Part shown: piece by piece, positions 1-64,000 of the stretch
How positions within the stretch are numbered: the stretch's first letter is position 1
How the letters are laid out: each line of letters opens with the position of its first letter
Source of the DNA: Chloroflexota bacterium
Lineage (GTDB): Bacteria > Chloroflexota > Anaerolineae > Aggregatilineales > Phototrophicaceae
Assembly (NCBI GenBank): GCA_028875245.1
Contig: JAPPEU010000011.1
Coordinates: 62,001-126,000 of the forward strand
Reading direction: 5' to 3'
Length of the DNA stretch: 64,000 nt
Made by a program: the position numbers and the translations under genes
The notes under the pieces: generated by a model
Seen by the model: only the letters and a program-made list of their open reading frames with translations
Database searches by the model: none
Told to the model about the DNA's origin: nothing

Positions 1-1
1 G

Positions 2-583
2 TTGGGGGAGATTCCCGAGGGGTGGGAGGTGAAGGAGTTGGGGGAGGTGGCAAGGCAATGCCGGTCAGTTGTAAAGCCGGAGGAGATTGACGCAGAGTCA
101 CCTTATATTGCGCTTGAACACATGCCCAAGCGTTGCATCGCGCTTACGCAATGGAGCAACGCAGATGGATTAGCCAGCAACAAGTTCAAGTTCGAGCAGG
201 GAGACATATTGTTCGGCAAACTACGACCGTACTTCCACAAGGTTGGCGTTGCTCCATTGAGTGGGGTGTGCTCAACAGACATCGTTGTTATGCGGCCCAA
301 TTCCAATCTGTGGTTTGGATTTGTCCTTGGTCATACATCTAGCCCAGAGTTTGTGGACTATACGGATGCTACGTCCACTGGCACAAGGATGCCGCGCACC
401 AATTGGTCAGACATGTCTCGTTACACAATCGCACTTCCAAGCATGGAAGTGTCCAAAGCCTTCACCGAACTGGTCGAGCCATGCGTTAATCGAATCGTAT
501 CGGCAACCCACGAGTCCCACTCCCTTGCCGCTCAGCGGGATGCCCTGCTGCCGGGGCTGGTGTCGGGAGCGGTTAAAGTCTAA
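2..583 (+). CDS. hsdS: Type I restriction enzyme specificity subunit HsdS, C-terminal part
   Basis: This is the C-terminal part of the subunit that selects the DNA target of a type I restriction-modification enzyme. The frame is already open at the window edge, so the apparent TTG start is probably internal and the first target-recognition domain lies upstream. One target-recognition domain is visible (it begins with PEGWEVKELGEV, with the usual GDILFGKLRPYFHKV strand in the middle). The conserved helix and tail AAQRDALLPGLVSGAVKV that end many HsdS proteins follow. The gene is followed 18 bases later by an ATPase gene and then by hsdR, so hsdM is expected upstream, outside the window. The family call is firm; the missing N-terminus is due to the window edge, not to visible damage. 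Confidence 0.9.
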   Translation: MGEIPEGWEVKELGEVARQCRSVVKPEEIDAESPYIALEHMPKRCIALTQWSNADGLASNKFKFEQGDILFGKLRPYFHKVGVAPLSGVCSTDIVVMRPNSNLWFGFVLGHTSSPEFVDYTDATSTGTRMPRTNWSDMSRYTIALPSMEVSKAFTELVEPCVNRIVSATHESHSLAAQRDALLPGLVSGAVKV

Positions 584-601
584 TCAGACCCAGAGCGTTC
601 C

Positions 602-2449
602 ATGTATACAAAGCGAATCCAGATAGTCAACTACGGACCTCTCGAGAAACTCGATATCGAGTTGCCCTTTGAGGGTGAGACTCCTAAACCAGTTATCCTA
701 GTGGGTGAGAATGGTTCTGGGAAGAGCATCCTCCTGTCTCATATTGTAAACGGACTCATCGAAGCTAAAGGAGTTGCTTTTCCAGAGTCCCCTGAAGTTG
801 AGCCGGGCAAAGTATACAAACTGCGAAGTAGTGCTTACATCAAGCCAGGCGGCGAGTACTACTTCGCCAGGGTTGACTATGATAGCTCGTTCTATACCAG
901 TGAAATAAGAACGCGGCGTAGCAAGCTGGAGTATCCTGACGTTCCTACGGGAATATCAGGGACTGCCGCCCAGACCTTGTGGGAGAAAATAGGATCAGAA
1001 GATAACGACCACTATGACTCAAACCTCGTCAACGATCGTAACACGACCAAGAGAGTCGAAGAGATATTTGCGGAAAACTGTGTCCTATATTTCCCATTCA
1101 ACCGGTTTGAGGAACCGGCTTGGCTGAATGAGGAGAACTTAAGAGCCCAAGCTCAATATATGGATGCACGCCATCTAGCTGGACAAACTAGTCGTAACGT
1201 TATTGCATCCTCGCCGCTCCACGCAAACCAAAACTGGCTGTTCGAGGTGGTTTATGATAGGGCTGCCTTGGAACTTCAGATACAGAATTTCCCTGTCAAT
1301 TCAGGCAACAATACGATACTACTTCCCTTGTTCTCAGGTTACTCAGGCGATGCAGCAAGGACATACGAAGCTGCATTACAAATAGTTAGAATCCTGTTAA
1401 GGAGGCACGATGTCAGATTTGGCATAGGTAAACGGCACAATAGAGTTGTTTCCATCATGGCAGACATGGACTCAGAGGCAAAACAGCTAGTACCGAATAT
1501 CTTCCAGATGTCCAGTGGGGAAACCTCTCTACTGAATCTGTTCCTATCAATCCTACGCGACTTTGACTTGTGCCATACTCCCTTTACTAGCACTAGTGAC
1601 ATACGCGGCATTGTCGTGGTGGATGAGATAGACCTACACCTTCACGCGGTTCACCAGCATGACGTTCTCCCGGAGCTAGTCAAACTGTTTCCGAAAGTCC
1701 AATTCGTGATTGCAACACACTCCCCGCTTTTCGTTCTGGGGATGCAAGGGGCATTTGGAGAAGATGGCTTCGCTTTGTACCGACTACCCGAAGGACAACG
1801 AATCAGTCCCGAAGAGTTTAGTGAATTTGGTGATGCTTATCAGGCCTTCACCGAAACGGTTAGGTTTTCGAATGACATGCGCGCGGCCATTGAAGAGGCG
1901 CAGAAGCCCATTGTCTTCGTGGAGGGATCAATCGATCAGAGGTACATCCATCGAGCTTCCCAGTTGCTAGGTAAAGAGGCAATATTTCAAAGGGTCAAAA
2001 TACTGGATGGCGGAGGCAAGGGGAATTTGGACAACATCTGGAAGCATAGAAACCTTCTAGACTCTATAGTCCACGAAGGCGTAGTGCTTCTGTATGACTG
2101 TGATAGGGGAATATCGCGTGAAGAGAATGGAAACTTCGTCAGGCAGGCCATTCCGAGGCAGGATGATCACCCAATCAAGAAAGGTATCGAGAATTTGTTG
2201 AGTAAAGAGACTTTGGAAAAGGCGCGACAACACAAACCTGCCTTTATCGATGTTGATCCGGGACGCACGAAAATAGTGCGTGGAGAACCTGAAATTGTTC
2301 CTGAGGAGTGGTCCATCAACAAGGATGAAAAAAAGAACCTTTGCGATTGGCTCTGCGCAAATGGCACAGAAGAGGACTTTCAGCAGTTCAGCGTGATTTT
2401 TGACTTCCTTGGGAACATGCTAGACCTGCAGTCAGTCCAAGTTGAATAA
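602..2449 (+). CDS. OLD-like ATPase/TOPRIM protein nested in a type I R-M operon
   Basis: This 615-residue protein has the architecture of an OLD-family nuclease: an ABC/RecF-type ATPase followed by a TOPRIM domain. The Walker A loop GENGSGKS is near residue 35. An ABC-signature-like SSGETS is near 303. Walker B, VVVDEIDLHLH, is near 338, and the switch histidine is in ATHSPLF. The C-terminal half shows the TOPRIM glutamate in VFVEGSIDQRYI (near 440) and the acidic pair in LLYDCDRG (near 497). Known relatives cut or nick DNA in phage defence. ATPase genes inserted between hsd genes are known elsewhere (for example the Rlo genes of Campylobacter hsd loci). The gene is visibly more A+T-rich than hsdR, which suggests separate acquisition. 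Whether it works with the R-M enzyme or independently cannot be read from sequence. Confidence 0.82.
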   Translation: MYTKRIQIVNYGPLEKLDIELPFEGETPKPVILVGENGSGKSILLSHIVNGLIEAKGVAFPESPEVEPGKVYKLRSSAYIKPGGEYYFARVDYDSSFYTSEIRTRRSKLEYPDVPTGISGTAAQTLWEKIGSEDNDHYDSNLVNDRNTTKRVEEIFAENCVLYFPFNRFEEPAWLNEENLRAQAQYMDARHLAGQTSRNVIASSPLHANQNWLFEVVYDRAALELQIQNFPVNSGNNTILLPLFSGYSGDAARTYEAALQIVRILLRRHDVRFGIGKRHNRVVSIMADMDSEAKQLVPNIFQMSSGETSLLNLFLSILRDFDLCHTPFTSTSDIRGIVVVDEIDLHLHAVHQHDVLPELVKLFPKVQFVIATHSPLFVLGMQGAFGEDGFALYRLPEGQRISPEEFSEFGDAYQAFTETVRFSNDMRAAIEEAQKPIVFVEGSIDQRYIHRASQLLGKEAIFQRVKILDGGGKGNLDNIWKHRNLLDSIVHEGVVLLYDCDRGISREENGNFVRQAIPRQDDHPIKKGIENLLSKETLEKARQHKPAFIDVDPGRTKIVRGEPEIVPEEWSINKDEKKNLCDWLCANGTEEDFQQFSVIFDFLGNMLDLQSVQVE

Positions 2450-2499
2450 GTCGCAGCCAGCGAACCTTTTGACGCCGAGACATTCCTTGAAAGAACGCT

Positions 2500-5400
2500 A
2501 TGACAGTTGTCATGATGGAAGAGAAAGATGTCGAAGAAAACGCCCTGACCTGGCTAGAGAGCCTGGGCTGGGACGTCGCCCACGGACCCGATATTTCGCT
2601 CAATGGCGATTTTCCCGAACGCGGAACTTACGAAGACGTCATCCTTAAGCTAAGGCTGCGCGACGCCCTCGGCCGGCTCAACCCCGATCTGCCCACCCAA
2701 GCGCTGGACGACGCCTTTCGCAAGTTGGCGCAACCCGAAGGCGCGACGCTGGAGGCGCGCAATCGCCGTTTTCATGCTTCGCTTGTGGCGGGCGTCACGG
2801 TGGAGTACCGCGCTGACGACGGTAGCATTCGCGGCGCGCAGGCTTTTGTGATTGACTATGAAGACGCCGCAAACAACGATTGGCTGGCGGTCAACCAGTT
2901 CACCGTGGTCGAGCAGGGTAATCAGCGCCGCGCGGATGTGGTGCTTTTCGTCAATGGCCTACCGCTTGGGCTGATTGAGCTCAAAAGCCCGGTTGACCCC
3001 AATGCGACCATCAGGAGCGCCTGGGACCAACTCCAGAACTATAAGTCGGATTTGCCGACGCTGTTTAGCATGAACGCAGCTTTGATTGTGTCGGATGGCT
3101 TGGAGGCGCGGGTTGGTACGTTCACCGCCGGGAGCGAATGGGTCAAAGCCTGGCGCTCGCTCCCCGGTCAAGCGTCAGATGACGGAGACAAGCCCGAGTT
3201 GCAGGTCTTGCTGGAAGGAATCTGCGAGCCGGCGCGCTGGCTGTCGCTCTTGCGCGATTTCATCGTTTTTGAAGACGATGGCGGCGCGCTGGTGAAGAAG
3301 ATGGCCGGTTACCATCAGGTCGGCGCCGTCGAAATGGCGCTGCGCGAGACCCTACGGGCGGCCGGGCGGCGAGAGACGGAACCCGGACAGCCGGCCGGTG
3401 GCAAGCGGGGCGATGGTCGTATCGGCGTCGTCTGGCATACACAGGGCTCGGGCAAGAGCTTGACTATGGCATTCTACGCCGGTCGCGTCATCCGCGAGCT
3501 CGACATGCAGAACCCTACGCTGGTGGTGCTGACCGATCGCAACGATCTCGACGATCAGCTCTTCGCCACCTTTTCTCGCTGTCAGGACTTGCTGCGCCAG
3601 CCGCCGGTTCAGGCTGAAAGCCGAGCTGACCTGCAGGCGAAACTGGCGGTGCAATCGGGCGGCGTCGTCTTCACGACCATTCAAAAGTTCTTTCCCGAGC
3701 AAAAGGGCAGCCAATACCCCCGTCTTTCCGACCGCAGCAACATTGTGGTGATCGCCGACGAGGCGCACCGAAGCCAGTACGCCTTCATTGCCGGCTTCGC
3801 CCGCCACATGCGCGATGCCTTGCCCCGGGCCTCCTTCATTGGCTTCACTGGCACGCCGATCGAGAAGGAAGACAGAAGCACGCGCGCGGTATTTGGGGAG
3901 ACCATCAGCATTTACGACATTCAGCGCTCGGTAGAGGATGGCGCCACCGTCCCCATTTATTATGAAAGTCGGCTGAACAAACTCGATCTCGACGAGGAAG
4001 AACGTCCCGAAATCGATCCCAATTTCGAAGATGTTACCGAGGGCGAGGAGTTCGAGCGCAAGGAGAAACTAAAGACGAAATGGGCGCAGCTTGAGGCGCT
4101 GGCGGGCGCGGAAAAACGTCTAATGCAGGTCGCTCAGGATATCGTGACGCATTACGAAGAGCGGCTGGAAGCCCTTGCGGGCAAGGCAATGATCGTCTGC
4201 ATGAGCCACCGCATCTGCGTCGACCTCTATCACGAACTGGTCCGTCTCCGACCAGATTGGGAGCGCGATGGCGAAATCAAGATCGTGATGACTGGCAATG
4301 CCAACGATCCGGAGGACTGGCGGCAGCACACCGGCAACAAATCGCGGCGCGAGGCGCTGGCAAAACGCTTCCACGATCCGGCGGATCCGTTCCGCGTCGT
4401 GCTCGTGCGCGATATGTGGCTCACTGGCTTTGACGCGCCAAATCTGCACACCATGTATATCGACAAGCCCATGCGCGGTCACAACTTGATGCAAGCTATC
4501 GCCCGGGTAAACCGGGTTTTCCGTGATAAGCCGGGCGGAAGGGTCGTCGATTATCTGGGGCTCGCGTCGGAATTGAAACGCGCGCTGGCGACCTACTCAG
4601 ACAGTGGCGGAGCTGGCAAAGCTGCATTGGAACAGGACGAAGCGGTCGCCGTCATGCTGGAAAAGTATGAAATCTGCTGTGCTCTTTTCCATGGCTTTGA
4701 CTGGTCACGCTGGTCGCAGGCGTCGGAAGTTGAACGGAAGAGCATTGAGGCGGCCGGCCAAGAGCATATTCTGGCGCAGGAAAACGGAAAAGATCGCTGT
4801 CTCAAATCCGTGCGAGAGCTTTCGCAGGCTTTCGCTCTATCCGTTCCGCATGAAGCGGCGATTTGCATACGCGACGACGTCGGCTTCTTTCAACGTGTCC
4901 GCGCCAAGCTTGCCCAGTCTGCGACGGGAAGCCCCAGACCCGAAGATGAAATGGACATTGCGATACGCCAGATCATTTCACGCGCAGTCGCGCCGGAAGG
5001 CGTCGTCGATATATTTGAGGCCGCTGGTCTCGACAAGCCTGATGTCTCCATTCTATCTGACGAATTCCTGGCAGAAGTGAAAGGCATGCCGCATAGAAAT
5101 CTCGCCGTTGAGCTGCTGCAAAAGCTGTTAAAGGGTGAACTGGCGACACGGCGTCGCAAGAACCTGGTCGAGGCGCGGTCCTTTGAAAAAATGCTGGAGG
5201 AAACACTGCGTCGCTACCAAAATCGCGCCATTGAGGCTGCCCAGGTAATCGAAGAATTAATTGAGTTGGCAAGGGAGATGCGCGACGCTGATAGTCGTGG
5301 CGAGGCACTGGGTCTAACTGAAGAAGAGCTAGCCTTTTACGACGCGCTTGGAGCCAACGACAGCGCGATCAAAGTGCTCGGTGATGAAACACTGCGTGAC

Positions 5401-5601
5401 ATTGCGCGTGAACTGGTAGACATTGTCCGCCGCAATGTAACCATCGACTGGACCCTGCGGGAAAACGTGCGCGCTAACCTGCGACGCTTGGTTAAACGCA
5501 TATTGCGCAAGTACGGCTATCCGCCTGATAAACAGGAATTGGCGACGAAAACCGTGCTAAAGCAAGCGGAGACTCTCTCCGAAGGATGGGCGATGGTCTA
5601 G
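2500..5601 (+). CDS. hsdR: Type I restriction enzyme motor/nuclease subunit HsdR
   Basis: This 1033-residue protein translocates DNA and cuts it when the R-M complex meets unmodified sites. The N-terminal nuclease domain shows the acidic and ELK elements of a PD-(D/E)XK fold in [20 protein letters not shown] (about residues 142-161). The SF2 translocase follows, with motif [11 protein letters not shown] near 313, [12 protein letters not shown], the DEAH box in ADEAHRSQY near 418, and GFTGTPIE near 447. Later helicase motifs lie around MTGFDAP-like and [13 protein letters not shown] segments. The helical C-terminus would bind the methylase core. The ATG at 2500 is followed by in-frame ATGs at 2512 and 2515, so the exact start could be a few codons later. 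The coding sequence looks intact. Confidence 0.95.
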
Positions 5602-5705
5602 ACGTCCATGGCGTAGGCCTTTCGCCCGCCGATAATCGCGCCACCCCCGCCTCCATGCTATACTCCCGCCATGATCCCGCTCACATCCCACCTCCACCCC
5701 CCGCA

Positions 5706-6788
5706 ATGCCTGACGCGATAGACCCGCGCTGGCGCCAGGTCGCTGATGTGCTGGTGGGCTACTCGACGCGCGTCCAAGCGCGCGAGCGCGTCATGATCGC
5801 CATGGTCGAAGCCGAGACTTTTCCTCTGGCGCAAGCCGTCTATGAAGCCTGCGTCAAAGCCGGCGCATTCCCGCAGGTGCAATTTCTCTCCGAGACCCTG
5901 CGCCATTCCCTGCTGAAATACGGCGAGGCCGCGCAGCAGAGCTGGCTGCCCGAAATCGAAGCCTACGGCATGGAGTGGGCGGATGTGTACATTGGCTTGC
6001 GCGGCGCCAGCGACGTAAACCTTATGAGCGATATTCCCGCGCCGGTTCTGGCGGCCAATCAACGCGCCCAGGGCGACATCTCAGCCATGCGCTGGCGGAA
6101 GACGCGCTGGTGCCTGGTCCGCGTCCCAAACGCGGCGATGGCGCGCAATGCCGGCATCGACCTTTGCGAGCTGGAGCGCATGTTCTTCGCCGCCTGCGCT
6201 ATGGATTACGAAGCGGCTGCGGCGCGCTGGCGGGAGGCGGCAAGAAAGCTCGGCGGCTCGCGGACCGTGCGCATCGTCGCCGGCGCGGAGACTGACCTTG
6301 AGTTTTCTGTCGCCGGGCGCAAATGGCTGGTTTGCGACGGCCGCATCAATCTGCCCGACGGCGAAATCTTGACCGCGCCTGTCAACAGCTCGCTCAATGG
6401 GCGGGTCCACTTTGAGGCCCCCGGCCTCTTCGGCGGGAAGCTGATTGCCGACATCCGCCTCGAATGGCGGGCTGGCGCGCTGACCCATGCGAGCGCGAGC
6501 AGCAATGAAGATTTTCTCCGGCATATCCTGGAGACTGACGCCGGCGCCAGCCGTTTGGGCGAGTTCGCTTTTGGTTTGAATCCGCACTTGAACCGTTTCT
6601 GCAACGATATACTTTATGATGAAAAAATCGCCGGCACGATCCATCTGGCGCTGGGCCGGGCTTATCCCGATTCTGGCGGAGAAAACCAATCGAGCATACA
6701 CTGGGATTTGGTGAAGGACCTGCGAACCGAGGGCGCCGTATATGTCGATGGCGCGCCCGCGCTCGCCGATGGCCTGATGTTGATCTAA
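5706..6788 (+). CDS. M29-family metallo-aminopeptidase (AmpS/AmpT-like)
   Basis: This is a cytoplasmic exopeptidase of the M29 (thermophilic aminopeptidase) family, which removes N-terminal residues using two metal ions. The expected metal ligands are recognisable in the C-terminal half: the glutamate of LPDGEILTAP, the glutamate of LGEFAFGLN, the histidine of GTIHLALG, a following tyrosine, and the H-x-D of SIHWDLV. An upstream in-frame extension to 5586 exists, but it overlaps the end of hsdR and reads as low-complexity proline-rich sequence. I therefore start at the ATG at 5706, which gives 360 residues, near the family size. A possible -10 box, TATACT, lies at 5658-5663. Four bases after the stop codon comes the relic start of the damaged sugar-binding-protein gene. 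Confidence 0.85.
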   Translation: MPDAIDPRWRQVADVLVGYSTRVQARERVMIAMVEAETFPLAQAVYEACVKAGAFPQVQFLSETLRHSLLKYGEAAQQSWLPEIEAYGMEWADVYIGLRGASDVNLMSDIPAPVLAANQRAQGDISAMRWRKTRWCLVRVPNAAMARNAGIDLCELERMFFAACAMDYEAAAARWREAARKLGGSRTVRIVAGAETDLEFSVAGRKWLVCDGRINLPDGEILTAPVNSSLNGRVHFEAPGLFGGKLIADIRLEWRAGALTHASASSNEDFLRHILETDAGASRLGEFAFGLNPHLNRFCNDILYDEKIAGTIHLALGRAYPDSGGENQSSIHWDLVKDLRTEGAVYVDGAPALADGLMLI

Positions 6789-6792
6789 GGGG

Positions 6793-7918
6793 ATGAAAAG
6801 GAGGCGCCTATTGATTGGATCCGGACGCCCACTTTGATGACTTCCTGCCGGAATGCCTCTATTCGCTCAGCACCTGGCGCAACAGCGTCTGGACGCTGCC
6901 CATCGCTTCTTATGCCCAAGGCATCATGTACCGCACCGACCTCTTTGAAGCGGCCGGGCTTGATCCGCTACCTTCGTCGGTGGCTGAGGCCGGCATGTGG
7001 ACTTGGGAAGATTATTTCGGCATCCTTGAGCGGATCAACGGCATGGATCTCGATGGCACGAGCATGTACGGCACCACCGTCATCGGCGCGCAGCCGGTGC
7101 CCGTCGTGCACATGTACAGCCAGCTCTCCGCCAGCTATGGCACGCGCTGGTTCACCCAATTCCCCGAAGCGCCTTGGGACTTCACGCCGACCATCAACAG
7201 CGACGCCAACCTGGCCGCGCTCAACGATTGGAAGCGCCTCTACGAAATGTCGCCGCCGGAATCAATCAACTATCTCTGGTTTGACGCCGGCACACGCTTC
7301 TCGCAGGGCGATATCGGCATGTTCTTCCACTGGACGCCCTATTTCTATCTGGTCAACAACGAAGGTTATCTGACCGGCACGCCATCACCCGTGGTCGACA
7401 AGTTCGAGACGGCTGTGCTGCCGACGCTGACGGCCGGCGGCGATCAAGTGATCAGCCTGGGCGGTTGGTCGCTCGGCATGCCATCGACCTCGGCCAATCA
7501 GGAAGCCGCCTGGCAATTCATCAAATGGGCGACCGGCTCCGAAGCGCAGAAGGCCATGGGCGAGGTCAACGTCAAGGGCTACCAATTCGCCGATTTCAGC
7601 CGCCAATCCAATTACGATGATGCCGATTTGAACGGGATTTATCCCTTCCTGGGCACACAGCTGGAGATGATGAAGCTGGGCGATGGCAAGGTGGTTCGTC
7701 CGCCGGCGCCCATCTACACCTCGCTTGAGGGCGTCTATGGCTTGCAGATCAACCAGGCGATGTCGGGTCAGGTCTCTTCGGAGCAGGCGCTGTCCACCAC
7801 GCAGACGCTCTTCGAGAACATCCTGCGCGGCAACCAGATGATCCCCTACGGCGTCGAGAGCTTCGACGACACGCTGGCGAACACCAAAGCCTTGCAAGCC
7901 AGCCTGTCGGGGATGTAG
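6793..7918 (+). pseudogene. ABC sugar-binding protein, 5'-deleted
   Basis: The body from 6815 encodes about 367 residues of the C-terminal two thirds of an extracellular sugar-binding lipoprotein of the UgpB/MalE type. Typical segments are YRTDLFEAAGLDPL, SQGDIGMFFHWTPY and EAAWQFIKWATG. There is no signal peptide, and roughly the first 110-130 family residues are missing. At 6793 a separate ATG opens MKRRRLLIGSGRPL, which looks like the beginning of a secretion signal, but it stops after 14 codons in another frame. The simplest reading is an internal deletion joining the original start to the middle of the gene out of frame. A TTG at 6815 behind AAGGAGG (6798-6804) could still give a truncated cytoplasmic product, which could not deliver sugar to the downstream permeases. 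An assembly artefact is the main alternative. Confidence 0.7.
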
Positions 7919-7940
7919 CGCCTGTCCGCGATTGAGGAAT

Positions 7941-8068
7941 TGTAGGGACGAGACTTGTCTCGCCCTTATGAATCGCTGGTCGCAAGGGTTGAATTGCAGG
8001 GGCGAGCCGCCGGTTCGCCCGCATCGTAAATTGTCCGCAATCGAGCGACCTGATAAGTCGCCCCTACA
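7941..8068. repeat. Cluster of three hairpin repeats of the TGTAGGGGCGA family
   Basis: Three short imperfect palindromes fill the gap between the binding-protein remnant and the permease. They are TGTAGGGACGAGAC with TCTCGCCC (7941-7965), TGCAGGGGCGAGCC with GGTTCGCCCGCA (7995-8023), and GAGCGACC with AAGTCGCCCCTACA (8043-8068). The same family recurs at many intergenic places in this window. Each unit can form a hairpin. Confidence 0.75.
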
Positions 8069-8095
8069 TTGAATGCGATTAGACGGGCAGGCGGC

Positions 8096-8986
8096 ATGCC
8101 CAAGCGCTACACAATTCAAAGACGCCTCCCATACCTCCTGTTAGCGCCATCGGTCATCGTTCTGCTGGCGCTAATCTTGTACCCGCTGGCCTTCGCCTTG
8201 CGCAACAGCTTCTGGTTCTGGAACCTGCAAACCAGCCCGATGCCGCTCTATCATTCGGGTTGGGACAACTACCGCATGGTGTTCCAGGTCACGCCTTTCG
8301 CGGTGGCGCTGAAGAACACGCTGCTTTTGGGTTTCCTCGGCACATTCGCCCAATTCTGGTTCGGCATGGGCATCGCCCTGCTGCTGCATACGCATCTGCG
8401 CGGCATGGGGCTCATGCGCGCCGCCCTCATCATGCCCACGACGCTGGCGCCGGTGGTGGCTGGCTTTCTCTTCCGCTACTTGCTGGAGCCGAAAGGCGGC
8501 ATCCTGCCCTGGTTGCTGGGGGGGCTGGGTTTCCCGGTGCCGCCGCAAGGTTTCCTCGGCAATGCCAACACGGCGCTTTTCAGCATCGGCCTGGTCGATA
8601 CCTGGCAATGGACGCCCTTCTTCGCCATTGTGCTGTATGCCGGTTTGCTCTCGATCAATGAAGAAGTCAAGGAAGCGGCCCAGGTCGACGGCGCGAGCGG
8701 CTGGCGCATGTTCTGGTCCATCACCTTGCCCTTGCTGCGCCCCATCGCCGCCTTTCTGGTGATGATCCGCTTTATGCAGCTATTCAACAGTTTCGACCTG
8801 GTCTTCGTGCTCACCAGCGGCGGACCCGGCACCGCCTCGCGCACCCTGAGCTTCAACCTTTATCGCGAAGGGCTGGTCAATTACAACATCGGCTTGACCG
8901 CCGCCATGACCTGGCTGGTGGTCATTATCGTCAGCGTCATCATCAATCTCTATCTGTTCTTCATCTATCGCAAACGTGAATGGTGA
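8096..8986 (+). CDS. ABC sugar transporter permease (MalF/UgpA type)
   Basis: This is the first membrane subunit of a carbohydrate importer of the CUT1 class. It has about six hydrophobic segments, beginning with LPYLLLAPSVIVLLALILYPL. The cytoplasmic EAA loop that docks the ATPase is clear in EEVKEAAQVDGASGWRMFWSITLP. An earlier in-frame ATG at 8069 touches the hairpin repeat and has no ribosome site. The ATG at 8096 follows GGCAGGCGG and gives the usual N-terminus (296 residues). It overlaps nothing and is followed within a few bases by the second permease. No ATPase gene is nearby, which is normal for CUT1 systems sharing an MsmX-like ATPase. Confidence 0.9.
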   Translation: MPKRYTIQRRLPYLLLAPSVIVLLALILYPLAFALRNSFWFWNLQTSPMPLYHSGWDNYRMVFQVTPFAVALKNTLLLGFLGTFAQFWFGMGIALLLHTHLRGMGLMRAALIMPTTLAPVVAGFLFRYLLEPKGGILPWLLGGLGFPVPPQGFLGNANTALFSIGLVDTWQWTPFFAIVLYAGLLSINEEVKEAAQVDGASGWRMFWSITLPLLRPIAAFLVMIRFMQLFNSFDLVFVLTSGGPGTASRTLSFNLYREGLVNYNIGLTAAMTWLVVIIVSVIINLYLFFIYRKREW

Positions 8987-8990
8987 GCGG

Positions 8991-9821
8991 ATGCGGCGGA
9001 TGCAGAGGCGGCACAAAGTCCTCGTTTACGCGCTCATGGCGCTGATCATGATATTTTTCCTGGGCCCCATTTTCTGGTTTATTCTGCTCGCCTTCCGCCA
9101 CCCCAGCGAAGCCTACAGCCTGCCGCCCCAGCTCTTCTTCGAGCCTTACCTCGGCAACTTCGGCGACACCTTCGTCGACCCCGGGAACAACGCGCCGCAG
9201 CTGCTCAGCAGTGTGATCGTGAGCACAGGCGCCACCCTGCTGAGCCTGCCCTTCGCGCTTTCCGCCGCTTACGCCCTGTCTCGCTTCGCCATGCGCGGCA
9301 AAGAATTCATCATGAATTGGTATATCAGCCTGCTGATCGCTCCGCCGATTGTCTTTGTCATCCCCTATTTCATTTTGATGTCGCGCATCGGCTGGGCCGG
9401 CACCTACCAGGCGATGATCGTGACCCTGCAAACCCTGGCCATTCCCTTCTCGGTTTGGCTGCTCAAGAGCTTCATAGACGAAGTGCCGCTTGATCTGGAG
9501 GAAGCCGCCTGGGTCGATGGCGCCGGGCGTTTCGCCGCTTTCTTTCGCATCATCATCCCGCTGGCGCTGCCCGGCATCATCGTCACCTCAATGTTCACTT
9601 TCGTCTTCAGCTGGAATAATGTTATCTTCCCACTGGCGCTCAGCAAGCAGAGCACGACAACCTTGCCCGTCGGCACGATCAGCTTCTTCGCCTCGACCGG
9701 CGTCTATTGGGGCCATATCGCGGCGACCGCCGTTGTCGCCATGCTGCCGCCGATGATCATCTTCCTGCTCTTGGGGCGCTATGTCGTCCGCGGGCTGACT
9801 TTCGGCGCGGTGAAAGGCTAA
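8991..9821 (+). CDS. ABC sugar transporter permease (MalG/UgpE type)
   Basis: This is the second membrane subunit of the same importer, with about six transmembrane segments. Its EAA loop is LEEAAWVDGAGRFAAFFRII. An in-frame GTG at 8976 would overlap the preceding gene. The ATG at 8991, four bases after the preceding stop, gives a 276-residue protein of family-typical size. Coupled translation with the upstream permease is likely. With the binding protein damaged, the importer is either non-functional or uses a binding protein encoded elsewhere. Confidence 0.9.
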   Translation: MRRMQRRHKVLVYALMALIMIFFLGPIFWFILLAFRHPSEAYSLPPQLFFEPYLGNFGDTFVDPGNNAPQLLSSVIVSTGATLLSLPFALSAAYALSRFAMRGKEFIMNWYISLLIAPPIVFVIPYFILMSRIGWAGTYQAMIVTLQTLAIPFSVWLLKSFIDEVPLDLEEAAWVDGAGRFAAFFRIIIPLALPGIIVTSMFTFVFSWNNVIFPLALSKQSTTTLPVGTISFFASTGVYWGHIAATAVVAMLPPMIIFLLLGRYVVRGLTFGAVKG

Positions 9822-9830
9822 TGCATTAAC

Positions 9831-9869
9831 CAGAGCCCCTCGCGAGTCACGACCCGGCTCACATAAAAT
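9831..9869. repeat. Dispersed repeat CCCTCGCGAGT...CGGCTCACA
   Basis: The stretch CCCCTCGCGAGTCACGACCC followed by GGCTCACATAAAAT closely matches 50214-50250 (CCCTCGCGAGTGACAACTCG then GCTCACACAAAAT) in the same orientation. It sits in the 91-base gap between the convergent permease and lyase-like genes. I see no coding potential in it. Confidence 0.6.
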
Positions 9870-9912
9870 GAAGTCTGTAGACAGGCTAAAAGATGTCGGG
9901 ATTGCCCCTGCC

Positions 9913-10872
9913 CTACCACAAACGCCAGCGCCGTTTTTTCTCCGGCATCAGCCCGTGGGTCAGGGTCGTCAAGCCGCCGCCATGAGCGCAGAAAAGCGGC
10001 CGCTGCTCGGTGAAGAGCGCTTCGATGCCTTGCGGCGGTCGGCGCCGATTCACCATCTCCAGGAAAGCGCCTTCGCGGCGCACGGCGGCCATCGTTCGCG
10101 CGCGCGTCAGCCCGGTTTCCCAGCGCCATTTCTCGGGGAAGAAGTAATAATAGTGTGTGTAGGTGACCGCAGTGATGACGGATACCGCGCGGCTGTCGTA
10201 GAACCACAGGTCGAGGCCGAGCAGCCCGGCCATCTCCGCCAGCAGGACCAGGGCGCAGGCGCCGGAAAGCTGCGCTTCAAAGCGCGCCGGGGCGTCGGCG
10301 GTATCGGCAATGCCCTTGAGATAACCCTCAGGATGGATGATCTCATCGACGGCGCGGCGGTAGACGGCGGCGCCCTGCTCAATGGCTTCGTCGTTATCGA
10401 GGAGCGCGCCCGCCGCCAGTTGAAGCGCCCCGCGCCACAATTCGCCCTCGGCATCGGGCGGCTGCCGGCCCTCGTCGAGCCAGGCCCGAACGTGATTGAC
10501 GCGATCGCGCCAGGCCGGCTGCCAGGCCGGATGATCTCGCAGCATGGCGATGAGCGAGAGCCAGCCGAGCGCGCGCTTCAGCCCCGCCAGGTCTTCTAGC
10601 GCAGCCGGCCCGAAGTCGGCGTCAGCCAAGGCGGCAGCGGCGGCATGACCCGCTTGAGCGTCATCATGAAATTGACCGCGCATGGCCGCAAGCTGGGCCC
10701 GCGCCAGCGGATCTTCCTCAGATTTCTCAAGCCGGGCGAGCGCGCCGCGTATTGGCTCGCTTTCACGCTTGCTCCGGGCGAGCTGCAAATCGGCAGCACT
10801 GTGGAACAGTCCTCTTGCTTGGCTGGCGGATGGCGACACGTTAGTTATCTCTCGGTCGGGACAGGAGTCCAT
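9913..10872 (-). CDS. Alginate-lyase-like protein (PL5-type fold)
   Basis: This protein resembles the alginate lyase superfamily, all-alpha enzymes that cleave uronic-acid polysaccharides by beta-elimination. The N-terminal segment GLFHSAADLQLARSK is typical of the family start. The central part GYLKGIADTADAPARFEAQL with ALVLLAEMAGLLGLDLWFY matches the family's Y/R/H-lined helical core. A catalytic residue set cannot be assigned with certainty. The longest frame starts at 10986 inside the upstream gene. An ATG at 10872 (behind AGGGA) or a GTG at 10839, just after the upstream stop codon, are more likely starts. No signal peptide is seen. Its position next to a sugar importer, transcribed convergently, suggests a role in breaking down an imported oligosaccharide, which is inference. 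Confidence 0.6.
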   Translation of the reverse strand: MDSCPDREITNVSPSASQARGLFHSAADLQLARSKRESEPIRGALARLEKSEEDPLARAQLAAMRGQFHDDAQAGHAAAAALADADFGPAALEDLAGLKRALGWLSLIAMLRDHPAWQPAWRDRVNHVRAWLDEGRQPPDAEGELWRGALQLAAGALLDNDEAIEQGAAVYRRAVDEIIHPEGYLKGIADTADAPARFEAQLSGACALVLLAEMAGLLGLDLWFYDSRAVSVITAVTYTHYYYFFPEKWRWETGLTRARTMAAVRREGAFLEMVNRRRPPQGIEALFTEQRPLFCAHGGGLTTLTHGLMPEKKRRWRLW

Positions 10873-11620
10873 TCGTCCCTGGCGCATCGGTCTGGTCATC
10901 AGCGAAGACCGGGGGCGATCCAGCGCCGGGAACATGCCTGAACGGCGCAATCGCGCTCTGCCGCGGAGCAGGCGCCGGCGCGCCATCGCCGATCGCGGGC
11001 GGCCGCATTGGAGCCGGGCCCGCCGGAGGCGACGCCCGCGCCAGGCGTGGCTGAAATACCAGCAGGTATATCAGCAGACCGATGACGCTCATGATCACAA
11101 AGGTGACGGCGCCGCCGAGCAATCCCTTGATCAGCGCTGTTACAGCCGCCTCATCCACGGCAAATCGCCCGGCGCTGGCGCGCGTCGATGTTTCAGCGAG
11201 CAGGGAGCGAACGCCAAACTCGACGCGGGCCGGCGCTTCGCCAGGCTTCACCGACGCCTCAAAGGCAGCGGCTGTCGTGCCGGCGAATTCGGCGCTGGTC
11301 AACTGGATTCGGTAATCGCCCGCCAGCAGATCATCAAAGCAAAGCAATCCGCTGGCCGCGAAGGGCGAATCATCCAGCAGCGCGGAATCAATGATGAGGC
11401 TGCCCGCGGTCATCAAGCTGGCGCCGATGCCACGCGAGATCGACCGTTCATCCGCGCCGCGCGCGCCATCGCCGTTTCGATCGTCGTAAGTCAAGATGCA
11501 GATCTGCCCGCTGTCCTGCGCCAATAGACTCCGCGCCATCAGCAAGGACAGGCAAATCAAGCACAGCGGCCAACGGCGGCCGAGCGTTTTCCGCAGCGGA
11601 ATTGACAGGCTGGCGGGCAT
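10841..11620 (-). CDS. Secreted membrane-anchored protein with an SdrD-B-like domain
   Basis: This 259-residue protein has an N-terminal signal peptide (hydrophobic stretch ending in ARSLLAQ). A Cna/SdrD-B-like beta domain follows, starting ICILTYDDRNGDGARGADE, the classic acidic calcium-type opening of such domains. A transmembrane helix (about residues 163-190, TFVIMSVIGLLIYLLVF) comes next, then a proline- and alanine-rich cytoplasmic tail. Its ATG overlaps the last base of the preceding gene's stop codon (TGATG), so the two are translationally coupled. The preceding protein has the same kind of beta domain and C-terminal helix, so they are probably partners at the cell surface. Function is unknown. 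Confidence 0.7.
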   Translation of the reverse strand: MPASLSIPLRKTLGRRWPLCLICLSLLMARSLLAQDSGQICILTYDDRNGDGARGADERSISRGIGASLMTAGSLIIDSALLDDSPFAASGLLCFDDLLAGDYRIQLTSAEFAGTTAAAFEASVKPGEAPARVEFGVRSLLAETSTRASAGRFAVDEAAVTALIKGLLGGAVTFVIMSVIGLLIYLLVFQPRLARASPPAGPAPMRPPAIGDGAPAPAPRQSAIAPFRHVPGAGSPPVFADDQTDAPGTNGLLSRPRDN

Positions 11621-12498
11621 CAGCGGCTCCGAAGGAACAGCGAGACCGCCACGCCGCTGAAAAAGACGACGCCCGCCATGCCCAGCGCGAACACCCCGCT
11701 CAGCTCGCGCAGGAGGCTCCGCGCCCCCTCGCCGCCAGCCGCTATCTCGCGCGCCACATCAACCGGCGGGAGCGCAGCCCATTGCAAGCCCGCTTTGGCG
11801 CCGAGCTCAATGTCAACCCTCCCGCCGGCGCGCAGGTCAATTCGTAAACTGCCGGCGCTGGTCCAGCCATAACCCGGCGGCGCGCCCCCGTCGATCCGGT
11901 AAATCTTCCGCTCCAGCCCCGCGAGGCAAGTGGGCTCGGCCGCGCCCGTCGTCCGAATCTGCTGACGCGTCTTGTCGTCATTGTCTTCAATTTCATCATT
12001 GTCAAGAAAAATGATCGTCGCTTCTCGCAGCATGATCTCGCCCGGCTCCCGCAGTCCATTCTGATTATCATCCTGAAAGACGGCGAAGCAAAGCCGCGCG
12101 CTCATATCAGCGGGATCGCGCATCGGCGCGTCTGCCTCCGTCACCGGCGCCGGCGGCCAATCGCCAGCCTCGGCATTCCCGCCAACGACAATGTCAAGCC
12201 CCTCGTCCGCGGCGTCGGCCTCCTCATTGGCGTCTTCTGCGCTTTCGACATCATCGGCGTTATCGGCAAATTCGGGGGCGCGCAGCACCAGCAGGCGTTG
12301 ACCGATCTGCAAGAGCGCTTCCGGCTGCAGGTTGTTGAGCGTCAAGAGCTGATCGAGGGTGACGCCATAAGCATGGGCGATGGAGATCAAAGTATCGCCG
12401 GCGCTTACCGTGTGCGTGAGGTCCTCGCTGTCCGCTTGCGCCTGTGCCAGCGAAAGCCCGATGGGAAGCAAGACGCAAAGAACCAGAAAGCGACTCAA
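11620..12498 (-). CDS. LysM-domain cell-surface protein with SdrD-B-like domain
   Basis: This 292-residue exported protein carries a signal peptide (residues 1-20, ending QAQA). One LysM peptidoglycan-binding domain follows (about 27-72: HTVSAGDTLISIAHAYGV to IGQRLLVL), then a long acidic linker. Next is an SdrD-B-like beta domain opening with CFAVFQDDNQNGLREPGE. A C-terminal transmembrane helix (VFALGMAGVVFFSGVAVSLFL) ends in RSR. The LysM unit would hold the protein to the wall while the helix anchors it in the membrane. It is the first gene of a coupled pair with the next gene downstream. The function beyond envelope attachment is not known. Confidence 0.75.
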   Translation of the reverse strand: MSRFLVLCVLLPIGLSLAQAQADSEDLTHTVSAGDTLISIAHAYGVTLDQLLTLNNLQPEALLQIGQRLLVLRAPEFADNADDVESAEDANEEADAADEGLDIVVGGNAEAGDWPPAPVTEADAPMRDPADMSARLCFAVFQDDNQNGLREPGEIMLREATIIFLDNDEIEDNDDKTRQQIRTTGAAEPTCLAGLERKIYRIDGGAPPGYGWTSAGSLRIDLRAGGRVDIELGAKAGLQWAALPPVDVAREIAAGGEGARSLLRELSGVFALGMAGVVFFSGVAVSLFLRSR

Positions 12499-13058
12499 GA
12501 CTTGTCACCGCCCTTCACACGGCATGAGAAAGAGCGAAGGGGATTATAACATGCGCTGATGCTCGATACAGGGCAGGCTGGCGCGCTGGCAAGGCAATCG
12601 CTGCAAATTCTCGTCGCCACAGAGGACACAGAAGTAAGTGCAAGTAAATCGCGCAAAAAATGAACTACAGAGAACGCAGAGAGCGCGGAGAAAGCCAAAT
12701 AAGGTGTTTCCATTTTTCGGGCGTTTCAGCGCCGCGCGTAGACACTGCGGGTCAAACGCCCCTACAGTTCTTCTAATAGTAAGATTTCAATTACTTTCTT
12801 GGAACTACTGAGTTTAAGGGTATTTGACAGTTCCTTGCCAAAACTGGCCGCCCGCATTTGGCAAAATGGAGAGGGGAAATTTTTCTGCCCTTCAACATCA
12901 GCCCTCAAGTGATAACCGAGTGTCAACCTGTTGCTTTTCTCGGTGTGCTCGCTGTGCTCGGTGGTTGATTGTCAGCTTGATTCCGCGTCATTTCAGTCGT
13001 CGCCGCTTTGCCCCAATGTCAAACTGCCGCCGCGACGAATCTCGGCTAAAATGATGGC
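12499..13058. repeat. Gene-free repeat-rich interval
   Basis: I see no credible gene here. It holds at least three repeat families. At 12627-12670 lies a copy of CACAGAAGTAAGTGCAAGTA through CAAAAAATGAACTACAG, found again at 50173-50216. At 12718-12767 is a 50-base element that is the reverse complement of 50273-50322 with one mismatch. At 12790-12812 is ATTACTTTCTTGGAACTACT, whose inverted copy is at 40434-40456. The region also contains CACAGAGGACACAGA-type sequence seen in other intergenic gaps. The last 50 bases carry a TAAAAT that may serve the downstream PPC gene. Confidence 0.75.
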
Positions 13059-14531
13059 ATGAGATTGGCAATCCTCACGCTGACCCTGTCGCTTCTGCTG
13101 CAGTCGCCCGCGCTTCTTGCGCAGCCGCGCGAGATCGACGCCAGCGGCGCCGATGCAGCCCAGGACGGCGTCATCAGCGGCCGTCTGGATGACAGCAATC
13201 CGCGCGATGTCTACACGGTGGAGGGCTTGCGCGGCGAGGTCATTCGCTTCGAGCTGCAGGCGACCGACGGCGATCTTGACCCGATGCTCAGCGTTTTCGA
13301 TGAAGGCGGGCGCTTAAGGCTGGGCCGCGACGATTCCGCCGGCGGGTTGGGCGTCCAGCAGGACCTGACCATGGAGAAAACAGGCCGCTACTTTGTTGTG
13401 GTCGCGCGCTTCGCTTATGGCCTGGGCGCAACCAGCGGCGACTATGAGCTGCGCATGACGCGCAAAGGCGTCCTCTCCGAAGCTGGCAGCACGCTGCGCT
13501 ACAATGACTCCGTACTCGGCACAATCAGCGATACCAGCGCCGAAGTCTATTACACCTTCCAGGCCGAGCAGGGCGATATCGTGACGATCTCGATGGTGCG
13601 CTCCTCGGGTACGCTGGACCCCTATCTGCAGGTGGTCGACGGCGACCGTTTCGAGATCGCCAGCAACGACGACCAAAGCCGCGATACACGCAACGCGCGC
13701 ATCGACGGACTCATTATCGAGCGCAGCGGCGCCTACATCATCGTGGCGACGCGATACGATGACAGCGCGGGCAGCTTTGTCCTGAGCATTGAGGAGGCGG
13801 AGAACAGCGGCACCGGCAGTTCACGCCTGGCGCCGCTGCCAATTCAATTTGGCGAAAGCCGCCGCGGGACGCTGAGCCACGCCCAGTACGAGCGCTACTA
13901 CGCCTTCGACGCCGAAGCAGGCGATCTCATTACGATCGGCATGGAACGCGGCGCGAGCGGCGACCTCGATAGTTTTCTCATCTTGGCCGACGCCGAATTC
14001 ACCGCGATACAGGAAGATGATGACAGCGGCGCGGAATTTCAAGATGCGCGCATCAGCGATTACCGCATCCCGGCCGATGGCCGCTATCACATCATCGCCA
14101 CCCGCTACGACCGGGCGCGCGGCGCCACTGGCGGCGAGTTTCGCCTCAGCCTGGACATTCTGGCCGACCCCTCGGTGGAGGCGCCCGCCGGCGCCGTCAG
14201 CCTCAACTACGGCACGAGCGTCACCGGCAAGATCAGCGCCGACAACGAGCAGGATCTCTACGCCTTCTACGGCCGCGGCGGCGAGGTCGTCTCCATCTCC
14301 ATGACCCGCGTCGACGGCAACCTGGACGCCTTTCTTGAGCTGCTCAATTCAACGCAGGAAGTCGTGACCCGCAACGATGACAGCGGCACCAGCCAGAATT
14401 CACTGATCGAGAATTTCTCGCTCCCGGCGACCGGCATGTACTATATCCGGGCGCGGCGCTACAGTGGAACTGACGGGAATCCCGACACAGCCGGTTCCTA
14501 TGTGCTGGTGCTGGCGGAGCGCTTTGGTTGA
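13059..14531 (+). CDS. Secreted protein of four PPC domains
   Basis: This 490-residue exported protein starts with a signal peptide (about 1-21, ending LLAQ). It then consists of four bacterial pre-peptidase C-terminal (PPC) beta-sandwich domains, about residues 30-130, 145-245, 262-370 and 380-488. Each repeat shows the hallmarks DxYxF, a GD-(I/L)-(V/I)-(T/S)-I strand, LDPxL or LDxFL, the NDD or DDDSG calcium-type loop, and a closing GxYxIxATRY strand. No catalytic domain is present, although PPC units usually accompany proteases, so this is a stand-alone binding or structural protein. It is transcribed alone and its product is extracellular or wall-associated. Confidence 0.8.
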   Translation: MRLAILTLTLSLLLQSPALLAQPREIDASGADAAQDGVISGRLDDSNPRDVYTVEGLRGEVIRFELQATDGDLDPMLSVFDEGGRLRLGRDDSAGGLGVQQDLTMEKTGRYFVVVARFAYGLGATSGDYELRMTRKGVLSEAGSTLRYNDSVLGTISDTSAEVYYTFQAEQGDIVTISMVRSSGTLDPYLQVVDGDRFEIASNDDQSRDTRNARIDGLIIERSGAYIIVATRYDDSAGSFVLSIEEAENSGTGSSRLAPLPIQFGESRRGTLSHAQYERYYAFDAEAGDLITIGMERGASGDLDSFLILADAEFTAIQEDDDSGAEFQDARISDYRIPADGRYHIIATRYDRARGATGGEFRLSLDILADPSVEAPAGAVSLNYGTSVTGKISADNEQDLYAFYGRGGEVVSISMTRVDGNLDAFLELLNSTQEVVTRNDDSGTSQNSLIENFSLPATGMYYIRARRYSGTDGNPDTAGSYVLVLAERFG

Positions 14532-14549
14532 GGTCGCTCAATAGCAGGA

Positions 14550-14598
14550 CCGTTGTAGGGCGACATATCATGTCACCCGCCCGGGCAGGTCGCCAACC
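14550..14598. repeat. TGTAGGGCGACAT hairpin repeat
   Basis: TTGTAGGGCGACATATCATG followed by TCACCCGCCC belongs to the dispersed TGTAGGGGCGA family. It lies in the short gap between the PPC gene and the carbonic-anhydrase-like gene and contributes the sequence just upstream of that gene's GTG start. Confidence 0.55.
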
Positions 14599-15114
14599 GT
14601 GAAAACCTACCACACCAGCTTCCAGCCACAGCAGACCCACCACTCCGCCTTCATCGCGCGCGGCGCGGTCGTCGTCGGCGATGTCACGCTGGGCGCGAAC
14701 GCGAGCGTCTGGTTCAACGCCGTCCTGCGCGGCGATAGCGAATCGCTGAGCATCGGCGCGGGCAGCAACATTCAAGACGGCGCCGTCTGCCATGCCGACC
14801 CCGGCCTGCCGCTGGTCATCGGCGAGGGCGTGACCGTCGGCCACCGCGCCATCGTGCACGGGGCGCATATCGGGGCGCGCAGTTTGATCGGCATGGGCGC
14901 GATCATCATGAACGGCGCAAACATCGCTCCGCATTGTCTGGTCGGGGCGGGCGCGCTGGTGACAGAGGGGAAAAGCTTTCCCGCGCGCTCGCTGATCCTC
15001 GGGGCGCCGGCGCGGCTGATTCGCCCGGTGACGGACGAAGAGGTCGCCATGATGCGGCGAACGGCGGCCGAATATGTGCGAAAGGCGCGCGCTTTCAAGC
15101 AGTCGGCGCCTTAG
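14599..15114 (+). CDS. Gamma-class carbonic anhydrase-like hexapeptide-repeat protein
   Basis: This 171-residue protein forms a left-handed beta-helix of hexapeptide repeats (GDVTLGANASVWFNAVLRGD onward) like YrdA and gamma carbonic anhydrases. Three metal-binding histidines are present: one in VCHADPG and two in GHRAIVHG. The enzyme could therefore hydrate carbon dioxide, although many such homologues have no proven activity. The start is a GTG, and the N-terminus from there matches the family. The 3' end overlaps the stop of the oppositely transcribed membrane-protein gene by four bases, so the two genes meet tail to tail. Confidence 0.85.
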   Translation: MKTYHTSFQPQQTHHSAFIARGAVVVGDVTLGANASVWFNAVLRGDSESLSIGAGSNIQDGAVCHADPGLPLVIGEGVTVGHRAIVHGAHIGARSLIGMGAIIMNGANIAPHCLVGAGALVTEGKSFPARSLILGAPARLIRPVTDEEVAMMRRTAAEYVRKARAFKQSAP

Positions 15115-15938
15115 CGGGCCCGGCGCTCTTCTTCCTCTTCCTCGCCTTGATAAGCCAGCAAGTCGTCGAGCGACATTTTGGGCACGCGGTTCTCCGCCAT
15201 GACGGCGCGCATCTCGGTGTTGATTTCGCCATCTTCGCCGATGTGGCGGCGGATGTTGGCACCTGTGGCTTCGGCATACTCAAAGCGATGATCGGCGATG
15301 GTGACGCCATCGGCGATGACCCGCAGCGACCATTTGCCATCCAGCTCCATCTGATCGTGCAGCGGCATGCGCGTATTTGGCGTCAGGAAATTGCGGCCCC
15401 GCGTCAGCTTGAAGCTGTCTTCGTGGATATAGACGGCGTCGCCGACGGCGTCGATGATCTCGAAGCGAATATCGCCGTTGGCTTCGATCGGCACGCGCAA
15501 CTGGACGAAGGGCTGAATATAATCGATGTCATCGGGCAGGGACCAGGTGCGGTAAATCTGCGGCTCGCCTTCCTCTTTGGTCGTCAACACGCCGATGTCT
15601 ACGGCGAGCACCTGCACCTCATCGGGGTCAAGCCCGGCGCGCGTCACCGATTCCAAGGCGTGACGGTAGACACGCTGCTCGGCGCTGGCCGGCTGCTGAT
15701 GGAAGATCTCGTAATCGTAGTCCTCTTCCTCTTCTTCCAGCTGCTGCTCATATTCGTAAGGATATTCATAAGTTTGCTCACTGACGTTGCTGCTTGAGCT
15801 GTCGTTATCAAATTGGCGGACGAGGAAGAGCAGACCCAGCAAGACCAGAATCACCGGGAAGCTGTTGCCCAGGAGCGCCACCGCCCCCAGCGCCAGCAGG
15901 ATAAAAGCGAGAAACCAGGTGTTGCGATTGTCGGTCAT
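15111..15938 (-). CDS. Membrane-anchored protein, paralogue of the upstream gene
   Basis: This 275-residue protein starts with two adjacent hydrophobic segments (WFLAFILLALGAVALLGN and FPVILVLLGLLFLV). A very acidic, tyrosine-rich linker follows (EYEQQLEEEEEDYDY). Then comes a cytoplasmic beta-rich domain from about residue 108 (VQVLAVDIGVL to DGVTIADHRFEY). The same domain occurs in the gene just upstream on this strand (shared pattern VxDIGL/V, R-x-W/N, PF(V/I)xLxV, R(F/Y)EI, GxWDLRV-like), so the two arose by duplication. The acidic/arginine C-terminus is disordered. It is the last gene of a three-gene operon. I do not recognise the domain. Confidence 0.7.
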   Translation of the reverse strand: MTDNRNTWFLAFILLALGAVALLGNSFPVILVLLGLLFLVRQFDNDSSSSNVSEQTYEYPYEYEQQLEEEEEDYDYEIFHQQPASAEQRVYRHALESVTRAGLDPDEVQVLAVDIGVLTTKEEGEPQIYRTWSLPDDIDYIQPFVQLRVPIEANGDIRFEIIDAVGDAVYIHEDSFKLTRGRNFLTPNTRMPLHDQMELDGKWSLRVIADGVTIADHRFEYAEATGANIRRHIGEDGEINTEMRAVMAENRVPKMSLDDLLAYQGEEEEEERRAR

Positions 15939-15953
15939 GCCGATGTCCTCAAA

Positions 15954-16787
15954 TTACCTGCGCCCGCGCGAGCGCCCGGCGCGCCCGGTGGAGCCCGTCT
16001 GCCGCAGCAAGTCTTTGAGCTGGGTCGACTGCGGCTGCTCCGCTTCTTCGACGATGACGGCGTCCTGCAGGTTGCGGCGGCGGTCGTTCAGCGAATGGTC
16101 GATCGCCTCCTCGTCGCTGAGCCGCCGGCGGCGCTCGCGCACGGAGGGCGTCAGCATCAGATTGTGCATGCCAATCAGACTGTTGTCGACGTAAACGCGC
16201 AAATCCCAATCGCCATTGCCATCGACGCTGGTGTTGCCCGCCAGGGGCAAGTGATGATCGGCCAGCAGGCTCAACTCGCCCTCGCGCAGAAAGGTCTTCA
16301 TCTCATGCACATACTGCTCTTCGCCTAGGTGATTGTAGATCTCATAGCGGATCAGCGCCTGCCGCTCCGCCTCCTCCGGCGTCACATGCAAGGTGATAAA
16401 GGGGCGCACGCCATCGTCATCTTTGGAGATGTTGCGGGTGCGGCGCATGGCCAATCCCTCGACGCCCGTTTGCATGGCGATCAAACCGATATCGAGCATG
16501 ACGATGCCGCTGCGGTTGAAGTAACCGGCCCGGGCCGCCGCCCGCTCCGACGCTTCACGCGCCTGCGGTGTGATGCGGCGCTGCACCGGCGCGCGATGCA
16601 GCACATCCAGCAGACTGGCGCGCTCCGGACCCAGCTCGATCATGGAAGCGATTGCGGCGACCGCCAAGGCGCCGATCAACGACAATTGCACAGCCGCCGA
16701 CACCGGCGCCGCCAACAAAGCGAAACCGATCAGCAGCGCCATCGCCACCAGCCAGGCCGTGTTGCGTCGTTTTAAGCGAATCATCAA
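15954..16787 (-). CDS. Membrane-anchored protein, paralogue of the downstream gene
   Basis: This 277-residue protein has two N-terminal hydrophobic helices (about residues 11-32 and 33-50). It carries the same C-terminal domain as its neighbour (IVMLDIGLIAMQTG to LRVYVDNSLIGMHNL), followed by an arginine-rich low-complexity tail ending RAGRSRGRR. ATGs at 16787 and 16784 are both possible. It lies 15 bases upstream of its paralogue and about 100 bases downstream of the 2TM-domain gene, forming a likely operon of envelope proteins. Function is unknown. Confidence 0.7.
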   Translation of the reverse strand: MMIRLKRRNTAWLVAMALLIGFALLAAPVSAAVQLSLIGALAVAAIASMIELGPERASLLDVLHRAPVQRRITPQAREASERAAARAGYFNRSGIVMLDIGLIAMQTGVEGLAMRRTRNISKDDDGVRPFITLHVTPEEAERQALIRYEIYNHLGEEQYVHEMKTFLREGELSLLADHHLPLAGNTSVDGNGDWDLRVYVDNSLIGMHNLMLTPSVRERRRRLSDEEAIDHSLNDRRRNLQDAVIVEEAEQPQSTQLKDLLRQTGSTGRAGRSRGRR

Positions 16788-16887
16788 TGCACCTTCGTCG
16801 CGTCAGCGCTCGCGCAACCGCGCTCCTGACTATTGTAACACCTTCCCCGCCCCACTTATCAAGGTCGGTTCGTCGCCCGCGCTTTGC

Positions 16888-17355
16888 TCAGGATCGCTCC
16901 TCTTCCCTCAGCCGCTCCCGGTCCATACGCGCGAAGTCTTCCAACTCGCCATCGTCGCTCAGGCGCACATGGCGCAGCTCAACGGCGTCCAGATCATAAA
17001 CATTCGCCTCTTCAAGTTCGTCCTCATTATAGACGCTGCGCAGACGCTCCCCTTCCTCGAAGCGCTCCAGCTGGCGCCGGACTTCTTCCTGGATCCGCTC
17101 TTCCCGTTTCTGCGCGCCGCCGCCGTGCTTCTGATAATAATCGAGCAGATGCCCGGCCATGCCGACGCCCCAAAAGAAGGTGACAAAGAGCGGCCAGGGG
17201 AAGCCGGGCGAGGCCAGCCAGATCGCCCAGACGAGTATGTTGACGCCGGCATAACTGAGGAGATGAATGAGCAGGGCGTTGCGCTCGTCATACTTGGCTT
17301 CTACGCGGCGGCGGATTTCGATCTCAAGCTGAGTCGGGTTCTTGCGTTTTTCCAT
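16888..17355 (-). CDS. 2TM-domain protein
   Basis: This 155-residue protein opens with a basic helix (IEIRRRVEAKYDERNALLIH) and two transmembrane helices (LLSYAGVNILVWAIWLA and LFVTFFWGVGMAGHLLDYY), the layout of the 2TM domain family. A long charged, coiled-coil-prone cytoplasmic tail follows, rich in Glu and Arg (EERIQEEVRRQLERFEEGER). It is the first gene of an operon with two paralogous membrane proteins. The domain is sometimes attached to histidine kinases or regulators; here it stands alone and its role is unknown. Confidence 0.75.
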   Translation of the reverse strand: MEKRKNPTQLEIEIRRRVEAKYDERNALLIHLLSYAGVNILVWAIWLASPGFPWPLFVTFFWGVGMAGHLLDYYQKHGGGAQKREERIQEEVRRQLERFEEGERLRSVYNEDELEEANVYDLDAVELRHVRLSDDGELEDFARMDRERLREEERS

Positions 17356-17524
17356 AATGCGCCTATCTTTCTTCCGACTTGCGACCGAGCGCGGTCCTGC
17401 GCACCGCTGTCACGGCCAACAACACCGCCACCTTAGCGAAAATGACCCGTCGAAAGTCTATGAATACTGCACCCGCTGACAGCATATACGTTAGCCAGCG
17501 CATTCTGTTGTAGACCCGCCCGGC

Positions 17525-18493
17525 TCAACTCGTGCCGAAGCTCAAGCCGAGCTCGTTGAGCCAACGTCGGTAGGCGATCGCCGTCTTGTCGCTGCGCAGG
17601 TGCAGCTCCGCTTGCAAATCGAGCGGCAGCAGCTCGGGCCGTTGCGATTGCACAATCGGCAAATCCTGATAAGCGATCTCATCCTGAAAGGCGCGCAAGG
17701 ACTCATCGCTGCTGTCGTCCTGCGTCATCACCATCCACATCCACATCAGCGATTTGACCTGCTCAATCGGCGTGACCATCAGCAGGATAGCGAATTTCTC
17801 TTCCGCTTCCTTGCGAAAATAAGCGACCAAGGGGCGATGCGCCTTGTAGGTGTAGGTCACCCAATTGGGCGCATGACTGCCATCGGGATTGGGCTGGAAG
17901 ACGCGGATATCGGAAGCGGTCACGCCATTTTCATCAGTGACGACCTCGTAATCGGGGATCTCGGGGCGTTCCTGCGTGCCCAGGATATTCTCATGCACGA
18001 AGGGAAAATGGGCCACATCAAGAAAATTCTCCACCATGCGCGGGCCGGCCGCCTGAAATTCGTAGGCGCCGCAGAGAATCTTGCGATATGCGGGATCATC
18101 CCACTCTTCAAATGGCGCGATGTCATAAGCCGGCTCGCCCAGGCAGACCCAAACAAAATCGTAGGCGACCGTCGCTTGGTAGGTGATGGCGCGCGCCTTG
18201 GTCGGCGGCTTCTGCTCGGGATGGGCCGGGATGCGCACGCATTGCCCGGCGGCATCGTAAGTCCAGCCATGATAGGGGCATTGCAGCGTATCATCTTGCA
18301 GCACCTCGCCCAGCGAGAGGCGCGTGCCGCGATGGACGCAAAGGTCTTTCCAGGCGCGCAGGCCATCGCCCGCTTTCCAGATCACAATGTCCTCGCCCAG
18401 GAGGCGCGCGCCGATCACGTTGTTGCTGGCTTCCAACTGAGCCAGCGGCAGCACCGCGTGCCAGTCGTTGAGCAGAATCCGATCGTCAATCAT
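17525..18493 (-). CDS. Rieske non-heme iron oxygenase, large-subunit type
   Basis: This 322-residue protein belongs to the Rieske oxygenases that hydroxylate or demethylate aromatic and related substrates. The [2Fe-2S] ligands are visible in CVHRGTRLS and CPYHGWTYD (about residues 52-79). The mononuclear iron site is shown by ENFLDVAHFPFVHE (N, D, H, H near residue 170). The ATG follows a strong ribosome site (GGAGAAGGA). It is transcribed divergently from an SDR dehydrogenase, which could act on the product. No ferredoxin or reductase gene is adjacent. The substrate cannot be told from sequence. Confidence 0.87.
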   Translation of the reverse strand: MIDDRILLNDWHAVLPLAQLEASNNVIGARLLGEDIVIWKAGDGLRAWKDLCVHRGTRLSLGEVLQDDTLQCPYHGWTYDAAGQCVRIPAHPEQKPPTKARAITYQATVAYDFVWVCLGEPAYDIAPFEEWDDPAYRKILCGAYEFQAAGPRMVENFLDVAHFPFVHENILGTQERPEIPDYEVVTDENGVTASDIRVFQPNPDGSHAPNWVTYTYKAHRPLVAYFRKEAEEKFAILLMVTPIEQVKSLMWMWMVMTQDDSSDESLRAFQDEIAYQDLPIVQSQRPELLPLDLQAELHLRSDKTAIAYRRWLNELGLSFGTS

Positions 18494-18582
18494 GGGTCCT
18501 TCTCCGGCGACATTTTGTATCGCGGATTATAGCATAGCGCGCTTCCAGATTCGCACAGCGCCTCGCCCCAAACGACAACTAT

Positions 18583-18667
18583 GCAGGGGCGATTGGCTGA
18601 AACGTCCGCGCATGTGACAGTGCCTGCTTTAGGGCGACTCACAGAGCCGCCCCTACGGATTGCGGGC
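18583..18667. repeat. Hairpin repeats between divergent genes
   Basis: The elements TGCAGGGGCGATT and GGGCGACTCACAGAGCCGCC followed by CCTACGGATTGCGGGCGA belong to the TGTAGGGGCGA family. They lie in the promoter region shared by the Rieske oxygenase and SDR genes, so they may influence both. Confidence 0.6.
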
Positions 18668-18717
18668 GAGATTCTGTACCATGCGTTTACCTTGATTGAA
18701 TTTGAGAGGGAAAAGAA

Positions 18718-19479
18718 ATGACCCAGATGGAAGGCAAAGCCGCATTGGTCACCGGCGCGGCATCGGGCATCGGGCGGGCGAGCGCGCTAGCCCTGGCGCG
18801 GGCGGGCGCGGGGGTCTGCGTCTCCGATATCGACGGCGAGGGCGCGCAAGAGACCGCGCGAGCAATCATCGACGCGGGCGGACGAGCCATCTCTGTTCCT
18901 TGTGATGTGACCAAGGCGGAAGAGGCGAAAGCAATGGTCGCGGCGACGGTCGACGCCTTCGGCCGGCTCGACGCGGCGATTAACAACGCGGGCATCGCCG
19001 GCTCCTTTGAGCGGCGCCTGCATGAAGCCGATGACGCCATGTTTGAACAGGTGCTCGCCGTCAACCTGCGCGGCGTCTGGCATTGCATGAAGGCTGAGCT
19101 GAATGTCATGCTGCCGCAGGGGCAGGGCGCCATCGTCAACATCGCCTCGGTGGCCGGCTTGATCGGCGCGCCCAAAGCGGCCGCCTATACCGCCAGCAAA
19201 CACGCCGTCGTCGGCATCACCAAGTCGGCGGCGCTCGATTACGCCAAACGCGGCATCCGCATCAACGCCATCTGCCCCGCTTACACTGACACGGCCATGG
19301 CGCAAAGCGCGATCGAAGGCAACCCGCTGATGGCGCAGATCATGCCGCGCGCCATTCCGATGGGCCGCCTGGGGCAAGCCGGCGAGATCGCCGAGGCGGT
19401 CGTTTGGCTCTGCTCGGATGCGTCCTCGTTTGTGACCGGGCATTCCCTGGTGCTGGACGGCGGCCTGTCGGCGACGTAG
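18718..19479 (+). CDS. Short-chain dehydrogenase/reductase
   Basis: This 253-residue oxidoreductase is a classical SDR. The nucleotide-binding TGAASGIG is near residue 14, the structural NNAG near 90, and the catalytic Ser in NIASVAG with Tyr-x-x-x-Lys in YTASK near 160. An aspartate ending the second strand (VSDIDG) favours NAD(H) over NADP(H). The C-terminal SSFVTGHSLVLDGGLSAT is also typical. The start ATG is preceded by GAGAGG. It is divergent from the Rieske oxygenase, fitting dehydrogenation of a hydroxylated product, but this link is inference. The substrate is unknown. Confidence 0.9.
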   Translation: MTQMEGKAALVTGAASGIGRASALALARAGAGVCVSDIDGEGAQETARAIIDAGGRAISVPCDVTKAEEAKAMVAATVDAFGRLDAAINNAGIAGSFERRLHEADDAMFEQVLAVNLRGVWHCMKAELNVMLPQGQGAIVNIASVAGLIGAPKAAAYTASKHAVVGITKSAALDYAKRGIRINAICPAYTDTAMAQSAIEGNPLMAQIMPRAIPMGRLGQAGEIAEAVVWLCSDASSFVTGHSLVLDGGLSAT

Positions 19480-19498
19480 GCGGGGCGAAAAGCGCTTT

Positions 19499-19528
19499 TT
19501 GACAGCGCCGCGCTTACTTGCGTATACT
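19499..19528 (+). promoter_or_regulatory. Sigma-70-type promoter of the DUF4160-DUF2442 array
   Basis: TTGACA (19499-19504) and TATACT (19523-19528) are separated by 18 bases, close to the consensus of housekeeping promoters. Transcription would begin about ten bases before the ATG at 19545, leaving a very short leader. I see no comparably good promoter inside the array, so this may drive several of the cassettes. Confidence 0.7.
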
Positions 19529-19544
19529 AGGCTTGCGAGAGTCT

Positions 19545-19787
19545 ATGGTTACTGTCCTGAATAGACGGCGGCACGGATTCGATGTAAGAATCTATCCGGA
19601 TGATCATGAGCCGCCGCATGTTCACGTCTGGAAAGGCGGAAGGCAGGTCAAGATTGACTTGGAGACAATGGAAGTTATTTCGGCCAGCCACAAGTTTAAC
19701 AGTCGGGAAATAGGACAGATTGTTAAACTCCTGCTGGAACACGAAAGCCTGCTGTTAAGCGTCTGGAAGCGTCTGAGTATCTCGTAG
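19545..19787 (+). CDS. DUF4160 protein, array cassette 1
   Basis: This 80-residue protein shows the DUF4160 pattern: RRRHGFDVRIYPDDHEPPHVHVWKGG, then the short basic strand KIDLET and a helical end (NSREIGQIVKLLLEHE). The frame could be opened earlier by a TTG at 19518, but that lies within the promoter -10 region, so ATG 19545 is preferred. DUF4160 and DUF2442 genes often occur as adjacent pairs and have been considered toxin-antitoxin-like; no activity is established. It is followed by its DUF2442 partner after 35 bases. Confidence 0.85.
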   Translation: MVTVLNRRRHGFDVRIYPDDHEPPHVHVWKGGRQVKIDLETMEVISASHKFNSREIGQIVKLLLEHESLLLSVWKRLSIS

Positions 19788-19806
19788 GCGGAAACGATCG
19801 AACGAC

Positions 19807-19821
19807 AGGAGGAATACTCCT
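19807..19821 (+). promoter_or_regulatory. Hairpin covering the ribosome site of the first DUF2442 gene
   Basis: AGGAG-GAATA-CTCCT forms a perfect five-base-pair stem with a five-base loop. The 5' arm is the ribosome-binding sequence AGGAGG (19807-19812) for the ATG at 19823. In RNA the stem would hide the site, which could tune the ratio between the two proteins. The hairpin is short, so the effect may be small. Confidence 0.4.
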
Positions 19822-19822
19822 A

Positions 19823-20125
19823 ATGAAAAAGATTCCATTTGTTCATGATGACCGTTGCGCGCCCCGGGCAGTGCGCTTCACGGAATCACACCTAATGATC
19901 GAAATGGCGGACGGGCGTATATTGGGCCTGCCCCTCTATTACTTTCCGTGGTTGCTAAACGCCTCCGACGCAGAGCGACAGAACTTTCAACTTAACTACT
20001 TCACCGTCGACTGGGAAGAATTAGACGAAGGCATCGACATGGTCGCCATGCTCACCGGCTTATACATCAATGACAAATCACGCCCGAGAGAGGCGGTTGA
20101 GCGAGAAAGCGCCGCCGCTACTTAA
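19823..20125 (+). CDS. DUF2442 protein, array cassette 1
   Basis: This 100-residue DUF2442 protein has the family core VHDDRCAPRAVRFTESHLMI, ADGRILGLPLYYFPWLLNAS, and the ending WEELDEGIDMVAMLTGLY. DUF2442 proteins are small and predicted to bind partner proteins or DNA; many sit next to DUF4160. The ribosome site AGGAGG is strong but may be masked by a hairpin. The final codons and stop (CTACTTAA) are the start of a repeat that copies the 3' end of the DUF58 gene downstream of the array. Confidence 0.85.
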   Translation: MKKIPFVHDDRCAPRAVRFTESHLMIEMADGRILGLPLYYFPWLLNASDAERQNFQLNYFTVDWEELDEGIDMVAMLTGLYINDKSRPREAVERESAAAT

Positions 20126-20155
20126 CCAGACCAACCCGCCGCATTTTCGACTGCA
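20118..20155. repeat. Array boundary repeat, copy 1 (DUF58 3'-end copy)
   Basis: This 38-base segment, starting CTACTTAACCAGACCAACCC, matches 21069-21106 and the 3' end of the DUF58 gene (21692-21727). Read on the minus strand it encodes MRRVGLVK and a stop, exactly the C-terminus of DUF58, with one synonymous change (GGT for GGC). It separates cassette 1 from cassette 2. Confidence 0.85.
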
Positions 20156-20158
20156 AAT

Positions 20159-20398
20159 ATGGTCACGATACTGAATCGACGGCGGCATGGATTCGATGTT
20201 GTAATCTATACGAACGAACATGGCCCAGCGCATGTGCACGTTTTTCGTGGAGGAAACAAACTTAAGGCAGCATTGCAACCAGTGCGAATTGTGCACAATG
20301 ACGGCTTCAATGGCCGGGAGAGGCGCCGGATACGAGCGATTTTAGAGGAGAATCAAGCTCTATTGCTCCGCGAATGGTCGCGGCTTCATGGACACTGA
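20159..20398 (+). CDS. DUF4160 protein, array cassette 2
   Basis: This 79-residue DUF4160 protein, with RRRHGFDVVIYTNEHGPAHV and HVFRGGNKLKAAL, is a diverged paralogue of the one at 19545 (nearly identical first 14 residues, then different). The ATG lies just after a boundary repeat. The downstream DUF2442 gene begins 36 bases after the stop. Codon differences from cassette 1 are extensive, so the copies are not very recent duplicates. Confidence 0.85.
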   Translation: MVTILNRRRHGFDVVIYTNEHGPAHVHVFRGGNKLKAALQPVRIVHNDGFNGRERRRIRAILEENQALLLREWSRLHGH

Positions 20399-20434
20399 AA
20401 CAAACCAGAAAGCGAAATCAAGGGTAGTGAAAGC

Positions 20435-21076
20435 ATGCATGAGTGGCCGATCATACACGATGAACGTTGTCAGGCGCGTGAGGTCCGGTTCACCGGCGAG
20501 CACGTCAGGATCGTTTTGGCGGATGGGCGCATTATAGGCGTTCCTCTGTCCTGGTTTCCACCTATCCATCGCGCCACTGAGCAGCAGCGGCAGAACTACA
20601 CTTGTTTCGGCGATACCGTTTACTGGCACGATGTGGATGATGGCATAGACCTGACGGCAATGTTAACTGGCCTGTACATCGTGCAAGTTTCGCAGAGAAA
20701 CTCACGACCCAAGCCCCATGTGCCCAGCACCTGGCGATACCTTGAGGGCGGAGCAAGGCGCTCCAGCGACGGAAGTGAGGGTGTCCCATTCGTACACGAT
20801 ACACGAAACATTCCTGAAAAAGTGCGATATACGGACGAACATCTCGTATTCGACTTAGCAGATGGCCGTATCCTGTGCCTGCCAGCGCGTTTTTGCCTAA
20901 AGGTAGCGCAAGCCAGCGAAAGCCAGCGACAGAATTACCGGCTCAACGGTCTAATTGCTTGTTGGGAACAATTAGACGAGAGCATAAACCTCATTGCAAT
21001 GCTCACGGGATTCTATGACCACGACATACCGCATCCCAATAGCGTCATTGAAGCAGCCAAAGCCGCCGCTACTTAA
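20435..21076 (+). CDS. Tandem DUF2442 fusion protein, array cassette 2
   Basis: This 213-residue protein contains two DUF2442 domains. The first (about residues 5-84) runs from IIHDERCQAREVRFTGEHVR to IDLTAMLTGLY. The second (about 118-195) runs from VPFVHDTRNIPEKVRYTDEH to INLIAMLTGFY. They are joined by a roughly 35-residue basic linker (NSRPKPHVPSTWRYLEGGAR). The second domain departs from the family at the LPxxxFPxLxxAS strand (LPARFCLKVAQAS) and at DExID (DESIN), so it may have a different partner or be degenerating. Stand-alone DUF2442 proteins are usually about 80-100 residues. The fusion could come from loss of an intervening DUF4160 gene. Confidence 0.8.
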   Translation: MHEWPIIHDERCQAREVRFTGEHVRIVLADGRIIGVPLSWFPPIHRATEQQRQNYTCFGDTVYWHDVDDGIDLTAMLTGLYIVQVSQRNSRPKPHVPSTWRYLEGGARRSSDGSEGVPFVHDTRNIPEKVRYTDEHLVFDLADGRILCLPARFCLKVAQASESQRQNYRLNGLIACWEQLDESINLIAMLTGFYDHDIPHPNSVIEAAKAAAT

Positions 21077-21106
21077 CTAAGCCAACCCGCCGCATTTTCG
21101 GCTGCA
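21069..21106. repeat. Array boundary repeat, copy 2 (DUF58 3'-end copy)
   Basis: This segment starts CTACTTAACTAAGCCAACCC. On the minus strand it again encodes MRRVGLVK-stop, here with TTA instead of CTG for leucine. It lies between the DUF2442 fusion gene and the broken third DUF4160 gene. Confidence 0.85.
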
Positions 21107-21109
21107 CAC

Positions 21110-21355
21110 ATGATCACAGTATTGTACAGACAGCGTCACGGTTATGATGTTCGAATCTACACTAAGGACCATCCGCCCGCTCATGCTCATGTGTGGAAGG
21201 GAGACAAAAATCTCCAAATCAATCTGATGACATTTGAGGTCAGCGATATTCGCGGCTACAATAGTAGAGAAATCAGATAGATTCGCAAACTGGTCGCCGA
21301 CAATAGAGTGTTGCTGCTCGACGTTTGGAAAGTAATACACGAAAGAGGAAATTGA
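21110..21355 (+). pseudogene. DUF4160 gene interrupted by one stop codon, array cassette 3
   Basis: From the ATG at 21110 the frame reads MITVLYRQRHGYDVRIYTKD, then HPPAHAHVWKGDKN, a clear DUF4160 protein. It is interrupted at 21278-21280 by TAG, where the intact paralogue has the glutamine of REIGQIVKLL. After the TAG the same frame continues with IRKLVADNRVLLLDVWKVIH to a TGA at 21353-21355. The other 80 codons are intact, so the damage is a single nonsense change (for example CAG to TAG), or the stop is read through. The partner DUF2442 gene starts 11 bases later. Confidence 0.8.
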
Positions 21356-21366
21356 GCAGGCTAGTA

Positions 21367-21699
21367 ATGACTGAACATAGCAATTTAGATCTGAAGCCAG
21401 TCATTCACGATACGCGCAACGAGCCCCAAGGCCTTAGCTTCACCGACAGTCATGTCATGGTTGAGTTGGCCGACGGCAGGATCATCGGTGTGCCATTGCA
21501 TTTTTTCCCCTTGCTGAAGGCCGCGAGCGACGAGGAGCGCCGGAACTTCAAGCTGGGCGCCTGTGATGTTTATTGGGAAGATATTGACGATGGCATTGAC
21601 TTGACGGCTATGTTGTCGGGTCTCTATCTTGACACCAAAATTGAGCACAGAGCGTATTTGAATAAACTAATCGCCGACCGCCACGCGACCACTACTTAA
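21367..21699 (+). CDS. DUF2442 protein, array cassette 3
   Basis: This 110-residue DUF2442 protein has VIHDTRNEPQGLSFTDSHVM, LADGRIIGVPLHFFPLLKAA and YWEDIDDGIDLTAMLSGLY. I prefer the ATG at 21367 (preceded by GAGCAGG) to the upstream GTG/TTG-type starts, because it begins after the broken DUF4160 gene. Its last codons overlap the end of the convergent DUF58 gene by eight bases. With its DUF4160 partner broken, it may be an orphan. Confidence 0.85.
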   Translation: MTEHSNLDLKPVIHDTRNEPQGLSFTDSHVMVELADGRIIGVPLHFFPLLKAASDEERRNFKLGACDVYWEDIDDGIDLTAMLSGLYLDTKIEHRAYLNKLIADRHATTT

Positions 21700-21727
21700 C
21701 CAGGCCAACCCGCCGCATATCGGACAG
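21692..21727. repeat. Array boundary repeat, resident copy inside DUF58 3' end
   Basis: CTACTTAACCAGGCCAACCC and the following bases are the original copy: they encode the C-terminal MRRVGLVK and stop of the DUF58 protein on the minus strand. The two other copies lie upstream at the cassette boundaries. Confidence 0.85.
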
Positions 21728-22609
21728 AATCAGCCGCTCCCAGGGCGCATCCGTCACCAGCGGAAAATAGTGCGCGCCCCGCCGCAGGCACTCATCGCGG
21801 ATCTCATCGCGCCAGGCGGCCACCCGCCGCTGATACAAGCCGCGCATCGCCCCATCCAGCGTCACCTCTTGTTTCGTTTCCGTCTCTATATCGATCAGGC
21901 TGAGGTCGCCGGTCGCTTGCGGCCGCACTTCCTCCGGCGCCAGCACATGCACAAAAGCCACCTCATGACCGCGGCTGAGCAAGGCGTTCAAGCCATCAAG
22001 ATAGCGCCCTTCGTAGGAGAACATGTCGCTGAGGACCAGCGTCAAACCGGGGCGGTGCGCCCGCAGCGCATAATCATCCAGGGCCGCGTCCAGGTCGGTG
22101 ATGCCCGCCGCGGCGATATCGGCGATGAAACCCAGCGCGGCGATGCCCCGCGCCCGGCCCCGCGTCGGACCGAATGTCGCGGCGCCCTGACCGTTGACGG
22201 CCGTCAGCACCAGCCGGTCATTGCTCGTCAACGAGATATAAGCCAGGCCAGCGAGAATGCGTTTGGCGCAGGTCAGTTTGTGCTGGTCCGGCTCGCCTTC
22301 AGGCGGGAAGTCCATGCTGGCCGAGGCATCGAGGATCAGGTGCACCGCCAGGTCTTCTTCATCTTCCAGCAGCTTGATATAGGGCCGCTCCAGCCGAGCG
22401 TAGATATTCCAATCGAGCTGACGCAGGTCGTCGCCGGCGGCGTAGTTGCGGTAATCGGCGAATTCGATGCTCGAGCCGCGCTTGACCGAGCGCCGATCGC
22501 CTTTGATAGCGCCGGCCCGCACCTTGCGCGCGACCAGCATCAGCGGTTCCAGCCGGCGGCGGATGGCTTCCGGCAGGAGCGCCGGAGCAGAGGCTTGTTC
22601 TTGCGCCAC
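21692..22609 (-). CDS. DUF58-domain protein
   Basis: This 305-residue cytoplasmic protein has the DUF58 signature [21 protein letters not shown] von Willebrand A-like fold follows, with the metal-site motif DASASMDF in place of the canonical DxSxS. DUF58 proteins usually work with MoxR-type AAA ATPases in folding or assembly; no moxR lies in this window. The start is two bases after the stop of the GNAT gene, so the two are co-transcribed. The 3' end is the source of the repeats in the neighbouring DUF4160-DUF2442 array. Confidence 0.88.
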
Positions 22610-22611
22610 GG

Positions 22612-23181
22612 TTAGTCGTCTTCCTCATCTTCATCGTCATCATCGTCATCATCGGGCGCATCGACGCCCGCTTCCCCGGCGCCTGTGTCATCCGCGTCAT
22701 CGTCCATTGCCTCATCTTCGGCGCTGTCGTCATCCTCAAATTCAAACTTGAGCACCGCCACATGCCGATCGCGGAAGAGTTCCTCCTGCTGCACGAAGCC
22801 CAGCTTTTGGAAGAGTTTGCGCGCGGCGAGGTTCTCCGGGGCATAACGCGCAATCACCATCTCGCTGTTCTCGAAGTCGTGTATCATGTCGATCAGATAA
22901 TCGGCAACGGCGTAACCCAGGCCCTGGCGCTGATAATCTTCGTCAATCGTCAGCCGCTCAATGATCCACTGCGTCGGCTGCTGCGCGTGGATGAGCATGA
23001 CGTAGCCGACGAGCTCGCCCCCCCAATGGACGCGATAAAAGGTGACGGCCGGGTGGCGCGCCTGCATCCAGGAGAGCATCACATTCTTGGTGAAACGCCG
23101 CTGCCTCGCTTTGACGCCTATCGCATTCAGCGCCAAAAAATCGCGCAATCCGGTGATTTCGATGAGTTCAAGCTCGCTCAT
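22612..23181 (-). CDS. GNAT-family N-acetyltransferase with acidic tail
   Basis: This 189-residue protein has a GNAT fold, with the acetyl-CoA loop in [20 protein letters not shown] and the later strand [18 protein letters not shown], similar to RimI-type enzymes. After residue 145 it ends in an extreme acidic tail of about 40 residues, mostly Asp and Glu with a run of Asp near the end. The tail is not part of the fold. It might bind basic partners such as ribosomal or DNA-binding proteins, or be a low-complexity expansion. It is co-transcribed with DUF58. The substrate is unknown. Confidence 0.82.
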
Positions 23182-23368
23182 TGCCAGCGCAATTCCCTTC
23201 GAGGCTTACGGCGGCTCGAAATGCCGCGCGTCAAAATGATATACCAGCAGTATTCCGTTAGCAATGAGCCAATTCTCGACTGCCCATATTGCTGGACATC
23301 GCAGTCCCGCTTGTGTAAACTATCCGTCATACAGAAGTCTTATCGACCCGGCGAAATGAGGAAACAGG

Positions 23369-24921
23369 ATGACAGAGCGCAAACAATTGACGACCGCTCA
23401 CGGCAGCCCATTGGCGACAACCAGAATTCCTTGACAGCGGGTCCCCAAGGTCCGCTCTTGATGCAGGATTATCAGCTGCTGGAGAAGATGGCGACCTTTA
23501 ACCGGGAGCGCGTGCCGGAACGGGTGGTGCATGCCAAAGGCTCCGGCGCCTATGGCCACTTCACCGTGACCAACGATGTCTCGCAATATACGAAGGCCAG
23601 CATCTTCTCTCAAATTGGCAAGCAGACCGACTGCCTCCTGCGCTTCTCCACTGTGGCGGGCGAGCGCGGCGCCGCCGATGCCGAACGCGATGTCCGCGGT
23701 TTCGCCGTGAAATTCTACACCGATGAAGGCAACTGGGATATGGTCGGCAACAACACCCCGGTCTTCTTCGTCCGCGACCCCTACAAATTCGGCGACTTCA
23801 TCCATACACAAAAGCGCGACCCAACGACCAATATGCGCTCGAGCACAGCCATGTGGGATTTCTGGTCCCTCTCGCCTGAGAGCTTGCACCAAGTGACGAT
23901 CCTGATGAGCGATCGCGGCCTGCCCCGGGGTTATCGCTTCGTCAACGGCTACAGCAGCCATACCTACAGCTTCATCAATGCCGGCAATGAGCGCTTCTGG
24001 ATCAAGCTCCACTTCAAGACCATGCAAGGCATCAAGACCTGGACCAATGCCCAGGCCGCCCATATTGTCGGCGCCGACCGCGAAAGTTCCCAGCGCGATC
24101 TCTTTGAAGCCATCGAGCGCGGCGAATATCCCAAGTGGCGCGTCTGCGTTCAGGTCATGCCCGAACACGAGGCGGAAACCTACCACGTCAATCCATTCGA
24201 CCTCACGAAGGTCTGGCCCCACGCTGATTATCCCTTGATCGAAATCGGCGTCATGGAACTCAACCGCAACCCGGAGAATTACTTCGCCGATATCGAACAG
24301 GCCGCGTTCGAACCGTCCAACATTGTGCCCGGCATCAGTTTCTCGCCGGACAAAATGCTCCAGGCGCGGATCATGTCCTATGCCGATGCGCACCGCTATC
24401 GTATCGGTGTCAACTATGCCAGCTTGCCCGCTAATAGAGCGCAGTGCCCGGTGCATACTTATCACCGAGACGGCAAGCTGCGTTTTGACGGCAACTATGG
24501 CGGCGCGGTCAATTATGAGCCGAACAGCATGGCTGGTCCAGCAGAAGACACTCGCTTCAGCGAGCCACCGCTCAAAGTCGCCGGCGCTGCCGACCGTTAT
24601 GACCACCGCGCTGGCAATGACGACTACACCCAGCCGGGCAATCTGTTCCGCCTGATGAGCGCCGGGCAGCAGGAGCTGCTCTTCTGCAATATCGCGGAAG
24701 CAATGGATGGCGTGCCAGAGCGGATTAAAGCGCGCCAGCTTGCGCATTTCTACCGCGCCGACCCTGCTTACGGGCGTGGCGTCGCGGCAAAATTGGCGCT
24801 GGATACTGAGTCGATCGCGGCTTTGGCCCGCTTATCGCTGGCGGAATTGATCGAATGCACCAGCGAGGAAAATTACGCTGGCTCGCAATTGGGCTCGCGA
24901 CCAATAGCGGCGAGCGCCTGA
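23369..24921 (+). CDS. katA: Monofunctional heme catalase with apparent frameshift near the start
   Basis: This catalase dismutates hydrogen peroxide and belongs to the small-subunit clade. The active-site His is in [13 protein letters not shown], the Asn in [10 protein letters not shown], and the proximal heme Tyr in [14 protein letters not shown]. The canonical N-terminus is encoded from the ATG at 23369 ([16 protein letters not shown], behind GAGG), but after about 15 codons it must change frame to [16 protein letters not shown]. One base appears to be missing near 23415. An ATG at 23356 reads straight into the correct frame with an abnormal leader ([16 protein letters not shown]) and could rescue expression. 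A sequencing error, a real mutation, or use of 23356 are all possible. The remaining protein is intact, about 500 residues. Confidence 0.85.
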
Positions 24922-24929
24922 CTACCGCA

Positions 24930-27761
24930 TCAATGAGATAATGCGTCGAGCACAATTTCGATCGGGTGCCTGGCCGCATGACCAGCGTCCCCTATCTGCG
25001 TACGGCAGGATGTGCCCGGCGCGGCGATGATGGCGTCGCGATTCTCGCGGATGGTCGGCAACAGGCGATCCTCGGCGATCTTCATGCTCAGTTCGTAGTG
25101 CTCGTAACCGAAGCTGCCGGCGACGCCGCAGCAGCCGGTATTCATCTCGGCGACATCGGCGCCCGGGATCATCCGCAAGAGCCGGAGCGCGTCGGCAGTG
25201 CCCCAAAGCGCCTTCTGATGACAATGCCCATGCAGCAGTATCCGCGGCGAATCCAGCTGCCAAGCGAGGGAATCGGCGCGCGTTGCCAGCTTCTCGGCGA
25301 AGAAGACTTCGGCGCTCAGGCAGCGCTCAGCCAGTGACTTGGCGGCGCCCTGAAGCCCGGGGGCGACCAAGGTCAAATAATCGTCTCTGAAAGCGCTCAA
25401 GCAGCTCGGCTCAAGGAAAATATAAGGCAGATCCGAATGCGCCCCGTCCAAGGCAAGCACATTCTCATGCGCCATCTTCTTGGCGCTGTCGAGCAGACCC
25501 TGGCTGATGGCGGGGCGCCCGCAGCAGGCGTCCCCCGGCAAGCGCTCCACATTCAAGCGCAATCCCAGGCGCTCCGCCAAGCGCATGGCCGCCCGCCCGA
25601 GCTCGGGATGATTCCATTCGGTGAATGTGTCAATTAGCAGGATTGCGTCCGGCGCGTCGTGAATCGGATAGCGTTCGGCGGAAAAGCGCCGCTCGGCAAA
25701 TTTCGGCAGCGGCCGCTCCGTCGGCAAGCCGAGCAAACTGGCGCCCGCCCTGCCAAGCGAACTGTCCAGCGCGATATTGCTCAGCTTCGGCAGCCTCCCC
25801 GCCAGCTTGTTGACCCGATGAATGTTGCCGAAGACGCGCGTTGCCAGGTCGACGCCCCGCCGGTCATGCCAGGTCGCCAGGAACTCCGATTTCAGCTTGG
25901 CGACATCGACTGACGACGGGCATTCGCTCGCGCAAGCTTTGCAGCCGAGGCAGAGATCCAGCACCGACTTCAGGGCCGGATCGCCCAGATCATTCGGCAA
26001 TGCGCCACTGATGGCGGCGCGCAGGGCGTTGGCGCGCCCCCGCGTCGAATGCGCTTCATCCAGCGTCGCCTGGTACGACGGGCACATCGTGCCGACGCCT
26101 TCCTTGCGGCAGACCCCGGCGCCATTGCACATCTCAACCGCGCCGGCGAAGCCATTATCGGCCGACCAATCGTAGCGCGCGTCGACCTGAATTACTTCGT
26201 AGTCGGGCGAATAGCGCAGAATGTCGGCGTCATCCATCGGCGGCGCGTCGATGATTTTGCCCGGGTTCATCATATTTTCCGGGTCGAAAGCCCGCTTCAC
26301 CGCCCGAAAGGCATCCATCAGCTCGGGTCCAAAGAGATACTCGCTGAATTCGCCACGCACCAAGCCTTGACCGTGCTCGCCGGTGATGCTGCCCTGATAC
26401 TTCTTCACCGTCTGCGCCACCGCATCGGCGATTGCGCGGTACTGACCGCGGCCCTTCAGCGTCTTCAGGTTGATCAGCGGGCGGATGTGCAGGCAGCCGG
26501 CGCTGGCATGGGCGTAGATGGCGTAAGTCGTGTCATTGTCGTAGATGATTTGCTCGACATCGCTGATGTAATCGGCCAGATTTTCCACCGGCACGGCGCC
26601 GTCTTCAATGAAAGAGACCGGCTTGGCTTCGCTTCGTTCGCTCATCATTAAGCCCAGCCCGGCTTTGCGCACGGTCCAGACATCGTCTTGCTGCGCCGGC
26701 GTCTCGGCCACCGTCACCGCCCCATGGAAACCCAGCCGCGCCAAATGCGCCTTCAGGTCCTTGATTTTGGCGTCCAACTCCCGCTCCGCCCCGACGAACT
26801 CGACCACAAGAATTGACTCGGGATCGCCTTCTACAAAGGTCAGGCGGTCGCGATAACCGGCGGCGGCGCGCGTCTTGTCCAGCAGGAACTTGTCCATCAA
26901 CTCGATGGCGGCCGGCGCCAGCTCCAGGATGCGCGGCGTCGCCTCCAGCGAAGCGCGCAGGCTGTCAAAGTGAACCAGCGCCAGCCTCGTGTTCTCGATT
27001 TTCGGCCGCTCAACAAGTTGCAGCTCGGCGCGCACGACCGTCGCCAGCGTGCCTTCCGAGCCGCAAAGCAGCCAATTCAGATTCACATCATCGGGCTCGA
27101 TCTTGTCCAGCGCATAACCAGCGACCGTGCGCCAGGTCCGCGGGTAGCGCGCTTTTATCAAGGGCGCGTGTTCCGTGACCAGGTCGCTCACGGTCGAGCG
27201 GATGCGCTTGAGGTCTTCGGTCGAGTCATCCAGCCAGACCAGATCACCGGCCGCCGTCACCACTTGCAGGCGCGCGACATGATCGGCGGTCATGCCGTAA
27301 CGGATGCTGTGGGCGCCGGTGGCGTTGTTGCCGATGACGCCGCCGATGGCCGCCCGCTCGGCGCTGGCCGGGTCGGGCCCGAACATCATACCCAGCCCGG
27401 CCAATTGCGCGTTGAGCGAGCCAAGGATCATGCCCGGCTCGACATCGACCGTGCGCGCTTCGGCATTGACCCCGCGAACGCGGCGCATGTGGCGGGTGAA
27501 ATCCATGATGACCGCTTCGCCGATCGCCTGCCCCGCCAGGGCGCTGCCTCCCCCGCGCGGCAAAACGGGCGCGCCGTAAGCCCGCGCCACTTCATGCACG
27601 GCGACCACATCATCGGCATCGCGCGGGAAGGTGACGGCCAAGGGCATGACCTGATAATTGCTGGCGTCCGTGCTGTAGAGCAGGCGCGTCATGCGGTCGG
27701 CGGCGGCCTGTTCCGGCCCAAGCGCCTTCTGCAAATCCTGCAGCATCTCGTCAATTTGCAT
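24930..27761 (-). CDS. FAD-linked oxidase fused to Fe-S/CCG dehydrogenase (GlcD-GlpC/YdiJ type)
   Basis: This 943-residue protein fuses a flavoprotein with an iron-sulfur electron-transfer half, as in D-lactate or D-2-hydroxyacid dehydrogenases such as YdiJ. Residues about 20-250 form the FAD-binding domain (PRGGGSALAGQA; IGGVIGNNATGAHSIRYG). About 270-530 form the FAD-oxidase cap, including ITGEHGQGLVRGEFSE. Two ferredoxin-like clusters follow: a diverged first (CNGAGVCRKEGVGTMCPSY) and the typical CLGCKACASECPSSVDV. The C-terminal part has CCG motifs (DACCGRPAISQG, NTGCCGVAGSFGYE) of the heterodisulfide-reductase type. It ends next to the catalase gene, convergently. Substrate assignment is not possible from sequence alone. 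Confidence 0.87.
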   Translation of the reverse strand: MQIDEMLQDLQKALGPEQAAADRMTRLLYSTDASNYQVMPLAVTFPRDADDVVAVHEVARAYGAPVLPRGGGSALAGQAIGEAVIMDFTRHMRRVRGVNAEARTVDVEPGMILGSLNAQLAGLGMMFGPDPASAERAAIGGVIGNNATGAHSIRYGMTADHVARLQVVTAAGDLVWLDDSTEDLKRIRSTVSDLVTEHAPLIKARYPRTWRTVAGYALDKIEPDDVNLNWLLCGSEGTLATVVRAELQLVERPKIENTRLALVHFDSLRASLEATPRILELAPAAIELMDKFLLDKTRAAAGYRDRLTFVEGDPESILVVEFVGAERELDAKIKDLKAHLARLGFHGAVTVAETPAQQDDVWTVRKAGLGLMMSERSEAKPVSFIEDGAVPVENLADYISDVEQIIYDNDTTYAIYAHASAGCLHIRPLINLKTLKGRGQYRAIADAVAQTVKKYQGSITGEHGQGLVRGEFSEYLFGPELMDAFRAVKRAFDPENMMNPGKIIDAPPMDDADILRYSPDYEVIQVDARYDWSADNGFAGAVEMCNGAGVCRKEGVGTMCPSYQATLDEAHSTRGRANALRAAISGALPNDLGDPALKSVLDLCLGCKACASECPSSVDVAKLKSEFLATWHDRRGVDLATRVFGNIHRVNKLAGRLPKLSNIALDSSLGRAGASLLGLPTERPLPKFAERRFSAERYPIHDAPDAILLIDTFTEWNHPELGRAAMRLAERLGLRLNVERLPGDACCGRPAISQGLLDSAKKMAHENVLALDGAHSDLPYIFLEPSCLSAFRDDYLTLVAPGLQGAAKSLAERCLSAEVFFAEKLATRADSLAWQLDSPRILLHGHCHQKALWGTADALRLLRMIPGADVAEMNTGCCGVAGSFGYEHYELSMKIAEDRLLPTIRENRDAIIAAPGTSCRTQIGDAGHAARHPIEIVLDALSH

Positions 27762-28229
27762 GGCGGACTTTCAGGTCGAAATTCGATGTCAAGCGCAGAT
27801 TGTAACGGCTTTGGCACGGGAAATACACCGGCAGCGAAACTCCTCAAACTGCGGCAACTGTAGGGGCGACATATTATGCCGCCCATTCAAATGACTACGG
27901 ACGACCCATTGGAATCTGTTGAAGAATGTCCTCTGTTGCAGAATTGCACACATTTTCACCACAGAGGAAAGAAGGAAACACAGAGAACACAGAGACAATT
28001 TGCTGCGCTTTGTGTCGGTTTTTATTTAATTTCTCTCGTAGAAGCAGAGTTTTCCGACACCATCGAAACGATTCTATTCAAACAGAAAACTCTGTGCCCT
28101 CTGTGAATTCTCGGTGTACTCTGTGGTAAAAGCTATACGGTGTCCGCTACAGGGAAAATCTGCGTGATTTTCAACAGACTCCATTGGCTCGCCCCTACAA
28201 CTTCCACCTGAATGTAAACGGAGTTTGTA
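27762..28229. repeat. Gene-free repeat interval
   Basis: No credible gene is seen. A hairpin element TGTAGGGGCGACATATTATG lies at 27860-27888 and the inverted form GGCTCGCCCCTACAAC at 28187-28202. Between them is a run of ACAGAGGAAAGAAGGAAACA and ACAGAGAACACAGAGACAAT, then its inverted counterpart CTCTGTGCCCTCTGTGAATT and CTCGGTGTACTCTGTGGTA. This is the same family as at 12617 and 44277. The arrangement is a roughly 330-base inverted-repeat-like unit. Confidence 0.7.
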
Positions 28230-29138
28230 TCACACGCGGCTCAAATCCACCTTGAGCGCCCGCAGCTGAGCGATGCAGGCGCGGATCGCTTCATCCGACG
28301 CGCGCAGCATGGGCGGGCGCACGCCCCCGACCGGCAAGCCGCGCTCGGCCAAAACGCCTTTGACGGCGGTCAGCCAACCGGCGCTGCCAATCACATCGCT
28401 GGCCGCTTTGAGCCGCCGCTGCAACGATTGCGCCGCCGCCAAATCACCAGCGTGGAAGGCTTCGTGAATGCCCGCCACAATCTCGGGAAAATGATTGCTG
28501 TTGCCGGAGACGCTGCAATCCAGCCCCAGCGCCAGCCCGGCCAGAATCAAATTGTCCGGCCCTATCGCCGTGTTGAAGCGCCCGTCCTGCAGGGAATTGA
28601 CCGCGCACATCGTCAGCAGATCGCCGCTGCTGTCCTTGAGCCCGACGCAATTTTGGTAATCCTGCGCCAAGCGCGTCACCAGCGCCGCCGACAAATTGTT
28701 GTTGGCGAACTTGGGCAGGTTGTAGAGCCAGACGGGAAAATCCGCCGCCGCCTCAAGGACCGCGCGGTAGTGGGTTTCCAGCGCCGCTTCACTATGCAGG
28801 AAATACCAGGGCGTGATGACCGAGGCCGCATCCGCGCCGACTGATTGGGCGTGGCGGGTGAGCTCGATGGTCTCGCCGGTGGTCATGGCGCCCGTATGCA
28901 CAATGACGGGGACGCGCCCGGCGACCGCTTCAACCGTCGCGCCGGCGACCGCTTTGCGCTCCGCAGTCGAGAATAGCGGCCCCTCGCCCGTCGAGCCGAG
29001 CGGGTAAATGCCGACCACGCCCTTCCCGACGAGGAAGTCGACGAGGGGGCGGATCATGTCCGGGTTGATGTCGCCGTTGGGCTTGAGGGGGGTGACTATC
29101 GGGCAGATGACGCCGCGGGTTATGGGTTGGTAGGGCAT
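28230..29138 (-). CDS. DapA-family (DHDPS/NAL-type) aldolase
   Basis: This 302-residue protein is a member of the dihydrodipicolinate synthase/N-acetylneuraminate lyase family of class I aldolases. It has the GSTGEGPLFS motif, YNLPKFANNNLS, and the Schiff-base lysine in CVGLKDSSGD (near residue 165). Because it lies divergent to a sugar ABC importer, it may cleave a sugar-derived 2-keto acid (such as a 2-keto-3-deoxy acid) rather than make lysine precursors. That is inference from context. Confidence 0.82.
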   Translation of the reverse strand: MPYQPITRGVICPIVTPLKPNGDINPDMIRPLVDFLVGKGVVGIYPLGSTGEGPLFSTAERKAVAGATVEAVAGRVPVIVHTGAMTTGETIELTRHAQSVGADAASVITPWYFLHSEAALETHYRAVLEAAADFPVWLYNLPKFANNNLSAALVTRLAQDYQNCVGLKDSSGDLLTMCAVNSLQDGRFNTAIGPDNLILAGLALGLDCSVSGNSNHFPEIVAGIHEAFHAGDLAAAQSLQRRLKAASDVIGSAGWLTAVKGVLAERGLPVGGVRPPMLRASDEAIRACIAQLRALKVDLSRV

Positions 29139-29346
29139 GTCTTCTTCTCTTCACTAGAGCCGGGATCAATAGTTCTCTCGGTCCAAATTGTAGTTGCGGA
29201 ATGCGGACGGACCCAAATAATATAACCGTTCCATGAACTTCAGACAATTGGCTCACAAGCGCGCCAACCGACTCTAAAGCGTCGTTTCTCTGCCATTGAC
29301 CAAGCCCAGCAGCTGTTCCCTCCCCCCGCCCGCAGGAAAAAATCTT

Positions 29347-29375
29347 TTGGTCATTCCCGCCAAGTGAGTTATAAT
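29347..29375 (+). promoter_or_regulatory. Promoter of the second sugar importer, with long leader
   Basis: TTGGTC (29347-29352) and TATAAT (29370-29375) are 17 bases apart. Transcription would start near 29382, leaving a leader of roughly 205 bases before the binding-protein ATG at 29589. I see no recognised riboswitch in that leader. The rest of the 450-base gap between the divergent genes shows no gene. Confidence 0.65.
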
Positions 29376-29588
29376 TGAATGTCGCGGGTCCGAGGTCCCT
29401 CCAATCTTTACCTAACCGTAGCCGCTTCAAGCCTTGGACCAGCGGCCGGCTTTTGTTCGTTCAATGCTGCGCCCGATCGCCACAGTTCCCGGCGCGCGCT
29501 CGCGATTAGACGAAAGGTTGCCTATCGACCAAGAAGCCCATCTAGCCACGGAAACGGACGCATATCTACCAGCAACGGAGAGATTACA

Positions 29589-30890
29589 ATGTCAAGCAAA
29601 TCCATGTCATTTAGATTGATTGTGTTGTTGTGCAGCATACTTTTGCTGATTGGCGGAACGTCGGCGCAAGAGCCTATCACGCTGCAATTCTTTTATCCTG
29701 TCGGCGTGGCCGGTCCGCTGGCGCAGGCGATTGATAGCTATGTGGCGGAGTTCAACGCGACTCACGATCACATTCAAGTTGAGCCGATTTTCACCGGTGG
29801 TTACGCCGAAAACATGGCGCGCGCCACAGCCGCGATCCTGTCGGGACAGCCGCCTGATGTCGCCATCCTTCTCGGCATCGACATCTATACTCTGATCCAA
29901 CTGGAGGGCATCATCCCGCTGGATGACTATATCGCCTCCGAAAACGGACTGGACATTGATGATTTCTTCGAAGCCTTCATGGCCAACAATATCGCCGATG
30001 ACCAAGTCTGGAGCATACCCTGGCAGCGTTCAACGCCGATTCTCTATTACAACAAAGACGCTTTCGCCGAAGTCGGCCTTGACCCGGAAACGCCACCGGC
30101 GACCTGGGACGAACTAGTCGAATTCGGCAAGCAGCTTGTCGTCAGCGATGGCGACAATGTGACGCGCTGGGGCGTTGAAGTGCCAACGTCGTTCTGGATC
30201 TTTGCTAACTTTGCGATTCAGGCGGGGCAGCATATCGGCTCGCTCGGGGACGATCCCTGCGCCGTATATCTGGACACTCCCGAAGCGATAGAAGCGCTCG
30301 CATTCCTGCGCAGACTGCAGGAAGAGGGCGTCATGCCCGATGGCGCCAACGCCTGGGGCACTGCGCCCGCCGACTTTATTGCCGGCGCCGCAGCGATGAT
30401 CTATCACTCAACCGGCAGCCTCAGCACACTCTTGGCAAACTCACCCTTTGAAGTAGGCACGGCCTTCATGCCCGCTGGTGAAGCGGGTTACGGCGCCAAC
30501 GTCGGCGGCGGCAACTACTACATCATGAAAGACATCGCCCCAGAACGCCAGGACGCCGCTTGGGAGTTCATTCGCTGGATGGTGCGCCCGGAGCAAATCG
30601 GACAGTGGGGTATAGACAGCGGCTATGTCGCGCCGCGCAATGCGGCTTGGGAAGTTGACCCCTTGATGAGTTATGCCGCCGAAGTGCCGCAAGCGTCCAC
30701 CGCTCGCTTCCAGCTTGAATACGCGGTCAAGGAATTCCCGGCAACCTACGGTGGCCAGGAAATCCAGGTCATAACCACCCAAGCGATTGAAGCAGTCAAT
30801 ACCGGTGAACAGTCGCCTGCAGACGCGCTGGCTGCAGCCCAGGAGCGCGCCAACGATGTGCTGACGCAAAACGGCTGTGAATTGGAATAG
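29589..30890 (+). CDS. ABC sugar-binding protein
   Basis: This 433-residue extracellular binding protein of the UgpB/MalE class starts with a signal peptide (about 1-25: FRLIVLLCSILLLIGGTSAQ). No lipobox cysteine is evident at the cleavage site. Typical segments are YYNKDAFAEVGLDPETPPAT, AAMIYHSTGSL and GGGNYYIMKDIAPERQDAAW. The reading frame extends further upstream, but ATG 29589 with GGAGAG before it begins exactly at the signal peptide. It heads an operon with two permeases and, unlike the importer at 6793, is intact. Confidence 0.92.
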   Translation: MSSKSMSFRLIVLLCSILLLIGGTSAQEPITLQFFYPVGVAGPLAQAIDSYVAEFNATHDHIQVEPIFTGGYAENMARATAAILSGQPPDVAILLGIDIYTLIQLEGIIPLDDYIASENGLDIDDFFEAFMANNIADDQVWSIPWQRSTPILYYNKDAFAEVGLDPETPPATWDELVEFGKQLVVSDGDNVTRWGVEVPTSFWIFANFAIQAGQHIGSLGDDPCAVYLDTPEAIEALAFLRRLQEEGVMPDGANAWGTAPADFIAGAAAMIYHSTGSLSTLLANSPFEVGTAFMPAGEAGYGANVGGGNYYIMKDIAPERQDAAWEFIRWMVRPEQIGQWGIDSGYVAPRNAAWEVDPLMSYAAEVPQASTARFQLEYAVKEFPATYGGQEIQVITTQAIEAVNTGEQSPADALAAAQERANDVLTQNGCELE

Positions 30891-30896
30891 CAGAGG

Positions 30897-31850
30897 TTGA
30901 AGCCATTGCTCAATCCGCTTGACCCCGAAAAACGAAAAAGTGAGGGAAGCGGGCATGGGTCTCGCTCCCTCATCTTTCCCCTGTCACTAAGCGGCAGCGG
31001 CGCCGTTGCCTACATCTTTCTGCTGCCATCGTTGATCTTTCTGACTGTGTTCACGCTTTGGCCCATCATATCAGCCATCGTGACCAGCTTCCACGCGCGC
31101 CGGGGTCGCAACCAAGTCTTTGTCGGGCTCCAAAACTACGAGCGCGTATTTTCCGATCCGCTCAGCCAGCAGGTTATTCAAAACACGGCGGCTTATGTCA
31201 CGGCGGGCCTGCTTCTGTCTGTCATAGGCGGGCTTCTGCTGGCGATCCTGATGAACCAGGGTTTGCGAAATATTGGTTTCTTCCGCTTTCCCTTTTTGGC
31301 GACAATTGGCTTGCCCATGGTCAGCGTCGCCTCGATCTGGCTGTTCCTGTACAGCCCTCGCGTCGGTCTGTTCAATGAGATTCTTGGCAGTGTAGGATTG
31401 CCGCGCTCCAATTGGCTGAGCGATCCTGATTTGGCGCTATCGGGGTTGTTCGTGGTCTATATGTGGAAGCAAATGGGTTATTTTGCGCTCTTCTATCTGG
31501 CAGCGCTGCAATCTCTGCCCGGTGATGTACTGGAAGCGGCGACGCTGGACGGTGTTACGTTTTGGCAGAAGTTGCGCCATATTATTTGGCCGCTGGTCTC
31601 GCCAACAACCTACTTTGTTTCTACGATTGCGGTCCTGAATTCCTTGCAGCAAGTTGATCATGTGTTTGTCTTGACGCAGGGCGGCCCCAACAACGCCAGT
31701 AATTTGGCGCTCTTTTATGTTTATGAGCAAGGATTCAAATGGTTCAATACGGGGGTCGCCGCCGCCATGACCGTCGTCTTGCTGGCGGTGCTGCTGACCA
31801 TGGCGATCCTGCAGTTTGTCTACCTGGAGCGCCGTGTCCATTATGAATAG
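30897..31850 (+). CDS. ABC sugar transporter permease (UgpA type)
   Basis: This is a membrane subunit with a hydrophilic N-terminal stretch and six transmembrane segments. The EAA loop is VLEAATLDGVTFWQKLRHIIWPL. No ATG is available at the right place. The frame offers TTG at 30897, directly behind AGAGG, and TTG at 30906, which has better spacing. It follows the binding-protein gene after six bases and is followed by the second permease. Confidence 0.9.
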   Translation: MKPLLNPLDPEKRKSEGSGHGSRSLIFPLSLSGSGAVAYIFLLPSLIFLTVFTLWPIISAIVTSFHARRGRNQVFVGLQNYERVFSDPLSQQVIQNTAAYVTAGLLLSVIGGLLLAILMNQGLRNIGFFRFPFLATIGLPMVSVASIWLFLYSPRVGLFNEILGSVGLPRSNWLSDPDLALSGLFVVYMWKQMGYFALFYLAALQSLPGDVLEAATLDGVTFWQKLRHIIWPLVSPTTYFVSTIAVLNSLQQVDHVFVLTQGGPNNASNLALFYVYEQGFKWFNTGVAAAMTVVLLAVLLTMAILQFVYLERRVHYE

Positions 31851-31874
31851 CCAGCGCGCGAGATTGATTAGCCG

Positions 31875-32708
31875 ATGAACGCTCAAAAACGCAAGTGGCG
31901 CGAGATACTGCCCATTTTGTCTCTGGCCTTCTTCGGGCTGATATGGCTGGTGCCACTCTTCTGGACGCTGGCCGCCGCTTTCGTGCCAACCACCGAGCTC
32001 CTGAACGGGGGGCCGATCGTTTGGTTGCAGAGCCTGCATTTTGGCGCATTTGAAGAAGCATGGGGCGTCGCGCCATTCCCGCGCTTCTATCTCAACACGA
32101 TCATCTGGGTATTCGGCCTGCTGGCGATCCAACTCGTCACCATTTCCTTGGCCGGTTTCGCCTTGGCTCGCCTCGATTTCCGCGGTAAAGACCAAGTATT
32201 TTTCTTGTTCCTCACGCAGTTAATGGTGCCGGCCACCGTGCTCATCCTTCCCAACTACCAGACCTTGGTGGCGCTGGGCTGGCTGGATACTTATCAAGGC
32301 ATGATGGCGCCTTACATCGCCTCCGCCTTTGGCACATTCCTCATGCGCCAGGCCTTCAAGCAAGTGCCCAAGGAACTCGAAGAAGCGGCGCGCAGCGACG
32401 GCGCTAGCTGGCTGCAGGTGCTGTGGCATGTTTTCTTGCCTGTCACGCGCGCTCCGCTGCTTGCCTTCAGCATCGTTTCAATTACGTATCACTGGAATGA
32501 ATTCTTGTGGCCATTGCTGATCACCAGCAGCGTTGAAACGCGCCCGCTCACTGTTGGGCTTGCCCTGCTGGTTCAGTCCTCAGAAATCGGCGCGCAGTGG
32601 GATCAACTGTCCGCCGGCACCCTGATCGTCGCCGTGCCCATCCTCATTCTCATCGCGCTGGTGCAGAAGCAGTTCACGAACAGCTTCCTGAGTTCGGGGA
32701 TTAAGTAG
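31875..32708 (+). CDS. ABC sugar transporter permease (UgpE type)
   Basis: This 277-residue second permease has six transmembrane segments and the EAA loop LEEAARSDGASWLQVLWHVFLP. It completes a binding protein-permease-permease operon lacking its own ATPase gene. The C-terminus (LVQKQFTNSFLSSGIK) is the standard end of MalG-like proteins, so the gene is intact. Confidence 0.92.
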   Translation: MNAQKRKWREILPILSLAFFGLIWLVPLFWTLAAAFVPTTELLNGGPIVWLQSLHFGAFEEAWGVAPFPRFYLNTIIWVFGLLAIQLVTISLAGFALARLDFRGKDQVFFLFLTQLMVPATVLILPNYQTLVALGWLDTYQGMMAPYIASAFGTFLMRQAFKQVPKELEEAARSDGASWLQVLWHVFLPVTRAPLLAFSIVSITYHWNEFLWPLLITSSVETRPLTVGLALLVQSSEIGAQWDQLSAGTLIVAVPILILIALVQKQFTNSFLSSGIK

Positions 32709-32862
32709 CGGTGGCACGGTCCGGTGGGGGCGCGGGCTATGGGGAGGCGGGGCACGGGGTGAGTGTCCTTGGGTCGAGTCATGGTCGGACGATAATAGTG
32801 TGGATATGGTCTAGTTTGGCAAGTAGGAGTTATGCTCACTTCGCTTGGCTTGTCTTACTGAG

Positions 32863-34095
32863 CTAAGCCCAGACAGGCCCACCCTCACTCCAATCATAAA
32901 ACTCGCCTCTGAAGTTTAACGCGCTCAATATCATGCGGTGAAGTAAACTGAGATTGCGATAGTACCCCGCAGTGATATATTCATTATGAGGAAACCTCAT
33001 TTTGTGAACAAACTCGTTTCGATCTTGGATGAATTTTCCAATCTCACATTTCGGTTCACACTTGTATTTACATTCATTGCATTTCGGAACGCAAGTCCCG
33101 CAACCTCTACCACACTTCTTCTCTCTACACTTTTCTACCGGAACGTTATGCTTGTCTATGAAATCTCTAAGCCTTCTAAGTTGCTTATTGTTGTCAAATG
33201 ACGAACGAGTCAAGACTTCCGCAACAGAAAACAGTAGCAAGCACCTCGTTTCCAGAAACCCCCGCGAATGAATATCAACAAGGAAATTTGCAATATTGTC
33301 AAAATGATATTGAGACTTCCGTTCCTTATAGGTTGGATAGCACTGGGTCAGAAAATCGATCGTGCATTTGGGGATATTGACTGACTTTACCAGCGGCATA
33401 CCTGCGTACGGTACCGTAACGCGCGGTTCATGGTGCTGATTTATCAATTTCGATTCTTTATCAAGGAGCCTGTAGTTAATCCAGTTTATCTTTGTACCTC
33501 TCGCAATTGTCAGGAGAATACAGATTCTATCTGCAAGATTAAGTATTTCATCCTGTTCATGGTTTTCTACTTCCATGACAAGATCACAAGTAATTTCAGT
33601 ATTCTTGCTGCGCTTTAGCGACACGATTATGGAATCATACTCTTCGACTTTTTGAAAAGAAATGTTCACACCATCCAGTTTTACATTTAGATCGGTTCTC
33701 CGCCATCCACCTGTGCCATACTCTTCTTGCTTGTTACCCATAAACTCAAGATTCGTAATCGCAAACCTAACCGTGTGCGCTTCAGACCACGGGCATAAGC
33801 GCGCATCAAGCTCGAATTTACCCGCGCTTTGGTAATGATAGCAATACGCCGCGCTTTCGCCTCGTCCGGCATGTGTGCGAATAACTTTGCCAGCCGAATA
33901 TATCCGGAATTCATCGGCAATACCTTCCAATGCGAGTTCATTACACTCGGGCCAAATCTCGTCGCTTCCACATATTAGCCTTATGTCGCCTTCGGGCTTT
34001 TGACCAATCTCAAACTCACAGTCTCGTCCGTTCAGTGTACCGATGCCTTGATAAACGCTATGAAATTCGCCATACATTTCAACTAAATTGCTCAA
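32863..34095 (-). CDS. ApeA-like HEPN-domain protein with cysteine-rich insert
   Basis: This 410-residue protein appears to combine an N-terminal beta-rich domain (about 1-230, resembling ApeA N-terminal domains, weakly) with a C-terminal helical HEPN domain. The HEPN motif R-x4-H is visible in QDRNEFVHKMRF near residue 370, so RNase activity is plausible. Just before it is an insert of about 30 residues with eight cysteines (spacing C-x4-C-x3-C-x2-C-x3-C-x2-C-x3-C-x3-C), which could bind zinc. The gene is strikingly A+T-rich compared with its neighbours, a sign of transfer. It starts 24 bases after the stop of a methyltransferase-HNH gene and is probably its operon partner. A phage-triggered RNase is a reasonable hypothesis, not proven. 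Confidence 0.6.
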   Translation of the reverse strand: MSNLVEMYGEFHSVYQGIGTLNGRDCEFEIGQKPEGDIRLICGSDEIWPECNELALEGIADEFRIYSAGKVIRTHAGRGESAAYCYHYQSAGKFELDARLCPWSEAHTVRFAITNLEFMGNKQEEYGTGGWRRTDLNVKLDGVNISFQKVEEYDSIIVSLKRSKNTEITCDLVMEVENHEQDEILNLADRICILLTIARGTKINWINYRLLDKESKLINQHHEPRVTVPYAGMPLVKSVNIPKCTIDFLTQCYPTYKERKSQYHFDNIANFLVDIHSRGFLETRCLLLFSVAEVLTRSSFDNNKQLRRLRDFIDKHNVPVEKCREKKCGRGCGTCVPKCNECKYKCEPKCEIGKFIQDRNEFVHKMRFPHNEYITAGYYRNLSLLHRMILSALNFRGEFYDWSEGGPVWA

Positions 34096-34119
34096 TGTCT
34101 TATAGCCCTTTCAGCTTAT

Positions 34120-35631
34120 TCACAACAAATCCTTGCTCATATAGCCCAGTTGCTTATTCTGCCGGCGCAACCCGCTAAGCGTGTAGATGTTGCTTTTCAG
34201 CCGATTGCAGGGCCCGCACAGCAACACCCGATTCGAGATGTGATTCAGCCCGCCATCCGAGCGGGGGACGTTGTGATCCAACTGCAAATAACGCGGGTCG
34301 TCAAAGTCCCGATAACAGCCTTGACAGCGCGATCCATGCTGTTCAAGCAAGTGCGCGTACATCTCGGCGCGGCTCATCTTTGGTCCCGGAGGCTCGTGCC
34401 TTTGCTTGACGCGCAGGAAGGGCGCGGCCGGCTGCGCGTCGTCCGTCCGCGTCGGCGGCTCTGTTGAGTAATGCACCTGGCCAAACAAGCCGACTTCGTT
34501 TTTGAGGCGGTCGACAACCACCTCGTGCGCCTTGTCCCAAATGTCGATGCCAACCCACTGACGCCCCAGTCGCTCGGCCGAGACCGGCGTTGTCGCACAG
34601 CCGCAGAAGGGATCGAGTACCATGTCGCCTTCGTTGCTTGACGCTTTTATGATGCGCTCGTAAAGGGCGAGTGGCTTTTGAGTAGGGTAGCCCGTTCGTT
34701 GTGGATCGGTAGCTTGAAGGCCGCCAATGTCATCCCAGAGCGTATCAATTGGTGTACCAGGCATCTCATCCAGAAAGCCAATATATCGCGGCATTTTGCC
34801 TCGGGGTGGCCAGTAAATCCGTCCAATGCTATCCAAATAATCCAGCTTTTCTTGGCTACTTGCCTCCCGAAGTCTTGGGGGGATTGCAAGGTTTGGCACA
34901 GCCCAATGGCTGCCGGTTTCATTCGGGTCAACGCCCCTCCATGGCTTTCCAGAGCTACCGCGACGTATTCCAGCGCCTTTCAAGTCTCCTATGCGATATC
35001 TACGCCCATCTGCGTCAACATGACGATAGGCTTTCGAAATGTATCGTTCGTCATGCGGCCTATGAACTTGGGTCCACCTAAAGTCTTCGCTAACCACGTA
35101 ATAGAGAATACAGTCCGTGTTGTTTGCAAATCGTTTCGATCCCCGTCCAGTCGGGTTCACACGCCGCCAAGTAATGTCGCTTCGAAAGCGCCGATAACCA
35201 AATATCGCATCCATGACCGCCTTGAGATAGTGACTCGCCGTCGGGTCGCAGTGCAAATAAAGGCTGCCCGTCGGTTTGAGAACGCGCCACATCTCCAGCA
35301 GGCGCACTGCCATGAAGCACATGAACGCGCCCATGCCATCGCTGTGGGCAAAGCGGGCGCTCTCAATCGCTTCCATCAAGCGCGGGTAGTCGTCGGTGAT
35401 TTGGTCTACCCAATCCGAGTGGACATCCCGCTCCCATGACCAGCGGTCCTGGAACTTGGCGCCGGCGGCCAGGCTGTCAGGCGTAGCGTGAAAGTCGCGG
35501 TTCTTATTAAACGGCGGGTCGGTGGCGATTAGGTCGACGGTCTCGCTGTTCATCCCGCGCAAGAATTTGAGGTTGTCGCCGTGATACAAAGTGCGGTTCT
35601 CGAAGTTCGGTTCTGCCATTCGCTTGCTCAT
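34120..35631 (-). CDS. DNA methyltransferase fused to HNH nuclease
   Basis: The first 400 or so residues form a beta-class amino-DNA methyltransferase: catalytic DPPF (in IATDPPFNKNRDF) is near the N-terminus and the SAM-binding FxG-type loop is near the end of the domain (DPFCGCATT then WVGIDIWDKA). A C-terminal HNH zinc-finger endonuclease follows, with two CxxC pairs and LDHNVPRSDGGLNH, then N and LLCGPCNRLK. One chain could therefore both modify and cut DNA. The frame opens at a GTG (35649); I start at ATG 35631, with another ATG at 35619. Its methyltransferase half is related to that at 44349, which carries a different nuclease. The HEPN gene follows in the same operon. Confidence 0.82.
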   Translation of the reverse strand: MSKRMAEPNFENRTLYHGDNLKFLRGMNSETVDLIATDPPFNKNRDFHATPDSLAAGAKFQDRWSWERDVHSDWVDQITDDYPRLMEAIESARFAHSDGMGAFMCFMAVRLLEMWRVLKPTGSLYLHCDPTASHYLKAVMDAIFGYRRFRSDITWRRVNPTGRGSKRFANNTDCILYYVVSEDFRWTQVHRPHDERYISKAYRHVDADGRRYRIGDLKGAGIRRGSSGKPWRGVDPNETGSHWAVPNLAIPPRLREASSQEKLDYLDSIGRIYWPPRGKMPRYIGFLDEMPGTPIDTLWDDIGGLQATDPQRTGYPTQKPLALYERIIKASSNEGDMVLDPFCGCATTPVSAERLGRQWVGIDIWDKAHEVVVDRLKNEVGLFGQVHYSTEPPTRTDDAQPAAPFLRVKQRHEPPGPKMSRAEMYAHLLEQHGSRCQGCYRDFDDPRYLQLDHNVPRSDGGLNHISNRVLLCGPCNRLKSNIYTLSGLRRQNKQLGYMSKDLL

Positions 35632-35795
35632 ACTTTCGTCTATAGCCACGAACGAACTATCGACACTATATTGCCATAACGTTTGCAGGGCAACTATCGG
35701 AAACCTCTGTGCCCTCTGTGCCTTCTGTGATGAATCTCCCCATCACTTACGCTACAATACGCCCAATCGCATCCACCCAGCAAAAGGAGCCTCCC

Positions 35796-37487
35796 ATGCC
35801 CACCACCAACGGCGTCCGCGCCGCCCTCAACCAGCGCAGCCGAACCCTCGTCCACGGCGCCGAACGCGCTGGCGCCCGCGCCATGCTCAAAGCAGTCGGC
35901 TTCAGCGATGAGGACCTGGCCAAGCCGCTCATCGGCGTCGCCAACACCTGGACCGAGATCGGCCCCTGCAACTTCCACCTGCGCAAGCTCGCGCTTGATG
36001 TCAAACGCGGCATCCGCGAAGCCGGCGGCACGCCCTTCGAGTTCAACACCGTCAGCATCTCGGACGGCATCACCATGGGCACCGAGGGCATGAAAGGCTC
36101 GCTCATCAGCCGCGAGGTCATCGCCGATAGCATCGAGTTGGTGGCGATGTCGAATATGCTCGATGGCGTGGTCGCGCTTTCGGCTTGCGACAAGACGATC
36201 CCGGGCACGATCATGGCCCTCATCCGCCTCGACCTGCCCTCGCTGATGCTCTATGGCGGCACGATCTACCCCGGCGCCCTCAACGGACGCGATATCGATC
36301 TGGTCAATGTCTTCGAGGCGCTGGGGCAGTTTCAAGCCGGGCAGATCAGCTACGACGAGTTGATGGCGGTGGAGAATGTCGCCTGCCCGGGCCCGGGCGC
36401 TTGTGGCGGGCAATTCACCGCCAACACGATGGCGATGATCAGCGAAATCATCGGCATCTGCCCGATGGGCATGGGCGACGTCCCGGCCGAAGACCCGGAG
36501 AAAGAAACGGTCGCTTATCAAGCCGGCGAGATGATGCTGGATATCCTTGAGCGGGACATCCGCCCGTCGAATCTGGTGACGCGGCGCTCGCTGGAGAATT
36601 CACTGGCCGCCTCAGCCGCCACCGCCGGCAGCACCAACAGCATCCTGCATTGCCTCGCCTTCGCCCGCGAAGCCGGCATCGATTTCACGCTGGACGACAT
36701 TGAAGAAATCAGCCGCCGCACGCCCATCATCGGCGACATGCGCCCCACCGGCAAATACGTCGCCCTCGATCTCTACAAAGCCGGCGGCGTGCCCATCTTG
36801 ATCAATCGCCTGATCGACGGCGGTTACATGGCGGGCGATACGCCGACGGTCAGCGGGCAGACGCTGGCGGAAGCCTGCGCCGACGCGGTCGAGACGCCGG
36901 GCCAGGATGTCATCCGCAACCTCGATAACCCAATCAAGGACAGCGGCGGGCTGGTCGTCCTGCGCGGCAACCTGGCGCCGAGCGGCGCGGTGGTCAAGCT
37001 CAAGGACACACCGGCGCCGCTGACGGGACCGGCGCGCGTCTTTGATACTGAGGAGGATGCCTTTGAAGCGGTCTCCAACCGGCAGATCGTCGAAGGCGAT
37101 GTGCTCGTCATCCGCTACGAGGGGCCAGTCGGCGGGCCGGGCATGCGCGAGATGCTGCAGATCACGGCGGCGCTCTTCGGTCAAGGGCTGGGCGGCAAGG
37201 TCGGCTTGGTGACTGACGGGCGTTTCAGCGGCGGCACGCGCGGACTGATGATCGGCCATACCGCGCCGGAAGCGGCCGTCGGCGGGCCGATTGCGCTGCT
37301 GGAAGAAGGCGACCTGATCACGATTGATGTATCACGGCGCCTGCTCCATGTCGACCTGAGCGACGCCGAGCTGGAAGCGCGGCGCGCGAAGTGGGTTGCG
37401 CCCGCGCCGAATTACAGCAAGGGCGTGATGGCGAAGTACGCGCGGCAAGTGGCGCAGGCGGACGATGGCGCGGTGACGGGGGCTTAG
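35796..37487 (+). CDS. ilvD: Dihydroxy-acid dehydratase
   Basis: This enzyme removes water from dihydroxy acids in valine and isoleucine synthesis, using an Fe-S cluster. Diagnostic segments are [44 protein letters not shown], and near the end [19 protein letters not shown]. The cluster cysteines are those in SACDKT and PGACGG plus the one in GPCNFH. The ATG at 35796 lies seven bases after AAAAGGAG; the upstream extension in frame is not used. A -10-like TACAAT occurs at 35754-35759. Upstream is a CTCTGTGCCCTCTGTGCC repeat (35706-35731). The protein is 563 residues, full length for the family. Confidence 0.97.
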
Positions 37488-37545
37488 TTTGGTTTGGGGT
37501 TTATATTGAGGATGGGAGCGGGCTCGCCTTGTCTGCTTGCCGATG

Positions 37546-37914
37546 TCAGGCCGCTTCGGTCTCGGTCGTTTTGATGACGTGTAGCGCAAGCTGTACCGAC
37601 CACCACAGTCCGCCAGTTTTCAGAATGCGTTCGCTTGCTTCATGAGCCATTGGCAGATCCACTTTCGAAAGGCAAAACAAATATGCCGCGATACTCTCGT
37701 CGAAATATCGTGGATCGGCCACGTTTATTAGATACGTTATTCGCTCGCAGATCTTGTGCGTTTGACCTTGGTCATCAAGCAAATCTGCGATCAATCTCAT
37801 GACGGTCGGGTCACGCGAATACGCGCGAAGCAGAGACTGAAATCCACTGAGGACCGAAAATTGAACCTGGAACTCGATGGTTTCCATTTCTTCAAAATAC
37901 TCATTTTGTTTCAT
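37546..37914 (-). CDS. Hypothetical protein, coupled to a small upstream ORF
   Basis: This 122-residue protein has no motif I recognise. It is predicted to be mostly helical (VMRLIADLLDDQGQTHKICE; DESIAAYLFCLSKVDLPMAH), with no signal peptide or membrane helix. It is more A+T-rich than ilvD and uvrD on either side. Its ATG overlaps the stop of the short ORF at 37911-38033 (ATGA), so it is translated by coupling. Such coupling with a very short partner is seen in toxin-antitoxin and toxin-immunity pairs, but nothing in the sequence proves it. Confidence 0.6.
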   Translation of the reverse strand: MKQNEYFEEMETIEFQVQFSVLSGFQSLLRAYSRDPTVMRLIADLLDDQGQTHKICERITYLINVADPRYFDESIAAYLFCLSKVDLPMAHEASERILKTGGLWWSVQLALHVIKTTETEAA

Positions 37915-38033
37915 CGGACTCTCTCGCTCCAGTACGAATCAGGCACTCCAAATACCTCTGGCACATCCTCCAAATTGTGCTCTATTTCTCCGAGGCTGCC
38001 CGGCGCAGTCCGCACCATGCTACTGCATGACAT
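37911..38033 (-). CDS. Small ORF of 40 codons coupled to the next gene
   Basis: Read from ATG 38033 (or 38018) this encodes MSCSSMVRTAPGSLGEIEHN and then LEDVPEVFGVPDSYWSERVR, ending in TGA within the overlapping ATGA start of the 122-residue gene. A stop codon lies just upstream in frame, so it is either a complete small gene or the 3' remnant of a longer one. The GVPDSYWSERVR ending looks protein-like rather than random, but I do not recognise it. Confidence 0.45.
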   Translation of the reverse strand: MSCSSMVRTAPGSLGEIEHNLEDVPEVFGVPDSYWSERVR

Positions 38034-38075
38034 GATCGCGGAGCGTCAGGATTGAAGACTCCAGTTGACGCGGGC

Positions 38076-40355
38076 TTATTCGTCAAGCGCTCTGAAACCA
38101 TCGGCATCAGCCAGGATTTTCTTGAGACCGTGCTCGTCGAATAAGACGCTGACGATGCCGCCGCTGTCGTCGACTCCGATGACTTTTCCCCGGCCGAATA
38201 GCGCATGCGTCACGGTCATGTTGACTTTGAAGCCGGCCCCCGTGTCAGGCGCTTTTGGCAGGCCCGGGAATGGAATGATCTTCTTGCGCAATTCGTAATT
38301 TGGCTGGGAGACGGTCTTTGTTTGCAGGTCGCGCCGCAGCCTGCCGAGCGGTTCTGTCGGGCTATCCCAGGCTGTCTGCGCTTCCAGGCTCTGGGCGCGG
38401 CGCAAGCTGGCCAGTGTTGTCGGCGAGCCGTCAAGCAAGCGCGGCGGCAGATCGCCGAGGAATTCCGATGGGCTGGATATGCCGCCCGACCCGCTATAAA
38501 GCGCGCGGCGAAAGGCGTAGCTGAGGTAGAGTGTCTCTTTGGCGCGGGTCACGCCGACGTAGAAAAGGCGGCGCTCTTCTTCTATGCCGCCGACTTCTTC
38601 GAGTGAGCGAAAATGTGGCAGAATGCCGGCTTCCAGACCGGTGATGAAAACGACAGGAAACTCCAGCCCCTTGGCTGAATGCAGCGTCATCAGGGTGACG
38701 GCGTCCTGATCGTCGCTCAGGCTGTCGACATCGGCGACCAGCGACTGGTCGGCGAGGAACTCGTGCAGCGGCTGCTCATCTTCCAGCGCGTATTGCAACA
38801 GGCCGCGCAGCTCCTGCACATTGTCGGCGCGTTCGGCCGCTTCTTCCGGGAGTTTGCTGATTGCGTCGAGGTGGAGATAATAACCGGTCTGCGCCGTGAT
38901 ATTGTCGAACATGGACAGCAGATCGCCGCGTTTGGCCATGTCTTGCCAGGCCGCCAGCATCCCCGCGAAGCCAGCGAATTTCTTGCGCGCCGCCGCCGGC
39001 AGCGGAGTCGGATCATCGTAAAAGGCGCGGTTGAGCGCATCGCTGACCGTCAGGCCTTCGCTAGCCACCCAGTTCAGAAAGCTGTCCAGCGACTTCCTGC
39101 CGATGCCGCGCGCCGGCACATTGATGACGCGTTCAAAGCTGACGCGATCGTCGGGGTTGTGGATCAGGCGCAGATAAGCCAGCAGATCCTTGACTTCGCG
39201 CCGTTTGTAGAAGCCGACCCCGCCGATCAAAATGTAGGGAACGGTGGCATCGACGAAAGCGCGCTCCAATGCGCGGGACTGGGCGTTCGTGCGGTACATC
39301 ACCGCAAAATCCTTGTATTGCAGTTCATGTTGAGCGCGCAATTGATGGATCTGCTCGAGCACGCTTTCGGCCTCGTAGCGCTCGTCGTAGGCTTCAAATA
39401 CGCTCACCTGAGCGCCGCGGCCGAGCTCGGTGTGCAGCGCTTTCGGCGTGCGATTCCGGTTGCGGTCAATAAGGGCTCGGGCGACATCAAGAATGTTTTG
39501 CGTGCTGCGGTAATTCTGCTCAAGCAGGATCACCGCCGGCTCGCTGTAATTTGTCTGGAAGCGCAGCACATTGCGATAATCGGCGCCGCGAAAAGCGTAG
39601 ATCGCCTGGTCTTCATCGCCGACGACGAAAACGTTGTTCTGAGGCGCGGCCAAGAGCTTAACCAATTCGTATTGGACCTGATTGGTATCCTGGAATTCAT
39701 CGACCAGCACGTATACATAGCGATCCTGATAGAGGCGGCGCAGATGGTCATTTTCGCGCAGCAGCAGGACCATGTTCAGCAGCAGATCGTCAAAGTCCAT
39801 GGCGTTGGCTTCGCGCAGCGCCGTTTGATAGGCCCTGTATACTTGCAGAACGATTTCGGAGAAGTAATCGCGGGAGTGGAATTGCGCCGGCAGGATCATC
39901 TCGTTCTTCGCGCTCGAGATTTTGGCCAGTATGGCGCGCGGATTGTATTTTTTGGGATCGATGCCCAGATTCTTGACGACGGTCTTGACCAGGGCCACCT
40001 GGTCATCGCTGTCGTAGATGACATAATCCGGGCGGTAGCCGGCGCTCTCCGCCTCACGACGAAGGAAGCGGGCGCAAGCGGAATGAAATGTGCTGACTTG
40101 CAGGCCCCGCAGGTGCTCGCCCAGGAGCGCCTCGACGCGGCTGCGCATCTCGCCAGCGGCCTTGTTTGTGAATGTGACCGCCATGATGCGATGGTGCGGC
40201 ACGCGATGCTCGCGGATGAGCCAGGCGATGCGCCGCGTCAGCACTGCCGTTTTGCCGCTGCCGGGACCGGCTAGCACCAGGACGGGACCATCGCCGGCGG
40301 TGATCGCCTGCCGCTGCTGTCGATTCATGCCATCTATGAGCGGGTGCTGAGTCAT
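38076..40355 (-). CDS. UvrD/PcrA-type superfamily 1 DNA helicase
   Basis: This 759-residue ATP-dependent 3'-to-5' helicase acts in repair and replication. Motif I is AGPGSGKTAVLTRRIAWL near residue 30. Motif II is VDEFQDTNQVQYEL near 222. Motif III is VFVVGDEDQAIYAFRGAD. Motif IV is QNYRSTQNIL. Motifs V/VI are VTLMTLHSAKGLEFPVVF and RRLFYVGVTRAKETLYLSYA. The C-terminus has the PcrA-type KV..G.V.HALFGRGKVIGVDDSG segment (VTHALFGRGKVIGV). The frame is intact and of normal length. It is convergent with nothing and follows the small coupled pair. Confidence 0.95.
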   Translation of the reverse strand: MTQHPLIDGMNRQQRQAITAGDGPVLVLAGPGSGKTAVLTRRIAWLIREHRVPHHRIMAVTFTNKAAGEMRSRVEALLGEHLRGLQVSTFHSACARFLRREAESAGYRPDYVIYDSDDQVALVKTVVKNLGIDPKKYNPRAILAKISSAKNEMILPAQFHSRDYFSEIVLQVYRAYQTALREANAMDFDDLLLNMVLLLRENDHLRRLYQDRYVYVLVDEFQDTNQVQYELVKLLAAPQNNVFVVGDEDQAIYAFRGADYRNVLRFQTNYSEPAVILLEQNYRSTQNILDVARALIDRNRNRTPKALHTELGRGAQVSVFEAYDERYEAESVLEQIHQLRAQHELQYKDFAVMYRTNAQSRALERAFVDATVPYILIGGVGFYKRREVKDLLAYLRLIHNPDDRVSFERVINVPARGIGRKSLDSFLNWVASEGLTVSDALNRAFYDDPTPLPAAARKKFAGFAGMLAAWQDMAKRGDLLSMFDNITAQTGYYLHLDAISKLPEEAAERADNVQELRGLLQYALEDEQPLHEFLADQSLVADVDSLSDDQDAVTLMTLHSAKGLEFPVVFITGLEAGILPHFRSLEEVGGIEEERRLFYVGVTRAKETLYLSYAFRRALYSGSGGISSPSEFLGDLPPRLLDGSPTTLASLRRAQSLEAQTAWDSPTEPLGRLRRDLQTKTVSQPNYELRKKIIPFPGLPKAPDTGAGFKVNMTVTHALFGRGKVIGVDDSGGIVSVLFDEHGLKKILADADGFRALDE

Positions 40356-40433
40356 AGGATCATAGCCGCAAAGAAGTCAGTTTCATCATTCTATCAGAAA
40401 GAACAAAATGGGCGATTCACAGCGTCGCTCCGA

Positions 40434-40536
40434 CTAAGTAGTTCCAAGAAAGTAATGAGAATGATTGCATAACAAACAGAAATTGCGATAACAATCGAAA
40501 GGTTGTAGGGGCGAGACGGTGGCTCGCCCACTTTGT
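40434..40536. repeat. Two dispersed repeats between uvrD-type helicase and PBP genes
   Basis: Positions 40434-40456 hold the inverted copy of ATTACTTTCTTGGAACTACT (12790). At 40504-40533 is a hairpin element TGTAGGGGCGAGACGGTGGC then TCGCCCACTTTG. The 248-base gap shows no gene. Confidence 0.65.
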
Positions 40537-40603
40537 CTATAGATTGCTTGTCAGTTTTCGCATAACTAACAAGGAGCTACTTATTCTTCAGGTGGACGCG
40601 ATG

Positions 40604-43600
40604 TCAGCCGCTGGTCGGCGTCGGGATGATGATGTTTTCGACGGTGGGACCGAAGGCCGGTTCGCCCTCTTCCAGCGCCGAATTGTCGACGCTGACATTT
40701 AGATCGAAGTTGATGAAGCCGCCGCTGAGCGAAGTCGCGGCGAGGCGCAGGATGATATCGCCGTTGGGCACTTGCGCCGCCATCGTATCCCAGAGGCCCA
40801 GCGGGCTGCCATATTGCGGCATCTGCACGAGCGACGCGCTGATCGGGTAGAAGGCATTCGGGTTGTCTGCGTGGGCGTAGAGCAGCTCAAACCGGTCGAG
40901 ATTGGGCGCTTGCACCTGGCCGCGCAACTCGACCGCGCCGCGGATCACCGCGCCATTGTTGGGGCTGCTGAGATTGATCAGCGGCAGCTGCTGCCCTTGG
41001 GCGCAGGCGGCCTGGGGCGGCGGGGCGACGGGTATGCGCAATCCGAGTTTCTCGGCATAATCCCGTCCTTCCTCGCTATTGTTCAGCCAGTCGAGGGCGG
41101 CGGCATCGGGGACAGCGGCGAAGTTCTGCTCAATGACGTGGCCGGTGCAGAATTCGTTGGCGCGCAGGAGCGTCCAACTGTCGACGGCGACGCGCTGCAG
41201 GAAAGCGGCTTCCGGCGCGGGCGGATATTGCCCCTGCAAGAACAGATCGGTCGTGGGCTCGGGGCAGGCCGGGAAGTTAAGCGTGCCGGTACTGCGGCAG
41301 ATCTCGCGCGCGACCACGCCGCCGGGGTTTTCGAAGGGCGCCGGCGGGCGCCAATTGGACGCGGCCGCCATCACGTTGTTCCAGAGTGGGGCCGCGCTGC
41401 GATAACCGCTGGTGTTGTATGTGGGCGAGTTATCCGACGTGCCCAGCCAGACGCCGACGACGGCATTGCGGCTGAAGCCCATCGTCCAAAGATCGCGACC
41501 GCCGTTGGTGGTGCCCGTCTTGGCGGCGACGGTGTTGTGCGTGGGGATGCCCTGCTGCGCCAGGGTCAGGTTCGAGCCGGGCGGGAAGCTGGGCGCGCGC
41601 GCGCCGTCGTCGCTGAGGATATTCTGCATCAGGTAAGCGAGCGCGGGGGAAATGGCCTCCTCGCCCGCGGGGCGCTCCAGCGGAATCTCCACCTGCTCGC
41701 CGTCGACTGTTTCGGTGATGCGCTCGATGGCGTAGAGCGGGACGCGCCGCCCGCCATTGGCAAGCACAGCGTAAGCCACCATCATATCGAAGAGCGTGAC
41801 TTCGTTGGCGCCCAGGGCGCTGGCGAGCGAGAAGAATGAATCTTCGGGAAATTGCAAGCCGAGCGCATCGGCGGTGTTGGCGAAATGCCCGACGCCGACA
41901 TGGTCGCGGAAGACTTTGACCGTCGGGATGTTGTAACTGTTTTGCAGCGCGGTCCGCAGGGAGACCGGACCATGGAAGCGGCGGTCGATATTCTGCGGCT
42001 CATAGATGCCGCCTGCGCCCAGATCTTCGACCAAGGGCACATCCCAGATAATGCTGGCCGGCGTCAAGGCGTTCTCGCTGCTGTTTTGCAGGGCGGCCAA
42101 ATAGACGAAGGGTTTGATGGCGGAGCCGGGCTGCTGGAAGGTCAGCGCGTTGTTGACCTGGCCGGCGTGGACATCATAGAAATCGTGGCTGCCCACCAGC
42201 GCGCGGATGGCGCCGCTACTGGGGTCGGTGACCATGACGGCGCCGGTATTCACGCCGCTGGCCGCGCCTTTCAAGCGCCGCACCTGCTCGCTCAAGGCCG
42301 CCTGCGCCGCATCCTGCAGCGCGGGGTTCAGGGTTGTGTGAATGCTGAGCCCACGCTGGAAGAGCGCCTCGTCCCCTAATTCCGCCTCGACGGCGGCCCG
42401 CACGTAGTCGACAAAATGCGGATAGCGGACCTGGAATTCACGCGGCTGGAAATGCGTGGTTTCGATCTCGGCGATTTGCAGGATGGCCGCGCCACCGATG
42501 ATCTCGCCCGAGTCGCCGGTGTTCACAAGGACAGCGGGCGCGCCGTTGAGATCGGTCTCGGCGCCGGCAATGATGCAGAAGGGGCCGCGGCCGGGCCAGT
42601 CGCCGTGCTGGAATTGCAGGCAGCCGACGGCGATCATTTTGCGCATGGTGGCGCGCATGCCGACGACGGCGGCCGCGCGATTGCTGACGGGGTCCTGCTG
42701 CACTGGCGAGGGCACGATGCTGGCCAGCAGCGCCGCTTGCGCAAAGTTGAGTTTGTCAGCGCCATGCCCGAAGTAGAAATTGGAGGCGGCCTCGACCCCG
42801 TAAGTCTGATTGGCGAAGAAGATTTCGTTCAGATAAAGCTCGAGGATGAAGTCCTTGTTGTAACGATTGGCGATCTCCAGAGCGACCAGAATCTCGTTGA
42901 GCTTGCGCTGCACGGTTACTTCGCGATCACCCAGGACGAGGTTGCGCGCGATCTGCTGCGTGATTGTGCTGGCGCCGGATTCGATGCCGCCGCCTCTGAG
43001 ATTCTGCAGGAAGGCGCGGGCGATCGCGACCGGATCGAAGCCGGGATCGTCAAAGAAGCGCTCGTTCTCCTGTGAGACGATGGCGTGAATCATGTAGGGG
43101 CTGATTTCGTCCAACGAGACGGTGATGCGGGCGCCGGTCTCCTGGCTGTTGAGGGATGCGAGCAGGCCGCCCTCCATGTCGAAGATGCGGGCGCTTTGAT
43201 ACGCGGGGCTGTAATTTTCAAGCGCGGCAATGCCAGCGGAGAAAGGTTCGATCGTATCCCGATACCACATCATGATGACGCCGGCGGTGATGATCGAAGC
43301 GGCCAGCGCCAGCATCAGCAGCCCGGCAAGCGCCGTCATCAGCAGACGCGTTCGCTCCCCCCGCCGGGCAGCCAGCAACTCCGACACGACGGGCGCCGCC
43401 CCCAGCTCATAATTGCTATCGATAGCGCGGGGGATGGCGTCAACCTGCGCCGCCCGGGTGGCGCCAGTCTCGCGCGCGTCGGCTGCCAGAGTCGGCTGTT
43501 GACCCGGGATCTCGTCGGCCAGCGCCGCGGCGCCCGGCACGGTGTAGAGCGCGTCTTTGGTGGGCGGCACGGTGCCAATCTTGACCCCGCGGTCATCGTA

Positions 43601-44173
43601 GATGGGGTCGCCAGCGGCCGGCGCGCTGTAGGACGCGGGCAGCTCATATTCGGTCAGCGTCTCATCGGCATCGGGCGCGTCACTCTTTTGGTCTTCGTAT
43701 TCGCGCAGAGCGGCGGGGTAATCAACGACCCATTGCTTGCGTTCGGGATCATGACGATACCAGTCGTCGTTTTCGGCGTCGATCATCCACCAGAAGCCGC
43801 CCTCGTCCTGCGCCATCGCCTCGTAGAGCAGGCGCTGATAATCCTCGAAGCTGATTTCTTCTTTGTTGAGCAGGTCAGCCAATGTGGCCGCCTGATTGCG
43901 CATGTCGATGAAAGGCCGCGCGGCTTCGCTGATGGTGGGCTCGACCAGGTCGGCGGCTGGTTTCGCTTCTCGCTCTACCGGCAGGTCTTCGGGGCGGGCA
44001 TAACGTTTGGCTTCGTCTTCGCCCAAGTGCGCGTCATAATCTTCCGGCGGCCGGGGCGCTTCGGCGGACGGCGCGGGATTGAGCAGCGCGCTCATCATCT
44101 CTTCGGGTGATTTCGGCGTCGGGTCGGCCGGGTCGTCGGCGGGCGGTTTTTCCCGGGTCGGGTCGTCGGGCAT
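40604..44173 (-). CDS. Bifunctional penicillin-binding protein 1A, long N-terminal extension
   Basis: This 1189-residue class A PBP polymerises and cross-links peptidoglycan. An unusually long, acidic, proline-rich cytoplasmic region (about 1-275), including EGGFWWMIDAENDDWYRHDP, precedes the membrane helix (about 277-302). The GT51 glycosyltransferase follows (ENERFFDDPGF; GGGIESGASTITQQIARNLV). The transpeptidase has PGSAIKPFVYLAAL, SYN in ALQNSYNIPTV, and KTG in VAAKTGTTNGGRDLW. A C-terminal beta domain follows after residue 1000. All catalytic motifs are present. The cytoplasmic region is far longer than in standard PBP1A and probably binds intracellular partners. Confidence 0.93.
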   Translation of the reverse strand: MPDDPTREKPPADDPADPTPKSPEEMMSALLNPAPSAEAPRPPEDYDAHLGEDEAKRYARPEDLPVEREAKPAADLVEPTISEAARPFIDMRNQAATLADLLNKEEISFEDYQRLLYEAMAQDEGGFWWMIDAENDDWYRHDPERKQWVVDYPAALREYEDQKSDAPDADETLTEYELPASYSAPAAGDPIYDDRGVKIGTVPPTKDALYTVPGAAALADEIPGQQPTLAADARETGATRAAQVDAIPRAIDSNYELGAAPVVSELLAARRGERTRLLMTALAGLLMLALAASIITAGVIMMWYRDTIEPFSAGIAALENYSPAYQSARIFDMEGGLLASLNSQETGARITVSLDEISPYMIHAIVSQENERFFDDPGFDPVAIARAFLQNLRGGGIESGASTITQQIARNLVLGDREVTVQRKLNEILVALEIANRYNKDFILELYLNEIFFANQTYGVEAASNFYFGHGADKLNFAQAALLASIVPSPVQQDPVSNRAAAVVGMRATMRKMIAVGCLQFQHGDWPGRGPFCIIAGAETDLNGAPAVLVNTGDSGEIIGGAAILQIAEIETTHFQPREFQVRYPHFVDYVRAAVEAELGDEALFQRGLSIHTTLNPALQDAAQAALSEQVRRLKGAASGVNTGAVMVTDPSSGAIRALVGSHDFYDVHAGQVNNALTFQQPGSAIKPFVYLAALQNSSENALTPASIIWDVPLVEDLGAGGIYEPQNIDRRFHGPVSLRTALQNSYNIPTVKVFRDHVGVGHFANTADALGLQFPEDSFFSLASALGANEVTLFDMMVAYAVLANGGRRVPLYAIERITETVDGEQVEIPLERPAGEEAISPALAYLMQNILSDDGARAPSFPPGSNLTLAQQGIPTHNTVAAKTGTTNGGRDLWTMGFSRNAVVGVWLGTSDNSPTYNTSGYRSAAPLWNNVMAAASNWRPPAPFENPGGVVAREICRSTGTLNFPACPEPTTDLFLQGQYPPAPEAAFLQRVAVDSWTLLRANEFCTGHVIEQNFAAVPDAAALDWLNNSEEGRDYAEKLGLRIPVAPPPQAACAQGQQLPLINLSSPNNGAVIRGAVELRGQVQAPNLDRFELLYAHADNPNAFYPISASLVQMPQYGSPLGLWDTMAAQVPNGDIILRLAATSLSGGFINFDLNVSVDNSALEEGEPAFGPTVENIIIPTPTSG

Positions 44174-44259
44174 GGGCTGATTCCCGTCTGGAAAGGTTTG
44201 CTGTCGCGTTCATTATAGTGGAGAGTGGAAATTGGGGGGATTGCATAGCTCGCCACCTA

Positions 44260-44310
44260 ATACATGTGGGAGATCAACCACAGAAGACACGGAGGGCTGA
44301 GAGAATGATA
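44260..44310. repeat. ACCACAGAAGACACGGAG repeat
   Basis: ACCACAGAAGACACGGAGGG at 44277-44296 belongs to the CACAGAGGACACAGAG family that recurs at 12617, 27960, 28100 (inverted), 35706 (inverted) and 50171. It lies between the PBP and methyltransferase genes, which are divergent. Confidence 0.5.
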
Positions 44311-44348
44311 TACTGGAATGACCTTACTGATACCATGAGGCAGACTGC

Positions 44349-46094
44349 ATGAAGAACAGAATGTACTATGGCGACAATTTGGACATTCTGCGCAATCGGG
44401 AGTACTTTCCGAACGAATGCGTTGATCTGATTTATCTCGACCCGCCGTTCAACAGCAATCGCAATTATAACGTTCTATTCAAGGCGGAGAGCGGCGCGGA
44501 CAGCGAGGCGCAGATTACGGCATTTGAGGACACCTGGCATTGGAGCGAAGCCGCCTTGGCGACCTACTTCGACCTGGTTCAGCAATCGCCGGCGCAGGTG
44601 GCGTCCGCCATCAAGGCGCTGATGGATTTGATCGGGCACAATCAGATGATGGCTTATCTCGTTATGATGGCGGCGCGGCTGGTTGAACTCGAACGCGTCC
44701 TAAAGCCGACGGGTAGTCTTTACTTGCACTGCGACCCGACCGCGAGTCACTATCTGAAGATCTTGCTTGACGCGATATTTGGCACAGAAAATTATCGCAA
44801 TCACATAACCTGGAAGCGCACGGGGGCGCACAGCGGCGCCAAAAAATGGGGACCCATCTCGGACAACATCCTGTTCTTTACAAAAAGCAATGACTACGTT
44901 TGGAACAGAGTCTACGAAAAATACGACGACAACTACATCAAGAAGTATTATCGCTATGAAGATGAGCGCGGACGCTATCAACTTGTCAGCCTGACTGGCG
45001 CTGGAGAATCCGAAGGGGACTCGGGCAAACCCTGGCGCGGCGTTGATCCCACCGATTCGGGGAGACATTGGGCGACGCCAACCGCCGCGTTGGAAGCGGC
45101 CTACCCTGATTTGAATTTATCAGCGCTATCGGTGCAAGAGAAATTGGACTTGCTGGATGAAGCGGGCTTGGTAGTTTGGCCAGACCAGGGCAAAGTACCG
45201 CGACAGAAACGCTATTTGGATGAAGGCGACGGGGTCGTCATCCAGGATATCATCAGCGATATTCGACCGTTGGGCGCGAATGCCAAAGAGCGCCTGAGCT
45301 ACCCGACGCAAAAGCCGGAAGCCCTGCTTGAGCGCATCATCCGCGCCAGCAGCAATGAAGGCGACATCGTGTTTGATCCATTCTGTGGCTGCGGCACGAC
45401 GATAGCCGCCGCCCACAAGCTGAACCGCCGCTGGATTGGCATCGACATTACGCACTTGAGCATCGCCCTGCAAAAGTATCGCCTGCAAAACCAGTTCGAG
45501 TTGGCATCGGGCACTGACTACGACGTCATCGGCGAGCCGGCGGACGTAGACGCGGCGCGCGCCCTGGCGCATGATCCTGACAACGAAGGCCGCTATCAAT
45601 TTGAGTGGTGGGCGCTGTCGTTAATCGGCGCAAAACCAACCGATGGAAAGTCTGGCTCGAGAAAAGGGAAAAAAGGCGCGGACAAAGGCATTGACGGCAT
45701 CATCAACTTTTTTGAGGAAAACGAGAAAGGGAAACCGATACCCGGCAAAGTCGTCGTTCAAGTCAAATCGGGCAAAGTCTCAGCACGAGACATCCGCGAT
45801 TTGAAAGGGACGGTCGAACGAGAAGACGCGGCAATCGGCGTCTTTATCACGCTGGAACAGCCGACGCAGGCGATGATGAAAGAGGCGCTGGCAGCCAACT
45901 ACTATGAATCTCCGGGACGGCAAGGGAGGCGTTATCGCAAAATACAAATGCTGACGATAGGAGACTTGCTCGAAGGCGCAGGCGTTGATATGCCGAGGCA
46001 GTATGGTCAGTTTAAGCAAGCGCAGTTCCATAAGCCAAGCGAGACAAATTCAAAGGGCGAATCGCAGCGGGATATGTTCGGTGGCAGATTCTAG
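44349..46094 (+). CDS. DNA methyltransferase fused to Mrr-like nuclease domain
   Basis: This 581-residue protein has a beta-class amino-methyltransferase (DPPF in YLDPPFNSNRNYNVLF near residue 32; DPFCGCGTTIAAAHKLNRRW near 340). It is homologous to the methyltransferase half of the gene at 34120 (shared GKPWRGVDP, SYPTQKPEALLERIIRASSN, HCDPTASHYLK). The remaining 190 residues look like an Mrr-type PD-(D/E)XK nuclease: ADKGIDGIINF followed by KVVVQVKSG (acidic residue and Q-x-K motif). The two activities in one chain resemble a self-contained restriction-modification enzyme. ATG 44349 has GAGG nearby. Whether it cuts modified or unmodified DNA cannot be told. Confidence 0.82.
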   Translation: MKNRMYYGDNLDILRNREYFPNECVDLIYLDPPFNSNRNYNVLFKAESGADSEAQITAFEDTWHWSEAALATYFDLVQQSPAQVASAIKALMDLIGHNQMMAYLVMMAARLVELERVLKPTGSLYLHCDPTASHYLKILLDAIFGTENYRNHITWKRTGAHSGAKKWGPISDNILFFTKSNDYVWNRVYEKYDDNYIKKYYRYEDERGRYQLVSLTGAGESEGDSGKPWRGVDPTDSGRHWATPTAALEAAYPDLNLSALSVQEKLDLLDEAGLVVWPDQGKVPRQKRYLDEGDGVVIQDIISDIRPLGANAKERLSYPTQKPEALLERIIRASSNEGDIVFDPFCGCGTTIAAAHKLNRRWIGIDITHLSIALQKYRLQNQFELASGTDYDVIGEPADVDAARALAHDPDNEGRYQFEWWALSLIGAKPTDGKSGSRKGKKGADKGIDGIINFFEENEKGKPIPGKVVVQVKSGKVSARDIRDLKGTVEREDAAIGVFITLEQPTQAMMKEALAANYYESPGRQGRRYRKIQMLTIGDLLEGAGVDMPRQYGQFKQAQFHKPSETNSKGESQRDMFGGRF

Positions 46095-46100
46095 CCGCCC

Positions 46101-46418
46101 CTAAGCCACCGCGCCATCTTCTTCCTCGACCAGTTTATGCGGCCGGCTGGCCAGGTAGCGGTAAACGTAGGGGTTGCCCAGCACGGCCATATCGGCGACG
46201 ACATCATCGCGCCGGATGGTGAAGTGGAAGACCTCAATGCTGCGCATGCCGGCGAACCAGTGACGGCGCAAAGTGACGACCCGGTCGATCTCCCAGCCGC
46301 GGGCGATGGCGGTGAGCAGATTGTCGCCGCCGGCGTAGCGCTCGGATGAGTAGCTCCAGTGCTGAGAGGTGACATCCTGGTCTTGACTGTCGAGATTGCG
46401 CGGACGCTCTTCGTTCAT
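46101..46418 (-). CDS. Small hypothetical protein, paralogue of the next gene
   Basis: This 105-residue soluble protein shares a domain with the gene at 46524: QHWSYSSERYAGGDNLLTAI, GWEIDRVV, then VFHFTIRRDDVVADMAVLGN and PYVYRYL. ATG 46418 is preferred to 46424 because GGAAAG is at proper distance. An overlapping frame (46091-46375) is a shadow. The shared layout (W-x(n)-Y, GW, R-x(3-4)-W, V/Y-F-F-T/L-R, NP-(Y/F)-(V/I)-x-R-Y-L) suggests one small fold. It resembles no family I can name. It lies convergent with the methyltransferase gene. Confidence 0.65.
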   Translation of the reverse strand: MNEERPRNLDSQDQDVTSQHWSYSSERYAGGDNLLTAIARGWEIDRVVTLRRHWFAGMRSIEVFHFTIRRDDVVADMAVLGNPYVYRYLASRPHKLVEEEDGAVA

Positions 46419-46523
46419 GCACATGAACTTTCCACGAGAAAGCGAATACTGACGCTGATTATAAGGGCGCGCGGGGCCCGCTACAAGGCAGTTGCGCGTC
46501 GTTAATGCGGGTTTAACGGCGGC

Positions 46524-46853
46524 TTAGTCGGGAATGACTACGCAGTCAGGACTGACATCATAGATGATACGAATATCGTTCTGGATGAGATAGCGCTCGA
46601 TGAAAGGGTTGCTCAAGACGGGCATGATCATCAGCTGGCTGCCGCGCATCAAGGTGAAGTCGTAGACTGTGCGCGGGCGGCTGCCGCTGTTCCAGACCTG
46701 CCGGGCGCCGACGCGGGGCAAAGCCAGCATCCAGCCGTCGCGCATGACGGTGATCAGTTGGCTGGCGGCGGCGTAATCTTCCGATTCCGGGCTCCAGTAC
46801 TGATCGCCCTCGGTATACTTCTCGTGGGTGTAAATGGTCTGTCCCAGTTCCAT
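46524..46853 (-). CDS. Small hypothetical protein, paralogue of the previous gene
   Basis: This 109-residue protein contains QYWSPESEDYAAASQLITVM, DGWMLALP, VYDFTLMRGSQLMIMPVLSN and PFIERYL, aligned in order with the gene at 46101, which lies 105 bases downstream. The frame could extend to 46898, but ATG 46853 has GGAGGCGGAGATC directly before it. A tandem duplication followed by strong divergence is the likely origin. No signal peptide or membrane helix is visible. Confidence 0.65.
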   Translation of the reverse strand: MELGQTIYTHEKYTEGDQYWSPESEDYAAASQLITVMRDGWMLALPRVGARQVWNSGSRPRTVYDFTLMRGSQLMIMPVLSNPFIERYLIQNDIRIIYDVSPDCVVIPD

Positions 46854-47083
46854 GATCTCCGCCTCCAATGTGGCCCCCGGCGTTAATGTGAAAAGCAACG
46901 CGACAAGCTCAATTGGATCGCTTGACGGAAGCGCCGGCGCCGGTTTTTTCGCGCCACAATTTCCGCTACTTCAATTATAGTGGATTTAAGCAAAGGCGAT
47001 AATAAGATTGGAATTAATGCGCCTTAACTATGCCATAATCCGCGCAAGGAAAGCGGACTTGCGGCCCTTTGGCGATGGTTTGG

Positions 47084-47869
47084 TCAGTTGTCGGACGATA
47101 TGCTGGAGGCGGCGAAGTACGCGGCGAGCGCGGAAACCATTTCGCGCAGGCCGGGCTGTTTCGGCGTGACCAGGCGCTGGAAACCATGTGCCGCGGCGGC
47201 GCCGGCGGTTGCGGGACCGATGCATGCGGCGGGCAGGCGCAGGGCCTCGGGCGCTGAGCAACGGCGGCAAAAGTATTCTACCGCCGACGGACTGGCAAAG
47301 GTGAGCGCGTCGATGGCCCGGCGGATGAGCATGGCCGGCAGATCCGCCCCGCCCTCGCCCATCGCCGTGCGGTAGGCGACAACCGCCGTCGTTTCAGCGC
47401 CGCGCGCGCGCAGGATCTGCGCCGTTAACTGGTCGGCAAGGTCGGAGAGCGGCAGCAGGATGCGGCTTGGCCGGCTGACGGGCAGGCTCCGCGCCAGCTG
47501 ACCGGCGCCAGACTCGGGGGGCACAAAGTGAACCTCGCAGTGCAAGAGCCGGCGCAGCTCGGCGGCGGTTGCCGGGCCGGCGGCGGCCACCTTGATCGGC
47601 GCGTCGGCCAGCGAGACATTCAGTTTCGACTGTCGATCGCGGATGGCGCGGACGGCATTGCCGCTCGTCACCAGCAGCCAATCGAAGCGATGAATTTGCC
47701 GAAGGCAGTCGTCAAGCGGCTTTGTGTCTTCCGGCGGCGCAATGGCGATGCAGGGGTAGGGAATCGGCGTCCCGCCCAACTCGCGAATCAAGTCTGACAG
47801 CGGGGGCGCTTGATGGCGGGCCCGTGTGACGGCGATGCGCGCCCCGGCGAGGGGCTTCTCGTTGATCAT
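47084..47869 (-). CDS. hemD: Uroporphyrinogen-III synthase
   Basis: This 261-residue enzyme closes and inverts ring D of hydroxymethylbilane in tetrapyrrole (heme, siroheme, B12) synthesis. HemD sequences diverge widely, but the N-terminal IAVTRARHQAPPLSDLIREL, the DWLLVTSGNAVRAI segment, the central VVAYRTAMG and the DALTFASPSAVEYF region are typical. The ATG overlaps the hemC stop codon by four bases (ATGA), giving a hemC-hemD operon as in many bacteria. It is a full-length frame. Confidence 0.88.
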   Translation of the reverse strand: MINEKPLAGARIAVTRARHQAPPLSDLIRELGGTPIPYPCIAIAPPEDTKPLDDCLRQIHRFDWLLVTSGNAVRAIRDRQSKLNVSLADAPIKVAAAGPATAAELRRLLHCEVHFVPPESGAGQLARSLPVSRPSRILLPLSDLADQLTAQILRARGAETTAVVAYRTAMGEGGADLPAMLIRRAIDALTFASPSAVEYFCRRCSAPEALRLPAACIGPATAGAAAAHGFQRLVTPKQPGLREMVSALAAYFAASSISSDN

Positions 47870-48825
47870 AGGTCACCGCCCAGATTGATGGATTGCAGAA
47901 TCTGATCCGCGCCCTTTTCGAGCGCCTTTTGCGCCAGCTCCGCGCCCAGCTTCTCCGCCATGGTCATGCCGGCCGGGCCGTCAAGCGCGCTTGTTTCGCC
48001 GCGGACATCGACTTGCCGGCTGCCGTCAAGCGCGGTAACGCGACCCTGAAGGACGAGCCGGTTTGCTTCTACATGGGCATAGGCGGCGACAGGCAGCGAA
48101 CAACCGGCGTCAAGCGCGTTGAGAAAGGCGCGCTCCCCGGCTGTGGCATGGAATGACTGCCAGTCCGACAGCGGCCGGAAGAATAGCAACGGCATGTCCT
48201 CCGCGCGGCACTGGATGGCCAGCGCTCCCTGCCCGGCGGCGCAGAGCATTTGCGCTTCGTCGAATGTTTCGCTGATATGGTCGCTCAGCCTCAGGCGTTT
48301 CAAACCGGCGACCGCCAGGACAATGGCGTCATAGCGGCTGTCTTCGGCCAGCAGTTTCTCAAGACGCGTGGGCACATTGCCGCGAATGTGCATCATCTTC
48401 AGATCAGGACGCATGACCAGCAGTTGGGCGCGCCGGCGCAGACTGCCGGTGCCGATGCGCGCGCCCGGCGGCAATTGCGCGAGCGTCGCGCCCCCGCGGC
48501 TCAGCAGCGCGTCGCGATGGTCGCCACGCTTGGGAACGGCGGCGAGGGCCAAACCAGCGGCGCTTTCCACCGGCAGGTCCTTCAAGCTGTGAACGGCGCA
48601 ATCGATCTCGCGGGCCTGCAGCGCCGCTTCGAGCGCGCCGGTGAAGATGCCCCGACGACCGATCGAGCGCAGCGGCGCCGCCGGCTTCAGATCGCTGAGC
48701 GTCTTGTACTGGTGGACTTCGACGCGGACCGCCGGATGATGTTCCCGGATCAGCTCCGCGACATGATTGGCTTGCCAAAGCGACAGCTTCGAGCGGCGCG
48801 TCCCGATTCGAAGGACCTGCTTCAT
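47866..48825 (-). CDS. hemC: Porphobilinogen deaminase (hydroxymethylbilane synthase)
   Basis: This enzyme joins four porphobilinogen molecules in heme synthesis. The start KQVLRIGTRRSKLSLWQANH, the phosphate/substrate-binding GTGSLRRRAQ, DCAVHSLKDLPV, and the dipyrromethane-cofactor cysteine in LDAGCSLPVAAYA are all visible. An ATG at 48855 is in frame but only 8 bases past a TATAAT-like -10 element (48864-48869 on this strand). I therefore use ATG 48825, which gives the standard N-terminus. hemD follows by overlap. Confidence 0.95.
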   Translation of the reverse strand: MKQVLRIGTRRSKLSLWQANHVAELIREHHPAVRVEVHQYKTLSDLKPAAPLRSIGRRGIFTGALEAALQAREIDCAVHSLKDLPVESAAGLALAAVPKRGDHRDALLSRGGATLAQLPPGARIGTGSLRRRAQLLVMRPDLKMMHIRGNVPTRLEKLLAEDSRYDAIVLAVAGLKRLRLSDHISETFDEAQMLCAAGQGALAIQCRAEDMPLLFFRPLSDWQSFHATAGERAFLNALDAGCSLPVAAYAHVEANRLVLQGRVTALDGSRQVDVRGETSALDGPAGMTMAEKLGAELAQKALEKGADQILQSINLGGDL

Positions 48826-48999
48826 AGCGCGTCCATGCGGCTTGCGGCCTTTCATCTCAGTCGATTATACCCCCGTCGGGCATTCGTACGGCAGTCGTAG
48901 GCTAGCGTCGAGCAAGGGCTTCTCCTAAGATGATACACTTTTGAAACGTAAGAGGAAGCGCCGCCGACGCAACGCCGCTTACGAGAGGGAGAAGGACGC

Positions 49000-50115
49000 A
49001 TGTTTCGCTATGTTATGACAGCGCTTTTCGCAGGGTTTCTGTGTTTGCCTGGCGTATTGGCGGATGAGGCGCCGATGCCCGGCATTTATGACCCGAGCGT
49101 CTGCGCCGCGCGGGAAAGCCCCCAGGCGGCCCTGGACAGCGTGCAGCGGGCGGTGGCGGCGGCAGCAAGCGCCGAGTGCCTGGCGTTGATGGAAGCCTTC
49201 CCGCGGCCACGCCCCGAACGCATCAACCGGGACAACTTCACGCTGCAAAATTACAGCTTTTGGCGCGTCAACCGGGATGGGGCGCCCCTGTACAGCGCGC
49301 CGGGCGGCGGGGCAATTGGCATGATTCCGGCCGGTTTTAATTTCGTGCAAGCGGTCAATATCAGCGCCGACGGCTGGGTGCAGCGGCAGGGCGGCGAATG
49401 GATTCGGCCCGAGGATGTCAAGCCGGTGCAGGCATCCGGCTTTACGGGCATGCTGCTGCCGGCGGACTGGGCGCATCCATTCGCGATCATCCTGGACCGG
49501 AGCGGCGCCTACGCCTCGCTGCGCCCGGGCGAAGCGGGCAGCAAAGACAGCGGCTTCGTCACCTGGCGTTATCACCTGGTCAATATCTTCGCGCGGGCGG
49601 AGGATGAAGCCGGCAAAGTCTGGTACTTGGTGGGTCCGCAGCAGTGGATACGCCAGGAAATGGTCGCCAAGTTCGCGCCGATCGAAAGGCCGGAGCCTGT
49701 GGCCGGCCGCTGGGTGGCGGTGGATCTCTTTGAGCAGACGCTGATCGCCTACGAAGACGACAGGCCCGTTTTCGCCACCGTGATCTCGAGCGGCATGGAA
49801 GAATCGCAAACCGACGAGGGCATCTACGAAGTCTGGGCGCGCTTGACAAGCGATGCCATGAGCGGCTTCCCCGGCCAGGAAGAGGCTTACGCCCTGCAAT
49901 TCGTTCCCTGGGTGATGTACTTCAACGGCGGGGAGAGTTTGCACGGGACTTATTGGCATGACTCCTTCGGCTATCGGCGCAGTCGCGGCTGCGTCAACCT
50001 GAGCATCAGCGACGCGCGCTGGCTCTATGACTGGATGCTGGGCGCGGCGCCGAATGATGACGGCGAGATCGTCAACCAGGTGCTCGTCTTCAGCTCGGGC
50101 GAGTACGAGCTCTAA
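49000..50115 (+). CDS. Secreted L,D-transpeptidase (YkuD)
   Basis: This 371-residue exported protein has a signal peptide (1-21) and an SH3-like domain around residues 90-150 (GAPLYSAPGGGAIGMIPAGF, with W at DGWVQR). A C-terminal YkuD catalytic domain follows, with LHGTYWHDSFGYRRSRGCVN (the H and SRGCVN catalytic motif) near residue 310-332. Such enzymes make 3-3 cross-links or attach proteins to peptidoglycan. ATG 49000 follows GAGGGAGAAGGACGC, with a good ribosome site. It is divergent from hemC. Confidence 0.88.
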   Translation: MFRYVMTALFAGFLCLPGVLADEAPMPGIYDPSVCAARESPQAALDSVQRAVAAAASAECLALMEAFPRPRPERINRDNFTLQNYSFWRVNRDGAPLYSAPGGGAIGMIPAGFNFVQAVNISADGWVQRQGGEWIRPEDVKPVQASGFTGMLLPADWAHPFAIILDRSGAYASLRPGEAGSKDSGFVTWRYHLVNIFARAEDEAGKVWYLVGPQQWIRQEMVAKFAPIERPEPVAGRWVAVDLFEQTLIAYEDDRPVFATVISSGMEESQTDEGIYEVWARLTSDAMSGFPGQEEAYALQFVPWVMYFNGGESLHGTYWHDSFGYRRSRGCVNLSISDARWLYDWMLGAAPNDDGEIVNQVLVFSSGEYEL

Positions 50116-50658
50116 GGCTTGTGCGCTACGGGTTGGTGTAGTAGGACATGCAATAGATTCCTAAAACTTCACCACAGAAGTAAGCGCAAGTAAGTCGCGC
50201 AAAAAATGAACTACAGTCCCTCGCGAGTGACAACTCGGCTCACACAAAATTACGAACCCGCAAAATCGGAATCTGTAGGGGCGTTTGACCCGCAGTGTCT
50301 ACGCGCGGCGCTGAAACGCTCGCAGGCCTGTGTGCGGCGGGAGGGCGAGCCACCGTCTCGCCCCTACAAATACCGCTATGATTGCAGATGGAATTTGACA
50401 GGTTCATTAAATAAGAGGAACTGAGGAACGCACAGAGCGATCGATGCTTGTCCGGCAATGGTCGCTGTAGGGGCAGGACTTGTTTCGGCGAAATGCCCCT
50501 GTTTATGTTGCGGGCAACCAACCCCACCCCCCGGCCCCTTCCCGCCATCTCTATGGCGGGCATCCGAAGCATCAAGGAGGGGGAGCAAGACGCGGCGCGA
50601 TGCAAGGTATTTTGCGTGGGCGGCGGTTACACCGCGCGTGTGTCTACATATTCTGGCG
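50116..50658. repeat. Composite repeat interval
   Basis: No gene is seen. In order: CACAGAAGTAAGCGCAAGTA (50173-50216, direct copy of 12627), CCCTCGCGAGTGACAACTCG (50214-50250, copy of 9831), and a 50-base element (50273-50322) that is the inverted copy of 12718-12767. After these come the hairpins GAGCCACCGTCTCGCCCCTA (50347-50368) and TGTAGGGGCAGGACTTGT (50466). Finally there is a longer element (50521-50650) also present at 57919-58062. It therefore holds five repeat families side by side between convergent genes. Confidence 0.8.
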
Positions 50659-51669
50659 CTAGATGATGGAATGTACGGTGGGCTTGAAGCCGATCAGCTG
50701 GCGGGCGCGCTCGATATTGACCAGCGCTTCCGCGCCGCGCAGGGCTTTGGAGCGGCGGCTGACATCGGGGAAGAAGATCGATAGCAAAGCCTCCGAGTCA
50801 TAATTCAGACAGTTCAGATCGCTGTTGACGAAGAGAGCGTGGGCGCCCTGGTAGTCCGCGGTGAGCGCTTTTTCGAAGGCTTGGGTCGAGTCCATGGTGT
50901 GGATGAAAGCCCAATAATTGAAGCGATCGAAGAAGTAGGCGCGCAAGAGCCAGTCGTCCAGCGCGTCGCGGTCGAAGTCAGCCGCCGAGTCGTATTCCTG
51001 CACACGGCGCGCGCGCGATTTCAGCGCCCGGGCGCGAGCGTCGGCGAGGCGGGCTCGCTGCCGCGCGGGCGAGATCTGGCGGAAGGCGTCGAGCTGCTCT
51101 CGCTGTTCGCTGAGGCTCTGGCGGAGTTGACGCGCCTCGATGACCGCGTCGCTCCAAACGGCGGGGAAGCGGAATGAAACGCTGTCGATGCCGCTGCGCC
51201 GATGGAAGTAGTTGGCGATCTCCTCCACCATTTGCTTGGAGAAAGAATAAGCGTCGGTGGTGTGCAGGGGATGATCTTCGTCCAGCGGAAAGTAGTCATA
51301 CTGGCGATCATCGCAGCCCCAATAGCCGCCGAAAGCGTTGACGGAGCTGGCTTGGGCGATGCGACGCACGCCGGCTCGCTCCGCCGCTTCAAAGACGTTG
51401 AAGGTGCCGGCGACATTGATCTTGAACAGGGTCGAATTGGGATGGGTCAAGGTGCTGGGGATGGCCGCCAGATGCGCGATGGCGTCACAGCCTTCGATCT
51501 GCTTCAACAGCGCGGCGAAGTCCAGGATGTCGCATTGGGCGTAGCTGAGTCCCGCGATGCCGGGGTCGGGCGCGGCATCGATGACATGAACATCCCAGCC
51601 ATTGTGAAGAAATTGCTCGCAGACCGGCTTCCCAACCAGGCCGGCGCCGCCAGTGACGACTATTCGCAT
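50659..51669 (-). CDS. NAD-dependent epimerase/dehydratase with helical insert
   Basis: This 336-residue extended SDR has the nucleotide loop VVTGGAGLVGKPV near residue 10 and the catalytic Tyr-x-x-x-Lys in DAYSFSKQMVEE. The overall layout is that of nucleotide-sugar 4-epimerases. After the substrate-binding strand RFPAVWSDAV there is an insert of about 65 residues of charged, coiled-coil-like sequence (EARQLRQSLSEQREQLDAF; QRARLADARARALKSRARRV), which the family normally lacks. The gene follows the lactonase gene by six bases. The substrate is unknown. Confidence 0.85.
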   Translation of the reverse strand: MRIVVTGGAGLVGKPVCEQFLHNGWDVHVIDAAPDPGIAGLSYAQCDILDFAALLKQIEGCDAIAHLAAIPSTLTHPNSTLFKINVAGTFNVFEAAERAGVRRIAQASSVNAFGGYWGCDDRQYDYFPLDEDHPLHTTDAYSFSKQMVEEIANYFHRRSGIDSVSFRFPAVWSDAVIEARQLRQSLSEQREQLDAFRQISPARQRARLADARARALKSRARRVQEYDSAADFDRDALDDWLLRAYFFDRFNYWAFIHTMDSTQAFEKALTADYQGAHALFVNSDLNCLNYDSEALLSIFFPDVSRRSKALRGAEALVNIERARQLIGFKPTVHSII

Positions 51670-51675
51670 AGCCGG

Positions 51676-52734
51676 CTAGCAAGCCATTTTGAAAGCGATT
51701 GGCGCCGACATGGCGAGCGAAGAACGATACGTGAGCCAGCCGGAATCAGCGTCGATGGAAAAGACGGCGGCGTTATCCGTATGGCGATTGCCGACAATCA
51801 GGTATTCGCCGCGAGGATCAATCATGAAGGCGCGGGGCCAGGCGCCGCGCGTCGCTTCATAGCGCAGCAGCTGCGGCAGGCCATCGGCGTCTAGGGCGTA
51901 AATCACAATGGAGTCGTGCCCGCGATTGGAGCCATAGAGGAATTTGCCGTTCGGATGCACATGCACATCGGCGCAGGTGTTGGGCCGGCCGGCCGGCTGG
52001 ACATAATAAGTTGGCAGGGTCGATTCGATCGAGAGGCGCGTCCAGTTGTCGTCTTCGTCGTAGGCGAATGCCGCCATTGTTGAATCCAACTCGTTGATGA
52101 CATACATGCGCGGCAGCGTCGGGTGGAAGGCGACGTGGCGCGGTCCGGCGCCGGGCGGCAGGCTCAGCGTTTGCGCGAGCGTCAGCTTGCCCGCGCCGCT
52201 ATCCAGCGCGTAGAGGTAGATCATGTCCGTGCCCAGGTCGGGCACGACAGCGAAGCGATTGTCCGGCGTCGCGACGATCATGTGCGGGTGCGAAACTTCC
52301 TGCCGGTCGCGGTTCGGTCCGCTGCCCTCGTGCTCGATATGCTCCGTGGCTTCGCCCAGTACACCTTCGCTGTTGATGGGGTAGACGCGAATGTTGCCGC
52401 GCGCTTCGCCGACGACGTAATTGACCATCAGCGCGTTTCGTCCGCTGGCGTCAACGCAGACGTAGGCGGGCGAGCTGCCGGCTGCCGGCTGCCGGCTGAG
52501 CAGGGAGAGCAGCCCGTCCGAATCGATGGCGAAGGTGACCACCTGCACATCGCCGTCCATCGTCGTGGCGACCAGGCACTGGCCGTTGGGATGGAGGTTG
52601 AGATAGTGACATTCGCTGATCTCGGTGACGCGCTGGACGACGCTGATCGTCCCGTTGGCATAATCAAGTTCGGCGACGGTGATGCCGTAAGGCGCATCGC
52701 CGGCATTGGCAATATAGACGAGATTGTCGGTCAT
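51676..52734 (-). CDS. Lactonase-family beta-propeller protein
   Basis: This 352-residue protein is a seven-bladed propeller of the 6-phosphogluconolactonase-like (YbhE/lactonase) family. Recurrent blade elements are NLHPNGQCLVATTM, VCVDASGRNALMVNYV, RHVAFHPTLPRMYVINELDS and VHPNGKFLYGSNRGHDSIVI. No signal peptide is visible, so it is cytoplasmic. Members hydrolyse sugar lactones or carry out unrelated oxidations; the exact substrate cannot be assigned. It is co-transcribed with the epimerase. A short GCCGGCT tandem repeat lies within the coding sequence near 52480-52495. Confidence 0.82.
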   Translation of the reverse strand: MTDNLVYIANAGDAPYGITVAELDYANGTISVVQRVTEISECHYLNLHPNGQCLVATTMDGDVQVVTFAIDSDGLLSLLSRQPAAGSSPAYVCVDASGRNALMVNYVVGEARGNIRVYPINSEGVLGEATEHIEHEGSGPNRDRQEVSHPHMIVATPDNRFAVVPDLGTDMIYLYALDSGAGKLTLAQTLSLPPGAGPRHVAFHPTLPRMYVINELDSTMAAFAYDEDDNWTRLSIESTLPTYYVQPAGRPNTCADVHVHPNGKFLYGSNRGHDSIVIYALDADGLPQLLRYEATRGAWPRAFMIDPRGEYLIVGNRHTDNAAVFSIDADSGWLTYRSSLAMSAPIAFKMAC

Positions 52735-52801
52735 GGGGCATCCTGTTCATAAGTGGCAAGTTGCGGAAAGTGTAACGCAGCCCGGGCAGATGCGCGACAG
52801 C

Positions 52802-52830
52802 AAAACGGGCGGCTCGCCAAGTCGCCCGCA
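52802..52830 (-). terminator. Possible terminator of the efflux operon
   Basis: On the minus strand GGGCGACTTGGCGAGCCGCC followed by C, G and TTTT forms an eight-base-pair stem with a short T-run, 30 bases after the permease stop codon. It is one of the dispersed GGGCGACT hairpins, so its terminator role is suggested by position only. Confidence 0.45.
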
Positions 52831-52859
52831 GAGTCACAAACTTGGACGCGGAGAAACGC

Positions 52860-53687
52860 TTAGCGCGAAGCGACCCGGGCATAGCGCCAAACCGCCATCG
52901 GCAAGAATATCGCCACAATCCCGGCGATCCAGAGCAGCGAGATGATGATTTCATCCGGATTAACCGTACCGGTCATCAAATCGCGCACGGTATTGGCGAC
53001 GACGCTGACCGGCTGATTCTCGGCGAAAGTACGGAGCCAATCCGCGGTCATTGTTCGGGTCGGGACGAAGATGGAGCTGGCGAAAGTCAAAGGGAAGAGC
53101 CAGATGAAACCGGCCACCTGCGCCGCCTCCGGATCTTTCACGAAAAGACCAATCGTGGCGGAGATCCAGGTAACGGCATAGCCGAAGGCCACGGCCAGCG
53201 CCAAGCCCAGCAGGCCGCTGCCCCAATCTTCAAAGCGAAAGCCGATGATGTATCCGGCAACGATCATGATGAGCACAGTGAATAATCCGCGCAGCGTATC
53301 GGCGCTGGTTCGCCCCGCGAGCACAGCCGCCCGCGACATCGGCAGGGAACGGAAGCGATCGATGATGCCGCGCGATAGATCCACGGTGAGCCCGACGGTG
53401 GTATTCGCCGAGGCGAATAGAATCGTCTGGATGATGATGCCCGGCAGCAGGAAATTGATGTAATCGCCGCCTGTGGAGAAACTGATGGCGCCGCCGAACA
53501 CATAGGTGAAGAGAAGCAGGAAGATCACCGGTTGTATGGTGGCGAAGACCACCAATTCCGGCTGCCTCTGGTAGGCATAGAGATTGCGGCGCATCACGAC
53601 AAATGTATCGGCGAAGTTCCAAATGAAACGCTGGAAAATGCTGGATTCACTTGCGCTGGCTGCGACTGATACGGTATTGAGATTCAT
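52860..53687 (-). CDS. ABC-2-type permease (DrrB-like)
   Basis: This 275-residue membrane subunit of a drug or polyketide exporter has about six transmembrane segments (ELVVFATIQPVIFLLLFTYV; GLLGLALAVAFGYAVTWISA). The ABC-2/DrrB signature PLTFASSIFVPTRTMTADWL and the FAENQPVSVVANTVRDLMTG ending are present. The frame starts at 53723, but ATG 53687 with GAGG before it gives the typical DrrB N-terminus. It follows the ATPase gene in a MarR-ATPase-permease operon. Confidence 0.9.
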   Translation of the reverse strand: MNLNTVSVAASASESSIFQRFIWNFADTFVVMRRNLYAYQRQPELVVFATIQPVIFLLLFTYVFGGAISFSTGGDYINFLLPGIIIQTILFASANTTVGLTVDLSRGIIDRFRSLPMSRAAVLAGRTSADTLRGLFTVLIMIVAGYIIGFRFEDWGSGLLGLALAVAFGYAVTWISATIGLFVKDPEAAQVAGFIWLFPLTFASSIFVPTRTMTADWLRTFAENQPVSVVANTVRDLMTGTVNPDEIIISLLWIAGIVAIFLPMAVWRYARVASR

Positions 53688-53724
53688 TTGGTTTATCCTC
53701 GTATTCTGGCCATGACCTGGCATG

Positions 53725-54720
53725 CTAGGCGCTGCGGCGGCGGCCGAAACGTCTTTTGGGCTTGGCTTCTTCTTCGACGATTTCTTCGCCGGTGATGCTC
53801 AAGAAGACATCATTGAGCGACGGGCGGCGCAGATTGAGCTCGGCGATTTGTACCGATTCGGCATCAAGCAGGCGCACGACCTCGGCAATGCTTTGGGCGC
53901 CGCTTTCCACCGCCAGGCTGATGTGCCCGCGCTGCTCATTGGTCTGCGGGCTCTTGTCGCTTAATGACCGCAGCAGCTGCGACGCTTTGTCGGTCTCTTG
54001 CGGGTTCGCGACGGTGATATCAATGAAGTCGGCCGCCATATTGGCTTTGAGCTCGTCGGCGGTGCCCTCGGCGATGACGCGCCCCTGGTCGATGACGACG
54101 ATCTGGTCGGCGAGTACGTCGGCTTCTTCCAGGTATTGCGTCGTCAGCAGCAGCGTGGCGCCGTCCGACACCAACTCGCGGATGGTATCCCACATGATGA
54201 TGCGCGTACGCGGGTCTAAGCCAGTGGTCGGCTCGTCCAAAAAGAGAATGCTGGGCCGGGCGACGATGCTGGCAGCCAAGTCCAGCCGGCGGCGCATCCC
54301 GCCGGAGTATGTCTTGGCTGGTCGGTCGGCGGCGTCGGTCAGCGCGAACTGTTTCAGCAATTCCTGGGCGCGTCTTTTGGCGGCGGGGCGTGGGATGTGA
54401 TAAAGCCGACTGACCATTTCCAGGTTTTCCCGCCCGGTCAGGATTTCGTCGATGGCGGTATTTTGCCCGGCCAAGCCGATGATCTCGCGCACCTGCTGCT
54501 TGCGCCGCAGCACGTCAATGCCGCCGACCGATACCGCGCCGCTGTCCGGTTTGAGCAGGGTCGTCAGTATGCGCACCAGCGTTGTCTTGCCGGCGCCATT
54601 GGGCCCCAGCAAGCCCAGCACTTTGCCGGTCTCGCCGGCGATTGATACGCCGTCGAGGGCTTTGATGTCACCGAAGTGTTTGACGACATTTTCCGCGATG
54701 ATGGAGTGCTTGGCGGTCAT
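53725..54720 (-). CDS. ABC transporter ATPase (DrrA-like)
   Basis: This 331-residue ATPase powers the DrrB-like permease. Walker A is GLLGPNGAGKTTLVRIL, the signature is YSGGMRRRLDLAASIV, and Walker B is ILFLDEPTTGLDP. The C-terminal DrrA-specific domain is present (SVQIAELNLRRPSLNDVFLS), followed by a basic tail (KPKRRFGRRR). Two ATGs (54726 and 54720) follow GGGAGG; the second has better spacing. Family members export anthracyclines and other hydrophobic compounds. Confidence 0.92.
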   Translation of the reverse strand: MTAKHSIIAENVVKHFGDIKALDGVSIAGETGKVLGLLGPNGAGKTTLVRILTTLLKPDSGAVSVGGIDVLRRKQQVREIIGLAGQNTAIDEILTGRENLEMVSRLYHIPRPAAKRRAQELLKQFALTDAADRPAKTYSGGMRRRLDLAASIVARPSILFLDEPTTGLDPRTRIIMWDTIRELVSDGATLLLTTQYLEEADVLADQIVVIDQGRVIAEGTADELKANMAADFIDITVANPQETDKASQLLRSLSDKSPQTNEQRGHISLAVESGAQSIAEVVRLLDAESVQIAELNLRRPSLNDVFLSITGEEIVEEEAKPKRRFGRRRSA

Positions 54721-54777
54721 TGGCATTGGCCTCCCGAATTGCTTGACGAATCTGAAAGTTTTGCGCCGGGCGCGTTA

Positions 54778-55287
54778 TCAGCAGCAGCAAGATCCGATTT
54801 CATCCCGGTCGTTCTCGAACAAAGACAGCACCCGCGCTAAGGCAGCGAGCGCGGCGCCCCGCTCCTCCGCTGACAGCGGCGCCAGCAATTCGCGCGCCAG
54901 CTGCATGTGGCTGGCTTCGGCATGGCGCATGCGCGCGACGCCTTCATCCGTCAATTCAACCAGGACGCTGCGCCGATCGCGCGGGTTGCGAATGCGATAG
55001 ACCAAGCCCTCCGCTTCCAGCCGGTCGATCATCTGCGAGGCATTGGAGCGGTTGGAGAAAACGTCATCAGCGAAGAAACTGATCGGTTGGGGCGCGCCGA
55101 CATCATAAAGCCGCTTGAGAAACCACAACTGCGGCGGCGACAGGCAGTCATCCGCCTTGATTTGTTCGTCGGCATGCAGCACCAGCTGGCGGCAGATGCG
55201 CGTGAGCAGCATGAAGAATTGCTGCTCGAAGGGAGCGTCAGGCGACAGTTGCAGCTTGCCAATATGCTTCATATCTGGAATATCCAT
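54778..55287 (-). CDS. MarR-family regulator ending in three cysteines
   Basis: This 169-residue winged-helix regulator contains FFADDVFSNRSNASQMIDRL as recognition helix and RIRNPRDRRSVLVELTDEG as the wing. It ends GSCCC: three consecutive cysteines at the very C-terminus, which could sense oxidants, metals or reactive drugs. It is the first gene of the efflux operon and probably represses it. ATG 55287 lies within a palindrome and only six bases after a TATAAT, so a leaderless message is possible; the in-frame ATG at 55272 is the alternative. Confidence 0.85.
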   Translation of the reverse strand: MDIPDMKHIGKLQLSPDAPFEQQFFMLLTRICRQLVLHADEQIKADDCLSPPQLWFLKRLYDVGAPQPISFFADDVFSNRSNASQMIDRLEAEGLVYRIRNPRDRRSVLVELTDEGVARMRHAEASHMQLARELLAPLSAEERGAALAALARVLSLFENDRDEIGSCCC

Positions 55288-55301
55288 ATATGAATTATAT
55301 G
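55285..55301 (-). promoter_or_regulatory. Probable MarR operator/promoter
   Basis: CATATA-TGAAT-TATATG is a perfect 6-base inverted repeat with a 5-base spacer, overlapping both the -10 box TATAAT (minus strand, 55293-55298) and the ATG of the MarR gene. A TAGACA lies 16 bases upstream of the -10 box. MarR proteins bind such A+T-rich palindromes, so autoregulation of the efflux operon is likely. Confidence 0.6.
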
Positions 55302-55369
55302 CCTTGGGGGACGCTTGTCTATATGAAATTTGTCAGAATTGCGGATTGGTCCAGGCGGGCACGGGGAAG

Positions 55370-56146
55370 CTAGGGCTCGGTGAATACGACCTCGAAGAGC
55401 TTGGGCCAATTCTTGCCGGTGATGAAGAAGGTATCGGCTTCCGGATTATAAGCGATGCCATTGAGCACGCTGCCGGGCCGGAGCGCCGCTCGCTCGGCTT
55501 CGGTCAGCAGCGCGGAAGCATCGACAAGGGCCGTGACAACGCCGGTGTATTTGTCGATGCGAAAGATGTAATCAGTATTCCAGGCGTTGGCGTAGACGGC
55601 GTCGCCGACGCATTCCAATTCGTTGAGCAATTGGGCGGGCAGCAACTGCCCCTCCCAGGTGACCGCGCCGCGGAATATGAGCGCGAAACTCTGCGGATCG
55701 CGGATGGAGAGAAAGGGCGAGCCGTCACTCATGAAGAGGTAGCGCCCGTCATAACAGAGCCCCCAGCCTTCGCCGTCGTACTCGATGGCGTCGATCAGCT
55801 CAAAGCTGGCAAAATCGTAAACGAAGGCGCGCCCCGCTTTCCAGGTCAACTGGATGAGCCGGTTGCCAACCCGCTCCAGCCCTTCGGCGAAATAAAGTTC
55901 ATCAAGAGTCAGCAGTTCCAGTGCTTCGCCGCTCTCGATATCGACCCGGCGCAGCGTCGATGCGCCGTAGAGCCCGGTGGATTCGTAGAGATAACCCTCA
56001 TGCCAAAGCAAGCCCTGGGTGAAAGCGTCGGCATCATGCGGGTAGACGTTCAGCACCTCGGGCAGGAGACGCGGGATCGGCGGCGCCTGCGCTTGCAGGG
56101 GGCGCAGCGCGAGCAGGGTGATGAGCGCAAGGATGATTCTGTGCAA
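55370..56146 (-). CDS. Secreted glutaminyl-peptide cyclotransferase-like protein
   Basis: This protein is a beta-propeller of the plant/bacterial glutamine cyclotransferase family, which forms N-terminal pyroglutamate. Typical blocks are YPHDADAFTQGLLWHEGYLY, ESTGLYGASTLRRVD, GEGWGLCYDGRYLFMSDGS, LNELECVGDAVYANAWNTD and LNGIAYNPEADTFFITGKNW. The frame opens far upstream (56482) but reads as junk. A TTG at 56146 behind GAGG begins exactly at a signal peptide (HRIILALITLLALRPLQAQA), giving 258 residues. The protein is exported. It is divergent from glnA, with 266 bases between them that hold no gene. Confidence 0.85.
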   Translation of the reverse strand: MHRIILALITLLALRPLQAQAPPIPRLLPEVLNVYPHDADAFTQGLLWHEGYLYESTGLYGASTLRRVDIESGEALELLTLDELYFAEGLERVGNRLIQLTWKAGRAFVYDFASFELIDAIEYDGEGWGLCYDGRYLFMSDGSPFLSIRDPQSFALIFRGAVTWEGQLLPAQLLNELECVGDAVYANAWNTDYIFRIDKYTGVVTALVDASALLTEAERAALRPGSVLNGIAYNPEADTFFITGKNWPKLFEVVFTEP

Positions 56147-56412
56147 AATGGCGGTGCCTCGGCAACTGTATTTTGAGCGCGCTGGCACAATGCTATCAGC
56201 GAGCGAGCGCGCAGGGCTAGAGTCGATTTTGCCCCGAGGCGGGAACTGGCGCGCGGGAGTTCCAGGGCGCCTATCCCCAGCGCTTCCATGCCTTTGGTGA
56301 AAACACACAAGAAACAGCGCGCGATTGCCAGTTGATTCGCCGTATATGTTGTGAAAATCGTCCATTACAATGGCGCTGACTGTTGATTCACACGCTTCTA
56401 GCAAAAGGATGA

Positions 56413-57849
56413 ATGGAAATGGCCAGGTATGTTCCGCCCGCTTCGGCATTGGAGTCTCCCGCCGCCCTGCTGAGTTGGGCAAACGAAAATGATGTCGTCG
56501 AGATTGATCTGCGCTTTGTCGATATTCGCGGGGTGCCGCAGCACTTCAGCATGCCGATTCAGTCAGTCGATGACGGCGCCTTTGAAGACGGCTTCGGCTT
56601 TGACGGGTCGAGCATCCAGGGTTTCCAGGCGATCAACGAATCGGACATGATTCTGCTGGCGGATATCGGCACGGCTTATCTCGATCCCTTCTTCAGCTAC
56701 AAGACGCTGGCGATGTATTGCGATGTTCATGACCCGATCAGCCGCGATCCTTACGCCCTGGACGCGCGCGGCGTGACCAAACGGGCGGAGGCTTATCTGC
56801 ACGGCTCTGATCTGGCCGATATCGCCTACTTCGGGCCGGAAGCCGAGTTCTTCATGTTCGACAACGTGCAGTACAGCACATCGGAGAACAGCAGCTTTTA
56901 TCGCGTCGATTCCTTCGAAGGCGATTGGAACAGCGGCAATGAAGATCCGGCGCAGGGTCACATGAACCGGATCAAGATGGGCTACTTCCCGCTGTCGCCG
57001 CTGGACAAGACGCAGGACGTGCGCGCCGAGATGGTGCAGACGATGATTGATGTCGGCATGGAGGTCGAGGTGCATCACCACGAGGTGGGCGGCGCCGGCC
57101 AGGCCGAGATCGACTTGAAGTACGCCCCGCTGCTGCAGATGGCGGACATGATGGTGACCTACAAATACATCGTCAAGAATGTGGCGATGGCGAATGGCTT
57201 GCACGCCACCTTCATGCCCAAGCCGCTCTTCGAGGAGAATGGCTCCGGCATGCACGTGCATCAATCGCTTTGGAAAGATGGCACGCCCCTCTTCGGCGGC
57301 GACATGTACGCGGGCTTGAGCCAGATGGCGCTTTGGTACATCGGCGGGCTGATCAAACACGCGGGGGCGACCGCCGCATTCACCAACCCGATCACGAACA
57401 GTTATCGCCGGTTGGTGCCAGGTTACGAAGCGCCGGTCAACCTGATTTACTCGGCGCGCAACCGCTCAGCCGGCATCCGCATCCCGATGTACAGCGACAA
57501 CCCGAAAGCCAAACGCGTTGAGGCGCGCTGGCCTGACCCGGCGGCCAATCCCTATCTTTGCATGCCGGCGCTGCTGATGGCGGGCATTGACGGCATCAAG
57601 AATCAGATTGATCCGGGCGAGGCGGCGGAAGTCGACCTGTACGAAGGCGATCATGACACGCCGGTGATGCCGGGTACGCTGGGCGACGCCCTGCGCGAGC
57701 TGGAAGCGAATCACGATTTCCTGCTGGAGGGCGGCGTCTTCAACGAGGCCTTCATCGAGAATTACATCGACTACAAGCAGGTCGAGGATCAGGACGTGGT
57801 GGCGATGCGCCCGCACCCTTATGAGTTCGAGTTGTATTTCAGCATCTAA
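56413..57849 (+). CDS. glnA: Glutamine synthetase type I
   Basis: This enzyme makes glutamine from glutamate, ammonia and ATP. The 478-residue chain shows GFGFDGSSIQGFQAINESDM, the metal-binding GPEAEFFMF, VEVHHHEVGGAGQAEID, the ATP-binding block around ATFMPKPLFEENGSGMHVHQ, and NRSAGIRIPMY. ATGs at 56413 and 56419 are both possible, with AAAAGGATG before them. No PII or regulator gene is adjacent. The adenylylation-type region near the C-terminus (VDLYEGDHD) lacks the classic NLY motif of enterobacterial enzymes. Confidence 0.96.
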   Translation: MEMARYVPPASALESPAALLSWANENDVVEIDLRFVDIRGVPQHFSMPIQSVDDGAFEDGFGFDGSSIQGFQAINESDMILLADIGTAYLDPFFSYKTLAMYCDVHDPISRDPYALDARGVTKRAEAYLHGSDLADIAYFGPEAEFFMFDNVQYSTSENSSFYRVDSFEGDWNSGNEDPAQGHMNRIKMGYFPLSPLDKTQDVRAEMVQTMIDVGMEVEVHHHEVGGAGQAEIDLKYAPLLQMADMMVTYKYIVKNVAMANGLHATFMPKPLFEENGSGMHVHQSLWKDGTPLFGGDMYAGLSQMALWYIGGLIKHAGATAAFTNPITNSYRRLVPGYEAPVNLIYSARNRSAGIRIPMYSDNPKAKRVEARWPDPAANPYLCMPALLMAGIDGIKNQIDPGEAAEVDLYEGDHDTPVMPGTLGDALRELEANHDFLLEGGVFNEAFIENYIDYKQVEDQDVVAMRPHPYEFELYFSI

Positions 57850-57918
57850 TCAAGCCCTCCCCGTACTGAGCATTTGCAGGGCTTGTCCGGTACTCTAGCG
57901 AAATTGTCGCTTTTTCTA

Positions 57919-58062
57919 CCCCATCCCCCGGCCATGTGCCCCCTCGGTCCCCCGCCTCACGGGGGATGCTTCCCGAATCATCAGGGAAGGGGAGCAAGAC
58001 GCGGCGCGATGCAAGGTATTTTGCGCGGACGGCGGTTACACCGCGCGTGTGTCTACATTTTG
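57919..58062. repeat. Long repeat, second copy (see 50521)
   Basis: This copy of the element at 50521-50650 shares GGGGAGCAAGACGCGGCGCG, ATGCAAGGTATTTTGCG and GGCGGTTACACCGCGCGTGT. The upstream hairpin differs in sequence but is preserved in form: TCCCCCG...CGGGGGA (57948-57966) here against CCCGCCAT...ATGGCGGG (50541-50560) there. Both copies lie between convergent genes and end a few bases from the stop of the minus-strand gene. Confidence 0.8.
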
Positions 58063-58077
58063 GGTATGGGGCAAGTC

Positions 58078-59160
58078 TCAAAACTTCTGCGCCGCGAAGG
58101 GCGAATTGGTCCAGTCACTGTGCTCGTAGCCCGGCTCGGCATGACCGCCGATGGTGTTCCAGGGCAGGGCGCGCTGCTTCATCCAGTCGATCTTTGAGGC
58201 GTAGGCGTAACCGATCCGCTCCATCAGTTCGATCTCTTCGCGCGACCTGCTATTGAGGGCGAGGGCGGCGGGATCGATATCGCCGCAATCCAGGCCGAGG
58301 TTGTGCTCGATGCTGGCGCGGTCGAGCGCTGGGTTGTAGCGGCGGAAGTCCATCGAGCGATAGATGGCGCGGGTCATGAAAACCTGCTGCAAGGCGGCGT
58401 CATCCATGCCTTCGTGGACGAGATACTCGATCCAGCTCTTCAACCAGAAGCCGCGACCGGCCCCTTCTTCTTGCACATTGGACTGGTAGCCGTTGCCGAG
58501 GGAGATGTGGATCAGGTTCTCGGCGGGCATATCGAGGTATTCAACAGCTTCGACCGATGTCGCCAGGCAGGGGTTGCCGAATGAGCCGACGCCGCCATCA
58601 ACCAGGTTGCCATCGACGGGCGGGAAGAAGAGCGGCGCGGCCACGCTCGATGCAACGGCGCCGGCCAGCGGCCAGTGGGCGAAGAGGGGCGCGCCCGGTC
58701 CCGCGTTGATGATGTAATAGGTCGAGCTGGTGCGCAGGTCTTTGGTCGTCAGCAGGATGACCGGCCTCTCGATATCGCCGACGCGTTTCCCCGCGCCCAG
58801 CGGGCCGAGCGCTTTGAGGAAGGGCTTGTAGGGATAAAGATGCCGCATGCCATTGAGCAGGAAGCGCAGCCAATGCAGACGCCTGGCGCGATTGAAAGCC
58901 TTGGGCAAGCGCGATTTGTAGACTTCATCCAAAATCTCGCGAGCGCTCATGCCCAGCCCAAGGCCGGCGCAGATCAGCGCGCCCGTGCTCGTGCCGCCCG
59001 CCATCTTGAAGAGCTCGTAAGCCGGTTTGCCTGTCTGTTCCTCCAGCCAGCAGAGGATCGCAAGGGCGATGATGCCGCGCATGCCGCCGCCGTCAATGGA
59101 CAGGATGAGGTCCTTTTGGTAGGGGTTGAAGAGGAGTTTGTACTGTGGGCTTGCGCTCAT
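58078..59160 (-). CDS. Patatin-like phospholipase
   Basis: This 360-residue hydrolase has the oxyanion-hole loop ILSIDGGGMRGIIAL near residue 22, the nucleophile elbow MAGGTSTGALI (G-T-S-T-G) near residue 55, and the catalytic aspartate in NLVDGGVGSFGNP. The Ser-Asp dyad of patatin lipases is therefore complete. Members free fatty acids from phospholipids; some are effectors, but there is no cyclase or other effector-system gene nearby, so a general lipid role is more likely. The C-terminus is of usual length. Confidence 0.9.
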   Translation of the reverse strand: MSASPQYKLLFNPYQKDLILSIDGGGMRGIIALAILCWLEEQTGKPAYELFKMAGGTSTGALICAGLGLGMSAREILDEVYKSRLPKAFNRARRLHWLRFLLNGMRHLYPYKPFLKALGPLGAGKRVGDIERPVILLTTKDLRTSSTYYIINAGPGAPLFAHWPLAGAVASSVAAPLFFPPVDGNLVDGGVGSFGNPCLATSVEAVEYLDMPAENLIHISLGNGYQSNVQEEGAGRGFWLKSWIEYLVHEGMDDAALQQVFMTRAIYRSMDFRRYNPALDRASIEHNLGLDCGDIDPAALALNSRSREEIELMERIGYAYASKIDWMKQRALPWNTIGGHAEPGYEHSDWTNSPFAAQKF

Positions 59161-59238
59161 TGGCCGCTCGGCAAAGGCTCGACAGAACAGGTTCCATTAT
59201 AAGTGAAGCCACCTGCAATGATGTGGCATGGGCGGCGA

Positions 59239-59335
59239 AATCTGTAGAGGGGCTTCTGTGAATCGCCCGCAAAATTTAGGCTATCTTCGTGGGCGACACA
59301 CAGCCGCGCGTAGACACTGCGGTCCTGTCGCCCCA
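59239..59335. repeat. Hairpin repeats upstream of tRNA-Gly
   Basis: The segment holds TGTAGAGGGGCTTCTGTGAA, CGTGGGCGACACACAGCC and GCGCGTAGACACTGCGGTCC. The last shares CGCGCGTAGACACTGCGG with 12732-12750. The 293-base gap between the patatin gene and tRNA-Gly shows no gene. Confidence 0.55.
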
Positions 59336-59412
59336 CCATTTTCCTTTATTTTCGTGGCGATCGGCGCGAAATGATTTTGCTGCGATTGCCCTGGCCGGCG
59401 GCAAAATGGTAC

Positions 59413-59441
59413 TTGCTAGGTCGTTCTGTCTTCGCTATACT
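59413..59441 (+). promoter_or_regulatory. Promoter of tRNA-Gly
   Basis: TTGCTA (59413-59418) and TATACT (59436-59441) are 17 bases apart, and the tRNA starts 12 bases later. It fits a housekeeping promoter. Confidence 0.65.
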
Positions 59442-59453
59442 CGCGGGAATCAT

Positions 59454-59525
59454 GCGGGCATAGTTCAGCGGTAGAACATTTCCTTGCCAAGGAAAAGGTC
59501 ACGGGTTCGAATCCCGTTGCCCGCT
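59454..59525 (+). tRNA. tRNA-Gly(GCC)
   Basis: The acceptor stem GCGGGCA pairs with TGCCCGC. The anticodon loop TTGCCAA presents GCC for glycine. The T-arm is CGGGTTCGAATCCCG. The discriminator base is T, as usual for bacterial tRNA-Gly. The 3' CCA is not encoded. Confidence 0.95.
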
Positions 59526-59638
59526 CAGTTGAACCAATCATCCCGATTGGCTTGTTTGCTGGCTGGTAAGAAACGGACTTGCCGGGTCGTCTTGAGAATC
59601 GCGCGCAAGATATTGTTGGTCAAGAAGGAGTGTGTGAA

Positions 59639-60025
59639 TTGTATACGGTTGCCGAATCCTCCGAATTGCAAGAAGACGCGGAATTGGTCATCGAGGTATT
59701 AAGCGAGAAAGAAGACATTGAGCTTGATTACTCGGTGGATTCGATATCCTGGCTGGACGGCTATATCGATGAGCATCGCGGGAAACTGGACGCGGGCGAC
59801 AAGTCAGTGCTGCGTGAGAAGCTGGGCGCTTTCCTGGGCGAGTCGATCCGGCGCAATTATGGCGGTCGCTGGGTCAAGGACAGCGACGACAGCTGGAAGA
59901 TTGTATTTGACGAAGACCATCAAACTTCGCCCTTCGACATCATCGGCGAACGCCTTGATCACCACGGTTCTTTGTCGCAAACGTTTGAGCATCTGCCCGA
60001 TATGATGGTGCCGCGACGCAATTGA
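59639..60025 (+). CDS. Small hypothetical protein
   Basis: This 128-residue acidic, soluble protein has a core WLDGYIDEHRGKLDAGDKSV, LREKLGAFLGESIRRNYGGR and WVKDSDDSWKIVFDEDHQTS that faintly resembles DUF3806-type proteins, but I would not name it. The frame begins upstream inside the tRNA flank. The best start is TTG 59639, eight bases after AAGGAG. It lies about 110 bases downstream of tRNA-Gly and may share its transcript. Confidence 0.6.
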   Translation: MYTVAESSELQEDAELVIEVLSEKEDIELDYSVDSISWLDGYIDEHRGKLDAGDKSVLREKLGAFLGESIRRNYGGRWVKDSDDSWKIVFDEDHQTSPFDIIGERLDHHGSLSQTFEHLPDMMVPRRN

Positions 60026-60102
60026 CCGGCGCCCATATACGAGTTTTCGCGGGGGTGACGCATGCGCGTCGCCCTCTTTTTGTTTCGCTGATCTCATGGA
60101 AA

Positions 60103-60222
60103 TCTGTGGGGGCAAGGCGGTGACTCGTCCTCCAGCGCCAGTTCTCGCGGGGGCTGCCCTTCGGTCGCCCGCAATTCCCCAGAATCAAAAAGGGCGGGAC
60201 AAGTCTCGCCTCTACATACTGG
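60103..60222. repeat. Hairpin repeat cluster
   Basis: The segment contains TGTGGGGGCAAGGCGGTGAC, CTGCCCTTCGGTCGCCCGCA and GGGCGGGACAAGTCTCGCCT followed by CTACA, members of the TGTAGGGGCGA family. It lies between two convergent genes (stop codons at 60025 and 60241). No gene is visible in the 215-base gap. Confidence 0.6.
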
Positions 60223-60240
60223 GTTTCGGGCCGCGAGGGG

Positions 60241-63006
60241 CTAGCTGAAATTGTAGGCGTTGGCGGCGTAATCCCTGGCGCTGCCGGCGACCACCGCAAG
60301 GGCGACCCCGCGGGCGGCGGCGCGCTCTTTGGCCGCGGCGACCTCCTTCTCCAGCAGAATCAATTCGCGATTCTCCGGGTCGTAAGACAGGCCGTCGGTG
60401 ATTAACAGATCCGCGATTGAAGACAGGAAGAGATTACGCATCATGAGACTGACGAGTTCGGTGATGACGCCGACGATGTCTTCCTTGTTCTGCTCTTCAT
60501 AGGCGACGTGCAAAGCTTGCCGCAGGCGGGTCAAGGCTTCGGGCAATTTATCCGCTTTGATGAGAATCTGACCCAGGTGACGCAGCTGCTCGGCTTCAAC
60601 GGCGCGGTCGTCGATCTCGCGGGCGATGTAAAGCGCGGAGTTGTGGAAGTTCACCGCTTCGCTCCAACGCTCCAGCTTGACGTTGACTTCGCCAAGGCCG
60701 CGCAGCACCTGCCCTTCCATGTCGCGTTTTCCCTGCAGCTTGAAGCGGTCGTTGGCGTCTTCCAGCATCTCAATGGCGCGGCGCGCTTCATCGGCATCCA
60801 GGTAAGCCATGCCTAATTTATAGAGTATCAGCGCTTCATTCTGCATATCGTCGCGATTGCGCGCGTTGCTCAGGGCCTCTGCATAAGCTTCAACTGCGAT
60901 GGAAGCTTCGCCCAGTTCCTTGTGGGCGTCGCCCCGTGTGATCTGCAGGAACATCTCGGCTTCGTAGTCTGCGAGTTCATCGGCGAGGTGCAATCCCCGC
61001 TGAACATGCGCCAGCGCGGAGACGGCGGAATCGCTGCGGACGAGCAGCCCGGCCAGCATATCCAGCGTTTGCAGAATGCCGGTTTTGTCTTCAGCGCTTT
61101 CATGTATCGCCAGGATTTCGTTATAAGTTGCGACCGCTTCGCCCTCGCGGTTCTGGTCAATCTGCACCTTGCCGACCGCTTCCAGGATTTGCAGCACGCG
61201 CGGGGTGTCTTCATGTTCGCGCGCGAATGAAAGCGCGGTCCGCAGCTTCACCTGCTCGATGGCGGCTGAGGTGCCCTGGCTGCTAACCAGCAAGCCGGCC
61301 AGCATGTCAAGCGTTTCCAGCACGCCATCTTTGTCTTCGCTATTTTCGTAGATTTCAAGCACATCGCCGTAGGTAGCGATGGCTTCTTTCTCGCGGCCCT
61401 GGTTGATTTGCATGCGGGCGATCGCCTTCAGTATCTGAAGTTGGCGCGCGGTCTCATTGTTTTGGCTGGCGACATTCAGGGCGGTGCGGAGCTGGTCGAT
61501 ATTGACCGACTTCAGGTCTTTGTCATCAATGGCGATGAAGGTCGCGTCATCGACGGCGAGTGCTTCCGCTGGGGTTTCGTCATCCTCGTCAACAGATGCT
61601 GCTGATTCTGCTTCATCGACGAGCAAGGACGGCTCATCGTCTTCATCATCACCATCAAGCAAGGTCAAATCGTCGCCGGTTTCCGGGGCGGCCTGCGCAT
61701 CAGACGGGTCGCCTGCTTTCAGATCGAGCGCCGGCGCCGGCTCTTCTTCCGGAACATCTTCGAACTCGAGGTCTACGCCGTCGCGAATCGCGCGCAAGCG
61801 CATCAATTCATAGTTATAGCCTTCGGCGGCGAGCTTCTCTTCGAGCGGGGCCAGGGTCTCGGCGATATCGGCCGCCAGTTCCCTGTCGTCATTTTGCGCT
61901 GCCCAGGCGGCCGTGGCGATCAGGCCGTCCATCTCGATGAGGAGGCGCATGATGACGTCGTCGGCCTTGCCATGGACATCAAGATAATCGCGCGTGGTAT
62001 CCACGATATCAGCGCGCAAGGCGTCAAAGCGGTCCCGCTCCAACGCCCAATCCTTGAGGAACTCGCGCGCCAGCGGATGCAAGCGGTAGCAGGCTTCGCC
62101 CAGGCGCTGGAAACGCTCGACGAGAAAGAGCCGCGACAGAATCGTCATGGACATATCGATTGACTCGGCGGCGATACCGCTGAGCAGATTGAGAAAAGCG
62201 ACCGAGGCTTCGCCGCGCGGGGTCGCGCAGAGGGAGAGCAGCAGATCGCGCAGGCGCTCGTTCAAACCGTCGAAGCTGATGCTCAAAGCCGCCATCGCCG
62301 GCTGGTCATCATGGCTCTCGAGGCTCGCCGCCAGGGTATCGCTGAAGTCGGTTGGGGATTGCCGGGAGATAATCATGCTGCGAGCGGCCAATGCCAGGGC
62401 AAAAACGCTATGCTTGAGTTGGGCGGCGATGACCTGGATGGCGATATCGTTGCTGTCATCCTTGATGCCGGCTTTCTGTTTGAAGAGGCGGACGGCGTCG
62501 CTCTCGGCCAAATTGCCAATCGGTTGATTGCGCCAATCGCCTTGGGATAGCGGCGACGAGCTGGTTACGACCAGCAGGCTGTCGGCGGCGCAGCGCTTGA
62601 CAAATGGCGCGAGAACCGACGCGTCAATCTCGCCATCCAGGATAAGCAGCGGCTGATGCTCGTTCAGCAGCGCCTTGAGGCCGGCGGCCTGGGACAGCGG
62701 GTTTTCGTCGTTGCAGATGTCAAGGGCGCCGTAAGCGCGGGCGATGCGGACGATCAACTCGACCAGGGGCGGATTTTCAACATTCAGCCACAAGACCGGA
62801 CGGCTGTGCTGCTGCAGGTAAACGTTGGCGATGGTGGCGGCCAGGGTGGTTTTGCCGGCGCCAGGCGCGCCATGCATGACCAATTGCTGGCTTTGACGCA
62901 AACGCAGCAGCAGCGCCCGCAGCAATTGGTCGCGCCCGAGCGGGCGGCCAAGGCGGCGCAACGGCAAGGCCGTCCCCGATGTGACAGCTGCTTCCAAGGG
63001 TGCCAT
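60241..63006 (-). CDS. STAND-type ATPase with TPR repeats
   Basis: This 921-residue protein looks like a STAND (NB-ARC-like) signalling ATPase. Near the N-terminus are GRPLGRDQLLRALL, the P-loop MHGAPGAGKTTLAAT, the Walker B-like strand PLLILDGE and VVTSSSPLSQGDW. Winged-helix-like segments (YRLHPLAREFLKDWALERD) follow. A long acidic linker (about 420-500) is next, then a TPR superhelix (about 500-880) with two near-duplicate units (VASQNNETARQLQILKAIAR; FAREHEDTPRVLQILEAVGK). No effector domain is obvious at either end. ATG 63006 follows GGGGGA. It may be a transcription-linked or defence-type scaffold; only the architecture is certain. Confidence 0.8.
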   Translation of the reverse strand: MAPLEAAVTSGTALPLRRLGRPLGRDQLLRALLLRLRQSQQLVMHGAPGAGKTTLAATIANVYLQQHSRPVLWLNVENPPLVELIVRIARAYGALDICNDENPLSQAAGLKALLNEHQPLLILDGEIDASVLAPFVKRCAADSLLVVTSSSPLSQGDWRNQPIGNLAESDAVRLFKQKAGIKDDSNDIAIQVIAAQLKHSVFALALAARSMIISRQSPTDFSDTLAASLESHDDQPAMAALSISFDGLNERLRDLLLSLCATPRGEASVAFLNLLSGIAAESIDMSMTILSRLFLVERFQRLGEACYRLHPLAREFLKDWALERDRFDALRADIVDTTRDYLDVHGKADDVIMRLLIEMDGLIATAAWAAQNDDRELAADIAETLAPLEEKLAAEGYNYELMRLRAIRDGVDLEFEDVPEEEPAPALDLKAGDPSDAQAAPETGDDLTLLDGDDEDDEPSLLVDEAESAASVDEDDETPAEALAVDDATFIAIDDKDLKSVNIDQLRTALNVASQNNETARQLQILKAIARMQINQGREKEAIATYGDVLEIYENSEDKDGVLETLDMLAGLLVSSQGTSAAIEQVKLRTALSFAREHEDTPRVLQILEAVGKVQIDQNREGEAVATYNEILAIHESAEDKTGILQTLDMLAGLLVRSDSAVSALAHVQRGLHLADELADYEAEMFLQITRGDAHKELGEASIAVEAYAEALSNARNRDDMQNEALILYKLGMAYLDADEARRAIEMLEDANDRFKLQGKRDMEGQVLRGLGEVNVKLERWSEAVNFHNSALYIAREIDDRAVEAEQLRHLGQILIKADKLPEALTRLRQALHVAYEEQNKEDIVGVITELVSLMMRNLFLSSIADLLITDGLSYDPENRELILLEKEVAAAKERAAARGVALAVVAGSARDYAANAYNFS

Positions 63007-63155
63007 AAATCCCCCGCTAGCACGCAAATTTGCCGAAGCTAGTCAATCAACATTCAGTATATATGGTCATTCAGATTAGGACAATTTAACTGGGCGCTAT
63101 AAATGCGGGGAATTCCAAGGCTTCAGAGCGGGGTCGGCGGGGGGCAAGCTGCCGC

Positions 63156-63184
63156 TTGAATATGACGCGGCGCGGCTCTATAAT
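63156..63184 (+). promoter_or_regulatory. Promoter of tRNA-Lys
   Basis: TTGAAT (63156-63161) and TATAAT (63179-63184) have the optimal 17-base spacing. The tRNA begins 12 bases after the -10 box. Confidence 0.7.
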
Positions 63185-63196
63185 TTGGGGCTGTTT

Positions 63197-63268
63197 GGGC
63201 GCGTGGCGCAATGGCAGCGCAGTTGACTTTTAATCAATTGGTTGCAGGTTCGAATCCTGCCGCGCTCA
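63197..63268 (+). tRNA. tRNA-Lys(TTT)
   Basis: The acceptor stem GGGCGCG pairs with CGCGCTC (one G-T pair). The anticodon loop CTTTTAA carries TTT for lysine. The T-arm is GCAGGTTCGAATCCTGC. The discriminator base is A. The vsr gene ends 15 bases downstream on the other strand. Confidence 0.93.
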
Positions 63269-63283
63269 CTCAGATTATCACGA

Positions 63284-63691
63284 TTATTGAAGGAAATTGC
63301 TAATGCGCGTCGCCAGCGCGTCTAAGTCGTTCAGTTGGCACTCCCATATAGTTTCTGTTTGCCAACCGCTCTCATGAAGCAAAGATAGATTTCGTCTGTC
63401 TCGGTCGCTGTTCCGTTCTATTTTGGATACCCAATAATCGCGATTTGTTTCTGGAATCCTAACCTTCGCGCAGTTGGCATGATTGTGCCAGAAACAGCCG
63501 TTAACGAAGATGACCTTGCGTCGTGAAGGGAATACTAAGTCGGGACGTCCGGGTAGATCCTTGCGATGCAAACGGTATCTGTAGCCTAAACCGTGAACGA
63601 GGCGACGTACGGTGAGTTCAGGTTTCGTGTCTTTCGACTGTACCCGCGCCATGATTCGGCTACGAACTTCTGGAGAAACTTTGTCAGTCAT
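63284..63691 (-). CDS. vsr: Very-short-patch mismatch endonuclease Vsr
   Basis: Vsr nicks DNA next to T-G mismatches arising from deaminated 5-methylcytosine. The 135-residue chain shows RIMARVQSKDTKPELTVRRL, RLHRKDLPGRPDLVFPSRRK (active-site Asp), VIFVNGCFWHNHANC (catalytic and zinc residues) and TIWECQLNDLD. The start ATG at 63691 overlaps the last base of the upstream gene's stop codon (TGATG), so it is translationally coupled. Such genes sit next to cytosine-5 methyltransferases; here any such gene would lie beyond the window edge. Confidence 0.93.
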   Translation of the reverse strand: MTDKVSPEVRSRIMARVQSKDTKPELTVRRLVHGLGYRYRLHRKDLPGRPDLVFPSRRKVIFVNGCFWHNHANCAKVRIPETNRDYWVSKIERNSDRDRRNLSLLHESGWQTETIWECQLNDLDALATRISNFLQ

Positions 63692-63999
63692 CAAATGAAC
63701 TCAATCCAGTTTTGGTCAAATCCCACATAACTGATTATGTCTTCAGGGTCTAACAATGGCACGTTCGGTACTATCCTAAAGCGACGAGCGGAGGGTGGCA
63801 CATCGCGCAGAACCGTGAACTGACTGCCATGAAACTGCCACGTGAATCTATGTGTACCCGTCATCTTATGGTGTCCCGCCAAATTGTTCTTGGCAGTATA
63901 TGACCACTCGTATTCTTCTGGGACAAATCGGACTGCCTCCTCTTCAAACAACACAAATTCTCTCGTTTCAATGTTGCGTACAAGTACCACGACCCGTAG
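63691..63999 (-). CDS. Hypothetical protein, C-terminal part, coupled to vsr
   Basis: Reading from the edge, the frame is open through the last codons, so the protein continues outside the window. The visible part ends with FHGSQFTVLRDVPPSARRFR and PEDIISYVGFDQNWIEFI. I do not recognise it. Its position before vsr suggests part of a restriction-modification locus. Confidence 0.6.
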   Translation of the reverse strand, partial: LRVVVLVRNIETREFVLFEEEAVRFVPEEYEWSYTAKNNLAGHHKMTGTHRFTWQFHGSQFTVLRDVPPSARRFRIVPNVPLLDPEDIISYVGFDQNWIEFI

Positions 64000-64000
64000 G

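Follow-up and report, generated by a model that had tools for sequence, protein, structure and literature searches.

The locus studied here raises the question of how the 3' end of a single gene came to lie at the boundaries between neighbouring toxin-antitoxin units, and what these copies record about the growth of the array. The window is the whole stretch of 64,000 nucleotides that was analysed. Its segment 18718-22609 consists of an SDR gene, three plus-strand DUF4160-DUF2442 units and a convergent DUF58 gene:

18718-19479, plus strand: SDR-family oxidoreductase gene (Pfam PF13561/PF00106), the conserved flank opposite DUF58; the surveyed array genomes have the same flank
19499-19528, plus strand: promoter-like site TTGACA-18-TATACT ahead of the array (agreeing with the consensus at 11 of 12 bases, a consensus match only)
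19545-19787, plus strand: DUF4160 gene (DhiT-like toxin) of the SDR-side unit, type gamma according to the trees (PF13711, 3.3e-14)
19823-20125, plus strand: DUF2442 gene (DhiA-like antitoxin), type gamma (PF10387, 2e-13), with its stop codon within DUF58-tail copy 1
20118-20144, minus strand: DUF58 3'-end copy 1, MRRVGLVK-stop, with GGT and CTG; similarity reaches ~34 bp
20159-20398, plus strand: DUF4160 toxin of the middle unit, type delta (PF13711, 5.4e-15)
20435-21076, plus strand: double-DUF2442 antitoxin, type delta, two domains in one 213-aa ORF (PF10387, 1.8e-20, two stretches)
21069-21095, minus strand: DUF58 3'-end copy 2, with GGC and TTA
21110-21361, plus strand: DUF4160 toxin of the DUF58-proximal unit, type alpha, with an in-frame TAG at 21278-21280; the ORF ends at 21280
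21367-21699, plus strand: DUF2442 antitoxin, type alpha (PF10387, 8.3e-10), convergent with the DUF58 end and overlapping it by 8 bp
21692-22609, minus strand: DUF58 gene (PF01882, 2.6e-34), whose last codons (21692-21727) gave rise to the repeat

Tail copies in the window

The 27-bp end of DUF58 (MRRVGLVK-stop) occurs three times in the window, at 20118-20144, 21069-21095 and 21692-21718, with 0 occurrences expected from 100 shuffles. Allowing up to three mismatches, we found no further copy anywhere else in the 4.2-Mb genome. Chance or a simple repeat as the source of the copies is ruled out by the shuffles together with this genome-wide uniqueness. All three copies read MRRVGLVK-stop on the minus strand and differ only in GGC/GGT and CTG/TTA, as a preliminary description of the locus had reported. 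DUF58 has GAT as the codon preceding the tail, and the two internal copies have AAA. For three random changes the probability of all being synonymous is ~0.02. The same description had identified the boundary copies as DUF58 tails. Their sequence bears this out, but they are not only that: read in antisense, the last 8 bases of the internal copies (TTAAGTAG) also complete the DUF2442 gene that precedes them and supply its stop codon. The middle and proximal toxins begin 14 bp past a tail copy.

The two internal junctions have 11 of 14 bases in common just ahead of the tail and agree with each other in 52 of 64 aligned columns, whereas each agrees with DUF58 in only 45 of 64-65 columns. They look like copies of each other. 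Furthermore, the window and its sister genome L034 are collinear through the alpha unit and its junction, and their divergence lies distal to it. As the junctions share sequence that is not from DUF58 and the two loci are collinear, it is not possible to treat the tails in the window as two captures that are independent and dated, and the earlier idea that each remnant marks one event is not supported here. The alpha unit is common to the window and the sister species and the DUF58-proximal unit is thus not demonstrably the newest.

Two features of the units themselves were also observed. The proximal DUF4160 gene is broken by the TAG, the only one within the domain in a whole-genome scan, while its antitoxin is open and the homologue in L034 is full-length. 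The double-DUF2442 antitoxin with a single DUF4160 is an old type that ten genomes in the set possess (the window and nine relatives).

The array in related genomes

DUF58 loci with 5-kb flanks were drawn from Chloroflexota/Anaerolineae MAGs. All genomes are MAGs, in which identical tandem units could be collapsed, and the closest genomes compared are ~5% diverged. DUF58 had one match in 94 of the 98 genomes of the family. The arrangement SDR-[DUF4160-DUF2442 unit]n-DUF58, with n from 1 to 5, was present in 30 congeneric genomes including that of the window; judging by isolate names alone, many of these are sponge symbionts. In many relatives a leader similar to the promoter-like region of the window also precedes the SDR-side unit. 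No unit was seen downstream of DUF58 in 40 contrast loci (39 from other genera and one from the distant congener G063), some of whose contigs end early. Locus L060 has zero units and still keeps a stub resembling the end of DUF2442 beside DUF58; it has probably lost its unit.

The trees of toxin and antitoxin were congruent and separated types alpha, beta, gamma, delta, epsilon, eta, zeta and a few more. In the trees of both proteins the types cluster across genomes and not within one genome. The window has the order alpha-delta-gamma from DUF58 to SDR, and the antitoxins of the different units are 44-53% identical. With types this diverged, a single tandem duplication of identical units, which the preliminary description had named as the contrary case, is excluded. 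The antitoxin tree groups all array types with a second single-pair locus in one clade, separate from other genera. This second DUF4160-DUF2442 locus (L123, G000:C53:80510-80990) lies elsewhere in the genome, has no DUF58 tail, occurs in many congeners and forms a clade of its own. The best match of the gamma antitoxin beyond the genus among 396 genomes of the class had an E-value of 4.5e-13, compared to 1e-20 or better within the genus. We rejected the idea that units were captured from beyond the genus: no closer relatives were found in the family, in the 396-genome class sample, or among plasmids or phages. A search by sequence for solved structures of the array proteins returned none.

DUF58 fragments at the unit boundaries

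Across ~30 unit boundaries we detected 19 clear and 3 marginal fragments of the DUF58 3' end, and 13-15 of the 17 multi-unit arrays carry such fragments at their boundaries. The remaining boundaries are decayed or tail-less. All fragments end at the DUF58 stop codon and their starts range from 22 to 135 bp ahead of it. Many short junctions have a near-identical breakpoint, in which the toxin ATG is followed after ~5 bp by CTGTCGGATATG. Distinct breakpoints were found in L048, L055/L061, L052 and L040, and the long fragments of L040 and L055 contain stops and frameshifts. A 3' fragment of the SDR gene accompanies the DUF58 fragment at the junction in L048, L055 and L061; in L048 the two adjoin directly and have a few bases in common where they meet. 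In L053 and L044 the DUF58 gene itself ends differently, with MRRAGLLS-stop and MRRAGLLK-stop, possibly through recombination with a decayed tail.

We compared the remnants with complete DUF58 genes. For most fragments the nearest DUF58 is that of their own genome or of a sister, the main exception being L041, whose boundary tails match the DUF58 of L038 rather than their own. The proposal that each copy came from another lineage is not upheld by these matches. Relative to their own DUF58 all remnants together show 24 synonymous and 29 other differences (27% synonymous expected, p = 0.003); relative to the nearest DUF58 tail the numbers are 11 and 24. The synonymous excess shrinks against the nearest tail and hence gives no strong support for foreign donors.

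Comparison of sister genomes

The clearest case of presence and absence is the pair L050 and L052, which are 94% identical in DUF58 and collinear but for ~977 extra bp right after DUF58 in L052. With L050 set against L052, one continuous alignment pairs -92..1870 with 885..2846. On both sides of the extra segment lie the final ~95 bp of DUF58 as a repeat, of which the empty L050 has one copy. We read the difference as an addition, or its reversal, the direction of change being one that we infer. Unit i is found only in L052. The current DUF58 end of L052 is that of its own clade, and of the two copies the remnant has diverged more; a foreign origin of that end was accordingly rejected.

Whole cassettes are swapped between collinear flanks in L043/L046 and L056/L059, and cassette content is unlike in 6 of 8 close sister pairs with collinear flanks. 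The divergence of units mostly follows that of the flanks. Recent transfer between lineages, as judged from unit identity above flank identity, was not shown, the excess being at most ~5 points. Judged from these alignments, the DUF58 3' end is a genuine recurrent growth point in the genus. The claim of a repeated insertion point is borne out by the fragments at ~22 of ~30 boundaries and by L050/L052.

Growth of the array

We consider it probable that this genus-specific DhiTA-type toxin-antitoxin array has grown and been shuffled at DUF58 by additive recombination free of an integrase. The incoming DNA would stem from the same locus, as a further copy or a different allele, and the join would be anchored in DUF58 on one side with little or no homology on the other. 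Each addition would gain a cassette and keep DUF58 intact, and the old 3' end would stay behind to mark the join. Units could then be copied, shuffled and removed by deletion and by homologous recombination through the linkers (the 5' end of the toxin gene, the leader, the tail and the 3' end of the antitoxin gene), and a dedicated recombinase would be unnecessary. The variable junctions suggest that some of the joining was illegitimate. A point against the model is that the recurrent near-identical breakpoint is unlike random end-joining, so that the model has to assume that an older junction was copied.

The strongest rival, which we hold possible if short of probable, is an ancestral long array: the DUF58 end was part of one old tandem duplication, differential loss followed, and the tails were homogenised by unequal crossing-over or gene conversion. 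The order eta-beta-alpha-delta-gamma-epsilon from DUF58 to SDR is conserved in 38 concordant against 1 discordant comparison (0 of 20,000 shuffles, with related genomes treated as independent). Loss from a long array would explain this order no less well than repeated addition, and we think that loss accounts for it better. The short breakpoint common to many type pairs, the resemblance of the two junctions in the window and the stub in the unit-free L060 point the same way. However, the distinct breakpoints in L048, L055/L061, L052 and L040 amount to several independent joins, and unit i is confined to L052. Addition and ancestral loss may both hold at different depths.

Serial insertion at DUF58, in which each event imports the tail of another lineage and leaves the previous tail as a marker, is unlikely. 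The tails of L041 that match L038, the purely synonymous differences in the window and the gain of a unit exactly at DUF58 in L052 would agree with it, but most tails match their own or a sister DUF58, L052 has kept the end of its own clade beside a more diverged remnant, and the alpha unit with its junction is collinear between the window and L034.

Overlap of the antitoxin stop codon with DUF58

In all 30 array genomes the stop codon of the proximal antitoxin starts at one fixed base within the Val-Lys codons of DUF58, giving an overlap of 8 bp. Read in antisense, GTT supplies TAA and GTC, the variant in 8 of the 30, supplies TGA. The third base of the Val codon was T or C in 30 of 30 array genomes compared to 15 of 40 in the contrast set (p = 6e-9, with related genomes treated as independent). 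GTG and GTA, which make up 21 of the 33 Val codons in the comparison set, were absent at this position from the array genomes. Nearly all units have the stop overlap at the same position, and several units without a tail use another stop.

This previously unreported overlap explains part of the tail pattern. With the antitoxin stop encoded by the antisense of the DUF58 end, each functional cassette physically contains that end, and the resident gene's end travels with each cassette. At a minimum, the overlap explains the final 8 bp of every tail, and the longer fragments are historical. It is quite improbable that the tails are kept purely for function, supplying an antitoxin C-terminus and stop codon whatever their history: the constant position of the overlap would suit this, yet ~8 bp would suffice where 22-135 bp remain, three genomes hold SDR fragments, several tail-less units use another stop, and the long fragments of L040 and L055 are disrupted. 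To return to additive recombination, every cassette would carry a piece able to restore the DUF58 C-terminus, and this end could for that reason be a self-restoring landing pad where toxin-antitoxin units build up and are reassorted across the genus, integron-like but integrase-free. We put forward this extension only tentatively and regard it as rather doubtful.

Comparison with known systems

A site-specific cassette system, integron-like or att-like and with the DUF58 end as its site, is scarcely credible: in its favour are that insertion recurs at one point, that the cassettes share an orientation, that a single promoter-like site lies at the opposite end of the array and that GTTAAGT resembles an attC core, but no integron integrase scored above the cut-off, 8 of 30 genomes have GTC in the core, fragment lengths spread over 22-135 bp, with SDR fusions among the fragments, and the cassette genes read toward the site and not away from it. 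In the 96% complete genome the search for IntI gave only a 46-residue match below the cut-off (23.6 versus 265 bits). An attC site has a GTTRRRY core and a fixed boundary, in contrast to the GTC variants and variable fragments seen here. Islands at gene 3' ends carry their own integrase and repeats of fixed length, while the array genes are DUF4160 and DUF2442 only and the lengths vary. The likeness to an attachment site suggested earlier therefore does not survive the length range, the SDR fusions in L048, L055 and L061 and the lack of an integron integrase above the cut-off. What the array has in common with an integron is toxin-antitoxin-like cassettes and growth at one point; it differs in the lack of an integron integrase above cut-off, the lack of attC and the reversed orientation.

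Insertion with long target duplication, reportedly described by Nobusato et al. in 2000 (cited in PMC3031569), shares with our locus the long direct target repeat, ~95 bp in L052. L052 is filled and has the long direct repeat and L050 is empty with a single copy, if the change ran in the inferred direction. As far as that account goes, the difference is that here the repeat length varies by event and arrays accumulate at one spot.

DUF4160/DUF2442 pairs constitute the DhiTA family. Growth inhibition and its neutralisation were demonstrated in Dickeya (PMC8198452), and in Thermus the first ORF was indicated to be toxic without the second (PMC12724237). By analogy with these tested homologues the window proteins would act as toxins and antitoxins. 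As in Dickeya dhiTA and Thermus PEM, the same two Pfam families adjoin in a short operon with the toxin first. Unlike those systems, our locus has up to five diverged units, double-domain antitoxins and a stop codon overlapping the neighbouring gene.

The closest precedents for the mechanism are the Vibrio cholerae T6SS immunity array and the minimal mobile element concept. The authors who described the orphan immunity-gene arrays of V. cholerae proposed that these arose by homology-facilitated illegitimate recombination (PMC5361080). Common to both systems are units added in sequence at a single locus, displaced 3' remnants and retained orphan protective genes. In our arrays the additions likewise left truncated 3' ends of a resident gene and the units are related to those of other genomes rather than to one another. 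Unlike in Vibrio, the pairs are toxin-antitoxin and not effector-immunity, and the displaced gene DUF58 stays intact. In so far as PMC3898611 describes the minimal mobile element of Neisseria (Saunders and Snyder 2002), varied cassettes lie between two conserved genes with no mobility gene seen. The whole-gene swaps in L043/L046 and L056/L059 are of this kind; compared with what that source describes, our arrays are additive and contain flank fragments, and are not the result of replacement alone.

The array is a sequence-readable record of how a toxin-antitoxin array grows without mobile-element genes, with flank fragments marking the joins. The debated role of homology-facilitated illegitimate recombination becomes testable in an uncultured symbiont group, and a search rule suggests itself: repeated 3' ends of a neighbouring gene at the boundaries of small-gene arrays. 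Antitoxin genes without a toxin were found within the array in L036, L048 (proximal), L050, L052 (second) and L061 (proximal), and are reminiscent of orphan immunity genes or of anti-addiction.
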